Assembly: GCF_000186365.1 (NCBI RefSeq)
Contig: NC_014961.1
Location: 930,001-994,000 of the forward strand
Length of the DNA stretch: 64,000 nucleotides
DNA from: Desulfurococcus mucosus DSM 2162
GTDB lineage: Archaea; Thermoproteota; Thermoprotei_A; Sulfolobales; Desulfurococcaceae
Direction of reading: 5' to 3'
Position 1 is the stretch's first letter. Every line of letters starts with the position of its first letter. The notes beneath the pieces were generated by a model, which ran no database searches, was not told where the DNA came from, and saw only the letters and a list, made by a program, of their open reading frames with translations. The translations under genes were made by a program, and so were the position numbers. This document shows positions 1-64,000 of the stretch, piece after piece.

Positions 1-219
1 CCTCCTGGGCACCCTGTGTATGTTCACCCCGTTGATTTCAACCTTCCCCTTCAACGGCTTCAATATGCCTGCCATTGTTTTAAGCAGGGTAGACTTACCG
101 CTTCCGTTTGCTCCCACTAATACATGTAACCCTGGCTCGAGCGTGAACCCTATGTTCTCTACTAGTGGTTTACCACCGGGGTAACCTATTGAAAGGTCAA
201 CCACCTTAATGGTGTTCAC
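1..219 (-). CDS. ECF-type ABC transporter ATPase, partial (N-terminal 73 residues)
   Basis: The reading frame starts at GTG (219-217) and runs off the left edge. A Walker A motif (GANGSGKST) sits near residue 37, preceded by the short beta-strand and aromatic region usual in ABC ATPases. The start codon overlaps the TGA of the upstream membrane gene (GTGA), so the two are translationally coupled. That gene is an S-component-like integral membrane protein, so this is most likely the energising ATPase of an energy-coupling-factor importer. The signature and Walker B motifs lie outside the window, so the subfamily cannot be settled here. Confidence 0.85.
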   Translation of the reverse strand, partial: MNTIKVVDLSIGYPGGKPLVENIGFTLEPGLHVLVGANGSGKSTLLKTMAGILKPLKGKVEINGVNIHRVPRR

Positions 220-701
220 TTAAAAAACACCTTGAGGGATCTATAGACTAGCCCACCTATGACGCCTATGACTACTACCTCGCTCACGAATATGTAGACT
301 GTTGTAAGCCAGGGGAGCCCGTATATCGCTGTCAACTCGTACCCCACTATCACCGATATGGCGAGGGCTGCTAGGAGCGTGGAGGCCGCTACCTTGATGT
401 AAGTGTTGAGGCCGGTTCTCCCCACCAGGTAGACTAGTAGTGACGCCGCCAGGTTTGCCAGGGGTCCAAAGAGCCAGTCCCATGGAATGAATGGGCTGGT
501 TAGGTTGCCGAGGAAGCCGCCTATCGTTAAACCTACCACTGCCTCTAAGCCTATGCCGCGTACCAGTGGCAGTATCATCATTGCATCACTAACCCTAAAC
601 TGTAGCTCGCCGTAGGATAGGTATCCCAGCATCACGGTTACAGCTGTGTAAACCGCTGCTATTATAATCGACCTTATAGTGAACAGTGGGCTCAACCTCA
701 C
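216..701 (-). CDS. QueT-family ECF transporter substrate-binding membrane subunit
   Basis: This 161-residue, strongly hydrophobic protein has five to six predicted membrane spans and ends in a basic tail. The segment with GLEAVVGLTIGGFLGN followed by an aromatic FIPWDW loop is typical of QueT-family S components, which capture a vitamin-like solute (in QueT, a queuosine precursor) and pass it through with ECF ATPases. The coupled ATPase gene downstream fits this. A T/A-rich TATA-like element on the minus strand at 748-756 lies upstream. The family is recognised from overall pattern; the substrate is inference. Confidence 0.7.
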   Translation of the reverse strand: MRLSPLFTIRSIIIAAVYTAVTVMLGYLSYGELQFRVSDAMMILPLVRGIGLEAVVGLTIGGFLGNLTSPFIPWDWLFGPLANLAASLLVYLVGRTGLNTYIKVAASTLLAALAISVIVGYELTAIYGLPWLTTVYIFVSEVVVIGVIGGLVYRSLKVFFK

Positions 702-761
702 GGGGCTTCACCGAGTTCCATGCCTCATAGTCTATTAGAAGAGTCGGCTTTTTAACTTACA

Positions 762-800
762 ACCGAAAGCCCCGCCCTTTAGAGCGGGAAGGAGGCCGGA
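762..800 (+). mobile_element. Possible IS200/IS605-type end scar (hairpin)
   Basis: A short hairpin (CCCGC 771-775 pairing with GCGGG 784-788) is followed by AGGAGG. The same motif, CCCTTTAG-GCGGG-AGGAGG, recurs on the minus strand near 17870-17900. Right ends of archaeal TnpB-encoding IS200/IS605 elements often look like this. No transposase gene is attached here, so it would be a solitary remnant. The resemblance is from memory and the repeat is short. Confidence 0.3.
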
Positions 801-847
801 CCCCTATCGAGCCCTGCACCGGTGAACCATTCACGCCGACCCCTATC

Positions 848-1135
848 TCAGACCACGCTGCGACGTGACAGGGCTTCAACCCGAGTAAGCCTTAACGTGA
901 AGCCCAATGACTCCAGGTAGCGTTTACCGTAGGAGCCAGCTATGTAGGCCGCCAACCTCAAGGGGATGCGACCCCTTGCAAGGGCTATCACTAATCGCGT
1001 GTAGTTATAGATGAACATGGTCATGTATAGTGCGAAGAAATGCGTAATGATCAACATGCACCAGAACCCGGCTCTAACTGTTAAAGCCAGTGCCTCAATG
1101 ATTATTGCGATGTAGCGGATTATCAGCGTCTTCAA
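848..1135 (-). CDS. Small membrane protein of unknown function
   Basis: The product is about 95 residues if it starts at the TTG at 1135, which overlaps the TGA of the preceding gene (TTGA). An earlier in-frame start would overlap that gene by 22 nt. Residues about 4-50 form two hydrophobic spans, followed by a basic, Arg-rich tail (LARGRIPLRLAAY and onwards). I do not recognise a family. Coupling to a helix-turn-helix-like protein suggests a small two-gene unit, possibly a regulator and a membrane partner. Confidence 0.5.
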   Translation of the reverse strand: MKTLIIRYIAIIIEALALTVRAGFWCMLIITHFFALYMTMFIYNYTRLVIALARGRIPLRLAAYIAGSYGKRYLESLGFTLRLTRVEALSRRSVV

Positions 1136-1704
1136 TGCTCTCCCTCCACACACCTCCTCAACACTATCCTCGGCCTCTCATCGCTCCCCATATTCATTAA
1201 AACGCCTCTATCAATAAGTCTTCTAACCCTCTCCCCAACGATACGCCTAGAGGATCTACCCCTTAGGCCTCTAACCCTCCTATGTATCTCCGAGATGCTT
1301 GCCTCGCTACAGTCTGAGAGAGCTTCTATAATGGCCCTAGTGATTGGGTCCGGTTCACCCAGCCTTACTATTACCTCATACGCGTTCCTAGCTATCTCCA
1401 GGGATCTAAGCAATGGCAGCGAGAACGCTGACGCTATCTCCAGCGCCATCTTGACCTCGGGGTGGTCTACACCACGCTTCTCCAGTGTTTCCTCAAGCCT
1501 CCTTATTCTCTCGGATAGCTCCCTTATCAACGCTATTAGCAGGTCTAGCTTCTCATCCAGGTTGGATAAGCCGTGGTTGTCCGCGCCATTGCTCTGGCTG
1601 CCCTGAATACTTCGGCTACTTGTAGTTGTCTTGGGCGTTGGCCTCCCCTCCGATACCTCATCTATTCTCAGTACTTCACCGGGGGCTGCGTCGACGGGCA
1701 CCAC
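1132..1704 (-). CDS. Hypothetical protein with coiled coil and winged-helix-like C-terminus
   Basis: The 190-residue protein starts at GTG. Residues 1-45 are Pro/Ser/Gly-rich and probably disordered. Residues about 47-75 are a heptad-rich coiled coil (LDEKLDLLIALIRELSERI). The C-terminal 60 residues (ITRAIIEALSDCSEASISEI, then basic RGLRGRSSRRIVGERVRRLI and a turn) resemble a winged helix. This suggests a DNA-binding or scaffold protein, but no family is recognised. It sits directly upstream of the small membrane protein gene with a 4-nt overlap. Confidence 0.6.
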   Translation of the reverse strand: MVPVDAAPGEVLRIDEVSEGRPTPKTTTSSRSIQGSQSNGADNHGLSNLDEKLDLLIALIRELSERIRRLEETLEKRGVDHPEVKMALEIASAFSLPLLRSLEIARNAYEVIVRLGEPDPITRAIIEALSDCSEASISEIHRRVRGLRGRSSRRIVGERVRRLIDRGVLMNMGSDERPRIVLRRCVEGEH

Positions 1705-1891
1705 GGGGCCCGCCCCACAGGGAACCAGGTATATCCCCCGCCCCTGGTGGCCACTCCGCCGTCATCGAGGCAAGGGAACACGTATCCGGCAGAGCCCCCC
1801 ATTCACCGCCACGCCTCCAGTGCTTCCAGCGGCTAAACCAGCTTAAAAAAACCTTCACTTAGTGAACAGTCTTAAACCCTTTCTTCAAGTG

Positions 1892-2413
1892 TCATTGAGT
1901 ATTCTCCTGCTTATCCTGTTCTCCGCTGGTTTCCCTTGTCTGCGTCCACTCAGCAGTAGACTGCGTCACCAGCTGCATGAGGCGTCCGAGTATGTCTCCC
2001 CATGCTGGCAGGGCTGCAAGCCTCTTGTCGTAGTACTGCTTCACCATCTCCCTGATCATCTCGTCGGGAAGACCCTGTGATTTAAGGGCCTGGTAGAGCT
2101 GTGCAACGTCTTCGCCGATTTTCTTCCCATCGTATGAGTGCTGGATGAAGTCGAGTACGTCTTTGAGTCCTGTTCTAAGTGCGTTGAAGATGTCGTCTAT
2201 GAACGGTGTTACAGCGGCGAGTATCTCGCGGACTTCTGCAGCATCTCCTTCCTCCCGTGCTTCTGCAAGCTTCTCACGTATCTTATCCTTTATTCTCTTC
2301 TTCAATTCCTCGTCCCGTAACCCAAGCTCCTCCACTACTTCATCAATCCACTCGTCTCCCTGATCTCCCCTATTCATCTCCATCACCTCGAGTACACTAT
2401 ACTGACTGCTCAC
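1892..2413 (-). CDS. Hypothetical acidic helical protein
   Basis: The product has 173 residues from GTG 2413. A good ribosome-binding sequence (GAGGTG) precedes an in-frame ATG at 2377, giving 161 residues, which may be the true start. The protein is charged and almost all helical (EELKKRIKDKIREKLAEARE near residue 35). It has no membrane span, cysteine or known catalytic motif, and it ends in a Gln/Thr/Glu-rich tail (EWTQTRETSGEQDKQENTQ). No family is recognised. It lies alone between a hexuloisomerase gene and the coiled-coil gene, all on the minus strand. Confidence 0.6.
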   Translation of the reverse strand: MSSQYSVLEVMEMNRGDQGDEWIDEVVEELGLRDEELKKRIKDKIREKLAEAREEGDAAEVREILAAVTPFIDDIFNALRTGLKDVLDFIQHSYDGKKIGEDVAQLYQALKSQGLPDEMIREMVKQYYDKRLAALPAWGDILGRLMQLVTQSTAEWTQTRETSGEQDKQENTQ

Positions 2414-2461
2414 CCTATTATCTCAGGTTATCATTTTGTGACCAGTGTATTGCTCACCCGG

Positions 2462-3067
2462 TCACTCGATGTTCGCATGCCTATTCCTGAGGTCTTCTTC
2501 GGAGACCCCGAGCCTCTCCATGAGCTCGACGACAACGCCATCTAGGAAGAGGAGTAATGTATCCTCGAATAATGTACCGAGAGGGGCGAGGGGTTCATGG
2601 AGCCCCAGTATCTGCCTGCTTATATAGTCCTCTTCACTCGACATCTTCGTCCTACCCGGTATCTTGACAACTATGTCTGCAATCCTGCCAAGGGGGCTGT
2701 CGGGATAGGTTGTTATGGCTATCACCTTGACGCCCACACTCCTAGCTGCTTCCGCAGCCGCCACAACGAGCCTAGTCCTACCTGAACCAGATATCGATAC
2801 AAGCACGTCTCCCTGCGATGCCCGTGGAAGAATTGTTTCTCCTACAACATACACGTTGAACCCTAGGTGCAGTAGTCTCATAGCGAAGGCTTTCCCAACG
2901 AGCCCGCTCCTGCCAGCACCTATAATGAAAACCTTCCTCCCGTTCTTCAACGCATCTATGAGGGTGGAGATCATCTTTTCCTTTTCTTCGTCACTTATTA
3001 GATCCACTGCCTTCAACACGAAGTCCACTATGCTGAGTACAGCGTCCCTCGTCGTCCCTGAAACCAT
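2462..3067 (-). CDS. hxlB: 6-phospho-3-hexuloisomerase (SIS domain)
   Basis: This 201-residue single SIS domain protein interconverts D-arabino-3-hexulose 6-phosphate and fructose 6-phosphate. In archaea lacking the oxidative pentose phosphate pathway, the reverse ribulose monophosphate route makes ribose phosphates this way. The sugar-phosphate loop [19 protein letters not shown] is near residue 50, and the second SIS motif (SISGSGRT) near residue 92. The C-terminal HANIE is also typical of the family. The partner hexulose-phosphate synthase is not in this window. The product is cytoplasmic. Confidence 0.88.
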
Positions 3068-3180
3068 AGGGTTCCCTCATCCTACTATCAGCATTCAGGT
3101 ATTTAAAAGAGAACCATGCAGTAGGCTGCGTGCTCCAGGAGGCATCATGGATATTAACCTGTGTACTGATATATGAAGCC

Positions 3181-3258
3181 TGCCCCGCCCCCTCACACCT
3201 CCATGAGACCCCCGAAGGGGAGTGAAGATGATGGAGGACGGTCGGGCGGGGTACACGC
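3181..3258 (+). ncRNA. Probable H/ACA pseudouridylation guide RNA
   Basis: The sequence folds as one archaeal H/ACA unit. The lower stem is CCCCGCCC (3183-3190) with GGGCGGGG (3244-3251). The pocket strands are 3191-3197 and 3238-3243. The upper stem is CCTCCAT (3198-3204) with ATGGAGG (3231-3237). A purine-rich asymmetric internal loop (GAGA opposite AGTGAAGATG) could form a K-turn, capped by CCCC-GAA-GGGG. ACA is at 3253-3255, exactly 15 nt after the upper stem, matching the known 14-16 nt rule. Pocket strands CUCAC and CGGUC would select GACCG-UN-GUGAG, which resembles a conserved large-subunit rRNA segment. Confidence 0.7.
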
Positions 3259-3280
3259 ATGGAGCCTCGAGGAGCCCTAG

Positions 3281-4210
3281 ATGAGTAGGGGAGGAATGCA
3301 TGTTCTAAGAGTTTTCGACCCCTGGCGTTCCCCTCTGTGTACCTGCCCGTTCAAGTATAGCCTGCACCCTTACACGGGGTGTAGTCATTTCTGCCTCTAC
3401 TGCTATGCTACCTCATATATTGGGAGAAGGCCGAGCACCCCGAAACCAGACTTCACGCGGAGGCTTGAAAGAGACCTGGATAAGGCTAGGAGGGGAAGCG
3501 TGGTCGAGTTAAGCAGCAGTAGTGATCCATATCCACCCCTCGAGTCATGGATGGGTCTCACCCGTAGGAGCCTGGAGATCCTCGGTAAACACGGCTTCAA
3601 GATTCTCGTAACCACTAAATCCAATATTGTTGAGAGAGATGTAGATTTACTGGCAAGGTATCCTTCCTCAGTAATGATCACTATCACGACACTCGACCAA
3701 GAGCTCTCAAGGAAGCTGGAGCCGGGGGCTCCACCACCCGATAAGAGGCTCGACGCTGTTAGGAGGCTCAGCGATAAAGGCATCCCTGTGGGCGTCAGAT
3801 TAGACCCTATAATACCCTTCCTAAACGATGATCCAGCCGGGATACGGGCTCTCATAAGGGAGATCAAGGAGGCCGGTGCCCTCCAGGTAACGGTCTCCAC
3901 GTATAAGGCTAAATGGGATAGTCTAAGGAGGCTTATGAGTGCTTTCCCAGAGATATCGGTGAAACTACGGGAGCTATACGTTGGGAAAGGAGAGTTCATC
4001 CATGGATACATGTATCTCCCACGAAGCTATAGGGAGGCTCTCTTGAAGCCCGCTGTTGAGGAGGCTTTAAGAAGCAACCTGTATGTAGCCACATGCAGGG
4101 AAGGCTTATCCGCTGACTTCATGAAGGCACCCTCATGCGACGGCTCCGGGCTTATAAGAATGCATCCCTCCATAGTCGACGTGGAGAGGAGAGGTGAAAC
4201 CAGTGGGTGA
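3281..4210 (+). CDS. Radical SAM protein, SplB-like family
   Basis: The 309-residue protein carries the radical SAM cluster motif CSHFCLYCYA (CxxxCxxC) near residue 34, after an N-terminal CTCPF. The segment around DPYPPLESWMGLTR and the later VRLDPIIPFLND are typical of the COG1533 group related to spore photoproduct lyase. Archaeal members have no established substrate, so DNA photoproduct repair should not be assumed. The start at 3281 has GAGGAG about 9 nt upstream. The end overlaps the next gene by 17 nt, so the two are probably co-transcribed. Confidence 0.8.
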   Translation: MSRGGMHVLRVFDPWRSPLCTCPFKYSLHPYTGCSHFCLYCYATSYIGRRPSTPKPDFTRRLERDLDKARRGSVVELSSSSDPYPPLESWMGLTRRSLEILGKHGFKILVTTKSNIVERDVDLLARYPSSVMITITTLDQELSRKLEPGAPPPDKRLDAVRRLSDKGIPVGVRLDPIIPFLNDDPAGIRALIREIKEAGALQVTVSTYKAKWDSLRRLMSAFPEISVKLRELYVGKGEFIHGYMYLPRSYREALLKPAVEEALRSNLYVATCREGLSADFMKAPSCDGSGLIRMHPSIVDVERRGETSG

Positions 4211-4736
4211 AGCCCTCAGGGAGCCTGTGAAATTCAACGAGTACACGGGGAAATGCCCTGTCTGCGGCGGCGAGATGCTGTATGCCGAGTACGTTTACAG
4301 GATACCCTACTACGGTGTAATACTCATGACTGTGGGTGAATGCAGATCCTGCGGCTACAAGCACAGGGATGTAGGGCTTCTAGAGCGTAGGGAGCCGAGG
4401 AGGATAATATATAGGGTTGAGAAACCAGGGGATGAAAGAGCACTACTAGTGAGATCGGCGGGCAGCCGCCTACTGATACCCGAGCTAGGGCTCTCCATTG
4501 AGCCAGGACCCTTCTCCCAGGGCTTCATAACCACTGTGGAAGGAGTTATCGAAGACTTCGCCGAGAAAACCAGGTTCCTCTGCGAGGAGGGTGAGGCAAA
4601 GGAATCTGAATGCAGTTTAATCCTTGGGAAACTAGAGAGGGCTATGAAGGGGTTGATAAGCTATACGGTCATTATAGAGGATGAAACCGGGCTCAGCGAC
4701 GTGATCAGTGAGAAAACAATATATGAGAGACTTTAA
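4194..4736 (+). CDS. ZPR1-type zinc-finger protein
   Basis: The product has 180 residues from GTG 4194, within the end of the radical SAM gene. A four-cysteine zinc ribbon (CPVCGGEML near residue 20 and CRSCGYKH near residue 52) is followed by the ZPR1 beta-rich domain, including LGLSIEPGPFSQGFITTVEG. Eukaryotic ZPR1 binds elongation factor 1A; archaeal single-domain homologues are conserved but poorly characterised, perhaps acting in translation factor folding. It is the last gene before a convergent aminopeptidase gene. Confidence 0.85.
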   Translation: MKPVGEALREPVKFNEYTGKCPVCGGEMLYAEYVYRIPYYGVILMTVGECRSCGYKHRDVGLLERREPRRIIYRVEKPGDERALLVRSAGSRLLIPELGLSIEPGPFSQGFITTVEGVIEDFAEKTRFLCEEGEAKESECSLILGKLERAMKGLISYTVIIEDETGLSDVISEKTIYERL

Positions 4737-4779
4737 CACGCATTGCAACCAGATCCCTGCCTTTCAGGGTTGAGTAGGA

Positions 4780-5889
4780 CTAGAGCTCTATCACGAAGCG
4801 CCCGTTCTCATACACGAGGTCGCCGTCAACATATATCTTTGAGCCCCGCATATCCTTGATCATGTCCCAGTGTATGGCTGATACATTTCTCCCACCCGTC
4901 TCAGGGTAGGCTGAGCCAAGGGCCAGGTGTATTGTACCCCCTATTTTCTCGTCGAAGAGTATCTCCTTCGTAAACCTCGTTATGTTGTAGTTCAACCCGA
5001 ACGCTATTTCCCCAACCCTCCTCGCACCCTCATCTGTTTCAAGCATCTTCCTCAGGAACTGCTCTCCTCTTCTAGCACTAGCCTCAACGACCTCGCCTCT
5101 CCTGAAGACCAATCTAACTCCTTCAACCTCTACACCACGCCATACAGCTGGGTAATCGAACTCCACGTAGCCTTCCACGCTGTCTTCAAGTGGTGCCGAG
5201 AAGACCTCGCCTCCCGGCATATTGTAGTGTCCGTCATCGTTCACCCATGTCCTCCCATCCACACGTAGATAGAGGTCTATCCCGGGTCCCGTGTACTTTA
5301 TTTCCTTAGCCTTGTTGAGGAAGCCTACTATCTTGCTTTGCCTCTCACCTATCCTACTCCACTCTGAAACGGGATCCGGTGTGTCAGCGTAGGTTGCATG
5401 GTAGACGAAGTCCTCGTATTCACTTATACTCATACCGGCCTCCTGTGCGAGCGCTCTGGTAGGGTAGGGTGCTATCACCCATTTAAGCTCTCCTCTAGCA
5501 CTCCTCTCTAGGAATATCTTGCTGAGCTCCCTCCTAGCCTGGCTCCGTATCTTGAGCTTCTCTGGATCCACGCCTACCAGTGGCTTAGTGTGCGAGGGTG
5601 CCAGTATGCTTATCTGGGCGTGTATCCTTGAAACAACCTCCTTCTCTAGGATGCTTACATGGCTGAGGACATCGGGGGAGGCATACTTGTAGAACGCCTC
5701 TGTGATTGATTCATCACCTATGTTTACGAAGACCGGGTAAGCACCGGCCTCCACAACATGTCTCACTATCTCCCTGACCAACGGTATGGATTCCGTGGTG
5801 GCATTAATCACTACCTCCTCGCCTTTACCGAGGTGGACGCAGTAGTTTACTATGAGGCGGGCTAGGTTTGAAATCCTTGGGTCAACCAT
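4780..5889 (-). CDS. M29-family aminopeptidase (thermophilic metallopeptidase)
   Basis: Removes N-terminal residues from peptides using a cobalt or zinc pair in the cytoplasm. The 369-residue product starts at ATG 5889; a GTG-type alternative lies 15 nt upstream. The TATA box at 5911-5918 is centred 25-26 bp upstream of this ATG, which supports a leaderless start here. Family landmarks are the N-terminal NYCVHLGKGEEVVINA, metal-ligand regions YNMPGGEVFSAPLEDS near residue 225, IHLALGSAYPETGG and SAIHWD near the end. The gene is divergent from ferritin. Confidence 0.9.
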   Translation of the reverse strand: MVDPRISNLARLIVNYCVHLGKGEEVVINATTESIPLVREIVRHVVEAGAYPVFVNIGDESITEAFYKYASPDVLSHVSILEKEVVSRIHAQISILAPSHTKPLVGVDPEKLKIRSQARRELSKIFLERSARGELKWVIAPYPTRALAQEAGMSISEYEDFVYHATYADTPDPVSEWSRIGERQSKIVGFLNKAKEIKYTGPGIDLYLRVDGRTWVNDDGHYNMPGGEVFSAPLEDSVEGYVEFDYPAVWRGVEVEGVRLVFRRGEVVEASARRGEQFLRKMLETDEGARRVGEIAFGLNYNITRFTKEILFDEKIGGTIHLALGSAYPETGGRNVSAIHWDMIKDMRGSKIYVDGDLVYENGRFVIEL

Positions 5890-5910
5890 GGTGGACTCCA
5901 CCATTGATAA

Positions 5911-5918
5911 CTATATAG
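5911..5918. promoter_or_regulatory. Shared palindromic TATA box for divergent genes
   Basis: CTATATAG is self-complementary. Its centre is 25.5 bp from the ATG of the minus-strand aminopeptidase (5889) and 26.5 bp from the ATG of the plus-strand ferritin (5941). Archaeal TATA boxes centre about 26 bp from the transcription start, so one box could serve both directions and give leaderless mRNAs. Confidence 0.65.
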
Positions 5919-5940
5919 TGCTGACAATATAACTGTATAC

Positions 5941-6438
5941 ATGGGGATTCGGATGGGGCATGAATTACTCGAAGCATTAAACAAGCAGTTGAACCAGGAG
6001 CTCAGGAACGCGTATCTCTACCTCTCTATGGCGGCATACCTGGATCACAAGGGCTTAGCAGGCTTCGCAAACTTCTTCAGGGTTCAGGCGAGGGAGGAAG
6101 TAGAACACGCGTTAAGGATATATAGATTCATAAATGACCGGGGCTGGAGAGTAGTTCTCAGCGATATTCCATCACCTAAAGCAGACTGGGAAAGCATACT
6201 GGAGCTAGTGAAGGACTTCTATGGTGCGGAGAAGGAGAACACTGAGAGAATATGGAGCCTCATGGATCTAGCCAGGAGGGTGGGTGACAAGGCATGCGAG
6301 GTCTTCCTCCAATGGTTCATTAACGAGCAGGTGGAGGAGGAGAAAAACGCCATGGAGCTCTTGAGCAGGGTTGAAATGGCTGGAGGAAACCCAGCCGCCC
6401 TCCTAATGCTTGACAGGGTTCTCGCTGAGAGAAAATGA
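5941..6438 (+). CDS. Ferritin
   Basis: This 165-residue non-haem ferritin oxidises Fe(II) and stores it inside a 24-subunit shell. The four-helix bundle includes ferroxidase ligands in QLNQELRNAYLYLSMAAY (Glu near residue 20), the EEVEHA motif near residue 53 and EQVEEEKNAMELL near residue 130. The length is typical. The gene has its own promoter, shared with the divergent aminopeptidase, and ATG 5941 fits a leaderless transcript. It probably limits iron toxicity in an organism rich in iron-sulfur enzymes. Confidence 0.93.
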   Translation: MGIRMGHELLEALNKQLNQELRNAYLYLSMAAYLDHKGLAGFANFFRVQAREEVEHALRIYRFINDRGWRVVLSDIPSPKADWESILELVKDFYGAEKENTERIWSLMDLARRVGDKACEVFLQWFINEQVEEEKNAMELLSRVEMAGGNPAALLMLDRVLAERK

Positions 6439-6465
6439 GATAAATAGACCCGGAAGGGATTCCAC

Positions 6466-7410
6466 TTGAACATAGATGTTTTTCCAAGTGTTTTCTCCCT
6501 CTCACTCATACTGGAAGCATCCGCGTGGCCTAAGCCCGGCAATGTACACAGGCTAAGGGAGCGCCGGGATCTAAGGTATGAGGCATTCCTCGCAACAGGC
6601 GTATTAGCCTACAGGTACTTCAAGAAAGGCGTCCTGAGAGGGGTCAGAGGATGGCGTAGAATAATAATAGGGGATTTAATCTACATGACTGTCTCCAAGG
6701 CCATTGATGACATCCCTTCAACCAACACGTGCCTGGGTTCAAGCACGTTGCTGATGCCCCTCAGTGTTGGAACAGGGAGATGCATTGCGAAAGAAGACCT
6801 CGGACTAAACTGTATAACTGGAGAGGCTTCGAGGCTGCTGAGGGAGACCAGCGTTGAGGATGCAGTATACTACTATAGAGCCGTCAGGAAGGCTTCGCCA
6901 AGCTACCTGAAGCCCAGCGACAACACCGGGAGCCATGTAAACATATGGGATCCGGATTACGCTGAGAAGCTCGCGGCCAGAGGCATCAGGCTGATAGATG
7001 TCTTAGAGTACAGCTCTAGAATAGATATCGTAGCCGATGAAGTAGTGAACGGGTACAAGCGTTCCCTCGCATTAGAGGGGTTCCTCAGGAAGCGGGTTAG
7101 CAGCCACGGTGAGTGGAATAGGGGTGTTGTAGAGGCCTACCTGCATCTCCTGGCAGAGGCCATGGATACCGTGGTAGTGTTGAAGCATGGCGTAGAAGTA
7201 GCCGAGTACGTTAGAAGGAGGGCTACTGAGATCCTCCCAGAGGTCCTTGCAGCAGGCAGCGGGGACTGGGTTAAACCTGTTATGAGGCTCGACGACGAGT
7301 TCTATGAGCACGGGATAAACCCGGGTGCCATAGCCGATGTGACAGCAGCCGGCATAGCTCTATTCCTGTTGAGGAACACCATTGATGGAAAGAGGCTCCT
7401 TGAACCCTAG
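6466..7410 (+). CDS. CitG-like triphosphoribosyl-dephospho-CoA synthase family protein
   Basis: The 314-residue product starts at TTG 6466 (alternative ATG 6475). The N-terminal SLILEASAWPKPGNVHRLRE and the DxxPSTNTCLGSSTLLMPLS stretch match the CitG/MdcB fold, which in bacteria makes the prosthetic-group precursor of citrate or malonate lyases from ATP and dephospho-CoA. Those lyases are not visible here and archaeal members probably do something related but different. The TAG stop shares CTAG with the stop of the convergent molybdoenzyme gene. Confidence 0.8.
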   Translation: MNIDVFPSVFSLSLILEASAWPKPGNVHRLRERRDLRYEAFLATGVLAYRYFKKGVLRGVRGWRRIIIGDLIYMTVSKAIDDIPSTNTCLGSSTLLMPLSVGTGRCIAKEDLGLNCITGEASRLLRETSVEDAVYYYRAVRKASPSYLKPSDNTGSHVNIWDPDYAEKLAARGIRLIDVLEYSSRIDIVADEVVNGYKRSLALEGFLRKRVSSHGEWNRGVVEAYLHLLAEAMDTVVVLKHGVEVAEYVRRRATEILPEVLAAGSGDWVKPVMRLDDEFYEHGINPGAIADVTAAGIALFLLRNTIDGKRLLEP

Positions 7411-8357
7411 TGCGTCTTGAACCTCTCCTCGAGGCCGACCCTTCCACGTGGATGATACCCAAGGGCCTCCCAGTACCCGTCCCTGTATTCATTCATAAAT
7501 ACTATTCTTGAAAGCCACTTAGCACTCTTCCACCCGTAGAGATGGGGGACGACTAGCCTAGCAGGGTATCCATGCAGTAAATCCAGTGGTCTTCCATCCA
7601 TCTCTAAGGCCACTAATGCATCTCCCCCCGTTAATTCCTCGAAGGGTATTATGGTGGAATATCCGTCAACGCTTTCCACGAACACCCATTTCACGGTTTC
7701 ACCAGGTTTAACCAGCTCAATGATCCTTGATAACGGGACACCCGTGAACTCCACGTTCCTAACACTCCATCCTGTTACACAGTGGAAGTCTCTCCTAACC
7801 GTCTTCACTCCGAGTTCATAGAGGCTGCTGAGGGTCAGCTTTAACGGATTATCTACGAGGCCTGCTACCTCGAGGCTCCACTTTGCGACATCTATGGAGG
7901 GGACGCCGAGTATGTTGTAGACCACCATGCTGGGTATGTATGTCTGCCCAGGGGCGTCGCCTCCCTCGATGTTTTCCCGTCCCAGTTCATTGAAAGGATT
8001 GTATATGTGTGACGCGTTAACAACATCCGTGAGTTTTCGGGGCACCGTGAATAATACGCGTGAAGCCAACCTGCCTCTTGCAACCACCCTCACACCTATG
8101 TATTCCCCGCTCTCCTTGTCCACGATGCACCTAAACCTATATAGCATGTGCGTAGAGCCTATTGCCTCATTCGAGTCGAACACCAGCTCCCGGCACACGA
8201 CGCCTCCGAGAACCCTCCCCGAGTACTCTGATGCGAGTCTCCTTACATCGTCTACGCCGTTGATCGCAATGGGATCTATGGCGCAGTCGACAACTATTTC
8301 AACACCCTTAACCCTTAACCCCTCGCTGGCTGTTGCATAGCACTTCAACCCCTTCAC
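7407..8357 (-). CDS. Sulfite-oxidase-fold molybdopterin oxidoreductase with extra N-terminal domain
   Basis: The 316-residue protein has a C-terminal sulfite oxidase/YedY-type molybdopterin domain from about residue 135. It includes DFHCVTGWS, whose Cys would ligate Mo, and GYSTIIPFEELTGGDALVA and GYPARLVVPHLYGWKSAKW. Residues 1-130 do not resemble the usual partner domains. No signal peptide or TAT motif is seen, so it is probably cytoplasmic. The substrate is unknown. The Mo/W cofactor operon at 19-25 kb would supply it. A TATA element near 8382-8390 suits a nearly leaderless GTG start. Confidence 0.8.
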   Translation of the reverse strand: MKGLKCYATASEGLRVKGVEIVVDCAIDPIAINGVDDVRRLASEYSGRVLGGVVCRELVFDSNEAIGSTHMLYRFRCIVDKESGEYIGVRVVARGRLASRVLFTVPRKLTDVVNASHIYNPFNELGRENIEGGDAPGQTYIPSMVVYNILGVPSIDVAKWSLEVAGLVDNPLKLTLSSLYELGVKTVRRDFHCVTGWSVRNVEFTGVPLSRIIELVKPGETVKWVFVESVDGYSTIIPFEELTGGDALVALEMDGRPLDLLHGYPARLVVPHLYGWKSAKWLSRIVFMNEYRDGYWEALGYHPRGRVGLEERFKTH

Positions 8358-8381
8358 CCGTGGTTTTAAGACGCCTAGTCA

Positions 8382-8397
8382 CTTATATTAATATCAT
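8382..8397. promoter_or_regulatory. Divergent A/T-rich TATA region
   Basis: CTTATATTAATATCAT lies between the molybdoenzyme gene (minus) and the small hypothetical gene (plus). It can be read as a TATA box in both directions: about 26 bp before the minus-strand start region near 8360, and before a plus-strand start near 8412-8415. Confidence 0.45.
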
Positions 8398-8432
8398 GAT
8401 GCAACACCTGCTTCCACCGGGAGGTGAGGCGT

Positions 8433-8801
8433 GTGAGCGATGAGCTACCCGAATCCCTGAGGTTAAAGCTCTACAGGAAGTATGTCTCGGCAATAGCGGG
8501 CAAGAGAGGCGATGACGCCGCCGAGAAAAAGAACGAGGATCCAGAGGGCTTCGTATGGGGTAAGCTCTCAGATGACAAGGCTAGGGAGCTGATGAGTAAG
8601 CTTAAGGCGCTCTACCCTGATGTCTACCGGCCCGTGGTCCAGGAGCTCTACAGGTTATTGAAGGATGGAGTGCTCAAGGAACTCGACGGCTTAACGGTTC
8701 TCAGAATCATAAGGGCTCTCGGCTTGAACATCAGGCCCGAGCTCCGGATAAAGTTCGTGAAGGATGGTAAGGAAGTAGATATAGATGAGTATTTGGAGTA
8801 G
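8433..8801 (+). CDS. Hypothetical protein, conserved-looking
   Basis: The product has 122 residues from GTG 8433. This start is preferred over GTG 8424 because GGGAGGTGA at 8419-8427 is then a well-spaced ribosome-binding site. The N-terminal half is basic (LRLKLYRKYVSAIAGKR). The middle has PEGFVWGKLSDDKARELMSKL and the end a short helical and beta part finishing in VDIDEYLE. No cysteines, membrane spans or known motifs are seen. A nucleic-acid-related small protein is possible but unsupported. Confidence 0.6.
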   Translation: MSDELPESLRLKLYRKYVSAIAGKRGDDAAEKKNEDPEGFVWGKLSDDKARELMSKLKALYPDVYRPVVQELYRLLKDGVLKELDGLTVLRIIRALGLNIRPELRIKFVKDGKEVDIDEYLE

Positions 8802-8843
8802 GGAAAAGAGTCTGGTTTCACTTTAATTTAAAAACCCGGCTTC

Positions 8844-9908
8844 CTACTTGACACCATACATCGTTAACGCTAGCACAGCCATCTTTGTCCACAAGCCGTT
8901 CTCAGCCTGTTCATATATAATGGATTTCTTGGCGTCATCTATCACGTCGTCGTCGGCCTCGTAGCCCCTGAATATCGGTAGGACATGCATTAGTACGCCA
9001 TGCTTGTCCATTAGATCCATGAGGCTTCTCGTGACCTTCCAGTGCTTGTACTTCTCGTAGATCTTCAGCTCCTCATCCTTGAACTTACTGTAGCCGAGTT
9101 TAACTAGCTGCGGCGTCGCCCAGTTCCTCGGGAACACCGCGTGAGCACCTCTAACGGCTTCCTCCAGGTTATCGGTGAACTCTAGTGTTGCACCGTGATC
9201 CTTCGCCAGCTGCTTAGCCTTCTCAACTAACTCTGGATCCAGGTCGAAGCCCGGTGGCCTAGCCACCACGACGTCGACGCCGAACCTGGGGAACAGTATC
9301 ATGTCCTCCTGGACGCTGCACCAACCTCTTATCTCAGGGCTGTACGCCCACATTATAACGTACTTCTTGCCCTGGGTGTTACCGAACCTCTCCCTGAAGG
9401 TGAAGATGTCTGCAAGCCCCTGGGTCGGGTGGAACTTGTCGTCAGCCATGTTTATCACCGGTATATTGGCGGTTTCAGCCATCTCCCTTATGTAGGCGTT
9501 GCCAACACCATAGAGGTAGTCTATGGCTTTATCCAGGATGCGTATGCCTAGTCCATGACCGTATACATCGTACATTGCTGCAACATCCTTCACTGCTTCG
9601 CCTGCCTTCTCCTGTTTACCGAAGGCCATGCGCGTGGTAGTCGCGTCGATGAATGCTGCATGTCCCCCTAGATACACCATTGCAGACTCGAATGCTGCAC
9701 GCGTCCTAGTCGAGGTGGCGAAGAACAGCATGTAGAATACTTTTCTCTCAAGGATCTTCGGTATGGCTTCCACGCCATAGTAGTGCGCTATCTCCTTGAA
9801 CTCCTTGGCCAGTCTTAGAGCAACCTCTAATTCCTCATCGCTCCAGTCCAGGGTTGATATCAAGTCCCTCCCACTGAGCTCTCTCACTAGGTGTCTTAGG
9901 GCGGGCAT
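8844..9908 (-). CDS. Aspartate/ornithine carbamoyltransferase-family protein, atypical
   Basis: This 354-residue protein has the carbamoyl-phosphate loop FFATSTRTRAAFE near residue 63 and HPTQGLADIFTFRE near residue 162. In the ornithine enzyme the C-terminal ornithine-binding loop is normally HCLP; here it reads HVLPIFRGYEADDDV near residue 311, with Val in place of Cys. The second substrate may therefore differ from ornithine. Neighbours give no arginine pathway context. An (AT)n TATA-like tract at 9922-9933 lies upstream of the ATG. Confidence 0.75.
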   Translation of the reverse strand: MPALRHLVRELSGRDLISTLDWSDEELEVALRLAKEFKEIAHYYGVEAIPKILERKVFYMLFFATSTRTRAAFESAMVYLGGHAAFIDATTTRMAFGKQEKAGEAVKDVAAMYDVYGHGLGIRILDKAIDYLYGVGNAYIREMAETANIPVINMADDKFHPTQGLADIFTFRERFGNTQGKKYVIMWAYSPEIRGWCSVQEDMILFPRFGVDVVVARPPGFDLDPELVEKAKQLAKDHGATLEFTDNLEEAVRGAHAVFPRNWATPQLVKLGYSKFKDEELKIYEKYKHWKVTRSLMDLMDKHGVLMHVLPIFRGYEADDDVIDDAKKSIIYEQAENGLWTKMAVLALTMYGVK

Positions 9909-10038
9909 GTAGTGTACCCCCCATATATATATCGATCTACCCTAATATGCCCGGGATAATAAATATTCCCCAGGGGTTCCACGGAATCCTGTTTAAAATG
10001 CCCAGGGACATAAATAGGGTTTTGAAACGGTGTGGGAT

Positions 10039-11658
10039 ATGGATAGGAGGCTTGTCTCAGCCCTAATCCTCATCGTCGCTGCAATCATAAGTATCTCACT
10101 CTACATTACTCTAATGCCGCGTCAAACACAAGCGGCCAGGGTCGTGGTTTACGCGTACAATGACCGGGTGACGGGCATAGATCCAAGCATTGAGGATGAC
10201 ACGGGGCTCGTGGTCTTAGGCCTAGTGTATGAGCCCCTACTCTACTACAACCCGGTGAAGAATGAATTCAAGCCAGCGTTAGCTGTGAACTGGAGTAGTA
10301 ATGAGGATGGGACTGAATGGGTGTTCCATCTAAGGCGGGGCGTTAAATTCCATGATGGGACGCCATTCAACGCGACTGCCGTGAAGATTAGTGTCGAGAG
10401 GGCTAGGGACATCTATAGGGAGACCGGCAGGGGCCTCGGCTACATATGGGATGCCGTGGAGGAGGTTCAGGTGGTAGACGAGTACACTGTGAGATTCAAG
10501 CTCAGTTATCCTCAGAGACTCGACATCATTGCGGCGGCAAGCTATGCAGCATACATTTTCTCCCCTAGTGCACTGGTTAAGAGTGGGGCATCCTCCCCGA
10601 TGGATAGGGCACTGGAGGAATGGTTTAACACGGGTAACGAAGCTGGAACTGGGCCATACATGATCACCTATTACCGCCCCGATTCAGAGATCAGGTTGAG
10701 AAAGTTTAATGAGTGGTGGGGGTGGAGCATAGTAAATAATCCAGACGCACCAGATGAGGTGGTTATACGGATAGTGACTGAGCCGCAGTCACAGTACAAT
10801 GGATTGATAGCTGGTGAAATAGATGTAGCATCAAGCGTTCCAAGAGACAACATAGCTGACCTCGTTAAGAAGGGATTCAAGGTGTTCAACCTGACGACTT
10901 TCCACAACTACATAATGTTCTTCAATGTGAAAAGATACCCAACCAACATAACTGAGTTTAGGAAAGCAATACTCCACATGATCAACCTGGATGAAGCCGT
11001 TGCACTAGCCATGAAGGGTTACGCCGTCAAAGGAAGCGGAGTAGTGCCCCACGGGTTCCCCGGTCACGTGGATGGCCTCTCCTACCGGTATGATAAGGAG
11101 GAGGCTTTGAAATACCTCAATGAATCCGGGGTTAGAACCCCAGTGTCCATCGAGATACTCTACCAAGTTGACTATGAGGAGCTGAAGATATTCGCGGAGT
11201 ACCTGCAGTCAAGGCTCAGGGAGATAGGTGTAAACCTTATCCTGAAGCCGCAGCCCTGGTCCCAGTTGAAGGATACGGCTAAAGGAGTGTGGGAGAACCC
11301 TGAGTCAACGCCACACATAATCATAGCTGACTGGTGGCCAACCATTCCGTCTCCATACGACTACCTCTACTCGATGTTCCACAGCGACTCGAAGGAGTGG
11401 AATTTCGCTGGTTTCGAGGATCCCGAGTTCGACGAGTTAATAGATAGCGCGTTCGAAGTGGAGGGAAGCAACTACACGCATGCCCTCCTCCTCTACAAGG
11501 ATGCACAGGAGAAGCTCTTCAACGAAGCTATTGCAGTAAACCTGTGGGATGAGATCAAGCCCTTTATTTACAGTGGGAGAATCGAAATCCCTGAGGAAGC
11601 CATGAACCCACTCTACATGTATGTCATATCATTCCAGTATGTTAAGGTGAAAACATAG
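10039..11658 (+). CDS. ABC transporter substrate-binding protein, family 5 (peptide/oligosaccharide)
   Basis: The 539-residue, membrane-anchored protein starts at ATG 10039; ATAAATA (10010-10016) is centred 26 bp upstream, favouring a leaderless start over GTG 10030. A hydrophobic signal anchor covers residues 5-27. The family 5 signature WVFHLRRGVKFHDGTPFNA follows at about residue 95. It captures peptides or sugars outside the cell and delivers them to the permease pair encoded next. This is the first gene of a five-gene import operon. Confidence 0.9.
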   Translation: MDRRLVSALILIVAAIISISLYITLMPRQTQAARVVVYAYNDRVTGIDPSIEDDTGLVVLGLVYEPLLYYNPVKNEFKPALAVNWSSNEDGTEWVFHLRRGVKFHDGTPFNATAVKISVERARDIYRETGRGLGYIWDAVEEVQVVDEYTVRFKLSYPQRLDIIAAASYAAYIFSPSALVKSGASSPMDRALEEWFNTGNEAGTGPYMITYYRPDSEIRLRKFNEWWGWSIVNNPDAPDEVVIRIVTEPQSQYNGLIAGEIDVASSVPRDNIADLVKKGFKVFNLTTFHNYIMFFNVKRYPTNITEFRKAILHMINLDEAVALAMKGYAVKGSGVVPHGFPGHVDGLSYRYDKEEALKYLNESGVRTPVSIEILYQVDYEELKIFAEYLQSRLREIGVNLILKPQPWSQLKDTAKGVWENPESTPHIIIADWWPTIPSPYDYLYSMFHSDSKEWNFAGFEDPEFDELIDSAFEVEGSNYTHALLLYKDAQEKLFNEAIAVNLWDEIKPFIYSGRIEIPEEAMNPLYMYVISFQYVKVKT

Positions 11659-11670
11659 TTGCCTGTGAGC

Positions 11671-12687
11671 ATGAACTACCTGGTTAAAAGGGTTTTTGGG
11701 GGAATCCTGATAATTATTGGTGCCATAGTACTCTCGTATCTCGTGATAATCCTCTCACCGGGGGATCCAGCGGTAAAATGGGCTGGGAACCCGAGGGGAC
11801 CCAATGCTCCTTTGGCGATTGAGAAGGCCAGGGAGGAGCTCGGGTTAGATGACCCCTTGTACCTGCAGGTTGCAAGATTCGTACTCAACGTGTTCAAGGG
11901 TGATATAGGTGTCAGCATTGCATACAAGCAACCTGTGTTCCAGCTAATCTACTCAAGGCTCCAGTCGACCCTGGAGCTACTCATAGTGGCATACCTGATG
12001 GCAGTACCCCTAGGGGTCTTCCTCGGTATTTATTCAGCGTTGAGGAGGGGTAGTAGAAGGGACTCCATAATCCAGGCTGCTGGAACCATCCTGGCCAATA
12101 CCCCGACCTTCTGGCTTGCAACCGGGTTCTTCCTTGCGTTCTCAATCTTCGGTGTCTCACTCTACGGCAGGGTTAACACGCGGCTAGCTATCTCAACGGG
12201 GTTCCACCCTGTGACCGGGTTCTACCTAATAGACAGCTTGATACAGGGGAATACAGCGGTCTTCGTGGACGTGTTGCTGAGGATCATACCCCCTGCCCTC
12301 GCGATCTCAGTGTATCCTCTCGGGGTATTGATAAGGTTGACAAGGACGCTCATGGCTGAAGCACTACTAGAGGACTTCATAAGGACGGCTGTTGCATGGG
12401 GTGTTAAGAGGAGCACTATAATATGGAGATATGCGCTGAAAGCATCGATACCCGGTGTGCTCCAGGTGGCAGGCCTCTCCTTCGCATACAGCCTCATAGA
12501 CGCCATGGTGGTTGAGTACACTGTGTTCGGGAGGGAGGGGCTCGGCAGCCTACTCTACGATGCATTAAACTACACGGATTTCAGGCTGGCAACAGGGCTC
12601 ATAATCGTTGTCACAGTCTTCTACCTAGTCGTTAACACGCTGACGGACATTGTGCAGGCACTGGTGGATCCAAGGGTGAAGCTATGA
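11671..12687 (+). CDS. ABC transporter permease, DppB/OppB type
   Basis: The product has about 338 residues from ATG 11671 (MNYLVKRVFGG is the usual start of this family; TTG 11659 is possible). Six membrane spans are expected. The N-terminal region has the typical SPGDPAVKW loop, and the C-terminal coupling motif region includes EALLEDFIRTAVAWGVKRS. It forms the channel with the next gene's product. Its TGA overlaps the next ATG (ATGA). Confidence 0.9.
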   Translation: MNYLVKRVFGGILIIIGAIVLSYLVIILSPGDPAVKWAGNPRGPNAPLAIEKAREELGLDDPLYLQVARFVLNVFKGDIGVSIAYKQPVFQLIYSRLQSTLELLIVAYLMAVPLGVFLGIYSALRRGSRRDSIIQAAGTILANTPTFWLATGFFLAFSIFGVSLYGRVNTRLAISTGFHPVTGFYLIDSLIQGNTAVFVDVLLRIIPPALAISVYPLGVLIRLTRTLMAEALLEDFIRTAVAWGVKRSTIIWRYALKASIPGVLQVAGLSFAYSLIDAMVVEYTVFGREGLGSLLYDALNYTDFRLATGLIIVVTVFYLVVNTLTDIVQALVDPRVKL

Positions 12688-13580
12688 GTGGTACCAGACT
12701 AGACCCAGGGAGCTCCCTCAATGCTCTCAGAAAGCATCTCGGGAAAACCCGTTTCAGAGTAGGCCTCGCACTGGTATTGACCGTTACAGTCATCGCGATT
12801 CTTTCACCGGTGATCGCGCCATACCCGGAGGACGGGCTCGGGTACGTGCCGCCTGATGCCGTGTCGAAAGCCATGCTTCCACCGGGCTTCCCACATGTAT
12901 TCGGAACCGACACCAGGGGAAGAGACCTCTTCTCCAGGGTTGTCTTCGGTGCTGGCTCAGCTGTGGTGGAAATCCTGACGGTGGTTCTCTCAAGCCTAGC
13001 CATAGGTGTCCTAGTAGGGGTTTCCGCTGCATACTATAGGGGGCCGCTGGAACACGTGTTAAACTACCTTGTAGAATTATTCATGAGTATACCTGCAATA
13101 GTGATAGCTCTCGCCGTGAGGTTAGCCACAGGCCCCGGGTTCCATGTAGTTGCAGTCAGCCTTGTGGCAACATGGTGGTCATGGTATGCCAGGGTAACCT
13201 ATGTTTACGCTAGAAGCATCGTAGAGATGGATTACGTAGTCCTCGCAAAGCTAAGCGGGTTAAGCAACCTAAAGATAATCTACAGGCATGTATTGAGGAA
13301 TGCCACTCCCCCCGTCCTAGTGCAAGCTGTTACCGATATGGGAAGCGTCCTCCTCGAAGCCACATCGATAAACTTCATGGGGCTCGGAGTGCCCCTCAAC
13401 TCACCCGAGTGGGGTGTTATAATGCTCGAGGGTCTCCCAGTGATCACGATAGCTCCATGGATAACAATGTTCCCTGGAATACTTCTACTTGCCACAGCAC
13501 TCGGCTTCAGCCTAGTGGGTGACAGCCTCAGGGAGGAGCTGGATCCGAGGATGAGGAGGAGGTGGAGGCTGTGGTTCTAG
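12684..13580 (+). CDS. ABC transporter permease, DppC/OppC type
   Basis: The 298-residue second permease begins with ATG in the ATGA overlap with its partner. The HVFGTDTRGRDLFSRVVFGA stretch near residue 72 is the hallmark DppC motif. The coupling helix region (YVVLAKLSGLSNLKIIYRHV) is near residue 185. About five to six membrane spans follow an N-terminal cytoplasmic tail. The end overlaps the start of the first ATPase gene. Confidence 0.9.
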   Translation: MSGTRLDPGSSLNALRKHLGKTRFRVGLALVLTVTVIAILSPVIAPYPEDGLGYVPPDAVSKAMLPPGFPHVFGTDTRGRDLFSRVVFGAGSAVVEILTVVLSSLAIGVLVGVSAAYYRGPLEHVLNYLVELFMSIPAIVIALAVRLATGPGFHVVAVSLVATWWSWYARVTYVYARSIVEMDYVVLAKLSGLSNLKIIYRHVLRNATPPVLVQAVTDMGSVLLEATSINFMGLGVPLNSPEWGVIMLEGLPVITIAPWITMFPGILLLATALGFSLVGDSLREELDPRMRRRWRLWF

Positions 13581-14524
13581 CGGTTAAGGCAATGAACCTG
13601 TGGATAGGGTACATGGATGAGGGTGAAATCGTTCACTGGGCTGTCAGAGGAATCAGCTTCCAGGTTGACGAAGGGGAAATATACTGCCTGGTCGGAGAGA
13701 GCGGTTGCGGAAAGTCGACGACAGGCAATGCTATAGCTGGAATACTGCCCTCGCACGCTGTGACAAGGGGAGAGCTATACATATATGGTAGGAAGGTTAT
13801 CGACGATGACAGAGTAGACTACAGAGGTGTACGGGGCAGGCTTGTCTCATATATCCCGCAGAACCCGGGAACCAGTCTAAACCCGTATGAAACCGTGGAG
13901 AACCAGTTCTACTACGTACTGAACAGCATCTATGGTTACAGCAGAGAGAAGGCGTTGGAGACTGCCAGGAGATACCTCTCGATGGTTGAACTGGATCCTG
14001 AGAGAGTCCTAGACCACTATCCACACGAGTTGAGTGGGGGAATGCAACAGAGGGTAGCTATAGGGATAGCGTTGGCCACCGGTGCCCGTGTAGTGGTAGC
14101 CGATGAGCCGACCTCATCCCTAGACGCCCACCTCAGGCTTCAATTGATCAAGCTGATAAGGAGGCTGAGGGATGAGCAGGGGCTCTCCGTCATATTGATA
14201 ACGCATGACCTTGTATCCGCTGGAAGGATCTGCGACGTCGTCGGGGTAATGTATGCTGGTAAAATAATCGAAGAGGGAAAAGGGAGTCTCCTTTTAACCG
14301 AGCCCCTGCACCCATATACCCAAATGCTCGTGGATGCTGTACCCATCCTAGGGTTGAAGAAGCCTTTGAAATCTATACCGGGGGAGCCGCCTAGGGCAGG
14401 CGGCGAGATCCGTGAATGCGTCTTCAGGGATAGATGCCCGCAGGCATTCGATAAGTGTGTCACACACCCACCCGAATCATACGTCATGGAGAGGAAGATA
14501 TCTTGCTGGAGGTATACTGGATGA
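13562..14524 (+). CDS. ABC transporter ATPase, DppD/OppD type
   Basis: The 320-residue ATPase starts at GTG 13562, with GTG 13571 also possible. Visible motifs are Walker A GESGCGKSTT, signature LSGGMQQRV, Walker B VVVADEPTSS and the H-loop THD. The C-terminal extension after residue 260 (PIL-GLKKPL-SIPGEPP) carries four cysteines spaced CVFRDRC, C and C, as in the oligopeptide/dipeptide transporter C-terminal domain. It powers uptake with the next gene's product. Confidence 0.92.
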   Translation: MEAVVLAVKAMNLWIGYMDEGEIVHWAVRGISFQVDEGEIYCLVGESGCGKSTTGNAIAGILPSHAVTRGELYIYGRKVIDDDRVDYRGVRGRLVSYIPQNPGTSLNPYETVENQFYYVLNSIYGYSREKALETARRYLSMVELDPERVLDHYPHELSGGMQQRVAIGIALATGARVVVADEPTSSLDAHLRLQLIKLIRRLRDEQGLSVILITHDLVSAGRICDVVGVMYAGKIIEEGKGSLLLTEPLHPYTQMLVDAVPILGLKKPLKSIPGEPPRAGGEIRECVFRDRCPQAFDKCVTHPPESYVMERKISCWRYTG

Positions 14525-15300
14525 CGACGCAAGGAGATATCATTAGGCTGGAAAACATTACAGCAGGCTACCTTGTTGTGAAACGGGGATTGAAGGGATT
14601 GCTCAAGGAGAGAAGGATAGTGTTGAAGAACATAAGTCTAGCCGTGAGGGATGGGGAGAGACTCGCAATAATAGGGGAGAGCGGCTCCGGTAAGACAACG
14701 CTTCTCAAGGTGATCCTAGGGTTGCTCAAGCCCTTCGAGGGCAAGGTGTTCGTGGCAGGCAAGGACATATATGCTTTGAAATGGGGTCAGAGGATCCTGG
14801 TTCTCAGGCAGGTAGGATACGTGCCTCAAGACCCCTATAGGGCTCTGAATCCAAGTATAAGGGTCAAGTCTATACTAGAGGAGCCTCTCGAAGCACTTGG
14901 CATTGGCGACCGGGATGCAAGGGTAAGGGAGGCCCTAAGGCTTGTTCAACTATCCTCGGAAGTCCTCCAAATGTATCCCTCTGAGTTAAGCGGTGGCATG
15001 AGGCAAAGGGTGCTTATAGCTAGGGCAATAATACATGACCCTGAAATACTGATCCTCGATGAACCGACCTCTGCACTCGATGTCTCCATACAGGCCCAAG
15101 TGGTAAACCTGATCAACGATATTCACAGGAAACTAGGTCTGGCCGTCCTCACCGTTACACACGATCTCGGCGTCGCACAATATCTTGCTGACAGGGCGGT
15201 AGTACTCTACAGAGGAGAGATAGTCGAGGAAGGCGACATGGACTCGTTGATCAAGCACCCGAGGAGCGATTACACGAGGATACTGGTGTCAAGCCATTAG
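14521..15300 (+). CDS. ABC transporter ATPase, DppF/OppF type
   Basis: The 259-residue second ATPase starts at ATG 14521, which overlaps the TGA of the previous gene; GGAGGT lies 8 nt upstream. Motifs are Walker A GESGSGKTTL, signature LSGGMRQRV and Walker B ILILDEPTSALD. It lacks the cysteine-bearing C-terminal extension of its partner. It closes the transporter operon, followed by a new promoter for pheS (TTTTTATAG near 15308-15316). Confidence 0.92.
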   Translation: MTTQGDIIRLENITAGYLVVKRGLKGLLKERRIVLKNISLAVRDGERLAIIGESGSGKTTLLKVILGLLKPFEGKVFVAGKDIYALKWGQRILVLRQVGYVPQDPYRALNPSIRVKSILEEPLEALGIGDRDARVREALRLVQLSSEVLQMYPSELSGGMRQRVLIARAIIHDPEILILDEPTSALDVSIQAQVVNLINDIHRKLGLAVLTVTHDLGVAQYLADRAVVLYRGEIVEEGDMDSLIKHPRSDYTRILVSSH

Positions 15301-15361
15301 GCTATTGTTTTTATAGTTGGATCCTGCTATCCAAAGTCCTGTAGGGGCGTGGTGAAGCTGG

Positions 15362-16906
15362 TTGAGTAGCCCGGTGCTTCTACCGCCGCGACAGTACAGG
15401 ATTGTTAAAGCACTCGTCGAGAAGGGGCCACTGGAGCTCGATGTACTGGCACCACTTGTGGGAAGCAGGCCCGAGGATATCATGAGGGATATAGCTGAGT
15501 TAGAGGGGAGAAAGCTTATCAAGGTGATTAAACGAGTCGTAAAGATACCCGTGATGACTAGTGAGGCACAGAAGTATCTTGAACTAGGGATGCCGGAGGA
15601 ACAAGTGTATCCAGCAATAGAGAAGTGCGCGGGGAAGCCGGTCGACGAGTTCATTAGATGCGTGGTGGAGGACACCGGGATACCTGAGGAGACAGCTAGG
15701 ATAGGGCTACAACACCATTTAAGGGCTAAATGCGTGGAGGTGGTTAACGGGTTTATCTCCAAGGGAAACAGGGAAAACTGCGCCCGGCTACTTGAAGAAG
15801 CCTCCAGGATCAGGAGGGATCTCGCAGCACTCAGGGATAAAGCCGCAGCCCCCGAGAGCCTTGACACGTTGAGGAGACGCCGCCTCGTTGAAGTCAGGGA
15901 CAAAGCCGTCATAGTCTTGGAGCCCGAGCCCCAGCTCCGGGAACTCTATGAAAACGGGTTAATTCTGGAGAAGGAAGTGTTAACCGTTGTGAAGCCTTCT
16001 CTAGCCCCGATGCTTGATAGGTACGTGGTTAAAGAGTTCGACCTATCGATTGAGCCACCGACACCGGGGCGGGCGAGGAAGCACCCGTTCATGGAGTTCA
16101 TAGATGATTTAAGGGATGTCCTGGTTGCAATGGGGTTTGAGGAGGTTAAGGGGCCGCATGTAGAAGCCGAGTTCTGGAACTTCGACGCGTTGTTCCAGGC
16201 ACAGGATCACCCAGCAAGGGAGATACATGATACATTCTTCTTGAAGACGTCAATGAAAGCCAGGGTTGACCCAGTGCTCCTTGAGAGAGCGGGGAGAATA
16301 CATGAGGCTGGATGGAGGTATAAGTGGAGTCCTGAACGAGCTCTCAGACTGGTTTTAAGGAGTCAGACTACTGCAGTATCTGCTCGAACAATATATGAGA
16401 GAGGGGAGGGAGAATACAGGGTGTTCACCATAGACAGGAATTTCCGCCCGGAGAACCTTGACGCCAAGCACAGTATGGAGTTCCATCAACTTGACGGCGT
16501 CATCGTTGGAAAAGAAGTGAACTTTAAACACCTCCTCTACTTCTTCAAGGAGCTGTCCGCAGCACTCGGCGTGAAGGAGGTGTGGTTTAAGCCAGGGTAC
16601 TTCCCCTTCACCGAGCCAAGCGTGGAGGGATATATAAAGCACCCTCAGCTCGGTTGGATCGAGGTTTTCCCCGGCGGCGTCTTCAGACCCGAGGTCATGG
16701 AGATACTGGGTGCTCCAGGCGTGAGGGCTATAGCATGGGGCATAGGCGTTGATAGACTCGCTATGACCGTGCTAGGCCTCGACGATATACGTCTACTATT
16801 CACCCGTGACCTCGACAGGCTTGAAAACATAAGGTATGGCGGGATCCCGTTCTTCAAGGAGAAAACCTCCGGGAGAAATATAAGGGTTGTCGAATACCCG
16901 TACTGA
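15362..16906 (+). CDS. pheS: Phenylalanyl-tRNA synthetase alpha subunit
   Basis: The 514-residue archaeal/eukaryotic-type catalytic subunit charges tRNA-Phe with phenylalanine as part of an alpha2-beta2 enzyme. An N-terminal winged-helix region covers about residues 1-90. The class II motif 2 region is FRPENLDAKHSMEFHQLDG near residue 365, and motif 3 is WGIGVDRLAM near residue 460. The start is TTG 15362. The beta subunit gene is not adjacent in this window, unlike in many bacteria. Confidence 0.93.
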   Translation: MSSPVLLPPRQYRIVKALVEKGPLELDVLAPLVGSRPEDIMRDIAELEGRKLIKVIKRVVKIPVMTSEAQKYLELGMPEEQVYPAIEKCAGKPVDEFIRCVVEDTGIPEETARIGLQHHLRAKCVEVVNGFISKGNRENCARLLEEASRIRRDLAALRDKAAAPESLDTLRRRRLVEVRDKAVIVLEPEPQLRELYENGLILEKEVLTVVKPSLAPMLDRYVVKEFDLSIEPPTPGRARKHPFMEFIDDLRDVLVAMGFEEVKGPHVEAEFWNFDALFQAQDHPAREIHDTFFLKTSMKARVDPVLLERAGRIHEAGWRYKWSPERALRLVLRSQTTAVSARTIYERGEGEYRVFTIDRNFRPENLDAKHSMEFHQLDGVIVGKEVNFKHLLYFFKELSAALGVKEVWFKPGYFPFTEPSVEGYIKHPQLGWIEVFPGGVFRPEVMEILGAPGVRAIAWGIGVDRLAMTVLGLDDIRLLFTRDLDRLENIRYGGIPFFKEKTSGRNIRVVEYPY

Positions 16907-16920
16907 GGGCATCACTCCTT

Positions 16921-17862
16921 ATGAGGCCCTTTATATCGTTTTTCTACGGGGTGCACCCTAGTAGATGCCACGGCCCTGTTGTAAACATAGATGTCCTCCT
17001 GCCGCCTAGGAAATGCCCCTTAAACTGCTTCCACTGTCCACTGCCTGGAGACGGCAATGTACCCCGGACATATGTGACCAAAATAGATGTCAACCACCTT
17101 AAGGCTGCCCTGGAGGAGTATTCTGAGGTCTTCGAGAGAATTAAAAAGGTGAGGCTATGGGGTTTCGGGGACCCCTTACTGATCGAGAACCTCCCCGATG
17201 TCGCCAAGGTGATCAAAGGCTTCATGACTGACGGAGCGTTGATCGTGCACTCAAGTGGCGTAACGCTTTCAAGAGCCATGAAAACTCATCTAGTCGAGAT
17301 GGTTGACGAGATCTCAGTGCCTTTCCCATGGTGTAGTGGGGGAAAAGCCTTGGAAGCGTCGAGCACGTTCTCCTTGAATGGATTAATCAACCTGCTACGC
17401 CTCTTCCCGGAAAGAGATAAGTTAATCCTGGAGATAGTGGCTGCGAGAAGGGGTTCCATAGTGTACCCGGACCCCATGCTGCTACATGAGTTATCCTCCT
17501 GCTTATCTAAGACGGGTGTCGAGAGGATACGTGTTAAAACCCTCACACGGCCTCCCTTCAACGAGGAATACAAGCCTGTACCCTCATCCATCCTGAACAC
17601 TATTACAAGGCACTTGATAGAGGAGGGCTTCCAAGTCGTGACATGCACCCAGCAGCCTCAACCCGTTAAAGGAATTAGACTACGTGGTCTACAAGGCGTG
17701 ATATACAACCATGTGCTGAGGGAGCCTCTCTCAACAAGCGAGGTTCTCACGGCTTACGGGGACAACGGGTTGATAGCTGTGGATAATATAGTTGAGAAGC
17801 AGTGGGCTGTTAAAGTAGTATGGGAGAACACTGTTTACTACAGGGGCAGGATCCTTTACTAG
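16921..17862 (+). CDS. Radical SAM protein of unknown substrate
   Basis: The 313-residue protein has the cluster motif CPLNCFHCP (CxxxCxxC) near residue 37 and the SAM-binding GFGDPLL near residue 82. The C-terminal 80 residues form a small alpha/beta, winged-helix-like extension ending in VYYRGRILY. It is close to the COG0731-like group but lacks features that would assign it to wybutosine synthesis. It starts 14 nt after pheS and may be co-transcribed with it, which hints at RNA modification (inference). Confidence 0.75.
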   Translation: MRPFISFFYGVHPSRCHGPVVNIDVLLPPRKCPLNCFHCPLPGDGNVPRTYVTKIDVNHLKAALEEYSEVFERIKKVRLWGFGDPLLIENLPDVAKVIKGFMTDGALIVHSSGVTLSRAMKTHLVEMVDEISVPFPWCSGGKALEASSTFSLNGLINLLRLFPERDKLILEIVAARRGSIVYPDPMLLHELSSCLSKTGVERIRVKTLTRPPFNEEYKPVPSSILNTITRHLIEEGFQVVTCTQQPQPVKGIRLRGLQGVIYNHVLREPLSTSEVLTAYGDNGLIAVDNIVEKQWAVKVVWENTVYYRGRILY

Positions 17863-17865
17863 GCT

Positions 17866-18068
17866 GACCTCCTCCCCGCCCTAAAGGGTGGGGGTTCACT
17901 GTTCCCCCGCATCTATTCGGGTTCACATCCATCATCCATGGGATAGTCGTGGTGGCCGGAAATCCTCCATTTCTACGAGGAACGGGGCTAATCCTGAACG
18001 TGGCACTCGGGATTGGGAGACCCCGCCTTAAGAGACTGGGCTTTTCAGTTGCAAGCACTGATGCTGCC
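17866..18068 (-). mobile_element. Probable remnant of an IS200/IS605-type (TnpB) element end
   Basis: This 200-nt gap reads on the minus strand as a short open segment ending in NPHPLGRGGG, then a hairpin (CACCCTTTAGGGCGGGG) followed by AGGAGGTCAG. Archaeal TnpB genes commonly end in such a hairpin, which is the right end of the element. No TnpB catalytic or zinc-ribbon part remains, so only a scar is proposed. A similar hairpin lies at 770-795. Confidence 0.4.
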
Positions 18069-18968
18069 TCATCCACTCCATAGATATATTACTGGTTTAC
18101 CCCGGTAGAGGCGGGAGCCGAGTGCTGCTGCAACCGGGTTGCATTTAGGCGTCAGAATGAATAACACTGGTTTACCGATCCCTGCTTCATAAAGGTACTC
18201 GAAGTGCGCCATCCCCTTAGCAATGATTAAATCAACGGAGCCCAGCAGCCTCCGGAAGTCTTCACTCGTCTTCTCTAAGTGTATGGAGGAGCAGACGCCC
18301 CTGCAACCCGGTGTTATAACCATGTCGAACGCCTTGTCTAAGCCTGATGCAAGCAGGTCGCTGAGTGTCACATCGTTCTGGAAGCCGGGCTCGTCCTTTG
18401 CAACCCCTATAACCATGCTCCCCTTCCCACGCATGTATTCGGCTAGCAGTGAGTCGTAGACTGCTTCACCTGCATTATCTAGGAGGAAGAGCACTCTGAG
18501 ACCTCTCCTCTCCACCAGCTCGTAGAGCCTGTGGCTGTCGTCTATGGCTGGCTCAGCCTTCTCAACCATGCTTGGCTCTATGTGTTCCTCGAACACGTGT
18601 TCTGCAACACCGTAATCTATCAGGTTGCCTAATGCGGAGAGTTTTAGCAAGTAGTGGAGTCTCTCGTAGTCCCCGAGTCTCTCAGCGTGCTTCCTGTGCA
18701 CCTCCACATTTGACAAGGCTATCCTCATGCTCCTCGCCTTTATCAACCTGTAGTAGTCAACTATATCCGGGGCCTCGGCGACGAGATCCTCGAAGACTCG
18801 TGATGCAAGCATTGAGAGCTCCGTTGACTCCAACGTGAACTCGTCTACGAGTTTTACGAGGAGTTTCTTGGCTAGGGCAACCTTTGCAGTGGGACTGAGC
18901 GTCGAGTACTCTATCTCCCTAAGCCTCGTTGTGAGTATACATCTAAGGCATTCTGGCTGGGGCTTCAA
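18069..18968 (-). CDS. DUF89 / ARMT1-like damage-control phosphatase
   Basis: The 299-residue DUF89 protein has the N-terminal CxxC (PECLRC) that marks the small prokaryotic subgroup. The metal-site motif FLLDNAGEAVYD is near residue 152, and KDEPGFQNDVT and KGMAHFEYL follow. Family members are metal-dependent phosphatases that remove damaged or overreduced phosphometabolites; the substrate here is unknown. It has its own promoter, divergent from the molybdenum operon. Confidence 0.85.
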   Translation of the reverse strand: MKPQPECLRCILTTRLREIEYSTLSPTAKVALAKKLLVKLVDEFTLESTELSMLASRVFEDLVAEAPDIVDYYRLIKARSMRIALSNVEVHRKHAERLGDYERLHYLLKLSALGNLIDYGVAEHVFEEHIEPSMVEKAEPAIDDSHRLYELVERRGLRVLFLLDNAGEAVYDSLLAEYMRGKGSMVIGVAKDEPGFQNDVTLSDLLASGLDKAFDMVITPGCRGVCSSIHLEKTSEDFRRLLGSVDLIIAKGMAHFEYLYEAGIGKPVLFILTPKCNPVAAALGSRLYRGKPVIYLWSG

Positions 18969-19047
18969 CCCGCATCACTAGTCTGTTCTTTGCTCTATGG
19001 TTTAAGGCTTATCTGGCTGTTAATGTTTTTGTCCATTAATTTATGGA

Positions 19048-19060
19048 CGAAAATATATTA
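19048..19060 (+). promoter_or_regulatory. TATA box of the molybdenum operon
   Basis: GAAAATATATTAT lies about 55 bp upstream of the MoeA-like gene's ATG (19107). With a start site about 26 bp downstream, the mRNA would carry a leader of roughly 25-30 nt containing a purine-rich GAGCGGGGA. Confidence 0.45.
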
Positions 19061-19106
19061 TCCTCGACATAGTAGTCCAATAACCAATAAGCATGGCGAG
19101 CGGGGA

Positions 19107-20114
19107 ATGACGCCCGTGAAGCTCGTAAGGGTGGAAGACGCCGTTGGGAAAAAACTCGCATACGATTACTCAGCCGTGACACTCGACTTCAAGTCTGCCG
19201 TGAAGAAACGGGGGGAGACCGTTACACCCGGAGATGTCGAGCTGTTGAAGAACCATGGTCACTACTATGTATACATAGAGGATGATGAAGGAGTAGGATA
19301 CGGTCTACACGAGGAGGAAGCAGTAGTCAAGCTGGCCGAGCTGATTTCAGGAGGCAACATCAGAGTGGAGAAGGCACCTGAAGGTAAAGCATTACTCAAG
19401 TCAACTGTAAACGGGTTGCTAATCGTGGATTCAGCCGGATTGAAAAAGATTAACTCAACCGGGGTTTACGCAGTGATAACTAGACGGGGCGGCACCTATG
19501 TCAGGCAGGGTGAACTAGTAGCGATGGTCGACTTAATACCCCTCAGTGTCCCTGTGGATTACCCGTTACACGTGTTCAACGACCTACTTGGTTCCCGGAA
19601 GATAATCCATGTCTATGAAAGCAAGCACCCCAGGGTTGGCTTGGTGATCACGGGCACTGAGATAGTGGATGGGAGGAAGAGGGATCTCGCTACACCCGTT
19701 ATCGTTGAGAAGCTGAGGCTCTATGAGCTGCAACAGGGGACGCTAGTGTATGCTAGGGATGATGAAAAAGAGATCTCGGAGGCCATTAAGACGCTACTCA
19801 TGGATCACGATGCAGTGGTGGTAGCGGGGGGAATGAGCATTGATCCAACGGATAGAACACCGATAGCAATAGCAGCTGTGGCCGACGAGGTTGTAGCCTA
19901 CGGGGTACCGGTGAAGCCTACCACTATGAGTATGATTGCCTACAGGGAGGGGAAGCCCATAGTAGGGGTGTCAAGCGGGGTAATATACTTCCCCGACTAC
20001 AACGTACTGGATATAGTGCTTCCATGGGTGTCGGCAGGCGTTAAGATCCCGCGTGACTACATAGTCTCCCTTGGCGAGGGGGGTTTAACCGAGTATTTTC
20101 TGAAGAGGAGGTGA
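19107..20114 (+). CDS. MoeA/MogA-like molybdopterin-binding protein
   Basis: The 335-residue product starts at ATG 19107. The in-frame sequence upstream is AT-rich promoter DNA and is unlikely to be translated. The C-terminal part has the MoCF_biosynth (MoeA/MogA) core: VGLVITGTEIVDGRKRDLAT near residue 182 and VVVAGGMSIDPTDRTP near residue 238. It is shorter than standard MoeA, and its N-terminal part is divergent. It probably senses or inserts Mo or W into the pterin, and it leads the metal-uptake and cofactor operon. Confidence 0.75.
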   Translation: MTPVKLVRVEDAVGKKLAYDYSAVTLDFKSAVKKRGETVTPGDVELLKNHGHYYVYIEDDEGVGYGLHEEEAVVKLAELISGGNIRVEKAPEGKALLKSTVNGLLIVDSAGLKKINSTGVYAVITRRGGTYVRQGELVAMVDLIPLSVPVDYPLHVFNDLLGSRKIIHVYESKHPRVGLVITGTEIVDGRKRDLATPVIVEKLRLYELQQGTLVYARDDEKEISEAIKTLLMDHDAVVVAGGMSIDPTDRTPIAIAAVADEVVAYGVPVKPTTMSMIAYREGKPIVGVSSGVIYFPDYNVLDIVLPWVSAGVKIPRDYIVSLGEGGLTEYFLKRR

Positions 20115-20119
20115 TATTG

Positions 20120-21001
20120 ATGAAGCCCGTCTACAAGACCGTATTAATCTTAACCCTTATACTCGTCTCCGCTACAGCTTCATGGATACTCTACCAGCAC
20201 TATGTTGGAAGTGAAACTGAGAGCGTGACCCTGCTGGTTTACACGCCTCCATCAATACAACCCTTGCTCGAGGAGGCCGCGAGAAGCTACATGCAGGCTA
20301 ATCCACGTGTAAAGATCAACATAGTGGGCGGCGCCACTGGAACCCTACTCAACAAGATCTCCCTAACCGGTGAGGGAGACATCTTCATAACGGCTGACCA
20401 CGAGTACATGGTTAACGCGTCGAGGAAGGGGTTAGTCCGCAACGAGACGATTAGAGTCGTATCTTTCCTAGTGATAGCGTTGATAACCCCTAAAGGGAAC
20501 CCGGCGAACATCACCGGGCTACAGGACTTGGTCTCCAAGAACATTAAGAAAGGGATAGGTATAGCTAATCCACAGGTCGCACCATTCGGCAGGATGGCTG
20601 TAGCACTACTCCAGAAGAACGGCATCTATGAGAAGGTGAAGGATAAACTAGTGGTCTACGGGGATGTAGGGCAGACGGCTATGCAGGTTGCACTCGGCTC
20701 GGTTGACGTCGCAGTACTCCCCCATATTGTTTATTACTGGTATAGGAATGATACCAGTATTATCTGGCTGAATTCATCCCAGCTGCCGAAGGTGAGCTGT
20801 CAAATGGTAGCAGTGTTGAACACCACTAAGAACTACGCTGAAGCAGTGAGGTTCGAGGAGTTCCTCGTGGAATACGCGAGGACCAGTAGCTATGCATCCG
20901 AGAATGGTTATGTGGGAAGCATTGATAAAATACCGGTTTACACCCCGTACAGTGTTGGAGAACTATCATTCGAAGACATCTGCATGGAGGCCGGCAGATG
21001 A
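20120..21001 (+). CDS. Molybdate/tungstate ABC transporter substrate-binding protein
   Basis: The product has 293 residues from ATG 20120, preceded by GGAGGTGAT with ideal spacing (GTG 20111 less likely). An N-terminal hydrophobic anchor covers about residues 5-25. The ModA-like fold follows: GGATGTLLNKI near residue 72, GDIFITADHEYM, then GIANPQVAPFGRMAV and GDVGQTAMQVALGSVDVAVL. It binds oxyanions outside the membrane. Context with the moa genes points to molybdate or tungstate. Confidence 0.85.
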   Translation: MKPVYKTVLILTLILVSATASWILYQHYVGSETESVTLLVYTPPSIQPLLEEAARSYMQANPRVKINIVGGATGTLLNKISLTGEGDIFITADHEYMVNASRKGLVRNETIRVVSFLVIALITPKGNPANITGLQDLVSKNIKKGIGIANPQVAPFGRMAVALLQKNGIYEKVKDKLVVYGDVGQTAMQVALGSVDVAVLPHIVYYWYRNDTSIIWLNSSQLPKVSCQMVAVLNTTKNYAEAVRFEEFLVEYARTSSYASENGYVGSIDKIPVYTPYSVGELSFEDICMEAGR

Positions 21002-21765
21002 GGCTACTAGCCATACTACTAGGGTTCCTCGTCGCACTAGATGTGATTGTTTTAGCAACCCCGATATACTTATCGTTAACAGTCGGGTTAAGCCTGCCCG
21101 GACACCTGGTGAACGCCTTCTACTCATCCCTGATCCTCTCGCTTACATCCTCCCTTGTCTCATCCCTTCTAGCGCTCTCCATATCCATACCCGTCGGCTA
21201 CTATGTATCTAGGAGGGTTACCAGGAGAGGCCTGCTACTCCCCATCGTGATGCTTCCCTCATCGGTTTCACCGGCGGCGATAGGGCTAGCACTCCTAGTG
21301 TTCTTCGTTAAAAACCCCTTGGGGTCAGTGGTCAACAGTATGTTCAACATAGTTAATGATCCAAAGGGGATAGTTGTCGCACAGTTCTTCATAGGGGTAC
21401 CCATAGGTGTAAGCTACTTCACAGCACTCTTCTCAAGCATTCCAAGAAGCTACGAGGATGCTGCTTTAACCATGGGGTTCACTCACACCGAGTATCTCTA
21501 CAGCATCCTGCTTCCGATGAATTACAGGGAGATCCTCATAGGTTTCATACTTGTCTTCACACGTGTCCTAGGGGATTTTGGAGCATCCTATGTGATAGGG
21601 GGAGGTATACTGGGCAAGACAGTTACGCTCCCAATATTCCTCTTCCTGGTCAGCCAGTTCGGAGAAATAAGTATACTTGTGGTAGTGCTCTCAATATACA
21701 TGCTCTCAGTGTTAGCGTTGATCACACTTGTGCATCAGGCCGAGAACGTGGGGAGGAAGGTGTGA
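20998..21765 (+). CDS. Molybdate/tungstate ABC transporter permease
   Basis: The 255-residue protein has five to six membrane spans. The ATG overlaps the TGA of the binding protein gene (ATGA). The coupling motif region SYEDAALTMGFTHTEYLYSI (about residue 150) is typical of ModB/WtpB permeases. It forms the homodimeric channel with the next gene's ATPase. Confidence 0.88.
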   Translation: MRLLAILLGFLVALDVIVLATPIYLSLTVGLSLPGHLVNAFYSSLILSLTSSLVSSLLALSISIPVGYYVSRRVTRRGLLLPIVMLPSSVSPAAIGLALLVFFVKNPLGSVVNSMFNIVNDPKGIVVAQFFIGVPIGVSYFTALFSSIPRSYEDAALTMGFTHTEYLYSILLPMNYREILIGFILVFTRVLGDFGASYVIGGGILGKTVTLPIFLFLVSQFGEISILVVVLSIYMLSVLALITLVHQAENVGRKV

Positions 21766-22896
21766 ATGCTGGAGGTCCACGGGTTAAGCAAGAGCTTCGA
21801 TGGGAGAGCAGTTAACAGGGATGTATCGTTCAGGGCTGAAAAAGGGGAAATAGTGGTTGTAGTGGGCCCCAATGCGTCCGGTAAAACAACACTCCTGAAG
21901 TCCATAGCAGGCCTCGTGGAGCCCGATCATGGTGTAATATTGGTCAACGGCGATCTGGTGTATGAGAAGAAGCCCGGCATGAGGAAGGCTAGGGTTAACA
22001 AGCCACCCTACGAGAGAAACATAGGGTTCGTGCCCACTGAGCACTCCCTCTACCCGCATCTAACATTAAGGGGAAACCTCGAGCTACCCTTGAGGAAGCG
22101 GGGATGGAGCAGGGGCGATATAGATAGGAGGATTAGGGAGCTACTTGAAGTAATGGGTTTAGAAGAATACGGGGACATGTATCCAGGCCAGTTAAGCAAC
22201 GGGTTGAAGCAGAAGGCCTCTATAGCGCGGGCGCTCTCATATAATCCACCACTACTCTTGCTTGACGAGCCTTTCTCAGCTATAGACCCGGTGACAAGAG
22301 AGAAGCTGAGAGAGGAGTTCCTAGGCCTCTTCCGTAAACTAGGTGTAACCGTGGTTATGACTACACACCTACTGGAGGACATCGTGTTTTTCAGGGACCA
22401 TGTTCTCGCATTGGTCAACGGCAGAGTAGTCTACAACGGGGAGCTGGTTGAAGAGAGGATCGTGTCAAGCCCCTACATGTTGGAGATGATGGGCTTCATA
22501 TCCATACCGGTCACCGTGAAGAAATGTATTGGAGTCGATGAGGCCGTGGTGGCAGCCGGTAGCGGAGAGATAAAGGTGAGATTCAACCCGCGGGGAAGCA
22601 TCTGTAGTGACGGCGGGAAAGCCCTCCTCGTTGTAAACCCAGGCTTCCTGGGCATTGAGCCACCTGTCAACGGAGATGCACCAGTGCTTCTCGAAGCAGT
22701 CCTCAACAGTGTAGTAGACGAGTTAACGGGCTTGAAGCTCGACGTGGAGATAGAGGGGAAGGCAACCCGGCTCCCCATCAATGAGTCTGAGTGGATGAGG
22801 ATACAGGGTGTGGTGAAGGACGGGAAGATCCCTCTCTACGTGAGCAGCGAGCACGTGTATCTGGTTAGCCGGGAGGGCGAGCACGGTGCTGGTTGA
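21766..22896 (+). CDS. Molybdate/tungstate ABC transporter ATPase
   Basis: The 376-residue protein starts directly after the permease stop. Motifs are Walker A GPNASGKTTL near residue 36, Walker B LLLLDEPFSAIDP, and a divergent signature (LSNGLKQ instead of LSGGQ/LSGGM). Residues from about 235 form a C-terminal regulatory domain (NPGFLGIEPP, then LEAVLNSVVDELTGLKLDVE), probably MOP/TOBE-like and oxyanion-sensing. The end overlaps moaA by 11 nt. Confidence 0.88.
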   Translation: MLEVHGLSKSFDGRAVNRDVSFRAEKGEIVVVVGPNASGKTTLLKSIAGLVEPDHGVILVNGDLVYEKKPGMRKARVNKPPYERNIGFVPTEHSLYPHLTLRGNLELPLRKRGWSRGDIDRRIRELLEVMGLEEYGDMYPGQLSNGLKQKASIARALSYNPPLLLLDEPFSAIDPVTREKLREEFLGLFRKLGVTVVMTTHLLEDIVFFRDHVLALVNGRVVYNGELVEERIVSSPYMLEMMGFISIPVTVKKCIGVDEAVVAAGSGEIKVRFNPRGSICSDGGKALLVVNPGFLGIEPPVNGDAPVLLEAVLNSVVDELTGLKLDVEIEGKATRLPINESEWMRIQGVVKDGKIPLYVSSEHVYLVSREGEHGAG

Positions 22897-23818
22897 CAGA
22901 TTCGGTAGGAGGGTTGACAGCTTCAGGATAGCTGTGACCTCTAGGTGTAATTATCAATGCATATTCTGCCACAGGGAGGGGATGACCGGTGGCCTACGCA
23001 GTGAAGCATTGAGCGCCGGCGACTATGGTTTCCTCGCCGAGGTCTCAGTGAAGCTTGGTATCACGTCTTTCAAGCTGACCGGGGGAGAACCCCTGGTGCG
23101 CGACGACATAGTGGATGTAGTGAGGGAGATCGCGTCTCATACAAGGGATGTATCTATGACCACTAATGGAAGCCTCTTACCCGGTAGAGCGGGACGGCTC
23201 GCAGAAGCCGGGCTCAGCAGGCTCAACGTCAGCCTGCACTCATTGAACCACTCGGTCTACAGGTTTATCACGGGTGGTTCAACGATGCTTGAAAGGGTTC
23301 TCAAAGGCGTTGATGAAGCACTGGATCACGGGGTGAAGGTTAAATTAGACTTCGTCGTGATGAGGGCTAACCTGGGTGAGTTAAAGAGCATCATAGAGTA
23401 TGCATCGGGGAAGGGGCTGGATGTAAACATCATAGAGTTGATACCGTTGAACACCCCGCCGGAGGCCTACAGGGAGCAGTACACGCCCGTGGACCCCGTT
23501 GTCGAGTACCTTGAGGAAGCCTCTGTTGGCAAAACCGTGAGGGATTTCCAGAACCGGCCCAGGTATATTATGCCCAGCGGCATAGTGGTTGAAGTAGTCA
23601 GAGGGTACGGTAACCCAGCCCTGTGCGCTAGGTGCACGCGGCTCAGGCTGACCCCTGAGGGCTGGATCAAGACATGCCTATTCGTAGAGGAGCCCTTCGT
23701 CGATATTTCCAGTAAGCTTAAGAACAGGGATGAAGATGGAGTTGTAGAGGGGATACGGAGAGCCGTGTACCTGAGGGAGCCATTCTTCAAGCCCGGGGTG
23801 GATATCCGTGGACGTTAG
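22886..23818 (+). CDS. moaA: GTP 3',8-cyclase
   Basis: The 310-residue radical SAM enzyme catalyses the first step of molybdopterin synthesis, converting GTP to 3',8-cyclo-GTP. The N-terminal cluster motif is SRCNYQCIFCHREGM, followed by KLTGGEPLVRDDI. The second cluster near the C-terminus is NPALCARCTRLRLTPEGWIKTCLF (spacing C-x2-C-x13-C). The usual C-terminal GG is replaced by a DIRGR ending. It overlaps both neighbours, so it is part of the operon. Confidence 0.92.
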   Translation: MLVDRFGRRVDSFRIAVTSRCNYQCIFCHREGMTGGLRSEALSAGDYGFLAEVSVKLGITSFKLTGGEPLVRDDIVDVVREIASHTRDVSMTTNGSLLPGRAGRLAEAGLSRLNVSLHSLNHSVYRFITGGSTMLERVLKGVDEALDHGVKVKLDFVVMRANLGELKSIIEYASGKGLDVNIIELIPLNTPPEAYREQYTPVDPVVEYLEEASVGKTVRDFQNRPRYIMPSGIVVEVVRGYGNPALCARCTRLRLTPEGWIKTCLFVEEPFVDISSKLKNRDEDGVVEGIRRAVYLREPFFKPGVDIRGR

Positions 23819-24254
23819 AATGGTTGATGTAACAGGGAAGGATGAGGTCTACAGGGAGGCCACTGCAACAGGCTTCATAAGGCTCAAGCCGTCGACTATT
23901 GAGGCCGTCAGGAAGGGGCTTGTCGAGAAGGGCGACGTGCTAGCGGCTTCAACGATAGCAGCAATACTTGGAGTCAAGGAGACGCCGAGGGTCCTGCCGT
24001 TAACCCATAATATTCCCATAACTCATGTAAAAGTGGACTTCACTGTGCTCGATGAAGGCATCAGGGTCCACGTGACCGTTAAAACCACTGCTAAAACAGG
24101 GGTTGAGATGGAGGCGTTAATGGGTGTTGCCGCAGCATTGCTCAACATATGGGATATGGTTAAAAAGTATGAGAAAGATGAGAAGGGTCAGTACCCGGAT
24201 ACATTGATAACGGATGTAAGGGTTGTGGAGAAGAGGAAGGGGGATTATCAATGA
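23808..24254 (+). CDS. moaC: Cyclic pyranopterin monophosphate synthase
   Basis: The 148-residue MoaC converts the MoaA product to cyclic pyranopterin monophosphate. The family begins with the conserved MVDVTGK, here from ATG 23820 (GTG 23808 also possible), then RLKPSTIEAVRKG. The active-site stretch LPLTHNIPITHVKVDF is near residue 65, and VEMEALMGVAAALLNIWDMVKKYEKD at residues 104-130. It overlaps moaA and the next gene. Confidence 0.93.
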   Translation: MDVRMVDVTGKDEVYREATATGFIRLKPSTIEAVRKGLVEKGDVLAASTIAAILGVKETPRVLPLTHNIPITHVKVDFTVLDEGIRVHVTVKTTAKTGVEMEALMGVAAALLNIWDMVKKYEKDEKGQYPDTLITDVRVVEKRKGDYQ

Positions 24255-24487
24255 GGATCATTGTTAAGGCCTACTCTATATTCTCCGACTTCATAGGTGG
24301 CGAAGTCGAGATATCCCTCGACAGGGATATCACGGTTGGTGAACTCCTCGAGTATCTCAGGGGCTCCTACGGTATGCCACAGGAACCCAAGCCAGTGGTA
24401 CTGGTAAACGGGGAGATAACGGGGCTCGACAGGGTTCTGAGAAACGGTGACATCGTCTATATAGCGCCTCCCTTCTCTGGTGGGTGA
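24251..24487 (+). CDS. moaD: MoaD-type molybdopterin synthase sulfur carrier
   Basis: The 78-residue ubiquitin-fold protein ends in PPFSGG. The C-terminal Gly-Gly becomes a thiocarboxylate that donates sulfur to the pterin within molybdopterin synthase. The start overlaps moaC by 4 nt and the stop overlaps moaE, so the three genes are tightly coupled. Related ThiS/SAMP proteins share the fold, but position next to moaE supports MoaD. Confidence 0.9.
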   Translation: MRIIVKAYSIFSDFIGGEVEISLDRDITVGELLEYLRGSYGMPQEPKPVVLVNGEITGLDRVLRNGDIVYIAPPFSGG

Positions 24488-24960
24488 TAATGTGCCTCGT
24501 GGATGTCAGGCTCCTAGATAGTGGTGAGAATGTTTCATTAGACGGGATTCTGGAGAAGCTGCGGAGCCTGGCTAAGGGGAAGGGGGCGGGTGCCTTCTCA
24601 GCGTTCATCGGCCTTGTTAAAGGAAGTGTTAACGGCGTGGTCGTCGATGAACTAGTGTACACAGCGATAAATGACGTAGCCCTCAGGAAGCTTGAGGAGA
24701 TAGCTAGGGATATATGTGTGAAGTACTCGCTGGACGCTATAGCTATATATCATAGGCTCGGCGCCCTTAAACCCGGTGACACCACGATATATATTGTTGC
24801 ATTAGGGGTTAGCAGGAGGAACACTAATCCAGCTGTATCCGAGGCCCTTGAGAGAGTGAAGAAGGAGACGCCTATATTCAAGCTGGAGAAAAGGAGTGAT
24901 GGAGAATACTGGGTTGTCGGCGACGGCGTGAGATATAGGAGGGCGAGCCGCGGCAGCTAG
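24484..24960 (+). CDS. moaE: Molybdopterin synthase catalytic subunit
   Basis: The 158-residue MoaE pairs with MoaD to put two sulfurs into cyclic pyranopterin monophosphate. Landmarks are AGAFSAFIGLVKGSVNG near residue 33, the LEEIARDI helix, YHRLGALKPGDTTIYIVA near residue 88 and the C-terminal PIFKLEKRSDGEYWV with the catalytic lysines. The start is GTG 24484, or ATG 24490. Its TAG shares CTAG with the stop of the convergent oxidase gene. Confidence 0.92.
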   Translation: MIMCLVDVRLLDSGENVSLDGILEKLRSLAKGKGAGAFSAFIGLVKGSVNGVVVDELVYTAINDVALRKLEEIARDICVKYSLDAIAIYHRLGALKPGDTTIYIVALGVSRRNTNPAVSEALERVKKETPIFKLEKRSDGEYWVVGDGVRYRRASRGS

Positions 24961-26087
24961 CCGAAAACAGCTATCTCCTTTATGAGCCTGCCCTTCCTGA
25001 ACCTCTCCGGCTTCAGGTTCTCGAACTCGGGTAGTGCCGGCTTGTCTCCAAGTATGTATGATGCCAGTGCTTCTGCAACTGCCGGAGCCATCATGAATCC
25101 ATGGCCGCTGAAGCCTGCCGCCACGATCACATTCTCGTTTTCCTCCAGGGGTCCCACTATGGGGTGGTGATCCGGCGTCATATCATAGTATCCTACCCAG
25201 TACCTCAATACGTATACCTCGCTTAGCCAGGGGAAATACCTCACCCATATCCCTGCTGCTTTCTCGAGGAAAGCATACTTGTTCACGGCTGGTGCATCGT
25301 ATTCCTCGGGTATGTCCGCCCCGATATATATGTTGCCGTGTAGCACCTGGAGTATGTAGGATGAAGTAGACCAGTCTATTATCAATGGTTTTATAACGGG
25401 TTTAAAGGCCTCCGTGATCAACACGTGCTTCGCAAGGTTCCTTATCGGGAGCTCTGCACCCATGTCTTTCACTAGGTCAACGGTGTCTCTTGCAGCCGCA
25501 ACCAGTACTTTGTCGGCCTCAATCCTTCCCCGGTTGGTCTCAACGATTAACCGGCCTCCCTCACTAGTGATCCGGGTGGCCTGTGTCCCCTCGTAGATTT
25601 TAACACCGCTACGCTTCAGGAGCGCTGCGGCATTAACGGTGGCGTTGAACACGCTTGCCTTCCCGGCCAGGGGGTCGTGAACGGCTGAGAGAACTCCCTC
25701 GGTGTTCATTGAGGGGATGAGCTCCTTGACTTCCTCGGGACCCATCATCCTGGTCGGCACGTTCAGGGAGTGATGGAACTCCACTACCCGCTTGAAGAAC
25801 TCGACATCCTTCTCCCTTGTTAAGACCCATAGGTAGCCGTCCCTCCTGTACTTGAACCCTAGTTTCTCCGCTAGTATGGGCCATAGGTCTATCGCCCTCT
25901 TCATGATGTTTACGTGTTCCCTGCTAGTGAAGCTGGCCCGGATCCCGGTTGCACATCTAAAGGTGCCTCCCGAGCCTATGTATGATTTTTCAACTATTGT
26001 GATATCCCTGTAGCCGTGGTCTAGGAGGGATACAGCTGTGAAGAGACCGGTTACTCCTCCCCCCACTATGAGTAGCCCTGTTTTCAT
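24957..26087 (-). CDS. FAD-dependent oxidoreductase, L-proline dehydrogenase beta-like subunit
   Basis: The 376-residue DAO-family flavoprotein has an N-terminal dinucleotide fold LLIVGGGVTGLFTAVSLL, a flavin-contact segment SGGTFRCATGIRASF and a C-terminal GFSGHGFMMAPAVAEALA. In dye-linked L-proline dehydrogenases of hyperthermophilic archaea the beta subunit of this type is catalytic. The four-gene set encoded here (490, 160, 93 and 376 residues) matches the alpha, gamma, delta and beta subunits in size and domain type. Proline as substrate is an inference. Confidence 0.8.
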   Translation of the reverse strand: MKTGLLIVGGGVTGLFTAVSLLDHGYRDITIVEKSYIGSGGTFRCATGIRASFTSREHVNIMKRAIDLWPILAEKLGFKYRRDGYLWVLTREKDVEFFKRVVEFHHSLNVPTRMMGPEEVKELIPSMNTEGVLSAVHDPLAGKASVFNATVNAAALLKRSGVKIYEGTQATRITSEGGRLIVETNRGRIEADKVLVAAARDTVDLVKDMGAELPIRNLAKHVLITEAFKPVIKPLIIDWSTSSYILQVLHGNIYIGADIPEEYDAPAVNKYAFLEKAAGIWVRYFPWLSEVYVLRYWVGYYDMTPDHHPIVGPLEENENVIVAAGFSGHGFMMAPAVAEALASYILGDKPALPEFENLKPERFRKGRLIKEIAVFG

Positions 26088-26365
26088 GCCTTATCACCGC
26101 TGAGGAAGTACTTGATTTTAACGGGAGATATGGGTGGCCTGTTGCGCGGCATGAAGATTTCCTCAAAGCTCTTGCCGGTTTTCTTCATGAGGATGCCGGC
26201 TACGATGAGGAGGCATGTCTGCCCCTGGCACTGGCCCATCCCTATCCTGAGCTTCCTCTTCAACAACTCCAGGTTGTCGATACCGCTCTCTATGGCGTTT
26301 AACACGTCGGCCAGCGTCACGTTTTCACACCGGCAAACTATTACCTTCCTTGGATCCATGCTCAC
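26084..26365 (-). CDS. BFD-like [2Fe-2S] protein, dehydrogenase small subunit
   Basis: The 93-residue protein carries four cysteines as VCRCENVT and GQCQGQTC, the arrangement of bacterioferritin-associated-ferredoxin-like [2Fe-2S] domains. Such small subunits occur in four-subunit dye-linked proline dehydrogenases and in related sarcosine oxidase complexes. The gene overlaps the flavoprotein gene downstream by 4 nt. Electron relay between the two flavin subunits is the likely role. Confidence 0.8.
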   Translation of the reverse strand: MSMDPRKVIVCRCENVTLADVLNAIESGIDNLELLKRKLRIGMGQCQGQTCLLIVAGILMKKTGKSFEEIFMPRNRPPISPVKIKYFLSGDKA

Positions 26366-26371
26366 CGTGCT

Positions 26372-26854
26372 TCACCTCTTCACCCTGATGGCTCTGACAC
26401 TCAACCACTTATCCGGCGGGACCTCCACTGTTACAGCCCATGTTCTCTCATAGCTCCATGCTTTGACAACTGTTCCCTCTCCGAGAGACCTGCCCTCCCT
26501 GTCAAGGAGCTCCACCCGGGCTCCCTTGAAGGGCGCCGGCAGCATCTCGTATGGCAGCGTCACGTATGCTTTCCCCGGTTTACTGATGTCGACCACGAAT
26601 ATGGCTAGCCCCGGGCATTTCGCAACGCAGACGCCGCAACCAATACATTTTTCTGGATCCAGCTTGGGTATCTCGTATATCTTGCTCTTGGACACGGCGT
26701 TGAATGGGCAGGCGGAGACACATATGTTGCAGGGGATCTCCTCAGGGCACTCTAACACGGCTACAGGGCCCTTGGCGAGCCTCTCCCTTGGTGGGAGGAG
26801 TCCTTTTTCCTCGAGCTCCTCGGGTGTGATAACACCTGTTTTCCTCGAGCTCAT
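26372..26854 (-). CDS. 4Fe-4S ferredoxin-type dehydrogenase subunit
   Basis: The 160-residue protein has two cysteine sets: CNICVSACPFNA near residue 37 and CIGCGVCVAKCPG near residue 68. The C-terminal half is a beta-rich domain with no further cysteines. It matches the roughly 19 kDa subunit of four-subunit proline dehydrogenases. It overlaps the alpha gene by 4 nt, and lies 6 nt from the [2Fe-2S] gene. Confidence 0.82.
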   Translation of the reverse strand: MSSRKTGVITPEELEEKGLLPPRERLAKGPVAVLECPEEIPCNICVSACPFNAVSKSKIYEIPKLDPEKCIGCGVCVAKCPGLAIFVVDISKPGKAYVTLPYEMLPAPFKGARVELLDREGRSLGEGTVVKAWSYERTWAVTVEVPPDKWLSVRAIRVKR

Positions 26855-28323
26855 CTCCGTGATCCCCTCCTTAAAGCATTCATTTCTTCCTCACCTATGG
26901 TTGCCTTGAGCTTGCCTTGCCTCGCCCTGGAGACAGCCGGGCTCATCCTGTACTCGTTCCACAGGAAGTCTATTAGCCTGTTCTTCTCCTCCACGACGTC
27001 CCCGTGCCCCATTTTCTCCAGTATGGCGTACGCAGCTATCTCGCCCTCGATGAACGCTGTTGTAGCTTCCTCTATGCCGGTGAGGTCGCCGGCCACGAAG
27101 ACCCCCGGGATACTGGTCTCCATGTCTACCGTTCTCACGGGTACGAGGCCGCCTGCTTCAGGTATGTACTTCATTACAGCACCCATTTGACTTAGGAGAG
27201 CGTAGTTCGGCTGTAAGCCTACTGCTAGGAGCACTAGGTCGACGCTGTACTCTCTCTCAGAGCCCTGCACAGGGTTTAGCTTCTCATCCACTGCTGCTAC
27301 AACAGCCTTCTCAACTCTTTCACGTCCCTCAGCCCTTACAATGGTGTGCCCGGTGAGTATTGGTACACCATGCCTCCTCAGTTTCGATGCATGCACCACC
27401 CAGCCCCCTATCTCCTTCATCAACTCTACGACGCTGTGAACCCTTACACCTGCTTGGAGCAGCTGGTACGCTATTATCAGCCCAACGTTCCCGCTTCCCA
27501 CGACTAGTGCGTCGTCACCTGGTTTAACCCCGTATTCGTTCATCAGCGTTTGAGCGCCCCCGGCCCCCATCACCCCTGGGAGGTCATTGTTCTCGAAGAG
27601 GATGGTTTTCTCCGTTGCACCCGTGGCTATGACCATGTATCTAGGCTTCACGAGGAGGTTAACGGGGTTTTCTCCTTGAACCGCTACACCCATGTAGCCC
27701 TCGCTGAAGAATCCATATGCGTATGCACGAGTATAGGTTTTGACTGTTGGAAGCTTGGATAAGGCTTCAACCAGTTTCCCAGCTATCTTGAAGCCGCGCA
27801 TACCTCCATAGTACCTTGTGTCACCGAAGAACTTGTGTGTTTGCTTAACTAGCTGCCCGCCCAGCCTGAAGTGATCGGTTACGAGAACCACGTCTACTCC
27901 CTTCTCCCCTAGTTTGAGTGCTGCCTGGAGCCCGGCTGGCCCCGCGCCAACCACTAGGACATCCGTCTCTAATACCTCCTTCTTCACATGTGAGGAAACA
28001 GTGTTGACCGGTGGCTCCGGGAGCCCTTCACCGCTGACCACTGAAACCCCGTCTCTCACCGGCTCTATACATATCCTCGTGTTAGGTACGCCATTCACCT
28101 TTGATAAGCAGCTTGAACACCTCCCAATCATGCAGAAGGCTCCACGCGGCCTGCTCCCATCGGGACTCCTCGAGAAAACCCTGTAGCCCACGGCGTAGAG
28201 GGATGCAAGTATGCTCTCTCCTTCATAGGCCTCCACTATGCTGCCATTATAGGTGAAGCTTACTCTGCGTCCCCGTTTGAAATCTATTACTGGGTGCTCG
28301 TAGATCCTGTAATCTGGCATCAT
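26851..28323 (-). CDS. FAD/NAD-linked oxidoreductase, L-proline dehydrogenase alpha-like subunit
   Basis: The 490-residue protein begins with a short [2Fe-2S] ferredoxin-like domain (CMIGRCSSC near residue 72). A pyridine-nucleotide-disulfide-oxidoreductase fold follows: VLVVGAGPAGLQAALKLGEKG near residue 123, the second fold DALVVGSGNVGLIIAYQLL, and VFVAGDLTGIEEATTAFIEG. It is the first gene of the operon. A TATA-like AGTATATACT (28352-28361) lies about 30 bp upstream. Confidence 0.82.
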   Translation of the reverse strand: MMPDYRIYEHPVIDFKRGRRVSFTYNGSIVEAYEGESILASLYAVGYRVFSRSPDGSRPRGAFCMIGRCSSCLSKVNGVPNTRICIEPVRDGVSVVSGEGLPEPPVNTVSSHVKKEVLETDVLVVGAGPAGLQAALKLGEKGVDVVLVTDHFRLGGQLVKQTHKFFGDTRYYGGMRGFKIAGKLVEALSKLPTVKTYTRAYAYGFFSEGYMGVAVQGENPVNLLVKPRYMVIATGATEKTILFENNDLPGVMGAGGAQTLMNEYGVKPGDDALVVGSGNVGLIIAYQLLQAGVRVHSVVELMKEIGGWVVHASKLRRHGVPILTGHTIVRAEGRERVEKAVVAAVDEKLNPVQGSEREYSVDLVLLAVGLQPNYALLSQMGAVMKYIPEAGGLVPVRTVDMETSIPGVFVAGDLTGIEEATTAFIEGEIAAYAILEKMGHGDVVEEKNRLIDFLWNEYRMSPAVSRARQGKLKATIGEEEMNALRRGSRR

Positions 28324-28436
28324 GTTTCACCGTGTGTCTCAGGGATGACCCTTAAGTATATACTGGGATGTATTCATTGGAGCCGTCAGATAAATAAATA
28401 TTAGTGTGTTGAGAGATAGCGATCAAGGGAGGCTTT

Positions 28437-29201
28437 ATGAGTGAGCATAGATTGGTAATCTCACTCGACCTCTTCCTTTACATTCTGCCAGAGGGTATTC
28501 CAAGGAACTCCCTTGTAATACTAGCCGGTAAAGGGGGCTCCGGGAAGAGCGCAATCGTGGCCAACATAGCTAAAAACATTGTGGAGAACGGGGAGCCAGT
28601 CGTATATGTCGGCCTCGACGATGACCCGGTGACAATAGTTGAGCAACTGGACTCCTTCGGCTTGAAGGTTGAGGAGGCTGCTTCGTCAAGGCTCCTCATG
28701 CTGGTGGATGGCTTCAGCTACCTTATTAAAGGTAGAAGGGAGAGGGCTCACCCGGCGGTTGTTGAAGAGGTGGATCCCAGGAACCCGGATAACGTGGCTA
28801 GTGCGGTGCTAAGGGTTCTCGAGTCAACTGGCTTGAAGGGCAGGGGCCTGGTGATCATAGATTCCCTTAACGAAGCCATGATCTCACTCGACCCCACACG
28901 CTTCATAGAGTTCGTGAAATTCCTGAGGGCCAATGTCTCAAAAGCACTCAGAGTACCCGTAATAGCCACATTGCACACGTCCACAGAGGGCTTCGAGGAG
29001 TACCTCTACACTATAGAGCACTTGGTTGACGGCTTGATTGAGACACAGAACCTGGAGGAAGGACTCTCCTCACAGCTACCCATGCAGGTTCGCCAGGTGA
29101 TAATCAGGAAGATAAAAGGGGTCTCACACAGGCATGGCTGGGTTCTATACACTATCGATAAGACCGGTGTTAAACCAGTGATCTTAAAGGTTGAAAAATA
29201 A
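28437..29201 (+). CDS. RecA/KaiC-superfamily ATPase, single domain
   Basis: The 254-residue protein has Walker A GKGGSGKSAI near residue 28, a Walker B-like GLVIIDSLNEAM near residue 142 and the segment PVIATLHTSTEGFEEYL. This resembles the archaeal KaiC-like ATPases but with one ATPase domain. The client is unknown; such proteins have been linked to signalling and motility. The ATG has GGGAGG 4 nt upstream. It is divergent from the dehydrogenase operon. Confidence 0.75.
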   Translation: MSEHRLVISLDLFLYILPEGIPRNSLVILAGKGGSGKSAIVANIAKNIVENGEPVVYVGLDDDPVTIVEQLDSFGLKVEEAASSRLLMLVDGFSYLIKGRRERAHPAVVEEVDPRNPDNVASAVLRVLESTGLKGRGLVIIDSLNEAMISLDPTRFIEFVKFLRANVSKALRVPVIATLHTSTEGFEEYLYTIEHLVDGLIETQNLEEGLSSQLPMQVRQVIIRKIKGVSHRHGWVLYTIDKTGVKPVILKVEK

Positions 29202-29223
29202 TGAGGGCTGGTGAAAAAGGTGT

Positions 29224-29994
29224 TTAACGCGTACGCCTACTGCGGAGGATCACCGCTAGCAGGGCTACCACCACGAAGAGGCCTACTGCTGCAACAGTGA
29301 TCAAGAGCGTTCCCGAAGCATTCACGGCTTCAACGGGCCGCGGGGTTGTTGTAGGAGACTGCACAGTGCCCTGTGTCGTTGTGCCAGGTGCCCCTGTGGT
29401 CAGGGTTGCAGTAGGCGTCTCTGCCCCGGAAACAGTGAATCCGGCTACTATGGCGTAGAGGTAGGGGGCAGTTAAGCGCACCATGATCGACTCGTTTCCG
29501 TTGACAACGGCTACACTGACGCCTGTTGACGGCGTCACGTTAACCGTGTACCCGTATGGTAGTTGCAGTGTGAATTCCACATTTTGGAAAACCGTGTAAC
29601 CGGTTAGGTCAATGTAGGCAGCGTAGGAGCCTACTCCAATTGGCTCTGTGAAGTTCTCCACCGTGAAGTATAGTGCAACCCAGCTAGTGTTGTTCAATAG
29701 CAGGGTGATGGCGTCAGCACTGTAATCAACGACAACACTACCCCCGGGCTCACTGCTCGTTGACACAAGGGAGAGCCCCACCGACTGGTCGAAGGGGTTG
29801 TCTAGTGTTAACTCCACGATTGATTCAGGCCTGCTGGCAAGGGTGATGTTCAGGGTGAACACCCCGGAGTCCTCGATTGGATCGTATACTAGGGATGCGT
29901 AGAGTCCTGCGGGCACCGGCGTGGTCTGCCCCTCCATGACGGGTAGCATCGTTAAGACGAGTAGGAGTACTAGTGGTAGAGTCTCCTTGAACAC
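29224..29994 (-). CDS. Secreted membrane-anchored surface protein
   Basis: The product has about 256 residues from GTG 29994. A TATA-like TTTATTAAAT at 30019-30028, centred about 30 bp upstream, supports this start, and a signal peptide (LPLVLLLVLTMLPVMEG) then follows at once. The body is beta-rich and Ser/Thr-rich with several Asn-X-Ser/Thr sites. A Thr/Pro linker (TTGAPGTTTQGTVQSPTTT) precedes a C-terminal membrane span and a basic RSRRTR tail. This is typical of archaeal cell-surface proteins; the function is unknown. Confidence 0.75.
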   Translation of the reverse strand: MFKETLPLVLLLVLTMLPVMEGQTTPVPAGLYASLVYDPIEDSGVFTLNITLASRPESIVELTLDNPFDQSVGLSLVSTSSEPGGSVVVDYSADAITLLLNNTSWVALYFTVENFTEPIGVGSYAAYIDLTGYTVFQNVEFTLQLPYGYTVNVTPSTGVSVAVVNGNESIMVRLTAPYLYAIVAGFTVSGAETPTATLTTGAPGTTTQGTVQSPTTTPRPVEAVNASGTLLITVAAVGLFVVVALLAVILRSRRTR

Positions 29995-30198
29995 GTGTCT
30001 GCACCCTTGTGTCTCAGTATTTAATAAACTATGGTATAAAAAGCGTTCACGGCTTGCAGCCGGGCGCCATCCCACCCCTCCCCGCCTTAAGGAACTGTGT
30101 TTCAGCTATATGATTCGACTAGAGGGGTGCAGCCTGCTGGTTCATTTATAGGATTAATCTGGTTAATGTTTAATCGTGTTGCATGGAGCGTGATTGAC

Positions 30199-31377
30199 GT
30201 GTTGTTGAAGGGTGTTAGGGTGCTTGATTTAAGCCACACGCTTGCAGGACCATTCGCATCCATGGTGCTCGCTGATCTCGGAGCAGAGGTTATCAAGGTT
30301 GAAGCACCACATGGCGATGAGACGAGGAGCTGGGCTCCCTTCGTAGACGGCGAGAGCTCCTACTATCTTTCAATAAACAGGGGGAAGAAGAGCATTGTGG
30401 TTGACTTGAAGAATCCGGAGGGCAGGGAGATAATCTATAGGTTGGCTGAGAGAAGCGATATCGTGATCGAGAACTTCAGGCCAGGGGTGCCTGAGAAGCT
30501 GGGCGTAGACTATGAGAGCTTGTTGAAAATAAACCCTAGGATAATCTACGCTAGTATAAAGGGCTTTAAGCAGGGGAGCAGGTACCAGTATAAGCCGGCC
30601 TACGACCTAATAATACAGGGCATGACGGGCCTCATGACGTCGACCGGTGAGGAGGGGCGTCCACCTGTAAGGGTCAGCTTCGCTCTCTTCGACGTGATCA
30701 CGGGGCTACTGCTCTCAGTGTATGTTGTGAGCACCCTCTACGCTGGGAGAAGACCGGTTAAAATAGAGGTACCCATGTATGACGCAGCAGTGTTCTCGAT
30801 GTGCTACCTCCCCATGATGTATCTTACAACCGGGAGGAAGCCTAAGAGAATGGGTAATGCTCATCCCTCAATGGTGCCCTACCAGGCTTTCAGGGATAAA
30901 GACGGTAAATGGTTCATTGTTGCCGCAGCAAACGACAGGCTTTGGGCCTCGATGTGCCGTGCCCTGGGCAGGGAGGATCTAGCTGGTGATCCACGTTTCA
31001 GAACCAATGCTGACAGGGTTGCCAACAGGGATTTACTGGTTAGTATGCTCCAAGAGATCTTTGAAACCGGGAGCAGGGATGAATGGTTGAAGAAGCTCGA
31101 GGAGGCAGGGGTGCCGGCGGCGCCAGTCTACGAGCTGGACGAGGTATTCAAGGACCCCTATGTGGTCGAGCAGGAAATAGTTTACAGGATCCACCACCCG
31201 GTGCTCGGTGAGATACCGCAGTTAAGTGAGCCAGGCTACTTCAACGGGGAGAGATACAGCTCCCGTATGCATCCACCAAGGCTCGGGGAGCATACCGTGG
31301 AAGTGCTGCGTGAAATAGGCTATAGTGAGAACGAGATAGCTAGGCTTAAAGAGGAGGGTGTAGTCTACTATCCGTGA
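30199..31377 (+). CDS. CoA-transferase family III (CaiB/BaiF) protein
   Basis: The 392-residue product starts at GTG 30199, where MLLKGVRVLDLSHTLAGP matches the usual family N-terminus. A TATA-like GTTTAATCG lies 27 bp upstream. Family landmarks are AEVIKVEAPHGDETRSWAP, INRGKKSIVVDLKNPEGRE and the catalytic-Asp region AYDLIIQGMTGLM near residue 135. These enzymes move CoA between carboxylic acids. It overlaps the gamma-glutamyltransferase gene by 4 nt, an unusual partner. Confidence 0.88.
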   Translation: MLLKGVRVLDLSHTLAGPFASMVLADLGAEVIKVEAPHGDETRSWAPFVDGESSYYLSINRGKKSIVVDLKNPEGREIIYRLAERSDIVIENFRPGVPEKLGVDYESLLKINPRIIYASIKGFKQGSRYQYKPAYDLIIQGMTGLMTSTGEEGRPPVRVSFALFDVITGLLLSVYVVSTLYAGRRPVKIEVPMYDAAVFSMCYLPMMYLTTGRKPKRMGNAHPSMVPYQAFRDKDGKWFIVAAANDRLWASMCRALGREDLAGDPRFRTNADRVANRDLLVSMLQEIFETGSRDEWLKKLEEAGVPAAPVYELDEVFKDPYVVEQEIVYRIHHPVLGEIPQLSEPGYFNGERYSSRMHPPRLGEHTVEVLREIGYSENEIARLKEEGVVYYP

Positions 31378-32888
31378 GGTGTGCAGTGTTGACTATCGCT
31401 AAGCTCGGCGTGGGTGTTAAAGGCGTTACAGCAGACCATCCTCTCGCAGTCAAAGCAGGCCTCGAAGTCCTCGAGAAGGGGGGTAATGCGTTCGACGCGG
31501 CGATAGCGGTAAGCGCTGTTCTCTCCGTTGTACAGCCACAGATGGGTGGACCCGGGGGCGACGGCTTCCTCCTCGGGTTCATAGGAGACGACATCGTTGC
31601 CTACGCCTCGTCAGGCCGCTCCCCAAGCGGCTTCGACCCCGAGAGGTTCATCACTGAGAAGCCTTTGAAAGGGCCTCTCACGGTGACCGTGCCAGGCTTA
31701 GTGTACTTATGGGGCGTCGTGAACGAAGAATACGGGACACTGGATCTAGCTACACTGCTTAAGCCAGCTATATCCCTGGCCTACAACGGCTTCCACGCCG
31801 GCTACACCCTTGCCAAGGCGGTGAAGTCCGTGGAGAAGGATCTCGCTGGATTCAAATGGGCGAAGTACTATAAGGGCATAGGCCTCGGCAGTAGAGTAGT
31901 CAACAAAGAGATGGCTAGAACCCTTAGACTGATAGCGTCAAGGGGCTGGGAGGAGTTCTACCATGGAAAACTAGCCGAGGAGATAGTTGACGAGCTACAG
32001 GATCAGGGGGTTGGAATAGGGCTCGACGACATGATGGATCACGAGGGCTACAGGGTGGAGCCCCTGAAGCTCGAGGTGGAAGACCTAGTCCTCTACGAGT
32101 TGCCGCCGAACACTCAGGGTGCTTCAACCCTCCAGTTGATCAGTGCGCTGTATGAGGAGGGGCTTGACAAGCTCGAGTTCAGGGATCCACGACGCGTTGA
32201 GGCGTGGAGCAGGCCTGTTGAAGCCGTGTACGCGTTCAGAGATGAATACTTAGGTGACCCGGATCACATGGCTATAGATGTCGGCGAGTACTTAACGTAC
32301 ACTAGGGTTAAGGAAATGGTTTACCGGGGTGTTGGCCGGCCTAGCGGGGGCGGTGACACAACCTTCTTCATCGTGTCGGACGGGGACTCCCTAGTAGGGT
32401 TTATCCAGAGCCTCTTCCACCCCTTTGGCTCCGGTTTGATGGCTGGAGGCTTCCCGGTGCAGAACAGGGGCATAGGCTTCGCGAGAACCACTGGGTTACC
32501 TAATAGCCCGGCGCCCAGGAAGCTCCCGCTTCACACATTGTCGATCCTAGGGGTATCGGGTGGCAGGGAGAAGTATATTATAGGGTGCGTTGGAGGAGAC
32601 TACAGGCCGCAGCTACATCTAAGGGTGTATGAGAATCTCTTCGTGTACGGTATGGATCCCGTTGAAGCCGTGAACGCGCCGCGATTCATATACACTGAGC
32701 CGCGTGGCAGGCAGGAAGTAGTCGTTGAAGAGCCGTTGAAGCCCACTACCCCGGCCGGCATCACCGTTAAACTAGTTGAATACTTCGGGAGCCATGGACA
32801 CGTACATGTAGCCGTCTACGATGGTGTTAAAACATTGTTAGTGAATGACCCACGTAGCGAGGGGATAGCCCTAGCCCTCAGCAACTAG
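31374..32888 (+). CDS. Gamma-glutamyltransferase-family N-terminal-nucleophile hydrolase
   Basis: The 504-residue protein has the N-terminal ADHPLAVKAGLEVLEKGGNA and QMGGPGGDGFLLGF motifs of gamma-glutamyltransferases. The expected self-cleavage Thr is in GGGDTTFFIVSDGDSLVGF near residue 323. No signal peptide is seen, unlike secreted bacterial enzymes, so it probably acts inside the cell. Start GTG 31374 overlaps the CaiB-family stop; later GTG 31386 is possible. The substrate may be a gamma-glutamyl or acylated amide. Confidence 0.85.
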   Translation: MRCAVLTIAKLGVGVKGVTADHPLAVKAGLEVLEKGGNAFDAAIAVSAVLSVVQPQMGGPGGDGFLLGFIGDDIVAYASSGRSPSGFDPERFITEKPLKGPLTVTVPGLVYLWGVVNEEYGTLDLATLLKPAISLAYNGFHAGYTLAKAVKSVEKDLAGFKWAKYYKGIGLGSRVVNKEMARTLRLIASRGWEEFYHGKLAEEIVDELQDQGVGIGLDDMMDHEGYRVEPLKLEVEDLVLYELPPNTQGASTLQLISALYEEGLDKLEFRDPRRVEAWSRPVEAVYAFRDEYLGDPDHMAIDVGEYLTYTRVKEMVYRGVGRPSGGGDTTFFIVSDGDSLVGFIQSLFHPFGSGLMAGGFPVQNRGIGFARTTGLPNSPAPRKLPLHTLSILGVSGGREKYIIGCVGGDYRPQLHLRVYENLFVYGMDPVEAVNAPRFIYTEPRGRQEVVVEEPLKPTTPAGITVKLVEYFGSHGHVHVAVYDGVKTLLVNDPRSEGIALALSN

Positions 32889-33824
32889 CTAGGCTTCAAC
32901 ACCATGGTTGACCAGGGCACCCCTGTTACATGGCTTGGCCACGAAGATCCTCCAGTCAGGTTTCCTCTCTATCCTACCAAGTATTTTTTCAGCCTCCTCT
33001 AATCCCTCCACAACCCCGTAGACCGTGGGTCCCCATGAGCTCTGCCCAACGCCCTCGACACCGGCTTTCCTGAGGGCTCTAACTGCTTCACTCGAGCCCG
33101 TTGAGAACACGCCGCCCTGATACCTGGAGAACATTGATCCAACGGTCTCCTGCAACATTGTGAGCGCCCTGGTGAAAGAGCTGTAGTCTCGGTCGGCCAC
33201 CGATGATGAGAGTTCAAGCATGTGGTGCGACGCCTTCCAGACGAGTTCTAACGGTATCCCTGGCTGCTCCCTGAAGACCATGTCTTCCTGTGCCTCGCCC
33301 AGTCCTTGACCGGGTGGAACGATGACTATGAAGACCCAGTCCTCTGGGAACTCCAGCCTGGTGAGGAGGGCTGGGAACTCTGAGGAAGCCGACTTACCGG
33401 CGTCGAGGATGAATCCACCATGCTTGAACACGTATGTGCCGACCCCGGAGTATCTGCCTAACCCTGTCTCCCTGGCTATTTCAACTGGATCCATGGGGGA
33501 GCCGTTCAACACTGCGAGCCCGTATGCTGCTGCAAGCACCAGCTGGGTTGTCGAGCCAAGCCCCACGTGCCTCGGGACACACTCCATTACATTCACATGG
33601 CCGCTTAAACGGTGCTTCTCCGCGAAGCCGGCTATCCTTGAGAACAGCTCGCTGGAGCGGCATCCATCAATCCTTAAACCCTCGCCCTCCTCAACCACCA
33701 CCGTGTTAACCGGGTTTGAAACCGCTACACCGGCTGACACGTATCTTCTCAACTCTTTCACGAAGGGGTTAACCATACCGAAGTGTAGCCTGGACGGTGT
33801 TACTATGGTTACCTTCTCAGCCAA
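32889..33824 (-). CDS. Beta-RFAP synthase-like GHMP-family protein
   Basis: The 311-residue GHMP-fold protein starts with VTIVTPSRLHFGMVNPF, as in beta-ribofuranosylaminobenzene 5'-phosphate synthase, which joins p-hydroxybenzoate or p-aminobenzoate to PRPP in methanopterin-type pterin synthesis. The phosphate loop is PRHVGLGSTTQLVLAAAYG near residue 88. It is clustered with DUF447 and DUF1464 genes, a known association with methanopterin-like cofactors. The stop codon is directly next to that of the convergent gene. Confidence 0.82.
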   Translation of the reverse strand: MAEKVTIVTPSRLHFGMVNPFVKELRRYVSAGVAVSNPVNTVVVEEGEGLRIDGCRSSELFSRIAGFAEKHRLSGHVNVMECVPRHVGLGSTTQLVLAAAYGLAVLNGSPMDPVEIARETGLGRYSGVGTYVFKHGGFILDAGKSASSEFPALLTRLEFPEDWVFIVIVPPGQGLGEAQEDMVFREQPGIPLELVWKASHHMLELSSSVADRDYSSFTRALTMLQETVGSMFSRYQGGVFSTGSSEAVRALRKAGVEGVGQSSWGPTVYGVVEGLEEAEKILGRIERKPDWRIFVAKPCNRGALVNHGVEA

Positions 33825-34441
33825 TTCTCCACCAGCCTCCTAATGTTCTCGGCGAGCACCAGGTAATCACGGCTTCTACACGTCTTTGACACCACTCTAA
33901 ATGAATCCTCAATGCTTCTTAAAGCTGCCTCAAGCTCCTCGCCTGCGAGATCCCGCCACGCCTTCACCTTGGTTGCATACACTATCATTTCTATCAGGGA
34001 GCTGTAGCACCTTGTATAGGGCTCCACGCAGCGTACAGCCCCCTCCCTTGCCTCGAGGATCCCGTATTTGAATAAACCGTAGTGTTCATACTCTACCACG
34101 CCTATCAGTTTAAGCAGGATGTAGGCCTCCGCATTCCTCAGGTAGGCTACCCCCTTCTCCTCGTCGATAATGAAGTCCTCCCTGGTTAACCCGTTCGACT
34201 CGGATTTAAATGCCGTCCTGTAGAAAAGGAATGGGTCCCTTGTCACGTTTAAAACAGGGTTTTCAACGGTTTTAAGTAGGCTGTGCGTCCTCGACCCCTT
34301 GTAGAGCTTGATTAACACCTCATCACCCAGCCTCCAGAACCCCACCGGTGTAGCATACGGCTCTGAGCCGGCGAGCAGGGTGACTATGGCCTCGTATACC
34401 ACTCCCTCCTTAATCAACGCCAAGCTTACTCCACCACTCAA
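33809..34441 (-). CDS. DUF447-family protein (flavin-binding split-barrel fold)
   Basis: The product has about 210 residues. The N-terminal IKEGVVYEAIVTLLAGSEPYATPVGF and TRDPFLFYRTAFKSE are typical of DUF447, a family with an FMN-binding split-barrel fold and a likely role near methanopterin biosynthesis. The longest frame starts at TTG 34441, but TTG 34423 has a better GGTGGAG spacing. It overlaps both neighbouring genes, so the three are one operon. Confidence 0.78.
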   Translation of the reverse strand: MSGGVSLALIKEGVVYEAIVTLLAGSEPYATPVGFWRLGDEVLIKLYKGSRTHSLLKTVENPVLNVTRDPFLFYRTAFKSESNGLTREDFIIDEEKGVAYLRNAEAYILLKLIGVVEYEHYGLFKYGILEAREGAVRCVEPYTRCYSSLIEMIVYATKVKAWRDLAGEELEAALRSIEDSFRVVSKTCRSRDYLVLAENIRRLVENWLRR

Positions 34442-35612
34442 TGTTGAATGCCCTGCTACGCATAAACCCCCTTAATCTCACATAGTTGACCCCTAGCTTC
34501 GAGTACTTGAACCTGGGGTGCACTATGTAGTCTAGTGAGGAGCCACGCGCGTTCACCACGCCTACGTGCTCGACCAGCGTGTGGAAGACTCCGCCGGCAA
34601 GCCCGTCGGCTATCACAGCGTATCCCTGTGCTGTTTCCTTCACAGTGGAGGCGCCTGGTAACCCCTTCATGCGTCTAACCGGTGCGAGGTCCCCTAGCTT
34701 CTCCTCCAGGTAGTCTACGACGACAGGGTTCCTTGACACCCTGCCTGAGAGGAGGATCTCTACTGCTCCACCTACAACCGGTATCATTGAGTAAACTGTT
34801 TTCACCAGTGACTCCATCATCGCGTCGAAGCATACGCCCGCCAAGGGGTCTTCGCTGACCTTGCTAATCCAGTCCTCCGGTGTGGGTGAACCCGTTAACG
34901 GGCCGCAGCCCGTTGAGAACACATCGTTCTTGTCGAGTGATCCAATTGCTTGGGCCACCTCGAGATCCATGGCTCCCGCGGTGAGGAAAGCTGGGCCGGG
35001 CATCAGTGTGCCGCCTACGCCGTCCACGATCAACCCGTTTCTAACCGCTATCACCGCGTTGTATCCGAAGCCCATCTCGACATGTATGTAGTTTACTTTC
35101 CCATATGGTAGTCCATGCTCACTGGATACCTCGTGTATCCCTAGGACTGCAACTGCCAGCTTGTCGGCTGTACCCATGTCAACCCTGTTGAGCTTCCTGT
35201 GGACGGGGATGCTCTCCAGGTTTATTACCGAGGGGATGAATACTCCCTTAACCCCTCTCCGCTTTAACTCCCGCGTTATCTTACCCATGGCGTCATATAT
35301 GAATGCGCCCACACTACCCTTCCTTAACCCGACCTCCACCTCCTCCCTTGTAGTGGCAAGTATGAACGTGTAGTACCAGTCCTCCAGGATAGCTGTGTCC
35401 ACGTCGCTTAAACGTGTCACCTCGACACCGTAGCCTGAGGGGAGTGCAACTAGATCAGCCTCACCGAACTCCTCAACAGCCTCCACTACTCTCGCCGGGT
35501 CCCTGCTCGCCTCCAAGGTATCTATGGATTTCTCGAAGCACACCTCCCCGTCGCAGAGGCCGCATAAGTCAATGCTTTTTGAACCGGGATCCATGCCTAG
35601 TACCCTGGGCAA
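34410..35612 (-). CDS. DUF1464-family protein (ASKHA-like fold)
   Basis: The 400-residue protein begins with RVLGMDPGSKSIDLCGL, a phosphate-binding loop like that of acetate/butyrate kinase and Hsp70-type folds. Later segments TADKLAVAVLGIHEV and GAVEILLSGRVSRNPVV also match DUF1464. The family is archaeal and repeatedly found with DUF447 and beta-RFAP synthase; a kinase-like step in cofactor synthesis is inferred only. It is the promoter-proximal gene of the trio. Confidence 0.8.
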   Translation of the reverse strand: MPRVLGMDPGSKSIDLCGLCDGEVCFEKSIDTLEASRDPARVVEAVEEFGEADLVALPSGYGVEVTRLSDVDTAILEDWYYTFILATTREEVEVGLRKGSVGAFIYDAMGKITRELKRRGVKGVFIPSVINLESIPVHRKLNRVDMGTADKLAVAVLGIHEVSSEHGLPYGKVNYIHVEMGFGYNAVIAVRNGLIVDGVGGTLMPGPAFLTAGAMDLEVAQAIGSLDKNDVFSTGCGPLTGSPTPEDWISKVSEDPLAGVCFDAMMESLVKTVYSMIPVVGGAVEILLSGRVSRNPVVVDYLEEKLGDLAPVRRMKGLPGASTVKETAQGYAVIADGLAGGVFHTLVEHVGVVNARGSSLDYIVHPRFKYSKLGVNYVRLRGFMRSRAFNIEWWSKLGVD

Positions 35613-35655
35613 CGGGATCCACCTGCCTCATCTATCGTGTCCCGGGAGGATAAAC

Positions 35656-37335
35656 CTAGTGTTTGAACCCGGTTCCCCTGGCTGAGGGCACCTGTATCTC
35701 GCCGGCTTTCACAATGGGGACAGCCCAGCTCCCCTTAAGCACCCAGGGCACCATTACGGCCCCTGAGACAATGTTGCTCAGGCTCATCGCTATCCATACA
35801 CCTAGGCTTCCAAGCCCTAGGTTGAATGAGAGGATGTATCCTAGAAGTATTCTCACAGCCCAGAGGCGCACCACCCCCAGTATCGTTGGAAACACCGTGT
35901 GCCCTGAGCCCCTGCCAATGCTGACGCCTATGAAGAATAATGCGAAGAAGGGTAGTGAAGGTATGAAGGTTGCAACGAAGACCCGGGCCTCCCTCACTAT
36001 TACAGGGTTGCCTGTGAACGCGTTGATGAATGCGTCCCTCACGGTGAAAGCTATGAGTGAACCTACCAGTGTCGAGAGCCCTATGTAAAGCATTGCCTTC
36101 GAGGCAACCCTCCTAGCCCTCTCAGTGAGGCCTGCGCCGAGTGCCTGTCCAACCATGATTGACACGCTGCCCGTGAAACCCCATAGTGTTGCATCAGCTA
36201 GATCCATGAGTATGAGTCCTATTGCGGCTGCTGCAGCCGTGTACTCGCCGAACTGGTTTATTAGGTTGTTTTGAAGCATGAATGCCAGGCTGTTTGACGC
36301 CATCATGAGTGATACTGGTGCACCGATCCTTATGCTTCTAAGTATCCATTCCCTCTCTATGTGTAGCGTTAGCTTTGGAACCATGTACGGGTACTTGGTG
36401 CTCAGCCTCCTGAGCAATAGGAGTAGCCCGGCGAGCCTTGAGAGTACTGTAGCGTACGCTGCCCCTGCAACACCCATTGCAGGCAGTAGTTGAACACCGC
36501 CTGCGTTGACGCCGAGGATGAATAATGGGTCTAGGATAACATTGGCCAGGGCTGCCAGGGCGTTTATGGTTGCAGGCGTACGTGTGTCGCCTATTGATTG
36601 CAGGATAGTCGAGTATGTCAACGTGAAAGCGGAGAAAACTATGTCGAGCGTTATTATCCTGGAGTAAGTCATGGTGTCCCCGTAGAGTTGGGGAGGCGTA
36701 CCCACTATATACCTGAATATGAAGGGTCTTAGAAAGAAGTACACGACAGCTATAACACTGTTCACCATAAGGGCCGCTGAGACAAAGTAGGAGATATACC
36801 TCCTAGCCTCCCCGTAGTTACGAGCACCCACCAGCTGCGTCAACAACGCTAGATTAGCCGCAATCAACCCCTGAGCCACAGCATTCCACAACATGAACGT
36901 CGGCATAACCTGCCTCGGAGCAGCATACGCTATCTCACTATAACGGCTCAACCAGTAAGCATCAGCAATATTATACGAAACATTCACAAGCTGCACAGCC
37001 ATCAAAGGCAAACCAAGCCATAGAAGAGTCCCACCAATAGAGCCCCTCAGAACCCTATCCCTCTTCTCATCAATCTCCGTTTGCCCCTGGATATTCATTC
37101 TCATCCTTTCATCTTCATTCATATCTAGGGGCCTCCGCCTCGCCCATACCTCACGGGCTGTCACCCTGGGATCATGGGTGGCAGTCGAGCCCAACAGTGT
37201 GGGGCCCCCATCTACAGGTAACCCCGCTGGGCTTGGAGCAGTGCTCCCATCACCCCTCAGGGCCCGCCACGGCTCACCCCTCACAGCCGGGGCACCCCGG
37301 TTAGACTCCACCAGCCTCCCAAAACCCATAATCAT
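35656..37335 (-). CDS. MATE-family multidrug/metabolite exporter
   Basis: The product has 559 residues from ATG 37335. About 12 membrane spans follow residue 100, and the conserved MATE regions include LPLMAVQLVNVSYNIADAYW, ILQSIGDTRTPATINALA and GFTGSVSIMVGQALGAG. It probably expels organic cations or drugs using H+ or Na+. An in-frame ATG at 37122 would remove a 71-residue Pro/Gly-rich stretch without homology, but the TATA element at 37366-37372 places transcription just before the longer start. Confidence 0.85.
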   Translation of the reverse strand: MIMGFGRLVESNRGAPAVRGEPWRALRGDGSTAPSPAGLPVDGGPTLLGSTATHDPRVTAREVWARRRPLDMNEDERMRMNIQGQTEIDEKRDRVLRGSIGGTLLWLGLPLMAVQLVNVSYNIADAYWLSRYSEIAYAAPRQVMPTFMLWNAVAQGLIAANLALLTQLVGARNYGEARRYISYFVSAALMVNSVIAVVYFFLRPFIFRYIVGTPPQLYGDTMTYSRIITLDIVFSAFTLTYSTILQSIGDTRTPATINALAALANVILDPLFILGVNAGGVQLLPAMGVAGAAYATVLSRLAGLLLLLRRLSTKYPYMVPKLTLHIEREWILRSIRIGAPVSLMMASNSLAFMLQNNLINQFGEYTAAAAAIGLILMDLADATLWGFTGSVSIMVGQALGAGLTERARRVASKAMLYIGLSTLVGSLIAFTVRDAFINAFTGNPVIVREARVFVATFIPSLPFFALFFIGVSIGRGSGHTVFPTILGVVRLWAVRILLGYILSFNLGLGSLGVWIAMSLSNIVSGAVMVPWVLKGSWAVPIVKAGEIQVPSARGTGFKH

Positions 37336-37338
37336 CAA

Positions 37339-37800
37339 CCCAGGGAAACAAGCGATACAAAGGCCTATAAAATGTTTTCACCAATCCATCTAAATAGTAA
37401 CAGCCCTCCGCATATAAACCATTAACCACTACCACACTACTCTACCTCGATCTCCATGTCTTCCAATCCTCTTTACATTGAGGCGGGGAAACATCTAGGT
37501 ATCGCTTATCCACATGTGTAGAGCTCCTAATAGTTATCCTGCATAGAAAAACACTGCTTTTATATTGTTTTTAACAGGCTTCTTCACTTCAACTGATCGA
37601 TGACTAAGTGTGATCCTACACTGCTATGGATTATGAGATGTATGTGTTGGGAAGCCGGGGTAGCGGTGGGTTGAGAGTTAAGGTATGGGTAGATGCTTGT
37701 ATTGGAGAGTGGTTGGTGGAGATATGTGTAGATGCATCTTTTAGCTATAAGGGATCCGTTTGAAAGCGGATTGAAAGACAAAGCGGAAAAGGGATTGTTT
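37339..37800. other. Gene-free stretch with solitary CRISPR repeat
   Basis: This 460-nt stretch contains the MATE promoter (TATA 37366-37372), one isolated CRISPR repeat (37460-37484) and AT-rich DNA with T-runs (37557-37575) that could end transcription. At 37753-37777 a minus-strand segment matches the first 15 bases of the repeat unit with one mismatch (CTTTCAATCC-G-CTTT). The open frames here lack coding character. Confidence 0.5.
37460..37484 (-). repeat. Solitary CRISPR repeat
   Basis: The 25 bases match the array consensus at 24 positions (CTTCCAATCC in place of CTTTCAATCC, then TCTTTACATTGAGGC). It lies about 2 kb beyond the distal end of the main array, in the same orientation. It appears to be a stranded trailer-end repeat. 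Confidence 0.85.
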
Positions 37801-39348
37801 CTACCAGGTTTCAACATATACTCCTCCAATCTTGTAACTACCATCCTGGTACTTGTAGAAGTATGGCGAATTGATGTATCTATATGCAACTAACTTACCA
37901 TCATTAACATCAAATACTACTTGTATAAACATGAATTGCTGACTTACTCTCTGAACTGTTGCACCAATGCTTATACATAGAAGTGCTATAGCCCATGCTG
38001 GCGGAGTTGCTTTTAATAAAGCAAATATTATAGCTCCAATAGCTATGCTGCCTGAAAGTAACGGAATAGTATTCAGTTCAGCGGAAATGATGGTACTATT
38101 AATTCTTACATTACCAGGTCCAACATATTTCCAGGATCCAAACCAATTGTTGTCCTTTAATATCTGATATGTTTTAACCAAGTAGTGTTCAGTATTAGGT
38201 AAAGGTGCTGCGCCGATCACACCTATACTATTATCTAAGTTGAGCTTGAAGGGCCTCGCTATAGTTGCATTAGCATCTACACCTAGATAACTACATGTAG
38301 GGGTGCCTAGATCCGGGTATACGCAGAGGTACTCCTTAAATAACCCGATTGTAGCATTACCTTTAAATCCAACATAAAGTATGCTTGGAGAATTAAAGTC
38401 CCTATATGGTCTAAATCCCGCTCCAAGGTTGAAATTGGCACTTTGTTGACTATAAGCCGTCCACGATAAACCTGGTATCTCATAGGATACGCTTCCATAC
38501 GATCCAATAGCAAATGTTGGGGCTATACCAATTGATATGCCGGCTTGCTCAGATGCTATTAGGACAGCACTAAGATCAAAGTATCCGAATTTATCTGGCC
38601 ACTGGGCAATAGCCATAGCTAATGGTATGTCCACATTACTGAAGCTTCCATATGTTTTATCAAGTCTCCATTCATAACATATCACCCTACCATAATTAGG
38701 GCCTCCTGTATAGTAGCAGTACTCTTCAACTCTCCCAGTATTTAACAAATTAATGAACCGGGTGAAAGCGGTTTCACTTGCTAATTCAACTACTACCTTT
38801 TCAGGTTCAACTCCAAGACTACTTGCAACATCTTTCCTTACGTCTTCTATACCTCTTATCTTAATTGATTTCTGACTAGATGTTACTTCGATTGATACTT
38901 CTGGTTTCGAGGCTAACCCTATTCTCAGTGGTGGCATGATAATATTAGTGTATACTCCGTCTTCCATGTGTATAGAGTTCAGTATTACTAATCCTAATCC
39001 GACGCTATCAGGGTCTAACCCTTCTCTCTTCACGTATTCAGCTACTTCCCCATACACCTCGACAATCTTACCCTTGGGTATCTTTATGACGCCGCCTACA
39101 CTTCTATACCTACCGAGATCTATCAGGCTACCGTTAAGAGCCCAGAAGTAAACCCTGGATATGGTGATAGCCCTTGACGACGTGCCCGGTACACGTATTC
39201 TTATAGCTGGCTCAAAATAATCCCTATAATACCTGGTAGTTAAACCCCTATGCTCATCCCTCTTAATATCCGCGGGTACAGTATAATCTAGGACCACCAG
39301 CCCCGATACCAGGATGGCTACTACTAATAGAGGAGCCACCAGCCTCAT
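37801..39348 (-). CDS. Unrecognised large secreted or membrane-anchored protein (AT-rich)
   Basis: The product has about 515 residues from ATG 39348 (GTG 39357 possible); TATA-like GCATAAATA is at 39389-39397. A signal anchor (LVAPLLVVAILVSGLVVL) is at residues 3-20. A long beta-rich extracytoplasmic region has cysteines grouped as YCYYTGG, ICYEW, YLCVY and TCSYL. A C-terminal hydrophobic pair (IPLLSGSIAIGAIIFALL, then PAWAIALLCISIGAT) precedes a short tail. Base composition is visibly more AT-rich than the neighbours. No family is recognised. It lies between a stray repeat and the CRISPR array, so transfer is suspected. Confidence 0.7.
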   Translation of the reverse strand: MRLVAPLLVVAILVSGLVVLDYTVPADIKRDEHRGLTTRYYRDYFEPAIRIRVPGTSSRAITISRVYFWALNGSLIDLGRYRSVGGVIKIPKGKIVEVYGEVAEYVKREGLDPDSVGLGLVILNSIHMEDGVYTNIIMPPLRIGLASKPEVSIEVTSSQKSIKIRGIEDVRKDVASSLGVEPEKVVVELASETAFTRFINLLNTGRVEEYCYYTGGPNYGRVICYEWRLDKTYGSFSNVDIPLAMAIAQWPDKFGYFDLSAVLIASEQAGISIGIAPTFAIGSYGSVSYEIPGLSWTAYSQQSANFNLGAGFRPYRDFNSPSILYVGFKGNATIGLFKEYLCVYPDLGTPTCSYLGVDANATIARPFKLNLDNSIGVIGAAPLPNTEHYLVKTYQILKDNNWFGSWKYVGPGNVRINSTIISAELNTIPLLSGSIAIGAIIFALLKATPPAWAIALLCISIGATVQRVSQQFMFIQVVFDVNDGKLVAYRYINSPYFYKYQDGSYKIGGVYVETW

Positions 39349-39466
39349 AATATTCACATGCCCCACCCATAAAAAAGACAAACCAGGTATTTATGCCTTT
39401 ACCACAGCGTATTCACGTATTTCCAACTCATCCAACATCTTGTTTAGAGGCAGCTGTTCCGAAACC

Positions 39467-42319
39467 CTTTCAATCCCCTTTACATTGAGGCAAAACTATT
39501 TAAAAAACTAGGCTAGAGCGTATTTAACTACCTTCAATCCTCTTTATATTGAGGCTGAACGAGTTGATAAACGCCTATTCATATTATCGTGAACATCTTT
39601 CAATCCTCTTTACATTGAGGCAGGTGCTCAACGCGGGCCCCATTGACCTCGTGGTCGAATACTTTCAATCCTCTTTACATTGAGGCTCCAGTGGACGCCT
39701 TTGGCATCGGTGTAACAATGGTCTTTCAATCCTCTTTACATTGAGGCTGGTTCTCCCATTCACATTTAGGACATCGATGAGATACTCTTTCAATCCTCTT
39801 TACATTGAGGCTTTAGGACATCGATGAGATACTCGAATTCCCCCGTTATATCTTTCAATCCTCTTTACATTGAGGCCAGCGGAGTGTAGTAAATGGTCAG
39901 GGTAATTCATTACGCCTTTCAATCCTCTTTACATTGAGGCTCAATGTATAGCCCCTTTCTACTAGTAGTAGCGTCAATGCTCTTTCAATCCTCTTTACAT
40001 TGAGGCTTCGGCATAGGTGTAATAATGGTTGACCGCAAGGTGTTTGCTTTCAATCCTCTTTACATTGAGGCCTACGGATTCCAGAGCATTCATCTCCAAG
40101 CGTATTACAACTTTCAATCCTCTTTACATTGAGGCGTAATCCCATAGCGATGAAACCGTGAAAAGGTATTCGCTCTTTCAATCCTCTTTACATTGAGGCC
40201 TAAAATGGTGTTCAGCGCCAACGCACTACCCGTAACCAGCTTTCAATCCTCTTTACATTGAGGCGCCGAAGGCCTTCAACGCTACGTAAGCGTCAAGCAG
40301 CGTGCTTTCAATCCTCTTTACATTGAGGCTATCGGCCGCAGTGACTACACTGGCGACGGAGGCAGTCTTTCAATCCTCTTTACATTGAGGCGCTGGATGA
40401 CCTGAAGGAGCAATTAAGACAAGGGCTAATCTTTCAATCCTCTTTACATTGAGGCTTGCGCGAGCTCCAGTTCACCGACCTCGAGATCGAGTTAACTTTC
40501 AATCCTCTTTACATTGAGGCCGTAGGCCATGTCAAGCATCTTTGCCTCCCTCCTTCACGCCTTTCAATCCTCTTTACATTGAGGCGCCTCCTTATCGCCC
40601 TTCGCAGCCTTTATTATCAGCTTCACTTTCAATCCTCTTTACATTGAGGCACTAGAGGAGGCGGAGCGGAAGCTGGGGATAAAGAAGGACTTTCAATCCT
40701 CTTTACATTGAGGCCGGGGAAGTGGTATGTAGCCGCGGTCTCGTTCAGGTTCGGCTTTCAATCCTCTTTACATTGAGGCTTGCGCGAGCTGCAGTTCTCG
40801 GAGCTGGAGATCGAGTTAACTTTCAATCCTCTTTACATTGAGGCCCTATGATAAAAGCGGTGCCAGTATCGACACACCTGCACTTTCAATCCTCTTTACA
40901 TTGAGGCCGACCAGTGCTAGGAACGCCCGGTATATCATCAGTATAACTTTCAATCCTCTTTACATTGAGGCGGAGGATGGTGAGCCGGCTGTCTCGGTTG
41001 AAGCCTACACTTTCAATCCTCTTTACATTGAGGCTGTTAGGCACGGCCCTAAGCTACATATTCTACAGGCTACTTTCAATCCTCTTTACATTGAGGCTGA
41101 AGAGGTATCTCACCGATGATTTAATCCTTGGCCGACTTTCAATCCTCTTTACATTGAGGCTGAAGCCGTAAAACCCTATATGGTGGTAGCACGGACGAGC
41201 TTTCAATCCTCTTTACATTGAGGCGTGGGGTGATATATTCTCTGGGCCCTTCGGCAGGCTATCTTTCAATCCTCTTTACATTGAGGCCTAGCTCAAACAG
41301 CCACTGATACGACTACTACCACAATCTTTCAATCCTCTTTACATTGAGGCTTAAGCGATACGCCCGTTATACCTAACTATGTGTTCCGCCCTTTCAATCC
41401 TCTTTACATTGAGGCCGCCGGCCCCGCGGGATCTGCCCGCCAGCACCGCTAGATCTTTCAATCCTCTTTACATTGAGGCCTAGGAGCGATGGTTACATTA
41501 GTCAGCTCGAACCGGGCCTTTCAATCCTCTTTACATTGAGGCTGTACCTTTCACAGTTGAAAAAGGAAGGGATAATTAGGCTTTCAATCCTCTTTACATT
41601 GAGGCCGAGCTACGAGGCCTTCAAAACATTAATGAATTTCCTCCAGCTTTCAATCCTCTTTACATTGAGGCAGCTTGATAATGCCCATGAGTAGCCTGCC
41701 GAAGGGGCCAGCTTTCAATCCTCTTTACATTGAGGCAAGGCGTTAAGCTGCAGCCCTACAGCACTGGCTACCTCTTTCAATCCTCTTTACATTGAGGCAA
41801 GAATTAATCGAGCAGGAATGGCTCAACGAGGAGGAGCTTTCTTTCAATCCTCTTTACATTGAGGCTTCTACTTCAATGCCGTCAAATTTGTCGTAGAACT
41901 AGGCTCTTTCAATCCTCTTTACATTGAGGCAGCAGCCCTACCCCCGTTAAATATGACGTTGAAGCCGTATCTTTCAATCCTCTTTACATTGAGGCGAAGA
42001 AGCTGCTGCGTCTCATTAAGGAGAAACTTGACGACTTTCAATCCTCTTTACATTGAGGCCTTATCTAACTGTGACTAATACCTATACCGTATATGATACT
42101 TTCAATCCTCTTTACATTGAGGCTGAACCAGCCCAAACCCAAAACCAAGCCCATAATTGAATCTTTCAATCCTCTTTACATTGAGGCAAGACTTAGCGGG
42201 CTTGACACAGGTTTACCGGTTTAGGCATCTTTCAATCCTCTTTACATTGAGGCAGGAAGGGAAGGACCATTGACGGTGGTGGGATTTTGGGTCTCTTTCA
42301 ATCCTCTTTACATTGAGGC
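39467..42319 (-). CRISPR. CRISPR array, 45 repeats and 44 spacers
   Basis: The 25-nt repeat read on the transcribed minus strand begins GCCTCAATGTAAAG and ends AGGATTGAAAG, a type I-A style repeat giving an ATTGAAAG 5' tag. I counted repeats from 39467 to 42295 at about 64-66 nt spacing; spacers are 36-42 nt. The two repeats at the low-coordinate end (39467 with one change, 39531 with two) are degenerate, marking the old end. The leader is therefore at 42320, beside cas1. Related spacers: 39687-39722 with 40007-40046, 39748-39786 with 39812-39851, and 40456-40495 with 40780-40819. Confidence 0.98.
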
Positions 42320-42537
42320 ACTTGTCGAAGCTCTTCTACATATTATGCTTTCCGGGTCGCAGCTTAAATATCTTACGGTTTTAACTGGAAAGAGTGTGCA
42401 GAGCGGCTTCGACCAGTATCAACGGGAGGGATCTAGAACCGGGTGATCAACCTGTTTGTATAAAGCGATCACTTCGACCAAAAACCAGCGGGGGGCATTG
42501 GGTTTTTATTGCGGTGTGCTCTAAGTAGATCCTAGGA
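42320..42537. promoter_or_regulatory. CRISPR leader and cas1 promoter region
   Basis: On the minus strand a TATA-like element (GATATTTAA, 42364-42372) would start pre-crRNA about 20 nt before the first repeat. On the plus strand, TATAAA (42459-42464) and TTTTTATT (42503-42510) precede cas1. A direct repeat CTTCGACCA occurs at 42407-42415 and 42472-42480. An inverted repeat GTGATC (42443-42448) and GATCAC (42467-42472) flanks the first cas1 TATA box, a possible repressor site. Confidence 0.65.
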
Positions 42538-43572
42538 GTGGTTGGATTGCCCCGCCTGGTCAACGGTTACCTGCTCGTTGACGAGTATGGTGCTTTTCTC
42601 GGGAAGAAGCATGGCAGGGTGGTTGTTAGGGTGGGAGGTTCTAGGGAGGAGTATGCGTTGAAGCTGATTAGGGATGTTGTCGTGGCTGGGAGGGCATCCA
42701 TATCCTCGGAGCTTCTTAAGGCTATGGCTTATAGCGGTGTCGGCTTACTGGTAACTAGTTACACAGGTACTCCGTTAGCTAGGCTTATTCCAGCCAGGGC
42801 GGGCGGCACATTTAGGAATAGGGTGGAGCAGTATAAGGCCCTGGAGGATGGGCGTGCATGCATCATTGCTAGGGATCTGATCACGGGTAAAGTGAAGAAT
42901 CAGTCTTCAAACATCAAGTATTACTCAAAGGCCAGGGCACAGGAATCCGAGAAGAAGGCCCTGTATGAGAAGGCCCTATTGCTCGACGGCCTCATCAAGC
43001 AGTTATCCACGTACACCCCTGGGACAGGGAGACTGGAGGAGTGCAGGGAGAAAGTGTTATCTGTGGAGGCGCAGGCAGCAGAGATATACTGGGATGGAAT
43101 GCGGGTAGTCCTCGGGGACTACGGCTTCGAGCGTAGAGTTAAAATACCTGAAGCAGAGGACAAGCAGCTGGACACGGTGAACACAGCCCTCAACATAGTG
43201 TACAATATCCTGGCTGGAAACATGTGGAAGTACGTGTTGAGATTCGGCCTAGACCCCTACGCAGGCTTCCTCCACGCTGAGAGACCTGGCAGACTATCCC
43301 TAGTATACGACCTCATAGAGCCTTTCAGACCCCTCGGGGACAGGTTGATTGCTTCACTACTGCGGAGAGGAGTATTGAGGCCCGGGATGCAGGGTAAGGA
43401 GGTTGCGATAGCACTCAGGAGTGCAGCGTACTCCGAGCTAACGGAACAGGAGATGAAGTACAAGGGGAGAAAGGTTAAGCTGGAGGCCTCAATGTTCCTG
43501 CTCGCAGAGGAAGTGGTCTCAATGCTCACGGGGAGGAGGAGCAGTGTGTCAACACCATTCCTCCTCTGGTGA
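42538..43572 (+). CDS. cas1: Cas1 CRISPR integrase
   Basis: The 344-residue Cas1 works with Cas2 to insert new spacers at the leader end. The metal ligands are the Glu in AAEIYWDG near residue 181, the His in YAGFLHAE near residue 245 and the Asp in SLVYDLIEPFRP near residue 259. The C-terminal helical domain is complete. The start GTG 42538 lies 28-31 bp downstream of a TTTTTATT element, close to leaderless. It is the first of four adaptation genes. Confidence 0.95.
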   Translation: MVGLPRLVNGYLLVDEYGAFLGKKHGRVVVRVGGSREEYALKLIRDVVVAGRASISSELLKAMAYSGVGLLVTSYTGTPLARLIPARAGGTFRNRVEQYKALEDGRACIIARDLITGKVKNQSSNIKYYSKARAQESEKKALYEKALLLDGLIKQLSTYTPGTGRLEECREKVLSVEAQAAEIYWDGMRVVLGDYGFERRVKIPEAEDKQLDTVNTALNIVYNILAGNMWKYVLRFGLDPYAGFLHAERPGRLSLVYDLIEPFRPLGDRLIASLLRRGVLRPGMQGKEVAIALRSAAYSELTEQEMKYKGRKVKLEASMFLLAEEVVSMLTGRRSSVSTPFLLW

Positions 43573-43578
43573 GCCCGC

Positions 43579-44526
43579 TTGTACTACCTGGATCACGCCG
43601 AGGTAAGGCTTCTCTCACAGGACTTGTTGCCGCGTGTCAGGCTTAACCCACCTGACGAGAGGCTCCGGGGCTGGAACTGGAGTCAGAGCCCTGTTAAACC
43701 CTACACCAGGGATATACCTTTAAGCGTGTGGGAGGTTGCAGCTAGGACATGTCCAACGAACAGGGATGTGTGGCTTAGGAGGAAGCTGTTGAGGAAGAAC
43801 ATGCCCTCCAGCCTCGTGATGGTTAAAGGAGTTGTAATACACAGAGTAGTACAAGCCCTCTTCAAGGAGGCTAGGAGGAGTATTTATCTCGGGCAGCTCA
43901 GCGACCTCCGTGAAAGACTAGTCGAGAAAGGCAGGGCTGTAACCGAGGATGAGCTCGGCTCTTTCTCCAGGCAGGTGGACACGGGGCAACTAGCTGATGA
44001 GTTGCGTGCTTTGAGCAGCGAGGTTTCGAAGTATATTGCAACCGTGATAGAGAGCCACCTGCTGGAGGCGAGATCCAAGTATCCTTACATAGATGAAGAC
44101 TCCTTGGCGAGTCTGGTTTTCCCATTCGCAATAGAGCTACCCATAGATGGCTCTCTGCTTGGTCTAAGTCCCAATTTAAGAGCGGATGCGTCATGGATCT
44201 TCGGTGGACTAGTCTACGATATAAAGACCGGTGAAAGACAATGGTGGCATAGGCTTCAAATAGCTGGCTATGCACTGGCAATCGAGAGCTTCTATGAGAG
44301 GCCGGTAGATATAGGAGCTGTCATATATGTCAATTACTCTAGTAGAACCGGGGGGCTGAGGATTGAGAAAGACTTCTTCATAGTGTCGGATGACCTGAGG
44401 TCAAGGTTCCTGGAGTACAGGGATGAACTCCAGATGATGCTGGCAGGCAACAAGGAGCCACCTGTAGCGGAAGCATGCCCCAGGTGGTGCCTCTTCAGAG
44501 AGCACTGCCTCGGTGTCGGCGAATGA
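43579..44526 (+). CDS. csa1: Csa1 (Cas4-family adaptation nuclease)
   Basis: The 315-residue protein starts at TTG 43579. The RecB-like nuclease core shows GVVIHRVVQALF near residue 93 and ADASWIFGGLVYDIKTGERQ near residue 212. An iron-sulfur cluster is suggested by one N-terminal Cys (ARTCPTN) and a C-terminal CPRWCLFREHC. Csa1 is found with Cas1, Cas2 and Cas4 in type I-A systems of crenarchaea and probably trims prespacers and helps select them. The stop overlaps the cas2 start. Confidence 0.88.
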   Translation: MYYLDHAEVRLLSQDLLPRVRLNPPDERLRGWNWSQSPVKPYTRDIPLSVWEVAARTCPTNRDVWLRRKLLRKNMPSSLVMVKGVVIHRVVQALFKEARRSIYLGQLSDLRERLVEKGRAVTEDELGSFSRQVDTGQLADELRALSSEVSKYIATVIESHLLEARSKYPYIDEDSLASLVFPFAIELPIDGSLLGLSPNLRADASWIFGGLVYDIKTGERQWWHRLQIAGYALAIESFYERPVDIGAVIYVNYSSRTGGLRIEKDFFIVSDDLRSRFLEYRDELQMMLAGNKEPPVAEACPRWCLFREHCLGVGE

Positions 44527-44795
44527 TGGTGCTCGTAGTATACGACATAGCTGACAACGGGTTGAGGACCAGGATAGCCGAGGTCTTAAAGGACCACGGC
44601 CTTACCAGGATCCAGAAGAGTGCTTTCATAGGGGACTTAACGCCTCAGGAGAGGGAGACACTGGCTGAAAAGCTGTCTAGGCTACAGCTGGATGAGACCG
44701 ATAGAATAGACATATTCCCGATCTGCGAGAGAGATTTGAAGATGCATATATTGGTGAGGAGGGGGCTTGTTGAGAGGAAGCTGGCTACTCGTTAG
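44523..44795 (+). CDS. cas2: Cas2
   Basis: The product has about 90 residues from ATG 44523 (in ATGATG, overlapping the csa1 stop); an upstream in-frame extension inside csa1 is unlikely to be used. The N-terminal LVVYDIADNGLRTRIAEVL has the conserved Asp of the ferredoxin-like fold, and the middle has QKSAFIGDLT. It bridges two Cas1 dimers in the integration complex. It overlaps cas4 by about 29 nt. Confidence 0.95.
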   Translation: MMVLVVYDIADNGLRTRIAEVLKDHGLTRIQKSAFIGDLTPQERETLAEKLSRLQLDETDRIDIFPICERDLKMHILVRRGLVERKLATR

Positions 44796-45321
44796 AGACC
44801 TCGAAGAGTACTTCTTCTGTCCCTTCGCCTTCTACCTATCCAGGGTGGCTGGAGAAGCCAGGGCACCCGGGCTCTGGAGCGAGGTAGGGAAGGATGTGCA
44901 GGCAGAGCTATCCAGCCATGTTGAATCCAGGTACAAGGTTATCGGGAGAGAAGTGTTCTTGGAGAGCGTGAGGCTACGTTTAAGGGGTAGGGTGGACTAC
45001 GTAGTGGAGTTGCATGGGCTGCCAGCCCCTCTGGAAGTAAAGCACAGTAGGAGGCTGAGGCCATGGTGGAAGTACACGCTGGTAGCCTACGCGATGCTCG
45101 CCGAGGAGAAATACAGTAAACCCGTTAAGCAAGCACTCCTCATCCTACCGGGCCCCAGGGAGATAAGGCTCGAAGTAGCCTCTGAAGACAGGAGGAGGGT
45201 TGAAGAGGCGTTGACAGCGGCTACAGCAATACTCGAAGGGAGGCTCACGCCGAGACCCTACGAATCCCGGAGTTGCATTAACTGCGACTACTCCGCGGCC
45301 TGCCGCCTCCTACGCTCCTGA
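44767..45321 (+). CDS. cas4: Cas4 nuclease
   Basis: The 184-residue protein starts at TTG 44767 or 44770, inside cas2. A single N-terminal Cys (EEYFFCPFAFYLS) and the C-terminal CINCDYSAAC would hold an iron-sulfur cluster. The nuclease core is GRVDYVVELHGLPAPLEVKHS near residues 73-93, with the Asp and Glu-X-Lys metal site. It acts with Cas1-Cas2 in prespacer processing and PAM choice. It is the last gene of the adaptation operon. Confidence 0.9.
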   Translation: MLRGSWLLVRDLEEYFFCPFAFYLSRVAGEARAPGLWSEVGKDVQAELSSHVESRYKVIGREVFLESVRLRLRGRVDYVVELHGLPAPLEVKHSRRLRPWWKYTLVAYAMLAEEKYSKPVKQALLILPGPREIRLEVASEDRRRVEEALTAATAILEGRLTPRPYESRSCINCDYSAACRLLRS

Positions 45322-45338
45322 GCCAGCTTCCTTTGTTA

Positions 45339-45505
45339 AGTGTTTCCCTATTCCTGGAGTTTTGTTGTTACATGTTCGTGAAACACTTCTTCCCGAAACA
45401 GTGTTTTGTCCTGGCTCATTGGATTACACGTATGTTTCATTTTCTAGAAACAATAATAATGTAAATATACTTATCTAAGAAACGTAAAGCTTAAATATTA
45501 CTTAA
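45339..45505 (+). promoter_or_regulatory. Interference operon promoter with GTTTC/GAAAC palindromes
   Basis: Within 170 nt lie repeated GTTTC/GAAAC elements. AAGTGTTTC (45339-45347) is the exact complement of GAAACACTT (45380-45388). AAACA-G-TGTTT follows near 45395-45405. TGTTTC (45433-45438) faces GAAACA (45447-45452) across 8 nt. The TATA box TTAAATATT (45491-45499) is 26 bp from a likely start at about 45521. These could be operators for the Csa3 regulator encoded downstream. Confidence 0.6.
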
Positions 45506-45532
45506 TCCCAATACAGACATGTGGTGAGATAC

Positions 45533-45862
45533 ATGTTGGAGAGAGATGAGAGAAAGGCAATTCAGAATGTGGCTAAAGCACTATCCTGGCTGGCAAAGGA
45601 GAAGGTGTACAGCCCAATAGATGTGATAGGAGACTCCCTCTCTCCCGCACTGAGGGTCGAGGCGTTGAGAAGGGCCATCAGGATGATAGCTAGCGAGAAG
45701 CCCGAGATACTGCCGAGCAAGGAGGATCTGGAGAGAACCATAATGTTATTGCTGGATGAGAAGAGGGGGAAACTAGTTGGAAGCATACTAGCCTCGCTAG
45801 CATTGGCGAGTCAGGCATCGGAGAAACTGTTAGAGGAGCCTCCTAAAACCGGGGGTGCGTGA
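45533..45862 (+). CDS. csa5: Csa5, type I-A Cascade small subunit
   Basis: The product has 109 residues from ATG 45533, preceded by GGTGAG 5 nt upstream (GTG 45521 possible). The mostly helical protein, ending in SEKLLEEPPKTGGA, sits at the first position of a type I-A interference operon, where the small subunit Csa5 is expected. It would stabilise the displaced strand or contact Cas8a in the complex. Its stop overlaps cas7 by 4 nt. Assignment relies on size and position. Confidence 0.75.
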   Translation: MLERDERKAIQNVAKALSWLAKEKVYSPIDVIGDSLSPALRVEALRRAIRMIASEKPEILPSKEDLERTIMLLLDEKRGKLVGSILASLALASQASEKLLEEPPKTGGA

Positions 45863-46953
45863 ACATGGTGAACCTATGTCTAGCAGCCAGGGTAAGAGCT
45901 AATGTTGAAGCATTAAACATGACTGAGACAATCGGCAATGTGAGTAAGCATAGGAGAGCCCCCTACATAATAAGCACTCGCGAAGGATACAAGCTGGTCT
46001 ATGTTCCAGCGATTAGTGGAGAAAGCCTTGGGCACGCGTTCCAGGCAAACCTCGTAGATGCAGCCCAATACATATATGGGGTTGAGAAGAAGCCCGTGCC
46101 CCTAGACCCGTACTCCGCGAGATACGAGTTCGTTAAGTTCAGCGACAGCAAGCACTTGCCCGAAAGCCTCAAGAAGATATTGGAGGAAAGCGGAAAGAAA
46201 AAGAAAGAGGGAATAGAGGAACTACAGCACTTATTCGAGAAAACAGCCATACAGGAGAGCATAGTTGCCGACATAGGTGGATTCATGCTTGCCGAGAAGA
46301 TGCCGGTAAGGAGAACCAGCTTGTTTGAAGTAGGCTATGCAGTCCCCGTTGAGGAAGCAGTATCGGAATCCATCATCGAGGCGCAGATGCATGCTAGACA
46401 GGCAGTCGTAGGGCTTGAGGTGGAGGAGAAGACCAGCGGAAAGAAAGCCGGGGAAGAGGCCGGGGAGGGGAAGGAGGCTAAACAACAGATGCTGTATTAC
46501 GTGGAAGTAGCGTCAACAGTATATGGAATGTCCATGTGCATAGACTTGGGCTCCATCGGCGTTACCTCAATGGTTAAAAGGGAGGAGGCCGTTGCCAAAG
46601 ACGAAAAGCTGAGGAGGGTAAAGTCAGCTCTGCTCGCACTAGCCATGACCTTTGGATTACAGCTATATGGTGCGAAGAGAAGCAGGTTCAGCCCGGTACT
46701 CAGCATAGAAAACATGGTGGCAGTTATCTCGAAACCCCTGCCGATAGCGGCTTCCCCACCACAGGTATCGACATACATTGAGGAGACTGTTTCCAGGGTG
46801 CAGAGCACTGTAGCAATGCTCAAGAAGCTTGGAGTAACAGAGGATGCGATAGTACTAGTGTATGGAAAGGATGTCAAGGATGCAGCAGTATTCAAGACGC
46901 CTGAAGCATTGTTCGACAAGTTATTCGATGAAGTCTTGAAGAGAGTGGGGTAG
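45859..46953 (+). CDS. cas7: Cas7 (Csa2), Cascade backbone
   Basis: The 364-residue RAMP backbone protein coats the crRNA spacer in the type I-A effector. Landmarks are the N-terminal LAARVRANVEALNMTETIGN, HRRAPYIISTREGYKLVYVP and SGESLGHAFQANLV, and later VRRTSLFEVGYAVP and SMCIDLGSIGV. A lysine/glutamate-rich insertion (EEKTSGKKAGEEAGEGKEA, about residues 191-209) is probably a flexible loop. Start GTG 45859. Confidence 0.92.
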   Translation: MNMVNLCLAARVRANVEALNMTETIGNVSKHRRAPYIISTREGYKLVYVPAISGESLGHAFQANLVDAAQYIYGVEKKPVPLDPYSARYEFVKFSDSKHLPESLKKILEESGKKKKEGIEELQHLFEKTAIQESIVADIGGFMLAEKMPVRRTSLFEVGYAVPVEEAVSESIIEAQMHARQAVVGLEVEEKTSGKKAGEEAGEGKEAKQQMLYYVEVASTVYGMSMCIDLGSIGVTSMVKREEAVAKDEKLRRVKSALLALAMTFGLQLYGAKRSRFSPVLSIENMVAVISKPLPIAASPPQVSTYIEETVSRVQSTVAMLKKLGVTEDAIVLVYGKDVKDAAVFKTPEALFDKLFDEVLKRVG

Positions 46954-46959
46954 CATTCC

Positions 46960-47772
46960 ATGGCTGAGGTAAATAAGCCGTTTTTTATCCACGTCGCATT
47001 GTCGCCTCACTCAGCATTGAACTTTGGTACTTTGACTGGAAATAAGAGTAGGCCGGTGTTCACCATACCACCACCTACGACACTAATAGGTGCTCTTTCA
47101 TACCCTCTAGCTAGGATCGAGGGATCGCCTGAATCAGGTAGGAGGTATATGCCGGCGGTTCTAGCGGGAATTCTCATGGGGGTATATATGCGCCTTGACG
47201 GCCCCGCCATTCCCTATGCAACCATCACTAAGATGTGGTTCTACGATCCCGATGACAAGCTGGTGAAAAGCGACGCTTATGGATATCAAAGGCTATATGT
47301 TAAACCCAAGTGGAGAGGAGGCCCAACCATAAAGGCTGTCTACATTTTCGACGGAGTCAAGGCTAGAAAAGAGCTTGGAGACAGGTGGAGGGAGAAGCTG
47401 GTTGCCAGTGCTACTACGATGGTGAGGCTAGGAGATAAGGAGTCCCTTGTCAGCGTTGACCAGGTGAGTTACGGTGAAGCTGAAATACTCTACTTGGACG
47501 AGGTTGTAACACGTTACACGGTTCCATTAAATGACGCCCTCCTGATCGAGCCGGTTGAGCGGTGGCAGGAATTAAAAGTGTATGAGTTCTACGATTGGAG
47601 AAAACTAAAGGGACCGGATATCACTGAGCTCCCCACCACTAAGGTGGTCTTCGCGTACGATAGGAGAAACTTCCTCGCAGGCGGGTTGAAGGTGAGGAAT
47701 CGGAACGCAGGGAAACTTAAGGCTTACAAACTAAAAGTGGGAGAAGAGGTGGAGCATGTTGTCGCCTGGTGA
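46960..47772 (+). CDS. cas5: Cas5, type I-A
   Basis: The 270-residue RAMP protein has the usual Cas5 N-terminal strand and loop (FIHVALSPHSALNFG, then PPPTTLIGALSYPLARIEG near residue 36). It caps the 5' tag of the crRNA in the complex. The C-terminus (FAYDRRNFLAGGLKVRNRNA) is basic. It starts 6 nt after cas7 and overlaps cas8a by 17 nt. Confidence 0.88.
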   Translation: MAEVNKPFFIHVALSPHSALNFGTLTGNKSRPVFTIPPPTTLIGALSYPLARIEGSPESGRRYMPAVLAGILMGVYMRLDGPAIPYATITKMWFYDPDDKLVKSDAYGYQRLYVKPKWRGGPTIKAVYIFDGVKARKELGDRWREKLVASATTMVRLGDKESLVSVDQVSYGEAEILYLDEVVTRYTVPLNDALLIEPVERWQELKVYEFYDWRKLKGPDITELPTTKVVFAYDRRNFLAGGLKVRNRNAGKLKAYKLKVGEEVEHVVAW

Positions 47773-49009
47773 GGAAGGCCAGCACTGTAAAGTCTCCGAG
47801 ATCGAGATAAAGGTTCCACCCATCCAGTACCCGACAATCAGGAGTCTCGTGCTAAACTTCCTCATTGAGCTGACATCGAAATCGGGTGGAAACTACAGTT
47901 TCACCGGAGACACCTTCGTGCTACGCGGCGATGCCTGTGCTACTTTACGCGAAGCATTGCTGGACGTTATCGACGTCTTCGAGTCCAGAAAGAACATAGA
48001 TGAAAGAGGCGGGTATTGCCCCAAGCTCTCAAGCAATAGAAATGATTTCGACTGGGTTGGTAATAGAATAGCTAACGAAATGGGCTTCCAGATTGAAAAG
48101 GATATCACGATATGCGACTTCTTCGTTAAACTCATCAAAGCCTCTGCAGAAATTGTATCGAGAGAGCCCGGGGTAGTGGCAGAGGAGTTGAAAAGCATTA
48201 GGATGGATGAAGGGGATATTTACCTCGGGAGGGATGAGAGTGCACAGTATCCTCAGCTACAGGTTTTCAAACTAGAGAAATACAAGTATGGGAAGAAATA
48301 CTTGAGCTTCACAGAGTTCAAAGGCCAGATGAAGATTTCGTCAATATGGTACAGTATACTAGGGGCTGGCTGGCTCTTATCTTTCTCAGGTTACCTAGGC
48401 TCTCTTCTCCTAGCCCACATAGATGAGGATGCCATTCTATCCAGGTTAATGCTGCCGGGCGGGGATCCAGGGGAACTGCTTGGGGCGCTAAAAGAGTACA
48501 CTGTTCTACCATTGAAAGAAGGATACCAGCCAAGCCACACTGAAGCCTACACATTGCTACTCTACCTCAGCATTGACCCGGGTAAGGTGGACCGCTTGAG
48601 AAACATACCAGCCAAATACTCCAAGATAGTATTCGCTAACACATATGTGGTTGTAGAAGACATAGGTTTCGATATTTCACCAGTATACGATGGCGTAGAG
48701 CTATTAATTGGAAAAGAGGAGTATGCCGAGCTGAGGGAAAGAATAAAGGAGATGTTGAGATGCGTGCTCCTAGATTATGCTAGGAGGCCTTCAAAATACT
48801 GTAGAGATGTATGGGGCGATACAAGTGATCTCTCGGCGATGGTAAGGTATTTGTGGAACATAATGTCGAAGATGGATCCATATACTAATGCCTACCGGCT
48901 GATTCGCGCATCCCCGCCCGGTAAACGTAATTTCAGGGATCCATACATAGCGCGGAAACTCCTCAAGTGGGTGGACGACATAATGAGGCAAGGTGTTGTG
49001 TTGGAGTGA
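47756..49009 (+). CDS. cas8a: Cas8a, type I-A Cascade large subunit
   Basis: This 417-residue protein is not strongly recognisable by motif, but it occupies the large-subunit position between cas5 and cas3'. Several scattered cysteines (CATLREALL, GGYCPKLSS, ITICDFF) and a mixed alpha/beta N-terminus are seen. In type I-A, Cas8a reads the PAM and recruits Cas3. The stop overlaps the cas3' start (GTGA). The assignment is mainly from operon position and size. Confidence 0.75.
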   Translation: MLSPGEEGQHCKVSEIEIKVPPIQYPTIRSLVLNFLIELTSKSGGNYSFTGDTFVLRGDACATLREALLDVIDVFESRKNIDERGGYCPKLSSNRNDFDWVGNRIANEMGFQIEKDITICDFFVKLIKASAEIVSREPGVVAEELKSIRMDEGDIYLGRDESAQYPQLQVFKLEKYKYGKKYLSFTEFKGQMKISSIWYSILGAGWLLSFSGYLGSLLLAHIDEDAILSRLMLPGGDPGELLGALKEYTVLPLKEGYQPSHTEAYTLLLYLSIDPGKVDRLRNIPAKYSKIVFANTYVVVEDIGFDISPVYDGVELLIGKEEYAELRERIKEMLRCVLLDYARRPSKYCRDVWGDTSDLSAMVRYLWNIMSKMDPYTNAYRLIRASPPGKRNFRDPYIARKLLKWVDDIMRQGVVLE

Positions 49010-50778
49010 GAAAATTAATATCAGATTTTTTATACGCATTCGACTTCAACGCTCCCGGGCTTGCTGTACTAAAGCTACCCACAGGCTACGGTAAGACTGA
49101 GCTCTTCATGGAACTAGCAAAAAGAACCTGTATGGGGAAGATAGCTAGGGCTATTTATGCATCGCCGTTGAGAGCGTTGAACGAGGATCTCTACTATAAG
49201 CTTGAGGAGAGAGGCTACTGCGTAGTTCACCAAAGGGCGAGACAGTACATGGAGAGAAGCGAGTCCCCATTCTTCCATAGAAAGGTTGTGGTGACAACGA
49301 TAGATACACTTGGCTTCAGCGTCTACAAGGTGCCTACTGCAGAGATGAGTGATATTGTAGAAGGCTATGTGATGAAGGATGAGAGGACAAGGGGGCATTT
49401 CTCCATCCCTAGGGCTAACATCAGCGATTCAGTTGTACTGATAGATGAGCCCCACCTGGCATTCACTGAGAGCGGGTTGGAAAGACTTCTACTCGGGATA
49501 CTCCAATACTTGCTTGCAAGCAAGGCAACCGTTATACTAGCTTCAGCAACGCTCACAGACCTCATGCTCAGGAAGATAGATTACATTAAGAGACGCGTCG
49601 AAGATAAAATAGGTGTCAAACTACAGTACGAGAAATGCATATATGCGAAGGAGTGCAGCTTCAGTAGCAACACACGCGATGAGGAGTTCGACCAGGTGCA
49701 GGCAAAGAAGAATGTGGAAATGGAGATTCACACCTCGAAGCAGCTGATCGACAAAGTTCTTGAACTGATTGCCAGCCGGGACGCAACTAGGAAGTTGATA
49801 GTGTTAAACTCACCGAGGGAGGCCATCAAGGTATACAGAAAGATCCAGGAGCAAAACATTGAGGGAACCGGTGAAGTATTTATGTTGCATGGGCTTCTAT
49901 CGAGAAATGACAGGGAGGAAACAACAAGAAAACTCCTCGAAAACAAGAATAAGCCATTCACACTAGTAGCAACACAGGTTGTTGAAGCCGGGCTCGATGT
50001 CAGTGCGGATCTATTGATAACGGATCTTGCACCAATACAGAGTCTCGTACAGAGAATGGGGAGGGTGAGCAGATGGGATCAAGATGAGTCAGGCAGGATC
50101 GAGATCGTAGTTGACGAGCATAAAATGAACAACAGCGAGGACTACGGCCCATATGGAAAAGACCTCGTTGATTCCGCCTTAAAAGCTCTCTCAGAGATCA
50201 AGGGATCCCTAAAGCCAAAGATTCCTGCGTCAATGGAAGGCTTCAAAGGGTACATGGATCTAGTAGACTACGCTGAGAGCATCCTAGCCCCCAGATATGA
50301 GGAGCCAGCACTTTCACTGGGAAAACTGCTGTCTCTCTCCTCCGAGCCACAGGAGCAGATAGTGTTCGACTTCCTTAGTGGTAGAATTGGGAGGAATGCG
50401 GTCACAATTCAAGGGTTTATCCTTGACGCAGACGGCAGTAAGGTGGTTGAAAACAAAAATGTGGAGCCGGGGCAACTCGAAAGCATGGATAAATTGATGT
50501 TGCCTGTCTGGCTACTTGAGAGGCTACTTGACAGTGACGATGGGAAGAGTATAACGGTAATAGTTGAGGAGAAGGGATCAATAGTGATTCGTGAGAAAGG
50601 CCTAGATAAGTTGAGGGATATAATCAGGAGGAGCAAGAAGGGCGGTGCTGGGACGCATAAACACTATGATGTCTTCAAGCTGAACTATTCCCTGATAAAC
50701 GAAAACATCAAGGGAGTTCTGGTTCCGAGGTCTTTGTATAATAAAATAGCCCGTGAGGGTGTGGATTATGGAGAGTAA
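49006..50778 (+). CDS. cas3': Cas3' helicase
   Basis: The 590-residue superfamily 2 helicase starts at GTG 49006, in a GTGA overlap with cas8a. Motif I is LPTGYGKTELFM near residue 25, motif II VLIDEPHLAF, motif III ILASATLTD, and motif VI QSLVQRMGRVSRW, with VVEAGLDVSADLL as motif V. It unwinds target DNA for the separate HD nuclease, as usual in type I-A where Cas3 is split. It overlaps the HD gene by 11 nt. Confidence 0.93.
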   Translation: MRKLISDFLYAFDFNAPGLAVLKLPTGYGKTELFMELAKRTCMGKIARAIYASPLRALNEDLYYKLEERGYCVVHQRARQYMERSESPFFHRKVVVTTIDTLGFSVYKVPTAEMSDIVEGYVMKDERTRGHFSIPRANISDSVVLIDEPHLAFTESGLERLLLGILQYLLASKATVILASATLTDLMLRKIDYIKRRVEDKIGVKLQYEKCIYAKECSFSSNTRDEEFDQVQAKKNVEMEIHTSKQLIDKVLELIASRDATRKLIVLNSPREAIKVYRKIQEQNIEGTGEVFMLHGLLSRNDREETTRKLLENKNKPFTLVATQVVEAGLDVSADLLITDLAPIQSLVQRMGRVSRWDQDESGRIEIVVDEHKMNNSEDYGPYGKDLVDSALKALSEIKGSLKPKIPASMEGFKGYMDLVDYAESILAPRYEEPALSLGKLLSLSSEPQEQIVFDFLSGRIGRNAVTIQGFILDADGSKVVENKNVEPGQLESMDKLMLPVWLLERLLDSDDGKSITVIVEEKGSIVIREKGLDKLRDIIRRSKKGGAGTHKHYDVFKLNYSLINENIKGVLVPRSLYNKIAREGVDYGE

Positions 50779-51601
50779 AATAGTACTCTGTGCCAGAAAA
50801 GGACAGCAATTATTGGAACACGTAAAACTCATGCTGGATTTCACGGAGAAATGCTACTTCAACAAGAACGAATTCGAACTAACGGCAAGGAGGCTCGGCA
50901 TCGATGCATCCGAGCTTAGGGAAGCCATTATCGTGGCCGAAGTTTTTCACGATATAGGGAAGATATTCTTTCACAGCAATCTCAATGTTGATGAAAAGTG
51001 CGATAACGCACCAAACTCATATCGTGGACACGAGGTGCTATCCAGCTTTATTCTCAACACCATTTCCGACCAGTATAGGGTTTTTGAGTATGATACACCT
51101 AGAGCCAGAGAGGGCACTGAACCAGAATGCATTATTCAAAGAGCATTAAAATACTCCGTCCACTTAAGCATAATAGGTCACCATGAAGCCATGGGTTATC
51201 AACGCAGATCGCATGCGTCATCAAGAGAAGTTTACGAGAAGTTCCTGTGGTTCAAGAAGAGAACAGGCATTAGTGCCGGCGAAGCCGTCGAGGGTTTCCT
51301 AAGCAATGTTTTATCAGGTACTCCAATAAATCTAGGGACTCTAAGATATGATGCCCTAGACGATGAAGACTTGGTAAGGCGGTATCTTGAGAGATTCGTA
51401 AGTCATGTAGACAGCGTGTACAACCTGCACAACGAGTCCAAGGAGTACCTGTATGCCTCTGCAATTGCAACAAGAGTATCAGCAGTACTGATGATGGCCG
51501 ATAACTTTTCTGCAGCTAAGGGGAGTGTAAAAAATAAGAAGATGTTCCTGGATTTCGATAGTACCTGTACCATGGGCAGGGATGTCAAGGTACACACGTA
51601 G
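50768..51601 (+). CDS. cas3'': Cas3'' HD nuclease
   Basis: The product has 277 residues from ATG 50768 (GTG 50753 and 50759 are less likely). The HD metal site is visible as VAEVFHDIGKIF near residue 56, with SYRGHEVLSSF and LSIIGHHEAMG following. It degrades the strand opened by Cas3'. The C-terminal helices include YASAIATRVSAVLMMADNFS. It is split from the helicase, as in other type I-A loci. Confidence 0.9.
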   Translation: MESKIVLCARKGQQLLEHVKLMLDFTEKCYFNKNEFELTARRLGIDASELREAIIVAEVFHDIGKIFFHSNLNVDEKCDNAPNSYRGHEVLSSFILNTISDQYRVFEYDTPRAREGTEPECIIQRALKYSVHLSIIGHHEAMGYQRRSHASSREVYEKFLWFKKRTGISAGEAVEGFLSNVLSGTPINLGTLRYDALDDEDLVRRYLERFVSHVDSVYNLHNESKEYLYASAIATRVSAVLMMADNFSAAKGSVKNKKMFLDFDSTCTMGRDVKVHT

Positions 51602-51612
51602 GGACGAGGAAA

Positions 51613-52284
51613 ATGGATGTCGAGAACAGGACCTTGGTTTTCACTCTTGGATTCGACATCAAGTACCAGGTTAAGACAATTATTGAACTAGGGAGAAACA
51701 TAAACAGATTCATCTCGATAGTCAACAGTGATAAGAGTGAAAAAGTGTTGAAGGCACTTGAAGAGATAGACAAGTTCGTGAGAGACTATTTAGAGGCCGA
51801 AGTTGAAACATGGGAGATAGACTTCTCAAACGTTGACAAAGCCTTCCTAGAGCTATGCAAGAGGTTTTCAAGCCTGAGGAACGGGGAAGTGATTATAGAT
51901 GTAAGTGGGGGTATGAGGATAATGGGTATCCTCACCCTCTTTGCTGCAATAGTAACCCTAGAGCCCAAGGACATTAGGATCTACCTATGGACAGAGGATG
52001 GAAAAACCAGGGCAGACATATCATTCGTCAGTTATATACCGTTGAGACCCGCTCTCTCCGAGTTATCCAGGAAAGCACTGAGGGTTATCGCGGATAGAGG
52101 AGAAATAAGCCTAACTGAGCTTTCCCAAAGCATGGATAAGCCGAAGCCCTCCGTCTACAGGGCTGTAAGAGAACTCTTGAAGCTTGGCTTAATCAACGAA
52201 TACAAGAGGGGAAGGGCTAGCGTCTACAGGCTTACCCCTAAAGGGAGTGTTATGGCGTATATGGATGACTCAGAGGGAGACTAG
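51613..52284 (+). CDS. csa3: Csa3 transcriptional regulator (CARF plus winged helix)
   Basis: The 223-residue protein has an N-terminal CARF-like domain: the first strand LVFTLGFDIKYQVKTIIELG and the nucleotide-loop VIIDVSGGMRIMG near residue 96. The C-terminal winged helix is KALRVIADRGEISLTELSQS from about residue 154, then KPSVYRAVRELLKLGLI. Csa3 proteins control adaptation and interference genes in crenarchaea, probably sensing cyclic oligoadenylate. The GAAAC palindromes upstream of csa5 are candidate sites. Confidence 0.88.
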   Translation: MDVENRTLVFTLGFDIKYQVKTIIELGRNINRFISIVNSDKSEKVLKALEEIDKFVRDYLEAEVETWEIDFSNVDKAFLELCKRFSSLRNGEVIIDVSGGMRIMGILTLFAAIVTLEPKDIRIYLWTEDGKTRADISFVSYIPLRPALSELSRKALRVIADRGEISLTELSQSMDKPKPSVYRAVRELLKLGLINEYKRGRASVYRLTPKGSVMAYMDDSEGD

Positions 52285-52288
52285 TGGA

Positions 52289-53284
52289 ATGAGAAGAATT
52301 ATCGAAGACCTCATCATCAGATTCTTCAACAAGTATTCCGTCGTGAGGTTAACGTACTCTCTGAAGACAAAGGAAACACTGCAGCTCCCATACTTCAGCT
52401 CATACCTAGTGAAAAACCTTATCGAAACCATGGATGTATACAGACCACTAATTGAGGCACAGGACTCGCACATGCAAGGCAGGGTTATCTTCAGAGCTAT
52501 TAAAACCAGTAAAGGAACCCCGCTCTACCCTGTGCACAGTAGAAACGAGGGGTGCACACCCTACATTAAGCCCAATAAATCCTACAGCACAGAGATAATC
52601 GTTATCTCCGAGAACCTAGGTTTCATGGATGAAATAGTTGCGAATCCATATACCAGCTTCAAGACGCCTCACGGCGAGGTGGAATTCGAATTACTCGGTA
52701 TGCATATACATGCTCAGCCACCCACATACACTTCCAATGTAGATAGTGGAAAAGTGCTCAGGGTGGATGTTCAAACACCTTTACTCCTATCTTCCGAGTT
52801 AACGATGCCACTCAGGATACGCAGAGTACTACATGGCACTCTTCGTCATTTTAGGCTCAGCGTATCTCCCGGTCTTCTCGCAGCCTCCATATTAGGGGAG
52901 ATAGCCGAATACGTTGGGGTTACTGGCGAGGAAACATGGAGGATTCAATACCTTACATCAAGGTACTTTGATGCCTTAATAGAAGAGGTGTATTTGAAGC
53001 TCATGGCGGAGACAGTCACTATTGAGAAGAACAGTGCAGGCGACTACAAGGTTGCCAGAGGTGTTAAGGGTCAACTAGCTTACAAGCCAGTAAAGGAAAC
53101 ATGTGGCGAAGCATTCGTGAAGCTTCTCTGGCTCGCTACACTTATAGGCGTAGGTGATGGAAGGGAGGTGGGTTTCGGCGAGATAAGCCTCACAGTAGAG
53201 GACACGGAAAAGGCAGGGTCAAGCCCGTTGGAAACCAGGAATGCGGGTCTCAGCGCAGAGAAGTCTGAACGACAAGCGTGTTGA
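52289..53284 (+). CDS. cas6: Cas6 crRNA-processing endoribonuclease, copy 1
   Basis: The product has 331 residues from ATG 52289, 5 nt after the csa3 stop; ATG 52265 is an alternative within csa3. The C-terminal glycine-rich loop GVGDGREVGFGEISL near residue 293 is the Cas6 RAMP hallmark. It cuts within the repeat to leave the ATTGAAAG tag. The C-terminal 30 residues are polar and probably disordered. A second, different Cas6 follows directly. Confidence 0.82.
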   Translation: MRRIIEDLIIRFFNKYSVVRLTYSLKTKETLQLPYFSSYLVKNLIETMDVYRPLIEAQDSHMQGRVIFRAIKTSKGTPLYPVHSRNEGCTPYIKPNKSYSTEIIVISENLGFMDEIVANPYTSFKTPHGEVEFELLGMHIHAQPPTYTSNVDSGKVLRVDVQTPLLLSSELTMPLRIRRVLHGTLRHFRLSVSPGLLAASILGEIAEYVGVTGEETWRIQYLTSRYFDALIEEVYLKLMAETVTIEKNSAGDYKVARGVKGQLAYKPVKETCGEAFVKLLWLATLIGVGDGREVGFGEISLTVEDTEKAGSSPLETRNAGLSAEKSERQAC

Positions 53285-53294
53285 GGTGTGCTGG

Positions 53295-54242
53295 TTGAAG
53301 GATGTTGATCCCTCTGTTAATGTTGCTAGGGTTCTGGTTTTCCGTGTGAGGTTTTTGGAGCAGGCTGAGCTGCCTGTGTGGAAGGGTAATATTATAAGGG
53401 GGGCGATTGGCAGTGTGTTGCCGAAGGTGTGCGGCTTCAAGAGGCTTAACTGTGGTAAATGCCTTATATGGTATATGTGTCCCTTCGGCTACCTGTATAG
53501 GGCTAGGTCGAAGGGGATTGTGCTTAGGAAGCTGAGGGGTGTGTCTAAACCATTCGTCCTTAAGCCACCGTTGACTGATGCACGCTCTTTTTCACCCGGC
53601 GACATGTTGGAGTTCTCGGCTGTGCTCGCCGGCGACGCGGTGAGGTTTGAGAAGGATTTACTGGTCTCAGTGCTGGAGCTGGGTGGGAGGGGGCTTGGAG
53701 TAAAGTCTGCCAGAGGGAGGTTTGAGGTGGTTGAGGTGGCTGCCAGGAACCCTGTTACGGGCTTTGAATCCATAGTGTACAGGGGCGGCAGTTTCTTCGA
53801 CTCCAGGGCAGTGGTGACGGTGGGAGACCTTGTGAAGAGGGCTTCAGAGATATCCTCGGGCAAAAGCCTCCAAGCCTCCTTCCTCACCCCGTACAGGGTT
53901 GTCGAGGGAGGTGTTGCAGGCCCCTTAACCAGTTTTGAATCTCTGGTTAAGTCAGCGTTAAGGAGGTTCTCAGTCATCATGCCGCAATACATGTACGTCA
54001 ACCCTGTGCGAGACGTGGGGAAGCTGCTCGAGGAGGCTAGGAAGGTGGGGCTTGCGGGAGCCGACTTACACAGGGTGCCAATAGTGTACAGGGGTAAGAG
54101 AGAAGACTACTACGTCGGCACCTACGAGTTCAAAGGCGAGATCGGGATGGATGTAGCATTACTCCTAGCGTTCTCAGAGCTATTCCACATAGGTAAGAGG
54201 GCGAGCTACGGGCACGGCTGGCCGGTCTTCCTCCCCGGGTAG
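53295..54242 (+). CDS. Second Cas6-family (RAMP) protein with four-cysteine N-terminal insert
   Basis: The product has about 315 residues from TTG 53295, with GAGGTG 6 nt upstream (GTG 53286 possible). Near residue 44 is VCGFKRLNCGKCLIWYMCPF, a four-cysteine set typical of the COG5551 Cas6 group often linked with type III or I-A loci. The C-terminal HIGKRASYGHGWPVF is the glycine-rich RAMP loop with histidines. Codon choice in the 5' third is unusually G/T-rich compared with cas6 copy 1. It may serve another array or a different effector. Confidence 0.78.
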   Translation: MKDVDPSVNVARVLVFRVRFLEQAELPVWKGNIIRGAIGSVLPKVCGFKRLNCGKCLIWYMCPFGYLYRARSKGIVLRKLRGVSKPFVLKPPLTDARSFSPGDMLEFSAVLAGDAVRFEKDLLVSVLELGGRGLGVKSARGRFEVVEVAARNPVTGFESIVYRGGSFFDSRAVVTVGDLVKRASEISSGKSLQASFLTPYRVVEGGVAGPLTSFESLVKSALRRFSVIMPQYMYVNPVRDVGKLLEEARKVGLAGADLHRVPIVYRGKREDYYVGTYEFKGEIGMDVALLLAFSELFHIGKRASYGHGWPVFLPG

Positions 54243-54370
54243 CCGTGCATCACGGTTGATGCATGCATATACGGTATATACAGTGGTTACGGCTCTATAC
54301 TGTACGGCGGGCACATGAATATTTATATACCCGGGGTCTCCTCAGTTAGGTATCGCTGACATTAGGTTAG
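54241..54370 (+). promoter_or_regulatory. Hairpin and TATA box upstream of the membrane complex operon
   Basis: CCGTG-CAT-CACGG (54242-54254) forms a compact hairpin just after the second Cas6 stop. TTTATATA (54322-54329) is a TATA box that would start transcription near 54352, leaving a 28-nt leader with AGGTGA before the ATG at 54380. A TACAGT/ACTGTA inverted repeat lies between. Confidence 0.5.
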
Positions 54371-54379
54371 GTGAATCTA

Positions 54380-55936
54380 ATGCTCGGGGGAATCCCGGTA
54401 GACGCGTTACCTGCTTTAACGGTTTACGTGTTGATAGGAGGGGCTTTCACCTCAATCCTCCTCAAAGCCCTCGGCGTCAGGCCCTCTGCCACAGCCCTCT
54501 ACGGTGGTTTAATCCTTGCTTTCACAGCAGCCTCATCCATAGTAGTCTACATGGAGGCCCAGGGGAGGATACTCCTCTACACTCTCGGCGGGTTCACACC
54601 CCTCGTCGGGATAGCCTACGAGGTCGACTTATTCTCAGCCTCCCTAGGGCTCCTCGTAGCAGTCCTCGGGCTCCTCATGTACCCCCTGCTCCACGCATCC
54701 TCTAACAGTATAGGGGAGTACACGGTTGCACTATACCTCGGCCTGGTCGCAGGGCTCCTCGGCGTAGTCTACACGGGCGACGTCTTCAACTCGTTCGTGA
54801 TGCTTGAAGTACTCACAATATCGATGCTCGGCCTACTCGCATCACCCGGCAGCATAGACGCCTACAGGGCGACGCTTAGATACGGGCTCCTAGCATTTGT
54901 AACAGGACTCGTATACTTCTTCGCCGCAGCCCTCCTCTACTTCGCTGTCGGCGCATTAAACATGGGGTATATAGCCGCCTGGAATATTTTCCCAGGCGTC
55001 GTCACGGGTAAAGCCCTCTACGCCTCCATACCACTCAGCGAGACCCTGCTCTTCATACTCCTCTTAATGACGTGGAGCCTCATAGCCGAAGAGGCCCTGG
55101 CACCCCTCCACTTCTGGCTCCCCGACGCCTATAGTGCTGCACCACCAGCGGTCGCCGGGCTGCTCGCCGGCGTCGGAGAGGCAGTCGGCTACTACCTGTT
55201 GTTAAGACTCTACTACACGGTTTACTCCACGATACCCTGGCCCGTTGCACTAATGCTCAGGGTTGTAGGTGCAGCAACGATCATCGTGGGCGGCCTCGGC
55301 ATGGTTTACTCAAAGAGGCTGCTTAAAACAGTCTCCTACAGCGTCATCCTCGACACGGGTTACATAGCTATAGCGGCCTCCCTCGGCCCAGCAGGGGTTC
55401 CAGCAGTCTTATCATACATAGTGGCCCACGCAGTGGTGAAGCCATTGCTCTTCACGGTGAGCGGGTGGGCGGCGCATGCAAGGGGGAGTGACTCGCTTGA
55501 AGACTTGAAAGGGGTTTTCAGGGGAAGCACTATCATGCAGCTGGGCTTCACCACGGGTGCACTCGCCGTCATAGGGGTGCCCCCCACAGTACTCTTCGCA
55601 GCCAAGCTGAGCCTCTACACGGGTCTACTCAACGGTATTACATCGGATCCAACACTAATACTATCCCTGGCAGCAGCCCTGTTGGGCAGCGGGCTCGCGT
55701 TAGCGGGCTTCATAAAAGCAGTGTCGATAACGGTGCTCTCACATGACGGTGAGGCGGGCTCACCGGGCACGATTATTAAAGGCTACACACTCCTCTTCAC
55801 ACTACTAGTCCTAGGCTTAGGGGTAGCGTACGGCCCCCTGGTGAACAGCTTCATAGAGCCGGCTTCATCCACGCTCCTATACGGTAGATTCAACTACGCA
55901 TTGAACGCGCTCTACTCGATCCTTAAAGGTGGTTAG
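54380..55936 (+). CDS. Antiporter-like membrane subunit (MbhH/MbsH, NuoL/M/N family)
   Basis: The product has about 518 residues from ATG 54380, with AGGTGA upstream, and roughly 14 membrane spans. It has the proton-conducting antiporter module signatures: GDVFNSFVMLEVLTISMLGL near residue 132, EALAPLHFWLPDAYSAAP near residue 236 and VSYSVILDTGYIAIA. It translocates H+ or Na+ in an Mrp-linked respiratory complex. It is the first gene of a 12-gene operon in which most genes overlap. Confidence 0.9.
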   Translation: MLGGIPVDALPALTVYVLIGGAFTSILLKALGVRPSATALYGGLILAFTAASSIVVYMEAQGRILLYTLGGFTPLVGIAYEVDLFSASLGLLVAVLGLLMYPLLHASSNSIGEYTVALYLGLVAGLLGVVYTGDVFNSFVMLEVLTISMLGLLASPGSIDAYRATLRYGLLAFVTGLVYFFAAALLYFAVGALNMGYIAAWNIFPGVVTGKALYASIPLSETLLFILLLMTWSLIAEEALAPLHFWLPDAYSAAPPAVAGLLAGVGEAVGYYLLLRLYYTVYSTIPWPVALMLRVVGAATIIVGGLGMVYSKRLLKTVSYSVILDTGYIAIAASLGPAGVPAVLSYIVAHAVVKPLLFTVSGWAAHARGSDSLEDLKGVFRGSTIMQLGFTTGALAVIGVPPTVLFAAKLSLYTGLLNGITSDPTLILSLAAALLGSGLALAGFIKAVSITVLSHDGEAGSPGTIIKGYTLLFTLLVLGLGVAYGPLVNSFIEPASSTLLYGRFNYALNALYSILKGG

Positions 55937-55938
55937 AG

Positions 55939-56955
55939 ATGGTGTTGGAGAAGGCGGCTAAGTGGAGTTTCTCCAGGAGCCTCTGGATGATACACTACTG
56001 CTCAGCATGCGGTGCAGTAGAGTTCCCTCCACTCGTAATGTCCCCGCTGGACTGGGAGAGATACGGCTACATGCCCACGCCGTCACCGAGGCAGAGCGAC
56101 CTCTACATAGGGATGGGTTACCTGACGAAGAAGACTGTTAAACTCTTCCTCAACATGTACAGGCAGATGCCGGAGCCCAGGCTAGTGCTAGCTGGATGCA
56201 ACTGCACGTCGACAGGCGGCCTCTACTGGGATAGCTACGCCACGTACAAGAGGCTCGACGACTTCGTTGAAGTAGAGGGCTGGGTCCCTGGATGCATGCC
56301 CATGCCCGACGACTACACTGCGATGATAGAGCATGTGAGGAGGGATATAGCGGGCCGCGGCTTCGAGAAATATGTTTCAAGGATAAAGCCCGATGCATTC
56401 AAGAAGATAGCTGAGCTAGAAGAACTCGAGAAGCAGTGGAGGCTCCAATACGAGGAGAAGATGCGGGCAGAGGCATCTAAGCCGCTTAACTACGACTTCA
56501 AGGAGACTTATCCAGCGTGCTACGAGGAGGACAGGGAGCTCAAGATATGTAGAACCACGGTGTCACCCGCGAGGCTCAGAGAGGTTCTAGTGGAGTTGAA
56601 GAACAAGGGCTACATACTCCTCGTAAACATAGACACCGTTGACTACCCTGAGAAAGGAGTCATAGAAGTATACTACATAGTTGAAAACCCCTCAGACGCC
56701 TCACAGACATGGGTTAAAACATACGTGGGGAGAGCCGCGCCTGAAATAGACTCAGTGAGCGACATCTACCCGATCGCCAAGTACATTGAGAGAGAGGTCT
56801 ACGAGTTCATGGGCATAGTCTTCAGGAACCACCCGGAGCTGAAGAAATGGATCCTCGAGGGCAACTGGGAGGGCCCGCCTCCGCTCCGTAAAGACGTGGA
56901 TACAGCTGGCTTCGTCGTGAAAACCATGTATGGAGGGTACAGGTATGGCAGGTAG
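55939..56955 (+). CDS. Fused MbhJ-MbhK-like subunit (NuoB plus NuoC)
   Basis: This 338-residue protein joins two subunits that are normally separate. Residues 1-130 are NuoB/hydrogenase-small-like with cluster ligands HYCSACGA near residue 22, AGCNCTSTGG near residue 92 and PGCMPMP near residue 118. Residues 195-338 are NuoC-like with REVYEFMGIVFRNHPELKK near residue 285. A charged helical linker joins them. It carries the cluster next to the catalytic site of the membrane complex. It starts 3 nt after the upstream gene. Confidence 0.87.
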   Translation: MVLEKAAKWSFSRSLWMIHYCSACGAVEFPPLVMSPLDWERYGYMPTPSPRQSDLYIGMGYLTKKTVKLFLNMYRQMPEPRLVLAGCNCTSTGGLYWDSYATYKRLDDFVEVEGWVPGCMPMPDDYTAMIEHVRRDIAGRGFEKYVSRIKPDAFKKIAELEELEKQWRLQYEEKMRAEASKPLNYDFKETYPACYEEDRELKICRTTVSPARLREVLVELKNKGYILLVNIDTVDYPEKGVIEVYYIVENPSDASQTWVKTYVGRAAPEIDSVSDIYPIAKYIEREVYEFMGIVFRNHPELKKWILEGNWEGPPPLRKDVDTAGFVVKTMYGGYRYGR

Positions 56956-58051
56956 AGGAAGGCTCACAGAGATATATTTCGGCCCACAGCACCCGGGTGC
57001 ACCTGGCAACATAGGGTTCAAGCTACTCCTAGATGGAGAAAGAGTAGTGAAGGCTGAAGCCATCCCAGGCTTCCTCCACCGTGGCTTCGAGAAGATGATG
57101 GAGAACAGGACATGGGAGATGAACGTAGTACTCAGCTACAGGTTCTGCGTCGAGGACCCAGACCCCCTTGAAATAGCGTACTCCATGGCCCTTGAGAAAA
57201 TCCACAGGGTCGACATACCTGAGAACGCCAAGTACCTTAGAATGATACAGGCAGAGTTCTCAAGGATAGCCTCCCACCTGTTCTGGAGCCACTTCATTGG
57301 TGGAAGCGTTGGACTAAGGACACCAGCATACTGGGCTGTTGCAGCCCGTGAGGAGATCCTCAAGTGGTTCGCCAGGCTCTCAGGTCACAGAGTATACCAC
57401 AACATAAGTGTGCCAGGCGGCGTCAGATACCCGTTACCCGACTCCTTCGTCGAGGACACGCTTAGAGTAGCCGACTTCGTCGAGGAGCGGGTGAGAGACG
57501 TCGAGGCCGCCCTCCTGGGGAACAAGGTGTTCAAGGACAGGACGAAGGGGCTTGGAAAACTGACGGCGAGGGAGGCCCTTGAACTAGGTGCAACAGGCCC
57601 GGTTCTAAGAGCCACAGGGCTCCCCTACGACCTCCGGAGGGCTAACCCGTACCTGAACTACGGGAAGGTGGGCTTCGACATACCGACGGGCTCCGCCGGC
57701 GACTCATATGATAGAAGCATGGTGAGGTTCCGCGAGATCTACGAGAGCCTCAGGATAATACGTGAGAGCGTTAAAAGGATCGATCCCGAAGCCCCTCTGA
57801 GAGTGAAGCTCCCCCTCACAGCACCACCCGGTGAAGGGGTTGCCAGGGTTGAAACAGCTAGGGGCGAATACATGATTCACATTGTGAGCACCGGTGGCAG
57901 GAAGCCCTATAGGGTTAGGTTGAGAAGCATGTCGATGCCGCTGCTAACCACGGTCATAGAGTACATTGTGAGCCGTGAAGAGGTCACAATAGCGGATTTC
58001 CCAGTGCTCCTCGCCTCCATGGACCCCTGCACCCCGGATCTAGACAGGTGA
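56945..58051 (+). CDS. Hydrogenase/complex I large-subunit-like protein (MbhL/MbsL, NuoD-like)
   Basis: The product has 368 residues from ATG 56945, overlapping the JK gene by 11 nt. The N-terminal FGPQHPGAPGNIGFKL and GFLHRGFEKMMENR match NuoD/MbhL. Hydrogenases have two CxxC motifs for nickel; here the first site reads YRFCVEDPD and the last DPCTPDLDR, each with only one Cys. Nickel binding is therefore unlikely, which points to a sulfane reductase (MBS) or similar enzyme rather than a hydrogenase. Confidence 0.88.
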   Translation: MAGRGRLTEIYFGPQHPGAPGNIGFKLLLDGERVVKAEAIPGFLHRGFEKMMENRTWEMNVVLSYRFCVEDPDPLEIAYSMALEKIHRVDIPENAKYLRMIQAEFSRIASHLFWSHFIGGSVGLRTPAYWAVAAREEILKWFARLSGHRVYHNISVPGGVRYPLPDSFVEDTLRVADFVEERVRDVEAALLGNKVFKDRTKGLGKLTAREALELGATGPVLRATGLPYDLRRANPYLNYGKVGFDIPTGSAGDSYDRSMVRFREIYESLRIIRESVKRIDPEAPLRVKLPLTAPPGEGVARVETARGEYMIHIVSTGGRKPYRVRLRSMSMPLLTTVIEYIVSREEVTIADFPVLLASMDPCTPDLDR

Positions 58052-58057
58052 TGAGGA

Positions 58058-58528
58058 GTGGTCGCGGCATCAATCTATAAATCCCTAAGGTACCTCTTAA
58101 AGAGACCCTACACTAGGCAGGTTCCAAGGGTGGACACCCCGTTCAAGACCCCTGTTACAAGGGGTGGACACGTGCTCGACATGGCTAAGTGCACTGGGTG
58201 CTCGATGTGCCAGCAGGTGTGCCCAGCGAACTCCATAGACATGGTGGTTGTTGAAGGCGAATACCCGCAGAACCCGCGTAAAAGATTCCCCAGGATAGAC
58301 TTGAACAAGTGCACCTTCTGCGGCCTATGCGTGGAGTACTGCCCGTTCAACGCGCTCTCCATGACCACTGCAACAGGCTACGAGCTCTTCACAACGGATA
58401 AGTCGACGCTGCTGAAGCAGCCCATGGATCTGAAGCCGCTTGCCAAGGTGACTATTACAAGAAGTCATTTCGCAGCCCCATACGTGAAGCCATATCTGCC
58501 TAGGAGTGGAGGCGGGGAGGTGGCCTAG
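58058..58528 (+). CDS. 2x[4Fe-4S] ferredoxin subunit (MbhN/NuoI-like)
   Basis: The 156-residue protein starts at GTG 58058. Two cluster motifs are visible: CTGCSMCQQVCPANS near residue 40 and CTFCGLCVEYCPFNA near residue 77. It passes electrons from reduced ferredoxin to the cluster in the J part. The C-terminal tail is basic and aromatic. It overlaps nothing upstream (6-nt gap) and ends 1 nt before the next start. Confidence 0.9.
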   Translation: MVAASIYKSLRYLLKRPYTRQVPRVDTPFKTPVTRGGHVLDMAKCTGCSMCQQVCPANSIDMVVVEGEYPQNPRKRFPRIDLNKCTFCGLCVEYCPFNALSMTTATGYELFTTDKSTLLKQPMDLKPLAKVTITRSHFAAPYVKPYLPRSGGGEVA

Positions 58529-58529
58529 G

Positions 58530-58823
58530 GTGGTTGACTACGGGCTCCTCGAGTCAGCGATACCGTTTATCACGGGCCTCTTCACAGCCGCCATGATACT
58601 GTACTCGCTGAGAGTACTATCCTCGAAGACCCTGCCGGACGCGGTGCTGGCGGTGGATGCTTTAAGCGTAGACCTAGTCGTGCTTTTAGTCCTCATAGCC
58701 CTCTACTATAAATCCCCAATGCTCCTCATAGGTGTAGTACCCTTGGCAGCATGGATCCTCCTGCTCGACGTGATCATTGCGAGATACATGTATAAGCATA
58801 GGGAGAGGGGTGGTGGGAGATGA
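58530..58823 (+). CDS. MrpF-like subunit (MbhB)
   Basis: The product has about 97 residues from GTG 58530, with GGAGGTG 7 nt upstream. Three membrane spans and the MrpF core SSKTLPDAVLAVDALSVDLVV are present. It belongs to the Na+/H+ antiporter module. An upstream in-frame extension inside the ferredoxin gene is unlikely. Confidence 0.85.
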   Translation: MVDYGLLESAIPFITGLFTAAMILYSLRVLSSKTLPDAVLAVDALSVDLVVLLVLIALYYKSPMLLIGVVPLAAWILLLDVIIARYMYKHRERGGGR

Positions 58824-59188
58824 TGGATACAATAATATTCTACCTCGGCCTCACGTTAACGATCACCGGCGGCGTACTCGATATCATAGCTTCAATAGGC
58901 TTCTTCAGGCTGAAAGACTTCTACATGAGGCTCCATGCAGCTACAATAGGCAGCATTGGTGGAGGCTTCTACCCCTTGATAGGGCTGGCGTTGATAGTGC
59001 TCTCCCTCGACGTCGACATATATTTTAAAGCATATTTCTCAGGAGTCTGCCTAATAGCTGCTGCACTCATAGCCCTTGGAACCCCGGCCGGCTCCCATAT
59101 CCTTGCCAGGGCAGCCTATCACAGCGGGGAGCCGGAGCCCATCACCGGGGTAGACAAGCTCAGGGAGGATAAGGGTGATGGGAGATGA
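58820..59188 (+). CDS. MrpG-like subunit (MbhC)
   Basis: The 122-residue membrane protein starts at ATG 58820, overlapping the previous stop by 4 nt. The MrpG signature IASIGFFRLKDFYMRLHAAT is near residue 23. Three spans are followed by a polar C-terminal tail. It is part of the Na+/H+ antiporter module and is coupled by a 4-nt overlap to the next gene. Confidence 0.9.
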   Translation: MMDTIIFYLGLTLTITGGVLDIIASIGFFRLKDFYMRLHAATIGSIGGGFYPLIGLALIVLSLDVDIYFKAYFSGVCLIAAALIALGTPAGSHILARAAYHSGEPEPITGVDKLREDKGDGR

Positions 59189-59424
59189 TACTGATCGCAG
59201 CCATAAGTGCAACACTAGCACTGCTTGCAACAATAGCTGTTTTCAGGGAGAGGGATGTCGCCAAGGCAATAGTGTACTCGGGAATAGAGTCGGCTTTCTA
59301 CGCGATACTCCTCTCATACCTCCTGGCTCCAGACCTACTCATAGCGTACATAGCCATAGGGCTCGGCGTGAACAGCCTCCTACTCATATACGTGTTGAGC
59401 AAGGGTGATAGATATGAGGAGTAG
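59185..59424 (+). CDS. MbhD-like (DUF4040) subunit
   Basis: The 79-residue protein has three membrane spans. FRERDVAKAIVYSGIESAFY and LAPDLLIAYIAIGLGVNSLL match the DUF4040/MbhD pattern, which corresponds to part of MrpA. It overlaps both neighbouring genes. It helps join the antiporter and the ion-pumping halves of the complex. Confidence 0.82.
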   Translation: MILIAAISATLALLATIAVFRERDVAKAIVYSGIESAFYAILLSYLLAPDLLIAYIAIGLGVNSLLLIYVLSKGDRYEE

Positions 59425-60226
59425 GAGCATGCACCTCTATCTCTCAATACTGGTCTCACTCACCCTAGCAGTATTAATAGCACTACTACTAGAGTACACG
59501 GGGCTAGCCAGCTTCAAAGCACAGGAGCTCACCGGGCTCGCACAGATATACCTGGCGCACGTAGCCTACCCTGGCTCCCCGTGGACATCGATGAGCACTG
59601 AGGTGGTAACCAGCGTCATATGGGATCAAAGAGGCTTCGACACATACTTCGAGACAAGCGTGCTTTTCCTAGCCATAGCGGCCTCACTACTCGTACTGGA
59701 GAAAACCGGCTCAGCCACAAGGCTCAGCGACGCCGGCGGCGAGGTCACAGTGATAGTTAGAACAGTGGTTAAACCAGTAGTATTGATAGTGGCCGTGGTC
59801 AGCGTGTCGGTCGCACTCCACGGGCACCTCACGCCTGGAGGCGGATTCCAGGGTGGAAGCATATTCGTCATCGCACCCCTACTAGTCCTCCTAGCCCTAG
59901 GCATCAGCCCACTGTATAAAGCAGGGTTCACACCGCGGAAACTCCTAGGGGTGAGAGCCCTGGCAGTCACCCTGATATTCGTGCTCGGAGTAATCCCACT
60001 AGCCTACAGTATTGTAAGCGGTGGAAAGGCATACCTCTTCCAGAACCTCGCTAAGCCGTACTCGCAGTTCTCGTTCCCAGCCCTCGTGGAGACACCCATG
60101 GGACCCCTGCTGTTATCGGGCACGCTTTTCTGGCTCAACTTCTTCGAGTTCCTCGCCGTCTCCTCAGGGTTCACTCTCGCATTAATCTACTTGACAAGGG
60201 AGTTCGAGGGAGGTGACGCCGAGTGA
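59414..60226 (+). CDS. Fused MbhE-MbhF-like subunit (MrpA C-terminus plus MrpB)
   Basis: The product has about 270 residues from ATG 59414, with GGGTGAT upstream. The first third contains TSVIWDQRGFDTYFETSVLF, which resembles MbhE. The rest contains HGHLTPGGGFQGGSIFVIAP, the MrpB/MbhF signature. The usual two genes are joined here. Six to seven spans are expected. It overlaps mbhD by 11 nt. Confidence 0.82.
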   Translation: MRSRSMHLYLSILVSLTLAVLIALLLEYTGLASFKAQELTGLAQIYLAHVAYPGSPWTSMSTEVVTSVIWDQRGFDTYFETSVLFLAIAASLLVLEKTGSATRLSDAGGEVTVIVRTVVKPVVLIVAVVSVSVALHGHLTPGGGFQGGSIFVIAPLLVLLALGISPLYKAGFTPRKLLGVRALAVTLIFVLGVIPLAYSIVSGGKAYLFQNLAKPYSQFSFPALVETPMGPLLLSGTLFWLNFFEFLAVSSGFTLALIYLTREFEGGDAE

Positions 60227-60636
60227 GCCTCGACGCATACATCTGGTACTACATAATGGTGACAGTAGTGTTCACCATAGCATACTCGCTCTACGGTGTT
60301 GCAACCAGGCCCCATATAGTCAAGAAGCTAGTGTTCATAACCATACTGTCAGACGCCGTCTACGTGCTCCTAGTCTTCATGGGGTACAGGCTCACGGCTT
60401 CAACACCCCCGGTCTACCCCGGTGGAACACTGCTAAACCCGCAGCTACCGTGGAACCCTAGTGAGGTAGTATCCTTCATAGCGAGGAGCGTTGACCCAGT
60501 GCCACAGGTACTCATAGTGACAGCCATAGTGATAGGCCTAGCCCAGTTGATATTCCTCTCCGCGATAGCGTTGAGGATAGTTAAGGCAACCGGGACATTC
60601 AACGTAAACCGCCTGGAGGTGGCTGAGGATGAATAA
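60223..60636 (+). CDS. MrpC/NuoK-like subunit (MbhG)
   Basis: The 137-residue protein starts at GTG 60223 in a GTGA overlap. Three membrane spans and the NuoK-like segment VPQVLIVTAIVIGLAQLIFL near residue 90 are present. It is a core element of the ion channel in Mrp antiporters and complex I relatives. Confidence 0.87.
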   Translation: MSLDAYIWYYIMVTVVFTIAYSLYGVATRPHIVKKLVFITILSDAVYVLLVFMGYRLTASTPPVYPGGTLLNPQLPWNPSEVVSFIARSVDPVPQVLIVTAIVIGLAQLIFLSAIALRIVKATGTFNVNRLEVAEDE

Positions 60637-61129
60637 GGCTTCACTCGCAGTGGCCATACTTCTCTCCGCGGTCACATACCTCGTGTACACAGGGGTATTC
60701 GACATCCTTGAAGCCATGATAGCTGTTACGGCAGGCACCCTGGTGGCATACGTCTTCAAGCTGGAGCTAGTCAGCGATGCAGGCAAGCTTACACCGAGAA
60801 GAATGCTGCTAGGCCTCTACTACTTGTTCAAGTACTTCACAGTCATAGAGGCTAAGGCGCATTGGGGCGTGGTGAAGGTGATACTTTCCCCAAGCCCCCT
60901 TCCAACGCCAGCCATAGTCAGGGTCCCATTCAGGGTTTCAAGCGACTACGGTGTCACATTCGTAGCCAACAGTATAACCAACACGCCTGGAACAATAGTG
61001 GTCGACCTGGATCAGGAGAGAAAAGTATACTATGTGCACTGGCTGACCCCTACGGATGTAAGCGATGAAGGCGCTTACCGTGAAGTCTCAGCTGAGTTCG
61101 AGAAATACTTGAAGGAGGTCTTCGGGTAA
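60629..61129 (+). CDS. MrpE-like subunit (MbhA)
   Basis: The 166-residue protein has two N-terminal membrane spans and a cytoplasmic domain with IVRVPFRVSSDYGVTFVANS and ITNTPGTIVVDLDQERKVYY, the MrpE pattern. It overlaps the previous gene by 8 nt. It completes the Mrp module of the complex. Confidence 0.87.
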   Translation: MNKASLAVAILLSAVTYLVYTGVFDILEAMIAVTAGTLVAYVFKLELVSDAGKLTPRRMLLGLYYLFKYFTVIEAKAHWGVVKVILSPSPLPTPAIVRVPFRVSSDYGVTFVANSITNTPGTIVVDLDQERKVYYVHWLTPTDVSDEGAYREVSAEFEKYLKEVFG

Positions 61130-61141
61130 GAGGTGGGTTAA

Positions 61142-61480
61142 ATGGATGCATACGTGTTCACAATACTACTACTCTCCCAGACTGTTTTAGCCGGGCTCAC
61201 AGTCTACCTCGTATTCTACGTACTGTTCCAGAGACTAGTGGCAGATAAGATACCTGCTCAACGCGACGAGGTCTCAGAGCTCCCGGTCATGGGTGGATTC
61301 ATCGTTGAGAAGCCTGAATCACCGTCCATTACAAGGGTTGCAGTCGACATATTGAGGAGGGCTTGGAGGAGCAGCGTGGTCCTTGAAAGAGGCGTTGCAT
61401 CATACCTCAGCGACTGGTACTTCATAAGTGTAGTCTTCCTGATAGCGTTAATCCTAATACTGCTTGCAGCGGGGTGGTAG
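61142..61480 (+). CDS. MbhI-like small membrane subunit
   Basis: The 112-residue protein has an N-terminal span (residues 4-28), a polar loop with GGFIVEKPESPS, and a C-terminal span. Its size and its position between the Mrp module and the NuoH-like gene match MbhI, which links the antiporter and redox halves in archaeal membrane-bound complexes. Sequence conservation is low, so position weighs heavily. Confidence 0.7.
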   Translation: MDAYVFTILLLSQTVLAGLTVYLVFYVLFQRLVADKIPAQRDEVSELPVMGGFIVEKPESPSITRVAVDILRRAWRSSVVLERGVASYLSDWYFISVVFLIALILILLAAGW

Positions 61481-62460
61481 CAGTGGTGAACCCACTTACA
61501 CTGGTATTCCAGTCACTCATATATCCTGGCCTCTTCTTCATGATAGTATTAATCATTCTGACACAGTGGCTCGCCAGAAAGGTGACTGCGAGGATACAGT
61601 TCAGGAGGGGGCCGGTGTACGCTGGCGTGGCCGGGGTCCTCCAGCCGCTGGCCGATCTCCTGAAACTAGTGGTGAAGAAGGATCTCGTCAACAAGTATAG
61701 TCTCAAGGCAAGCCCCCTGATAGTGATATCCCTTGCAATAGGTGCACTAGTAGTGATACCCTCAGCCACACCCCTAGCCATTCAACCGCTTCACGCCGAA
61801 TACGATGCGATCGTAGTCCTCTACCTACTCCTACTAATACCCTTCGGGCTAGCATACCTGGCTGCAGCGCATCCAAACCCGTATACGGCTATAGGTGTTG
61901 GACGCTACATAGCACTACTCTTATCCAGTGAGCCAGCGTACGCGTTGACAATACTGGTCCCCGTTATACTGGCATCCAGGCACTATGGTGCAGGCTACTC
62001 GCTCTACTATACTTCACTGGTCTCACACATGCTCTGGGCGATTAGCCCGTTGAAAACAGTCTCCATGGCACTGGCCACGGCGGCAGGCTTCCTCGGCTTG
62101 ATGAGCATGCTGATGGTTAAGCCGTTTGACACGCCTGAGGCCGAGTCAGAGCTGTACTGGGGCATGTTCACGGAGCTCGGGGGGCCTAGGCTGGCACTAG
62201 GCTTCTTCGCGAAGTTCGCTGAGAGAATAGTTTACCCCTTAATATACACACTGCTATTCCTCGGGGGAGCATGGCCCTTCACCGTTGGAGACTGGCTGCC
62301 AGCATCCATAATCATACTGGCTAAAACAATCGCCGTGTTCACGGTGCTCACAGTGATAGATGCAGCGCTGCCGAGGTATAAGCCTGAGCAAGCCGTCAGA
62401 TTCCTGTGGAAGTACCTCTACCCTGCATCCATAATTTCGCTTACACTAGCCCTTATATGA
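61474..62460 (+). CDS. NuoH-like membrane subunit (MbhM)
   Basis: The longest frame has 328 residues; GTG 61483 or 61486 has better spacing from GGGGTGG. About eight spans are expected. The NuoH hallmarks are RRGPVYAGVAGVLQPLADLL near residue 43 and PFDTPEAESELYWG near residue 212. It anchors the redox arm to the membrane. It is the last gene of the operon. Confidence 0.9.
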   Translation: MVAVVNPLTLVFQSLIYPGLFFMIVLIILTQWLARKVTARIQFRRGPVYAGVAGVLQPLADLLKLVVKKDLVNKYSLKASPLIVISLAIGALVVIPSATPLAIQPLHAEYDAIVVLYLLLLIPFGLAYLAAAHPNPYTAIGVGRYIALLLSSEPAYALTILVPVILASRHYGAGYSLYYTSLVSHMLWAISPLKTVSMALATAAGFLGLMSMLMVKPFDTPEAESELYWGMFTELGGPRLALGFFAKFAERIVYPLIYTLLFLGGAWPFTVGDWLPASIIILAKTIAVFTVLTVIDAALPRYKPEQAVRFLWKYLYPASIISLTLALI

Positions 62461-62471
62461 CGCCACGGCGC

Positions 62472-63506
62472 CTAAGGCGGGTTCCTGAAAAACCATGAGA
62501 GATCCGCCGGCCGCCTCCTCCTAACTCCTCCATCAATCAATCCATGAGCTATCAGGGGTAACGCTATGGTTGCATCGACATAGACCACTTTCTTCTTGGC
62601 TCTCGGCGACACCTTACCCCAGCTCACAGCTTCCTCCAGTGTAGCCCCGCTCAACCCTCCCCACTGGGGTGCATCCGTGGTGAACTGGACCACGTACTCG
62701 AGGCTCTTATAGTAGTCGTGCCTCCCCTCCTCATACTCCCCTATCAGTGTCTGAGCAACGGTCACCAGGTTCACGTAGTCCTTGGGGACGCCTCCACCGA
62801 TATATATCGCAGAGAGCTTCCCAGCCCTCCTACCTATCTCGACAAGCTGGTGGAAATCCCTCACCATGTCAAGTACCACTCTGTGCCCCCTCCTATACGC
62901 TAAAACAGCTGCCATACCGTACCCGCTGTCAACGAGAGCCGGGGAGAAGACCGGGACCCCTGCCCTATATGCTGCTGCAACAATGCTGTCGACACCCCTC
63001 TCATTCAGATACCTGCCGAACTCGTGGAGGAACTCAGCCGTACTATATGGTCTCCCAGCAGGCAGCGACTCAATGAACTCCTGTATAAGCCTCTCCATCT
63101 TCCTATAGTCCTCTTCACTGGCCACGGTGTCGTAGAACCTGTCATACTTGTACTTGAGGAGCTCCTCATCATTGACGCATGGATGAGTCTTATAGTACTT
63201 GAAGCCCATGGCCTCATATATGTCCTCACTTATTATCGCACCCGTTGAAACCACGACGTCCACATACCTCTCCTCAATAAGCCACTTGATTATCCTCCAC
63301 ATGCCTGCAGTACTCATTGAGCCAGCCAACCCGAGGAACACGAGGTTATCCTCATCGCTGAACATATCTATGAGAACCCGGTAAGCCTCCCCTAGACTCC
63401 TCCCCTGGAACGCTGTATCCCCCATCTCGAGGAGGAGCTCGTGCAGCCCTCTGCGCTTAACATCCATGCTCCTGACTTCACCCATTATGAAGCCGGGTTC
63501 ACCCAT
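62472..63506 (-). CDS. Deoxyhypusine synthase
   Basis: The 344-residue enzyme uses spermidine and NAD to modify a lysine in translation factor aIF5A. Landmarks are FLGLAGSMSTAGMWRII near residue 53, FHQLVEIG and IYIGGGVPKDYVN, and the catalytic lysine region VSWGKVSPRAKKKVVYVDAT near residue 304. The start is ATG 63506; later ATG 63485 or 63464 is possible. It converges on the membrane complex operon. Confidence 0.92.
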   Translation of the reverse strand: MGEPGFIMGEVRSMDVKRRGLHELLLEMGDTAFQGRSLGEAYRVLIDMFSDEDNLVFLGLAGSMSTAGMWRIIKWLIEERYVDVVVSTGAIISEDIYEAMGFKYYKTHPCVNDEELLKYKYDRFYDTVASEEDYRKMERLIQEFIESLPAGRPYSTAEFLHEFGRYLNERGVDSIVAAAYRAGVPVFSPALVDSGYGMAAVLAYRRGHRVVLDMVRDFHQLVEIGRRAGKLSAIYIGGGVPKDYVNLVTVAQTLIGEYEEGRHDYYKSLEYVVQFTTDAPQWGGLSGATLEEAVSWGKVSPRAKKKVVYVDATIALPLIAHGLIDGGVRRRRPADLSWFFRNPP

Positions 63507-63574
63507 GCTTCAACCCCGAGATAATACAACTCCGCCATGAAATAAAAACACTTAGCTAGGAGCACGCAGGGGAG

Positions 63575-63688
63575 TGCCGCCGCCGGGACTTGAACCCGGG
63601 GCAACCGGATCTCCCCTGGGCAGACCTCGGTACGGACCCGTGGACCCCGTATGAGTCCGGCGCTCTGACCAGGCTGAGCTACGGCGGC
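63575..63688 (-). tRNA. tRNA-Met (CAT), elongator, with 39-nt intron
   Basis: GCCGCCG pairs with CGGCGGC in the acceptor stem, with A73. The anticodon arm CCGGA-CTCATA...A-TCCGG has anticodon CAT (63653-63651) and a T arm CCGGG-TTCAAGT-CCCGG. An intron of about 39 nt (63611-63649) interrupts after position 37, the usual archaeal site. CTTATAAG at 63719-63726 is a suitable TATA box. Confidence 0.93.
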
Positions 63689-63819
63689 ACCAATCCATAT
63701 TATTCATTACTGGGAGGCTTATAAGCTTGTAGACACAGCGCCCCCAGCTCCACGTGCATCAACCTAGACGTGGAAACACTTATAATCCTCTCCAACCACT
63801 TAAGAGATAACGGTCGCAA

Positions 63820-63894
63820 GGGCCCGTCGCCTAGCCAGGATAGGGCGCCGGCCTCCTAAGCCGGAGGCCCGGGGTTCGAATCCCCGCGGGCCCG
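63820..63894 (+). tRNA. tRNA-Arg (CCT)
   Basis: The 75-nt gene has acceptor stem GGGCCCG with CGGGCCC and G73, anticodon arm CCGGC-CTCCTAA-GCCGG and T arm CCGGG-GTTCGAATC-CCCGC-type pairing. No intron is present and CCA is not encoded. CTTATAATCC near 63778-63786 is a TATA box. Confidence 0.95.
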
Positions 63895-63949
63895 TAGCCC
63901 TCCATAATCCCAGTCCTCCACGCCGATGCCCACCCAGGGCTCCAGGAGG

Positions 63950-64000
63950 ATGAAATGCGTGGTCAACGTGTTCGATGCAACTGCATGGTGGAGAGCCGGG
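63950..64000 (+). CDS. Possible start of a further gene, partial
   Basis: An open frame begins at ATG 63950 (MKCVVNVFDATAWWRAG) and runs off the right edge. GGAGG (63945-63949) directly abuts it, and an alternative ATG at 63955 in another frame has better spacing. Too little is seen to name a product. Confidence 0.3.
   Translation, partial: MKCVVNVFDATAWWRAG

Follow-up and report, generated by a model that had tools for sequence, protein, structure and literature searches.

The stretch between hxlB and a radical SAM gene in Desulfurococcus mucosus DSM 2162 raises the question of whether it encodes a guide RNA of the H/ACA class and, if so, which uridine such an RNA would select. The first-pass annotation of this DNA (64,000 nt of contig NC_014961.1, positions 930,001 to 994,000, hereafter the window) had proposed an unannotated H/ACA guide at this place. 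Our analysis leaves us with little doubt that positions 3182-3255 of the + strand are a crenarchaeal orthologue of Pab91, with a pocket that would guide pseudouridylation of the 23S rRNA uridine equivalent to U2593 of Escherichia coli. The guide goes unrecognised by the default Rfam scan of the window, yet it is no new guide type, because Pab91 has already been characterised in Pyrococcus (PMC6138745, PMC3726423).

Hairpin structure and family assignment

The elements of the locus, in window coordinates, are as follows:

3150-3157, + strand: TATA-like box GATATTAA, which probably serves the guide as promoter, judged by AT content and position upstream of the stem
3182-3255, + strand: predicted core of the H/ACA guide RNA of Pab91 type, hairpin plus ACA, by RF02795 match and our own covariance model
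3182-3190, + strand: lower stem P1, 5' strand, GCCCCGCCC, pairs with 3244-3252
3191-3196, + strand: 5' guide strand CCUCAC, in which CUCAC (3192-3196) complements GUGAG, 3' of the target UN, in 23S rRNA
3198-3204, + strand: upper stem P2, 5' strand CCUCCAU, pairs with 3231-3237
3205-3230, + strand: GA-rich kink-turn-like internal loop and apical stem, presumed L7Ae site
3231-3237, + strand: upper stem P2, 3' strand AUGGAGG, pairs with 3198-3204
3239-3243, + strand: 3' guide strand CGGUC, complements GACCG, 5' of the target U, in 23S rRNA
3244-3252, + strand: lower stem P1, 3' strand, GGGCGGGGU, pairs with 3182-3190
3253-3255, + strand: ACA box, directly after the lower stem
3281-4210, + strand: radical SAM protein gene (Pfam PF04055), directly downstream

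Inspection of the sequence gives the lower stem nine pairs, eight of them Watson-Crick and one G-U. The first-pass annotation had counted eight pairs there; the other elements that it described are all present, with coordinates slightly adjusted: an upper stem of seven pairs, a two-strand pocket, a purine-rich internal loop and an ACA placed 15 nt from the pocket top at A3238. This A stands alone before CGGUC, and another single A separates the 5' guide from the upper stem. The purine-rich loop is made of the strands GAGA (3205-3208) and AGUGAAGAUG (3221-3230) and is capped by the apical stem CCCC-CGAA-GGGG (3209-3220). The 15 nt of the window copy lie within the pocket-to-ACA spacing of 14-16 nt described together with the general H/ACA architecture (PMC3608112, PMC3726423). 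Both stems were recovered by minimum free energy folding (-40.5 kcal/mol). Nine of 200 shuffled sequences were equally stable (z = -1.8), and the folding energy alone is weak evidence for the hairpin.

The class assignment came from an Rfam search of 221 nt at an E-value threshold, in which the segment matched RF02795 (Pab91, an archaeal H/ACA guide) from end to end (model positions 1-57 of 57) with 43.4 bits and E 2.1e-7, a score below the gathering score of 71 bits. Because this cut-off is high, the default gathering scan of the window misses the guide and reports two tRNAs only; within the scope of that scan the locus was indeed unannotated. The pocket strands of the window copy are those of the Pab91 consensus. 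A Thermococcus locus that was fetched by the guide pattern reaches 77.9 bits and passes the gathering score of RF02795 by itself, which ties our homologue set to the Pab91 family. Our own covariance model gives the window copy 89.4 bits, the window being part of its training set. Taken with the compensatory changes and the unique perfect rRNA target described below, the family match sets the hairpin beyond chance.

Elsewhere in the window, Rfam places a tRNA of 114 nt on the - strand at 63575-63688 that is absent from the ARAGORN output and is probably an intron-containing tRNA gene.

Conservation and covariation in relatives

Homologues were found by BLAST (E <= 1e-5) in 28 of 60 relatives from the same genus, family and order, and a pattern scan of our genome collection took in Pyrodictiaceae, Desulfurococcales, Staphylothermus, Thermosphaera and Thermococcus. 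The parsed loci of both searches gave 55 distinct homologues including the window, and these span Desulfurococcaceae, Pyrodictiaceae, other Thermoproteota and Thermococcus. The pattern-scan matches L034, L047 and L059 are bacterial and, having no lower stem, were rejected as chance matches.

The fold is kept in relatives and bears compensatory changes, the lack of which the first-pass annotation had named as grounds for refutation. Pairs 1-8 of the lower stem are preserved in 54-55 of the 55 homologues, and pairs 1, 5, 6 and 8 show compensatory changes; the core upper-stem pairs after the pocket are preserved in all 55, with CG/UA/AU/GC exchanges, and the outermost upper-stem pair is not conserved. 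In our alignment A2, 95.3% of the cells pair (83.3% in shuffles), and changes on both sides of a pair occur at 10 pairs and in 40 cells, compared with 4.5 pairs and 10.9 cells in shuffles. When the partners are slid by 1-3 columns, this signal is lost (at most 7 double-change cells). The covariation was 0.397 against 0.159 in shuffles, and it points in the same direction in the subset of homologues found by BLAST only, which was not selected by pattern. The 5' guide strand is nearly invariant. CGGT of the 3' guide and the ACA are invariant in alignments A1 and A2; the last base of the 3' guide is C in nearly all copies, and the loci L111, L112, L113, L146 and L147 carry AAA for ACA. Changes in length fall mostly in the apical loop.

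Conserved GA...UGA elements of that region fit a kink-turn, and two overlapping registers are possible because the motif is doubled in Desulfurococcaceae (UGRANAUGA); Pyrodictiaceae and Thermococcus have a single UGA. L7Ae would presumably bind at this GA-rich loop. Counted along the 3' strand, the kink UGA lies 7 nt from CGGUC in crenarchaeal copies and 8 nt in Thermococcus, and the crenarchaeal upper stem up to the kink appears one layer shorter than that of Thermococcus, which counts against our best explanation. In Pyrococcus an upper stem of 10 layers is needed for activity (PMC4652768).

The exact guide strands together with ACA occur in 68 of the 229 genomes of the class, and a reversed control pattern occurs in one of 229. 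The covariance model matches 149 of 229, a count to be read as an upper bound because matches in the f11 (Sulfolobaceae-like) group and some in f2 and f5 carry other guide strands (e.g. CAGCC); judged by these strands, they look like other H/ACA guides. Outside the class, the model also has matches in a handful of genomes of the phylum. Five loci of the Sulfolobaceae-like group (L107, L108, L128, L130 and L131) are conserved H/ACA-like hairpins in their own right, with other guides such as CUUUAU / CAGCC.

The predicted rRNA target

The first-pass annotation had read the pocket strands CUCAC and CGGUC as selecting GACCG-UN-GUGAG in a conserved rRNA segment near the peptidyl-transferase region, and this prediction held. 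The bipartite complementarity around UN is satisfied by GACCGUCGUGAG / GACCGUNGUGAG (GACCG-UC-GUGAG), which is found once in the D. mucosus genome (1,314,639 bp, one contig), and that single site lies in the 23S rRNA. A weaker, partial match, GACCGTACCGAG, is present in the rRNA stretch that was searched. In the alignment to the annotated E. coli 23S gene of 2905 nt the target U falls at raw position 2594. Compared with the standard numbering this E. coli gene is longer by one base, as the displacement of both A2503 and A2602 by one position shows, and the target U therefore corresponds to U2593; we take U2593 to sit in helix 93. In P. abyssi, the in vivo target of the Pab91 ribonucleoprotein is U2685 of the 23S rRNA, which belongs to the peptidyl-transferase region, and the reaction has been reproduced in vitro (PMC6138745; see also PMC3726423).

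Nearly all relatives from which a 23S rRNA was recovered retain the target site. In the Sulfolobaceae-like genomes GUGAG is replaced by GACCGUCGCGAG at the site, and a guide of the Pab91 type was not found there; in five f2 genomes with GAGCG at the site the covariance model finds nothing better than E 0.25. This suggests, from few lineages, that guide and site were lost or changed together, against which stands the fact that other genomes lacking the guide keep an unchanged site. Since the rRNA target is nearly invariant, co-variation between guide and target is thin and mostly uninformative. One clean compensatory case was seen, in genome G044, where AACCG meets the guide CGGUU; this supports the pairing weakly, because at the same outermost guide-target pair three other genomes (G054, G132 and G038) are mismatched.

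Genomic context and probable promoter

Both neighbours named in the first-pass annotation were found: hxlB lies on the other strand, and the radical SAM gene is followed by a ZPR1-like gene. The arrangement hxlB / guide / radical SAM / ZPR1-like is common to about thirty loci, and outside loci of this Desulfurococcaceae type the guide has other neighbours. The radical SAM protein itself reaches the cut-off of none of the NCBIfam models that it matches (best rSAM_PA0069, 136.7 against 360).

In most syntenic Desulfurococcaceae loci the radical SAM gene starts 14-40 nt after the ACA (99 nt in L020). In the 18 radical-SAM-linked loci that were tested, an AT-rich stretch (AT 0.50-0.88) precedes the stem by 20-36 nt, and over the 55 homologues AT content peaks at positions -31 to -27; the TATA-like box of the window is thus a probable promoter of the guide transcript. 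The place where the radical SAM gene would have a promoter of its own is AT-poor in most loci. Since the TATA-like box lies upstream of the guide instead, the simplest inference is that guide and radical SAM gene probably share a promoter and a transcript.

Discussion

One would argue that the GC-rich hairpin arose by chance, or that it belongs to a conserved coding segment: its folding energy is just 1.8 standard deviations below that of the shuffles, and minus-strand open reading frames of 68 and 89 amino acids overlap it. However, neither a chance fold nor a coding constraint accounts for compensatory changes combined with length changes that are mostly apical, and the covariation together with the Pab91 family match refutes both. 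A genuine guide with a main target other than U2593 is very unlikely as well. Short guides can find further sites, as the partial match GACCGTACCGAG illustrates, and targets outside the ribosome have been proposed for archaeal guides (PMC4652768), but the genome has no second perfect site beside the one in the 23S rRNA, and the two guide strands also stand in the consensus of Pab91, for which P. abyssi 23S U2685 is the published target (PMC6138745).

The position of the hairpin, co-directional with the radical SAM gene, 14-40 nt upstream of it in most Desulfurococcaceae loci and seemingly under the same promoter, could be that of a cis-acting 5' leader, either a riboswitch or a control hairpin bound by L7Ae, whose likeness to H/ACA RNAs would be secondary; translational regulation by L7Ae at kink-turns has been suggested for archaea (PMC5539422). 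Against this, the Thermococcus copies and most of the Pyrodictiaceae copies keep pocket, stems and ACA without an adjoining radical SAM gene, and conservation is strongest in the ACA and in the strands complementary to rRNA, neither of which would be needed in a leader. We therefore give such a leader hardly any credence as the main function, while a second, cis role beside that of the guide may exist. A bolder version holds that in Desulfurococcaceae the radical SAM (perhaps also ZPR1-like) mRNA has the guide as its obligatory 5' leader, with ribosome modification tied to expression of the radical SAM gene through processing or L7Ae binding and with the doubled UGA as an unusual tandem kink; this we regard as a tentative idea, on balance doubtful.

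The preferred reading, a Pab91 orthologue, is best judged beside the known RNAs. The Desulfurococcaceae copies share with Pab91 of Pyrococcus and Thermococcus the 9-bp lower stem, the CUCAC and CGGUC pocket, the ACA directly after the stem, the 23S target and the match over the full length of the model. They differ in that their loop is stem-capped and kink-turn-like with a doubled UGA, whereas Pab91 has a short kink-loop; the 3' strand between kink and guide is 1 nt shorter, the lower stem reads CCCCGC instead of CCCUCC, the gene neighbourhood is another one and the score lies under the Rfam gathering cut-off. P. abyssi guides are reportedly listed by Muller et al. 2008. Among crenarchaeal RNAs, sR201 and sR202 of Pyrobaculum are likewise single H/ACA hairpins with a pocket and an ANA box (PMC4652768); their lower stem has 8 bp, and the comparison made here is one of architecture. 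Contrastingly, most other Pyrobaculum H/ACA-like RNAs have no lower stem (PMC4652768), while the window guide has one.

A genome search of D. mucosus found Nop10 and Cbf5, and a Gar1 candidate scored 28.9 bits, just under the cut-off of 29.3. The cbf5 gene, outside the window at G000:C1:1114963-1115932, is split over two reading frames (L075 and L076; profile positions 6-71 and 70-322), presumably by the mRNA intron known for crenarchaeal cbf5. In the proposed mechanism the Desulfurococcaceae guide would be made from the promoter just upstream, as the leader of the radical SAM transcript, and then be processed out. The one-hairpin RNA would be bound by L7Ae at its GA-rich kink and by Cbf5, Nop10 and Gar1; CUCAC and CGGUC would pair with GUGAG and GACCG of the 23S rRNA, and the U of the intervening UC would stay unpaired in the active site of Cbf5 and become pseudouridine. 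The product would be a pseudouridine at the equivalent of E. coli 2593, presumably in helix 93, in the peptidyl-transferase region, corresponding to Psi2685 of P. abyssi. Assembly, catalysis and the actual modification are what we infer from the Pab91 family.

These findings carry a guide with biochemical proof in Pyrococcus over to Desulfurococcales and further Thermoproteota, and they show that the crenarchaeal members tested are missed by the Pab91 cut-off of Rfam. For crenarchaeal ribosomes they predict one specific pseudouridine close to the peptidyl-transferase centre.
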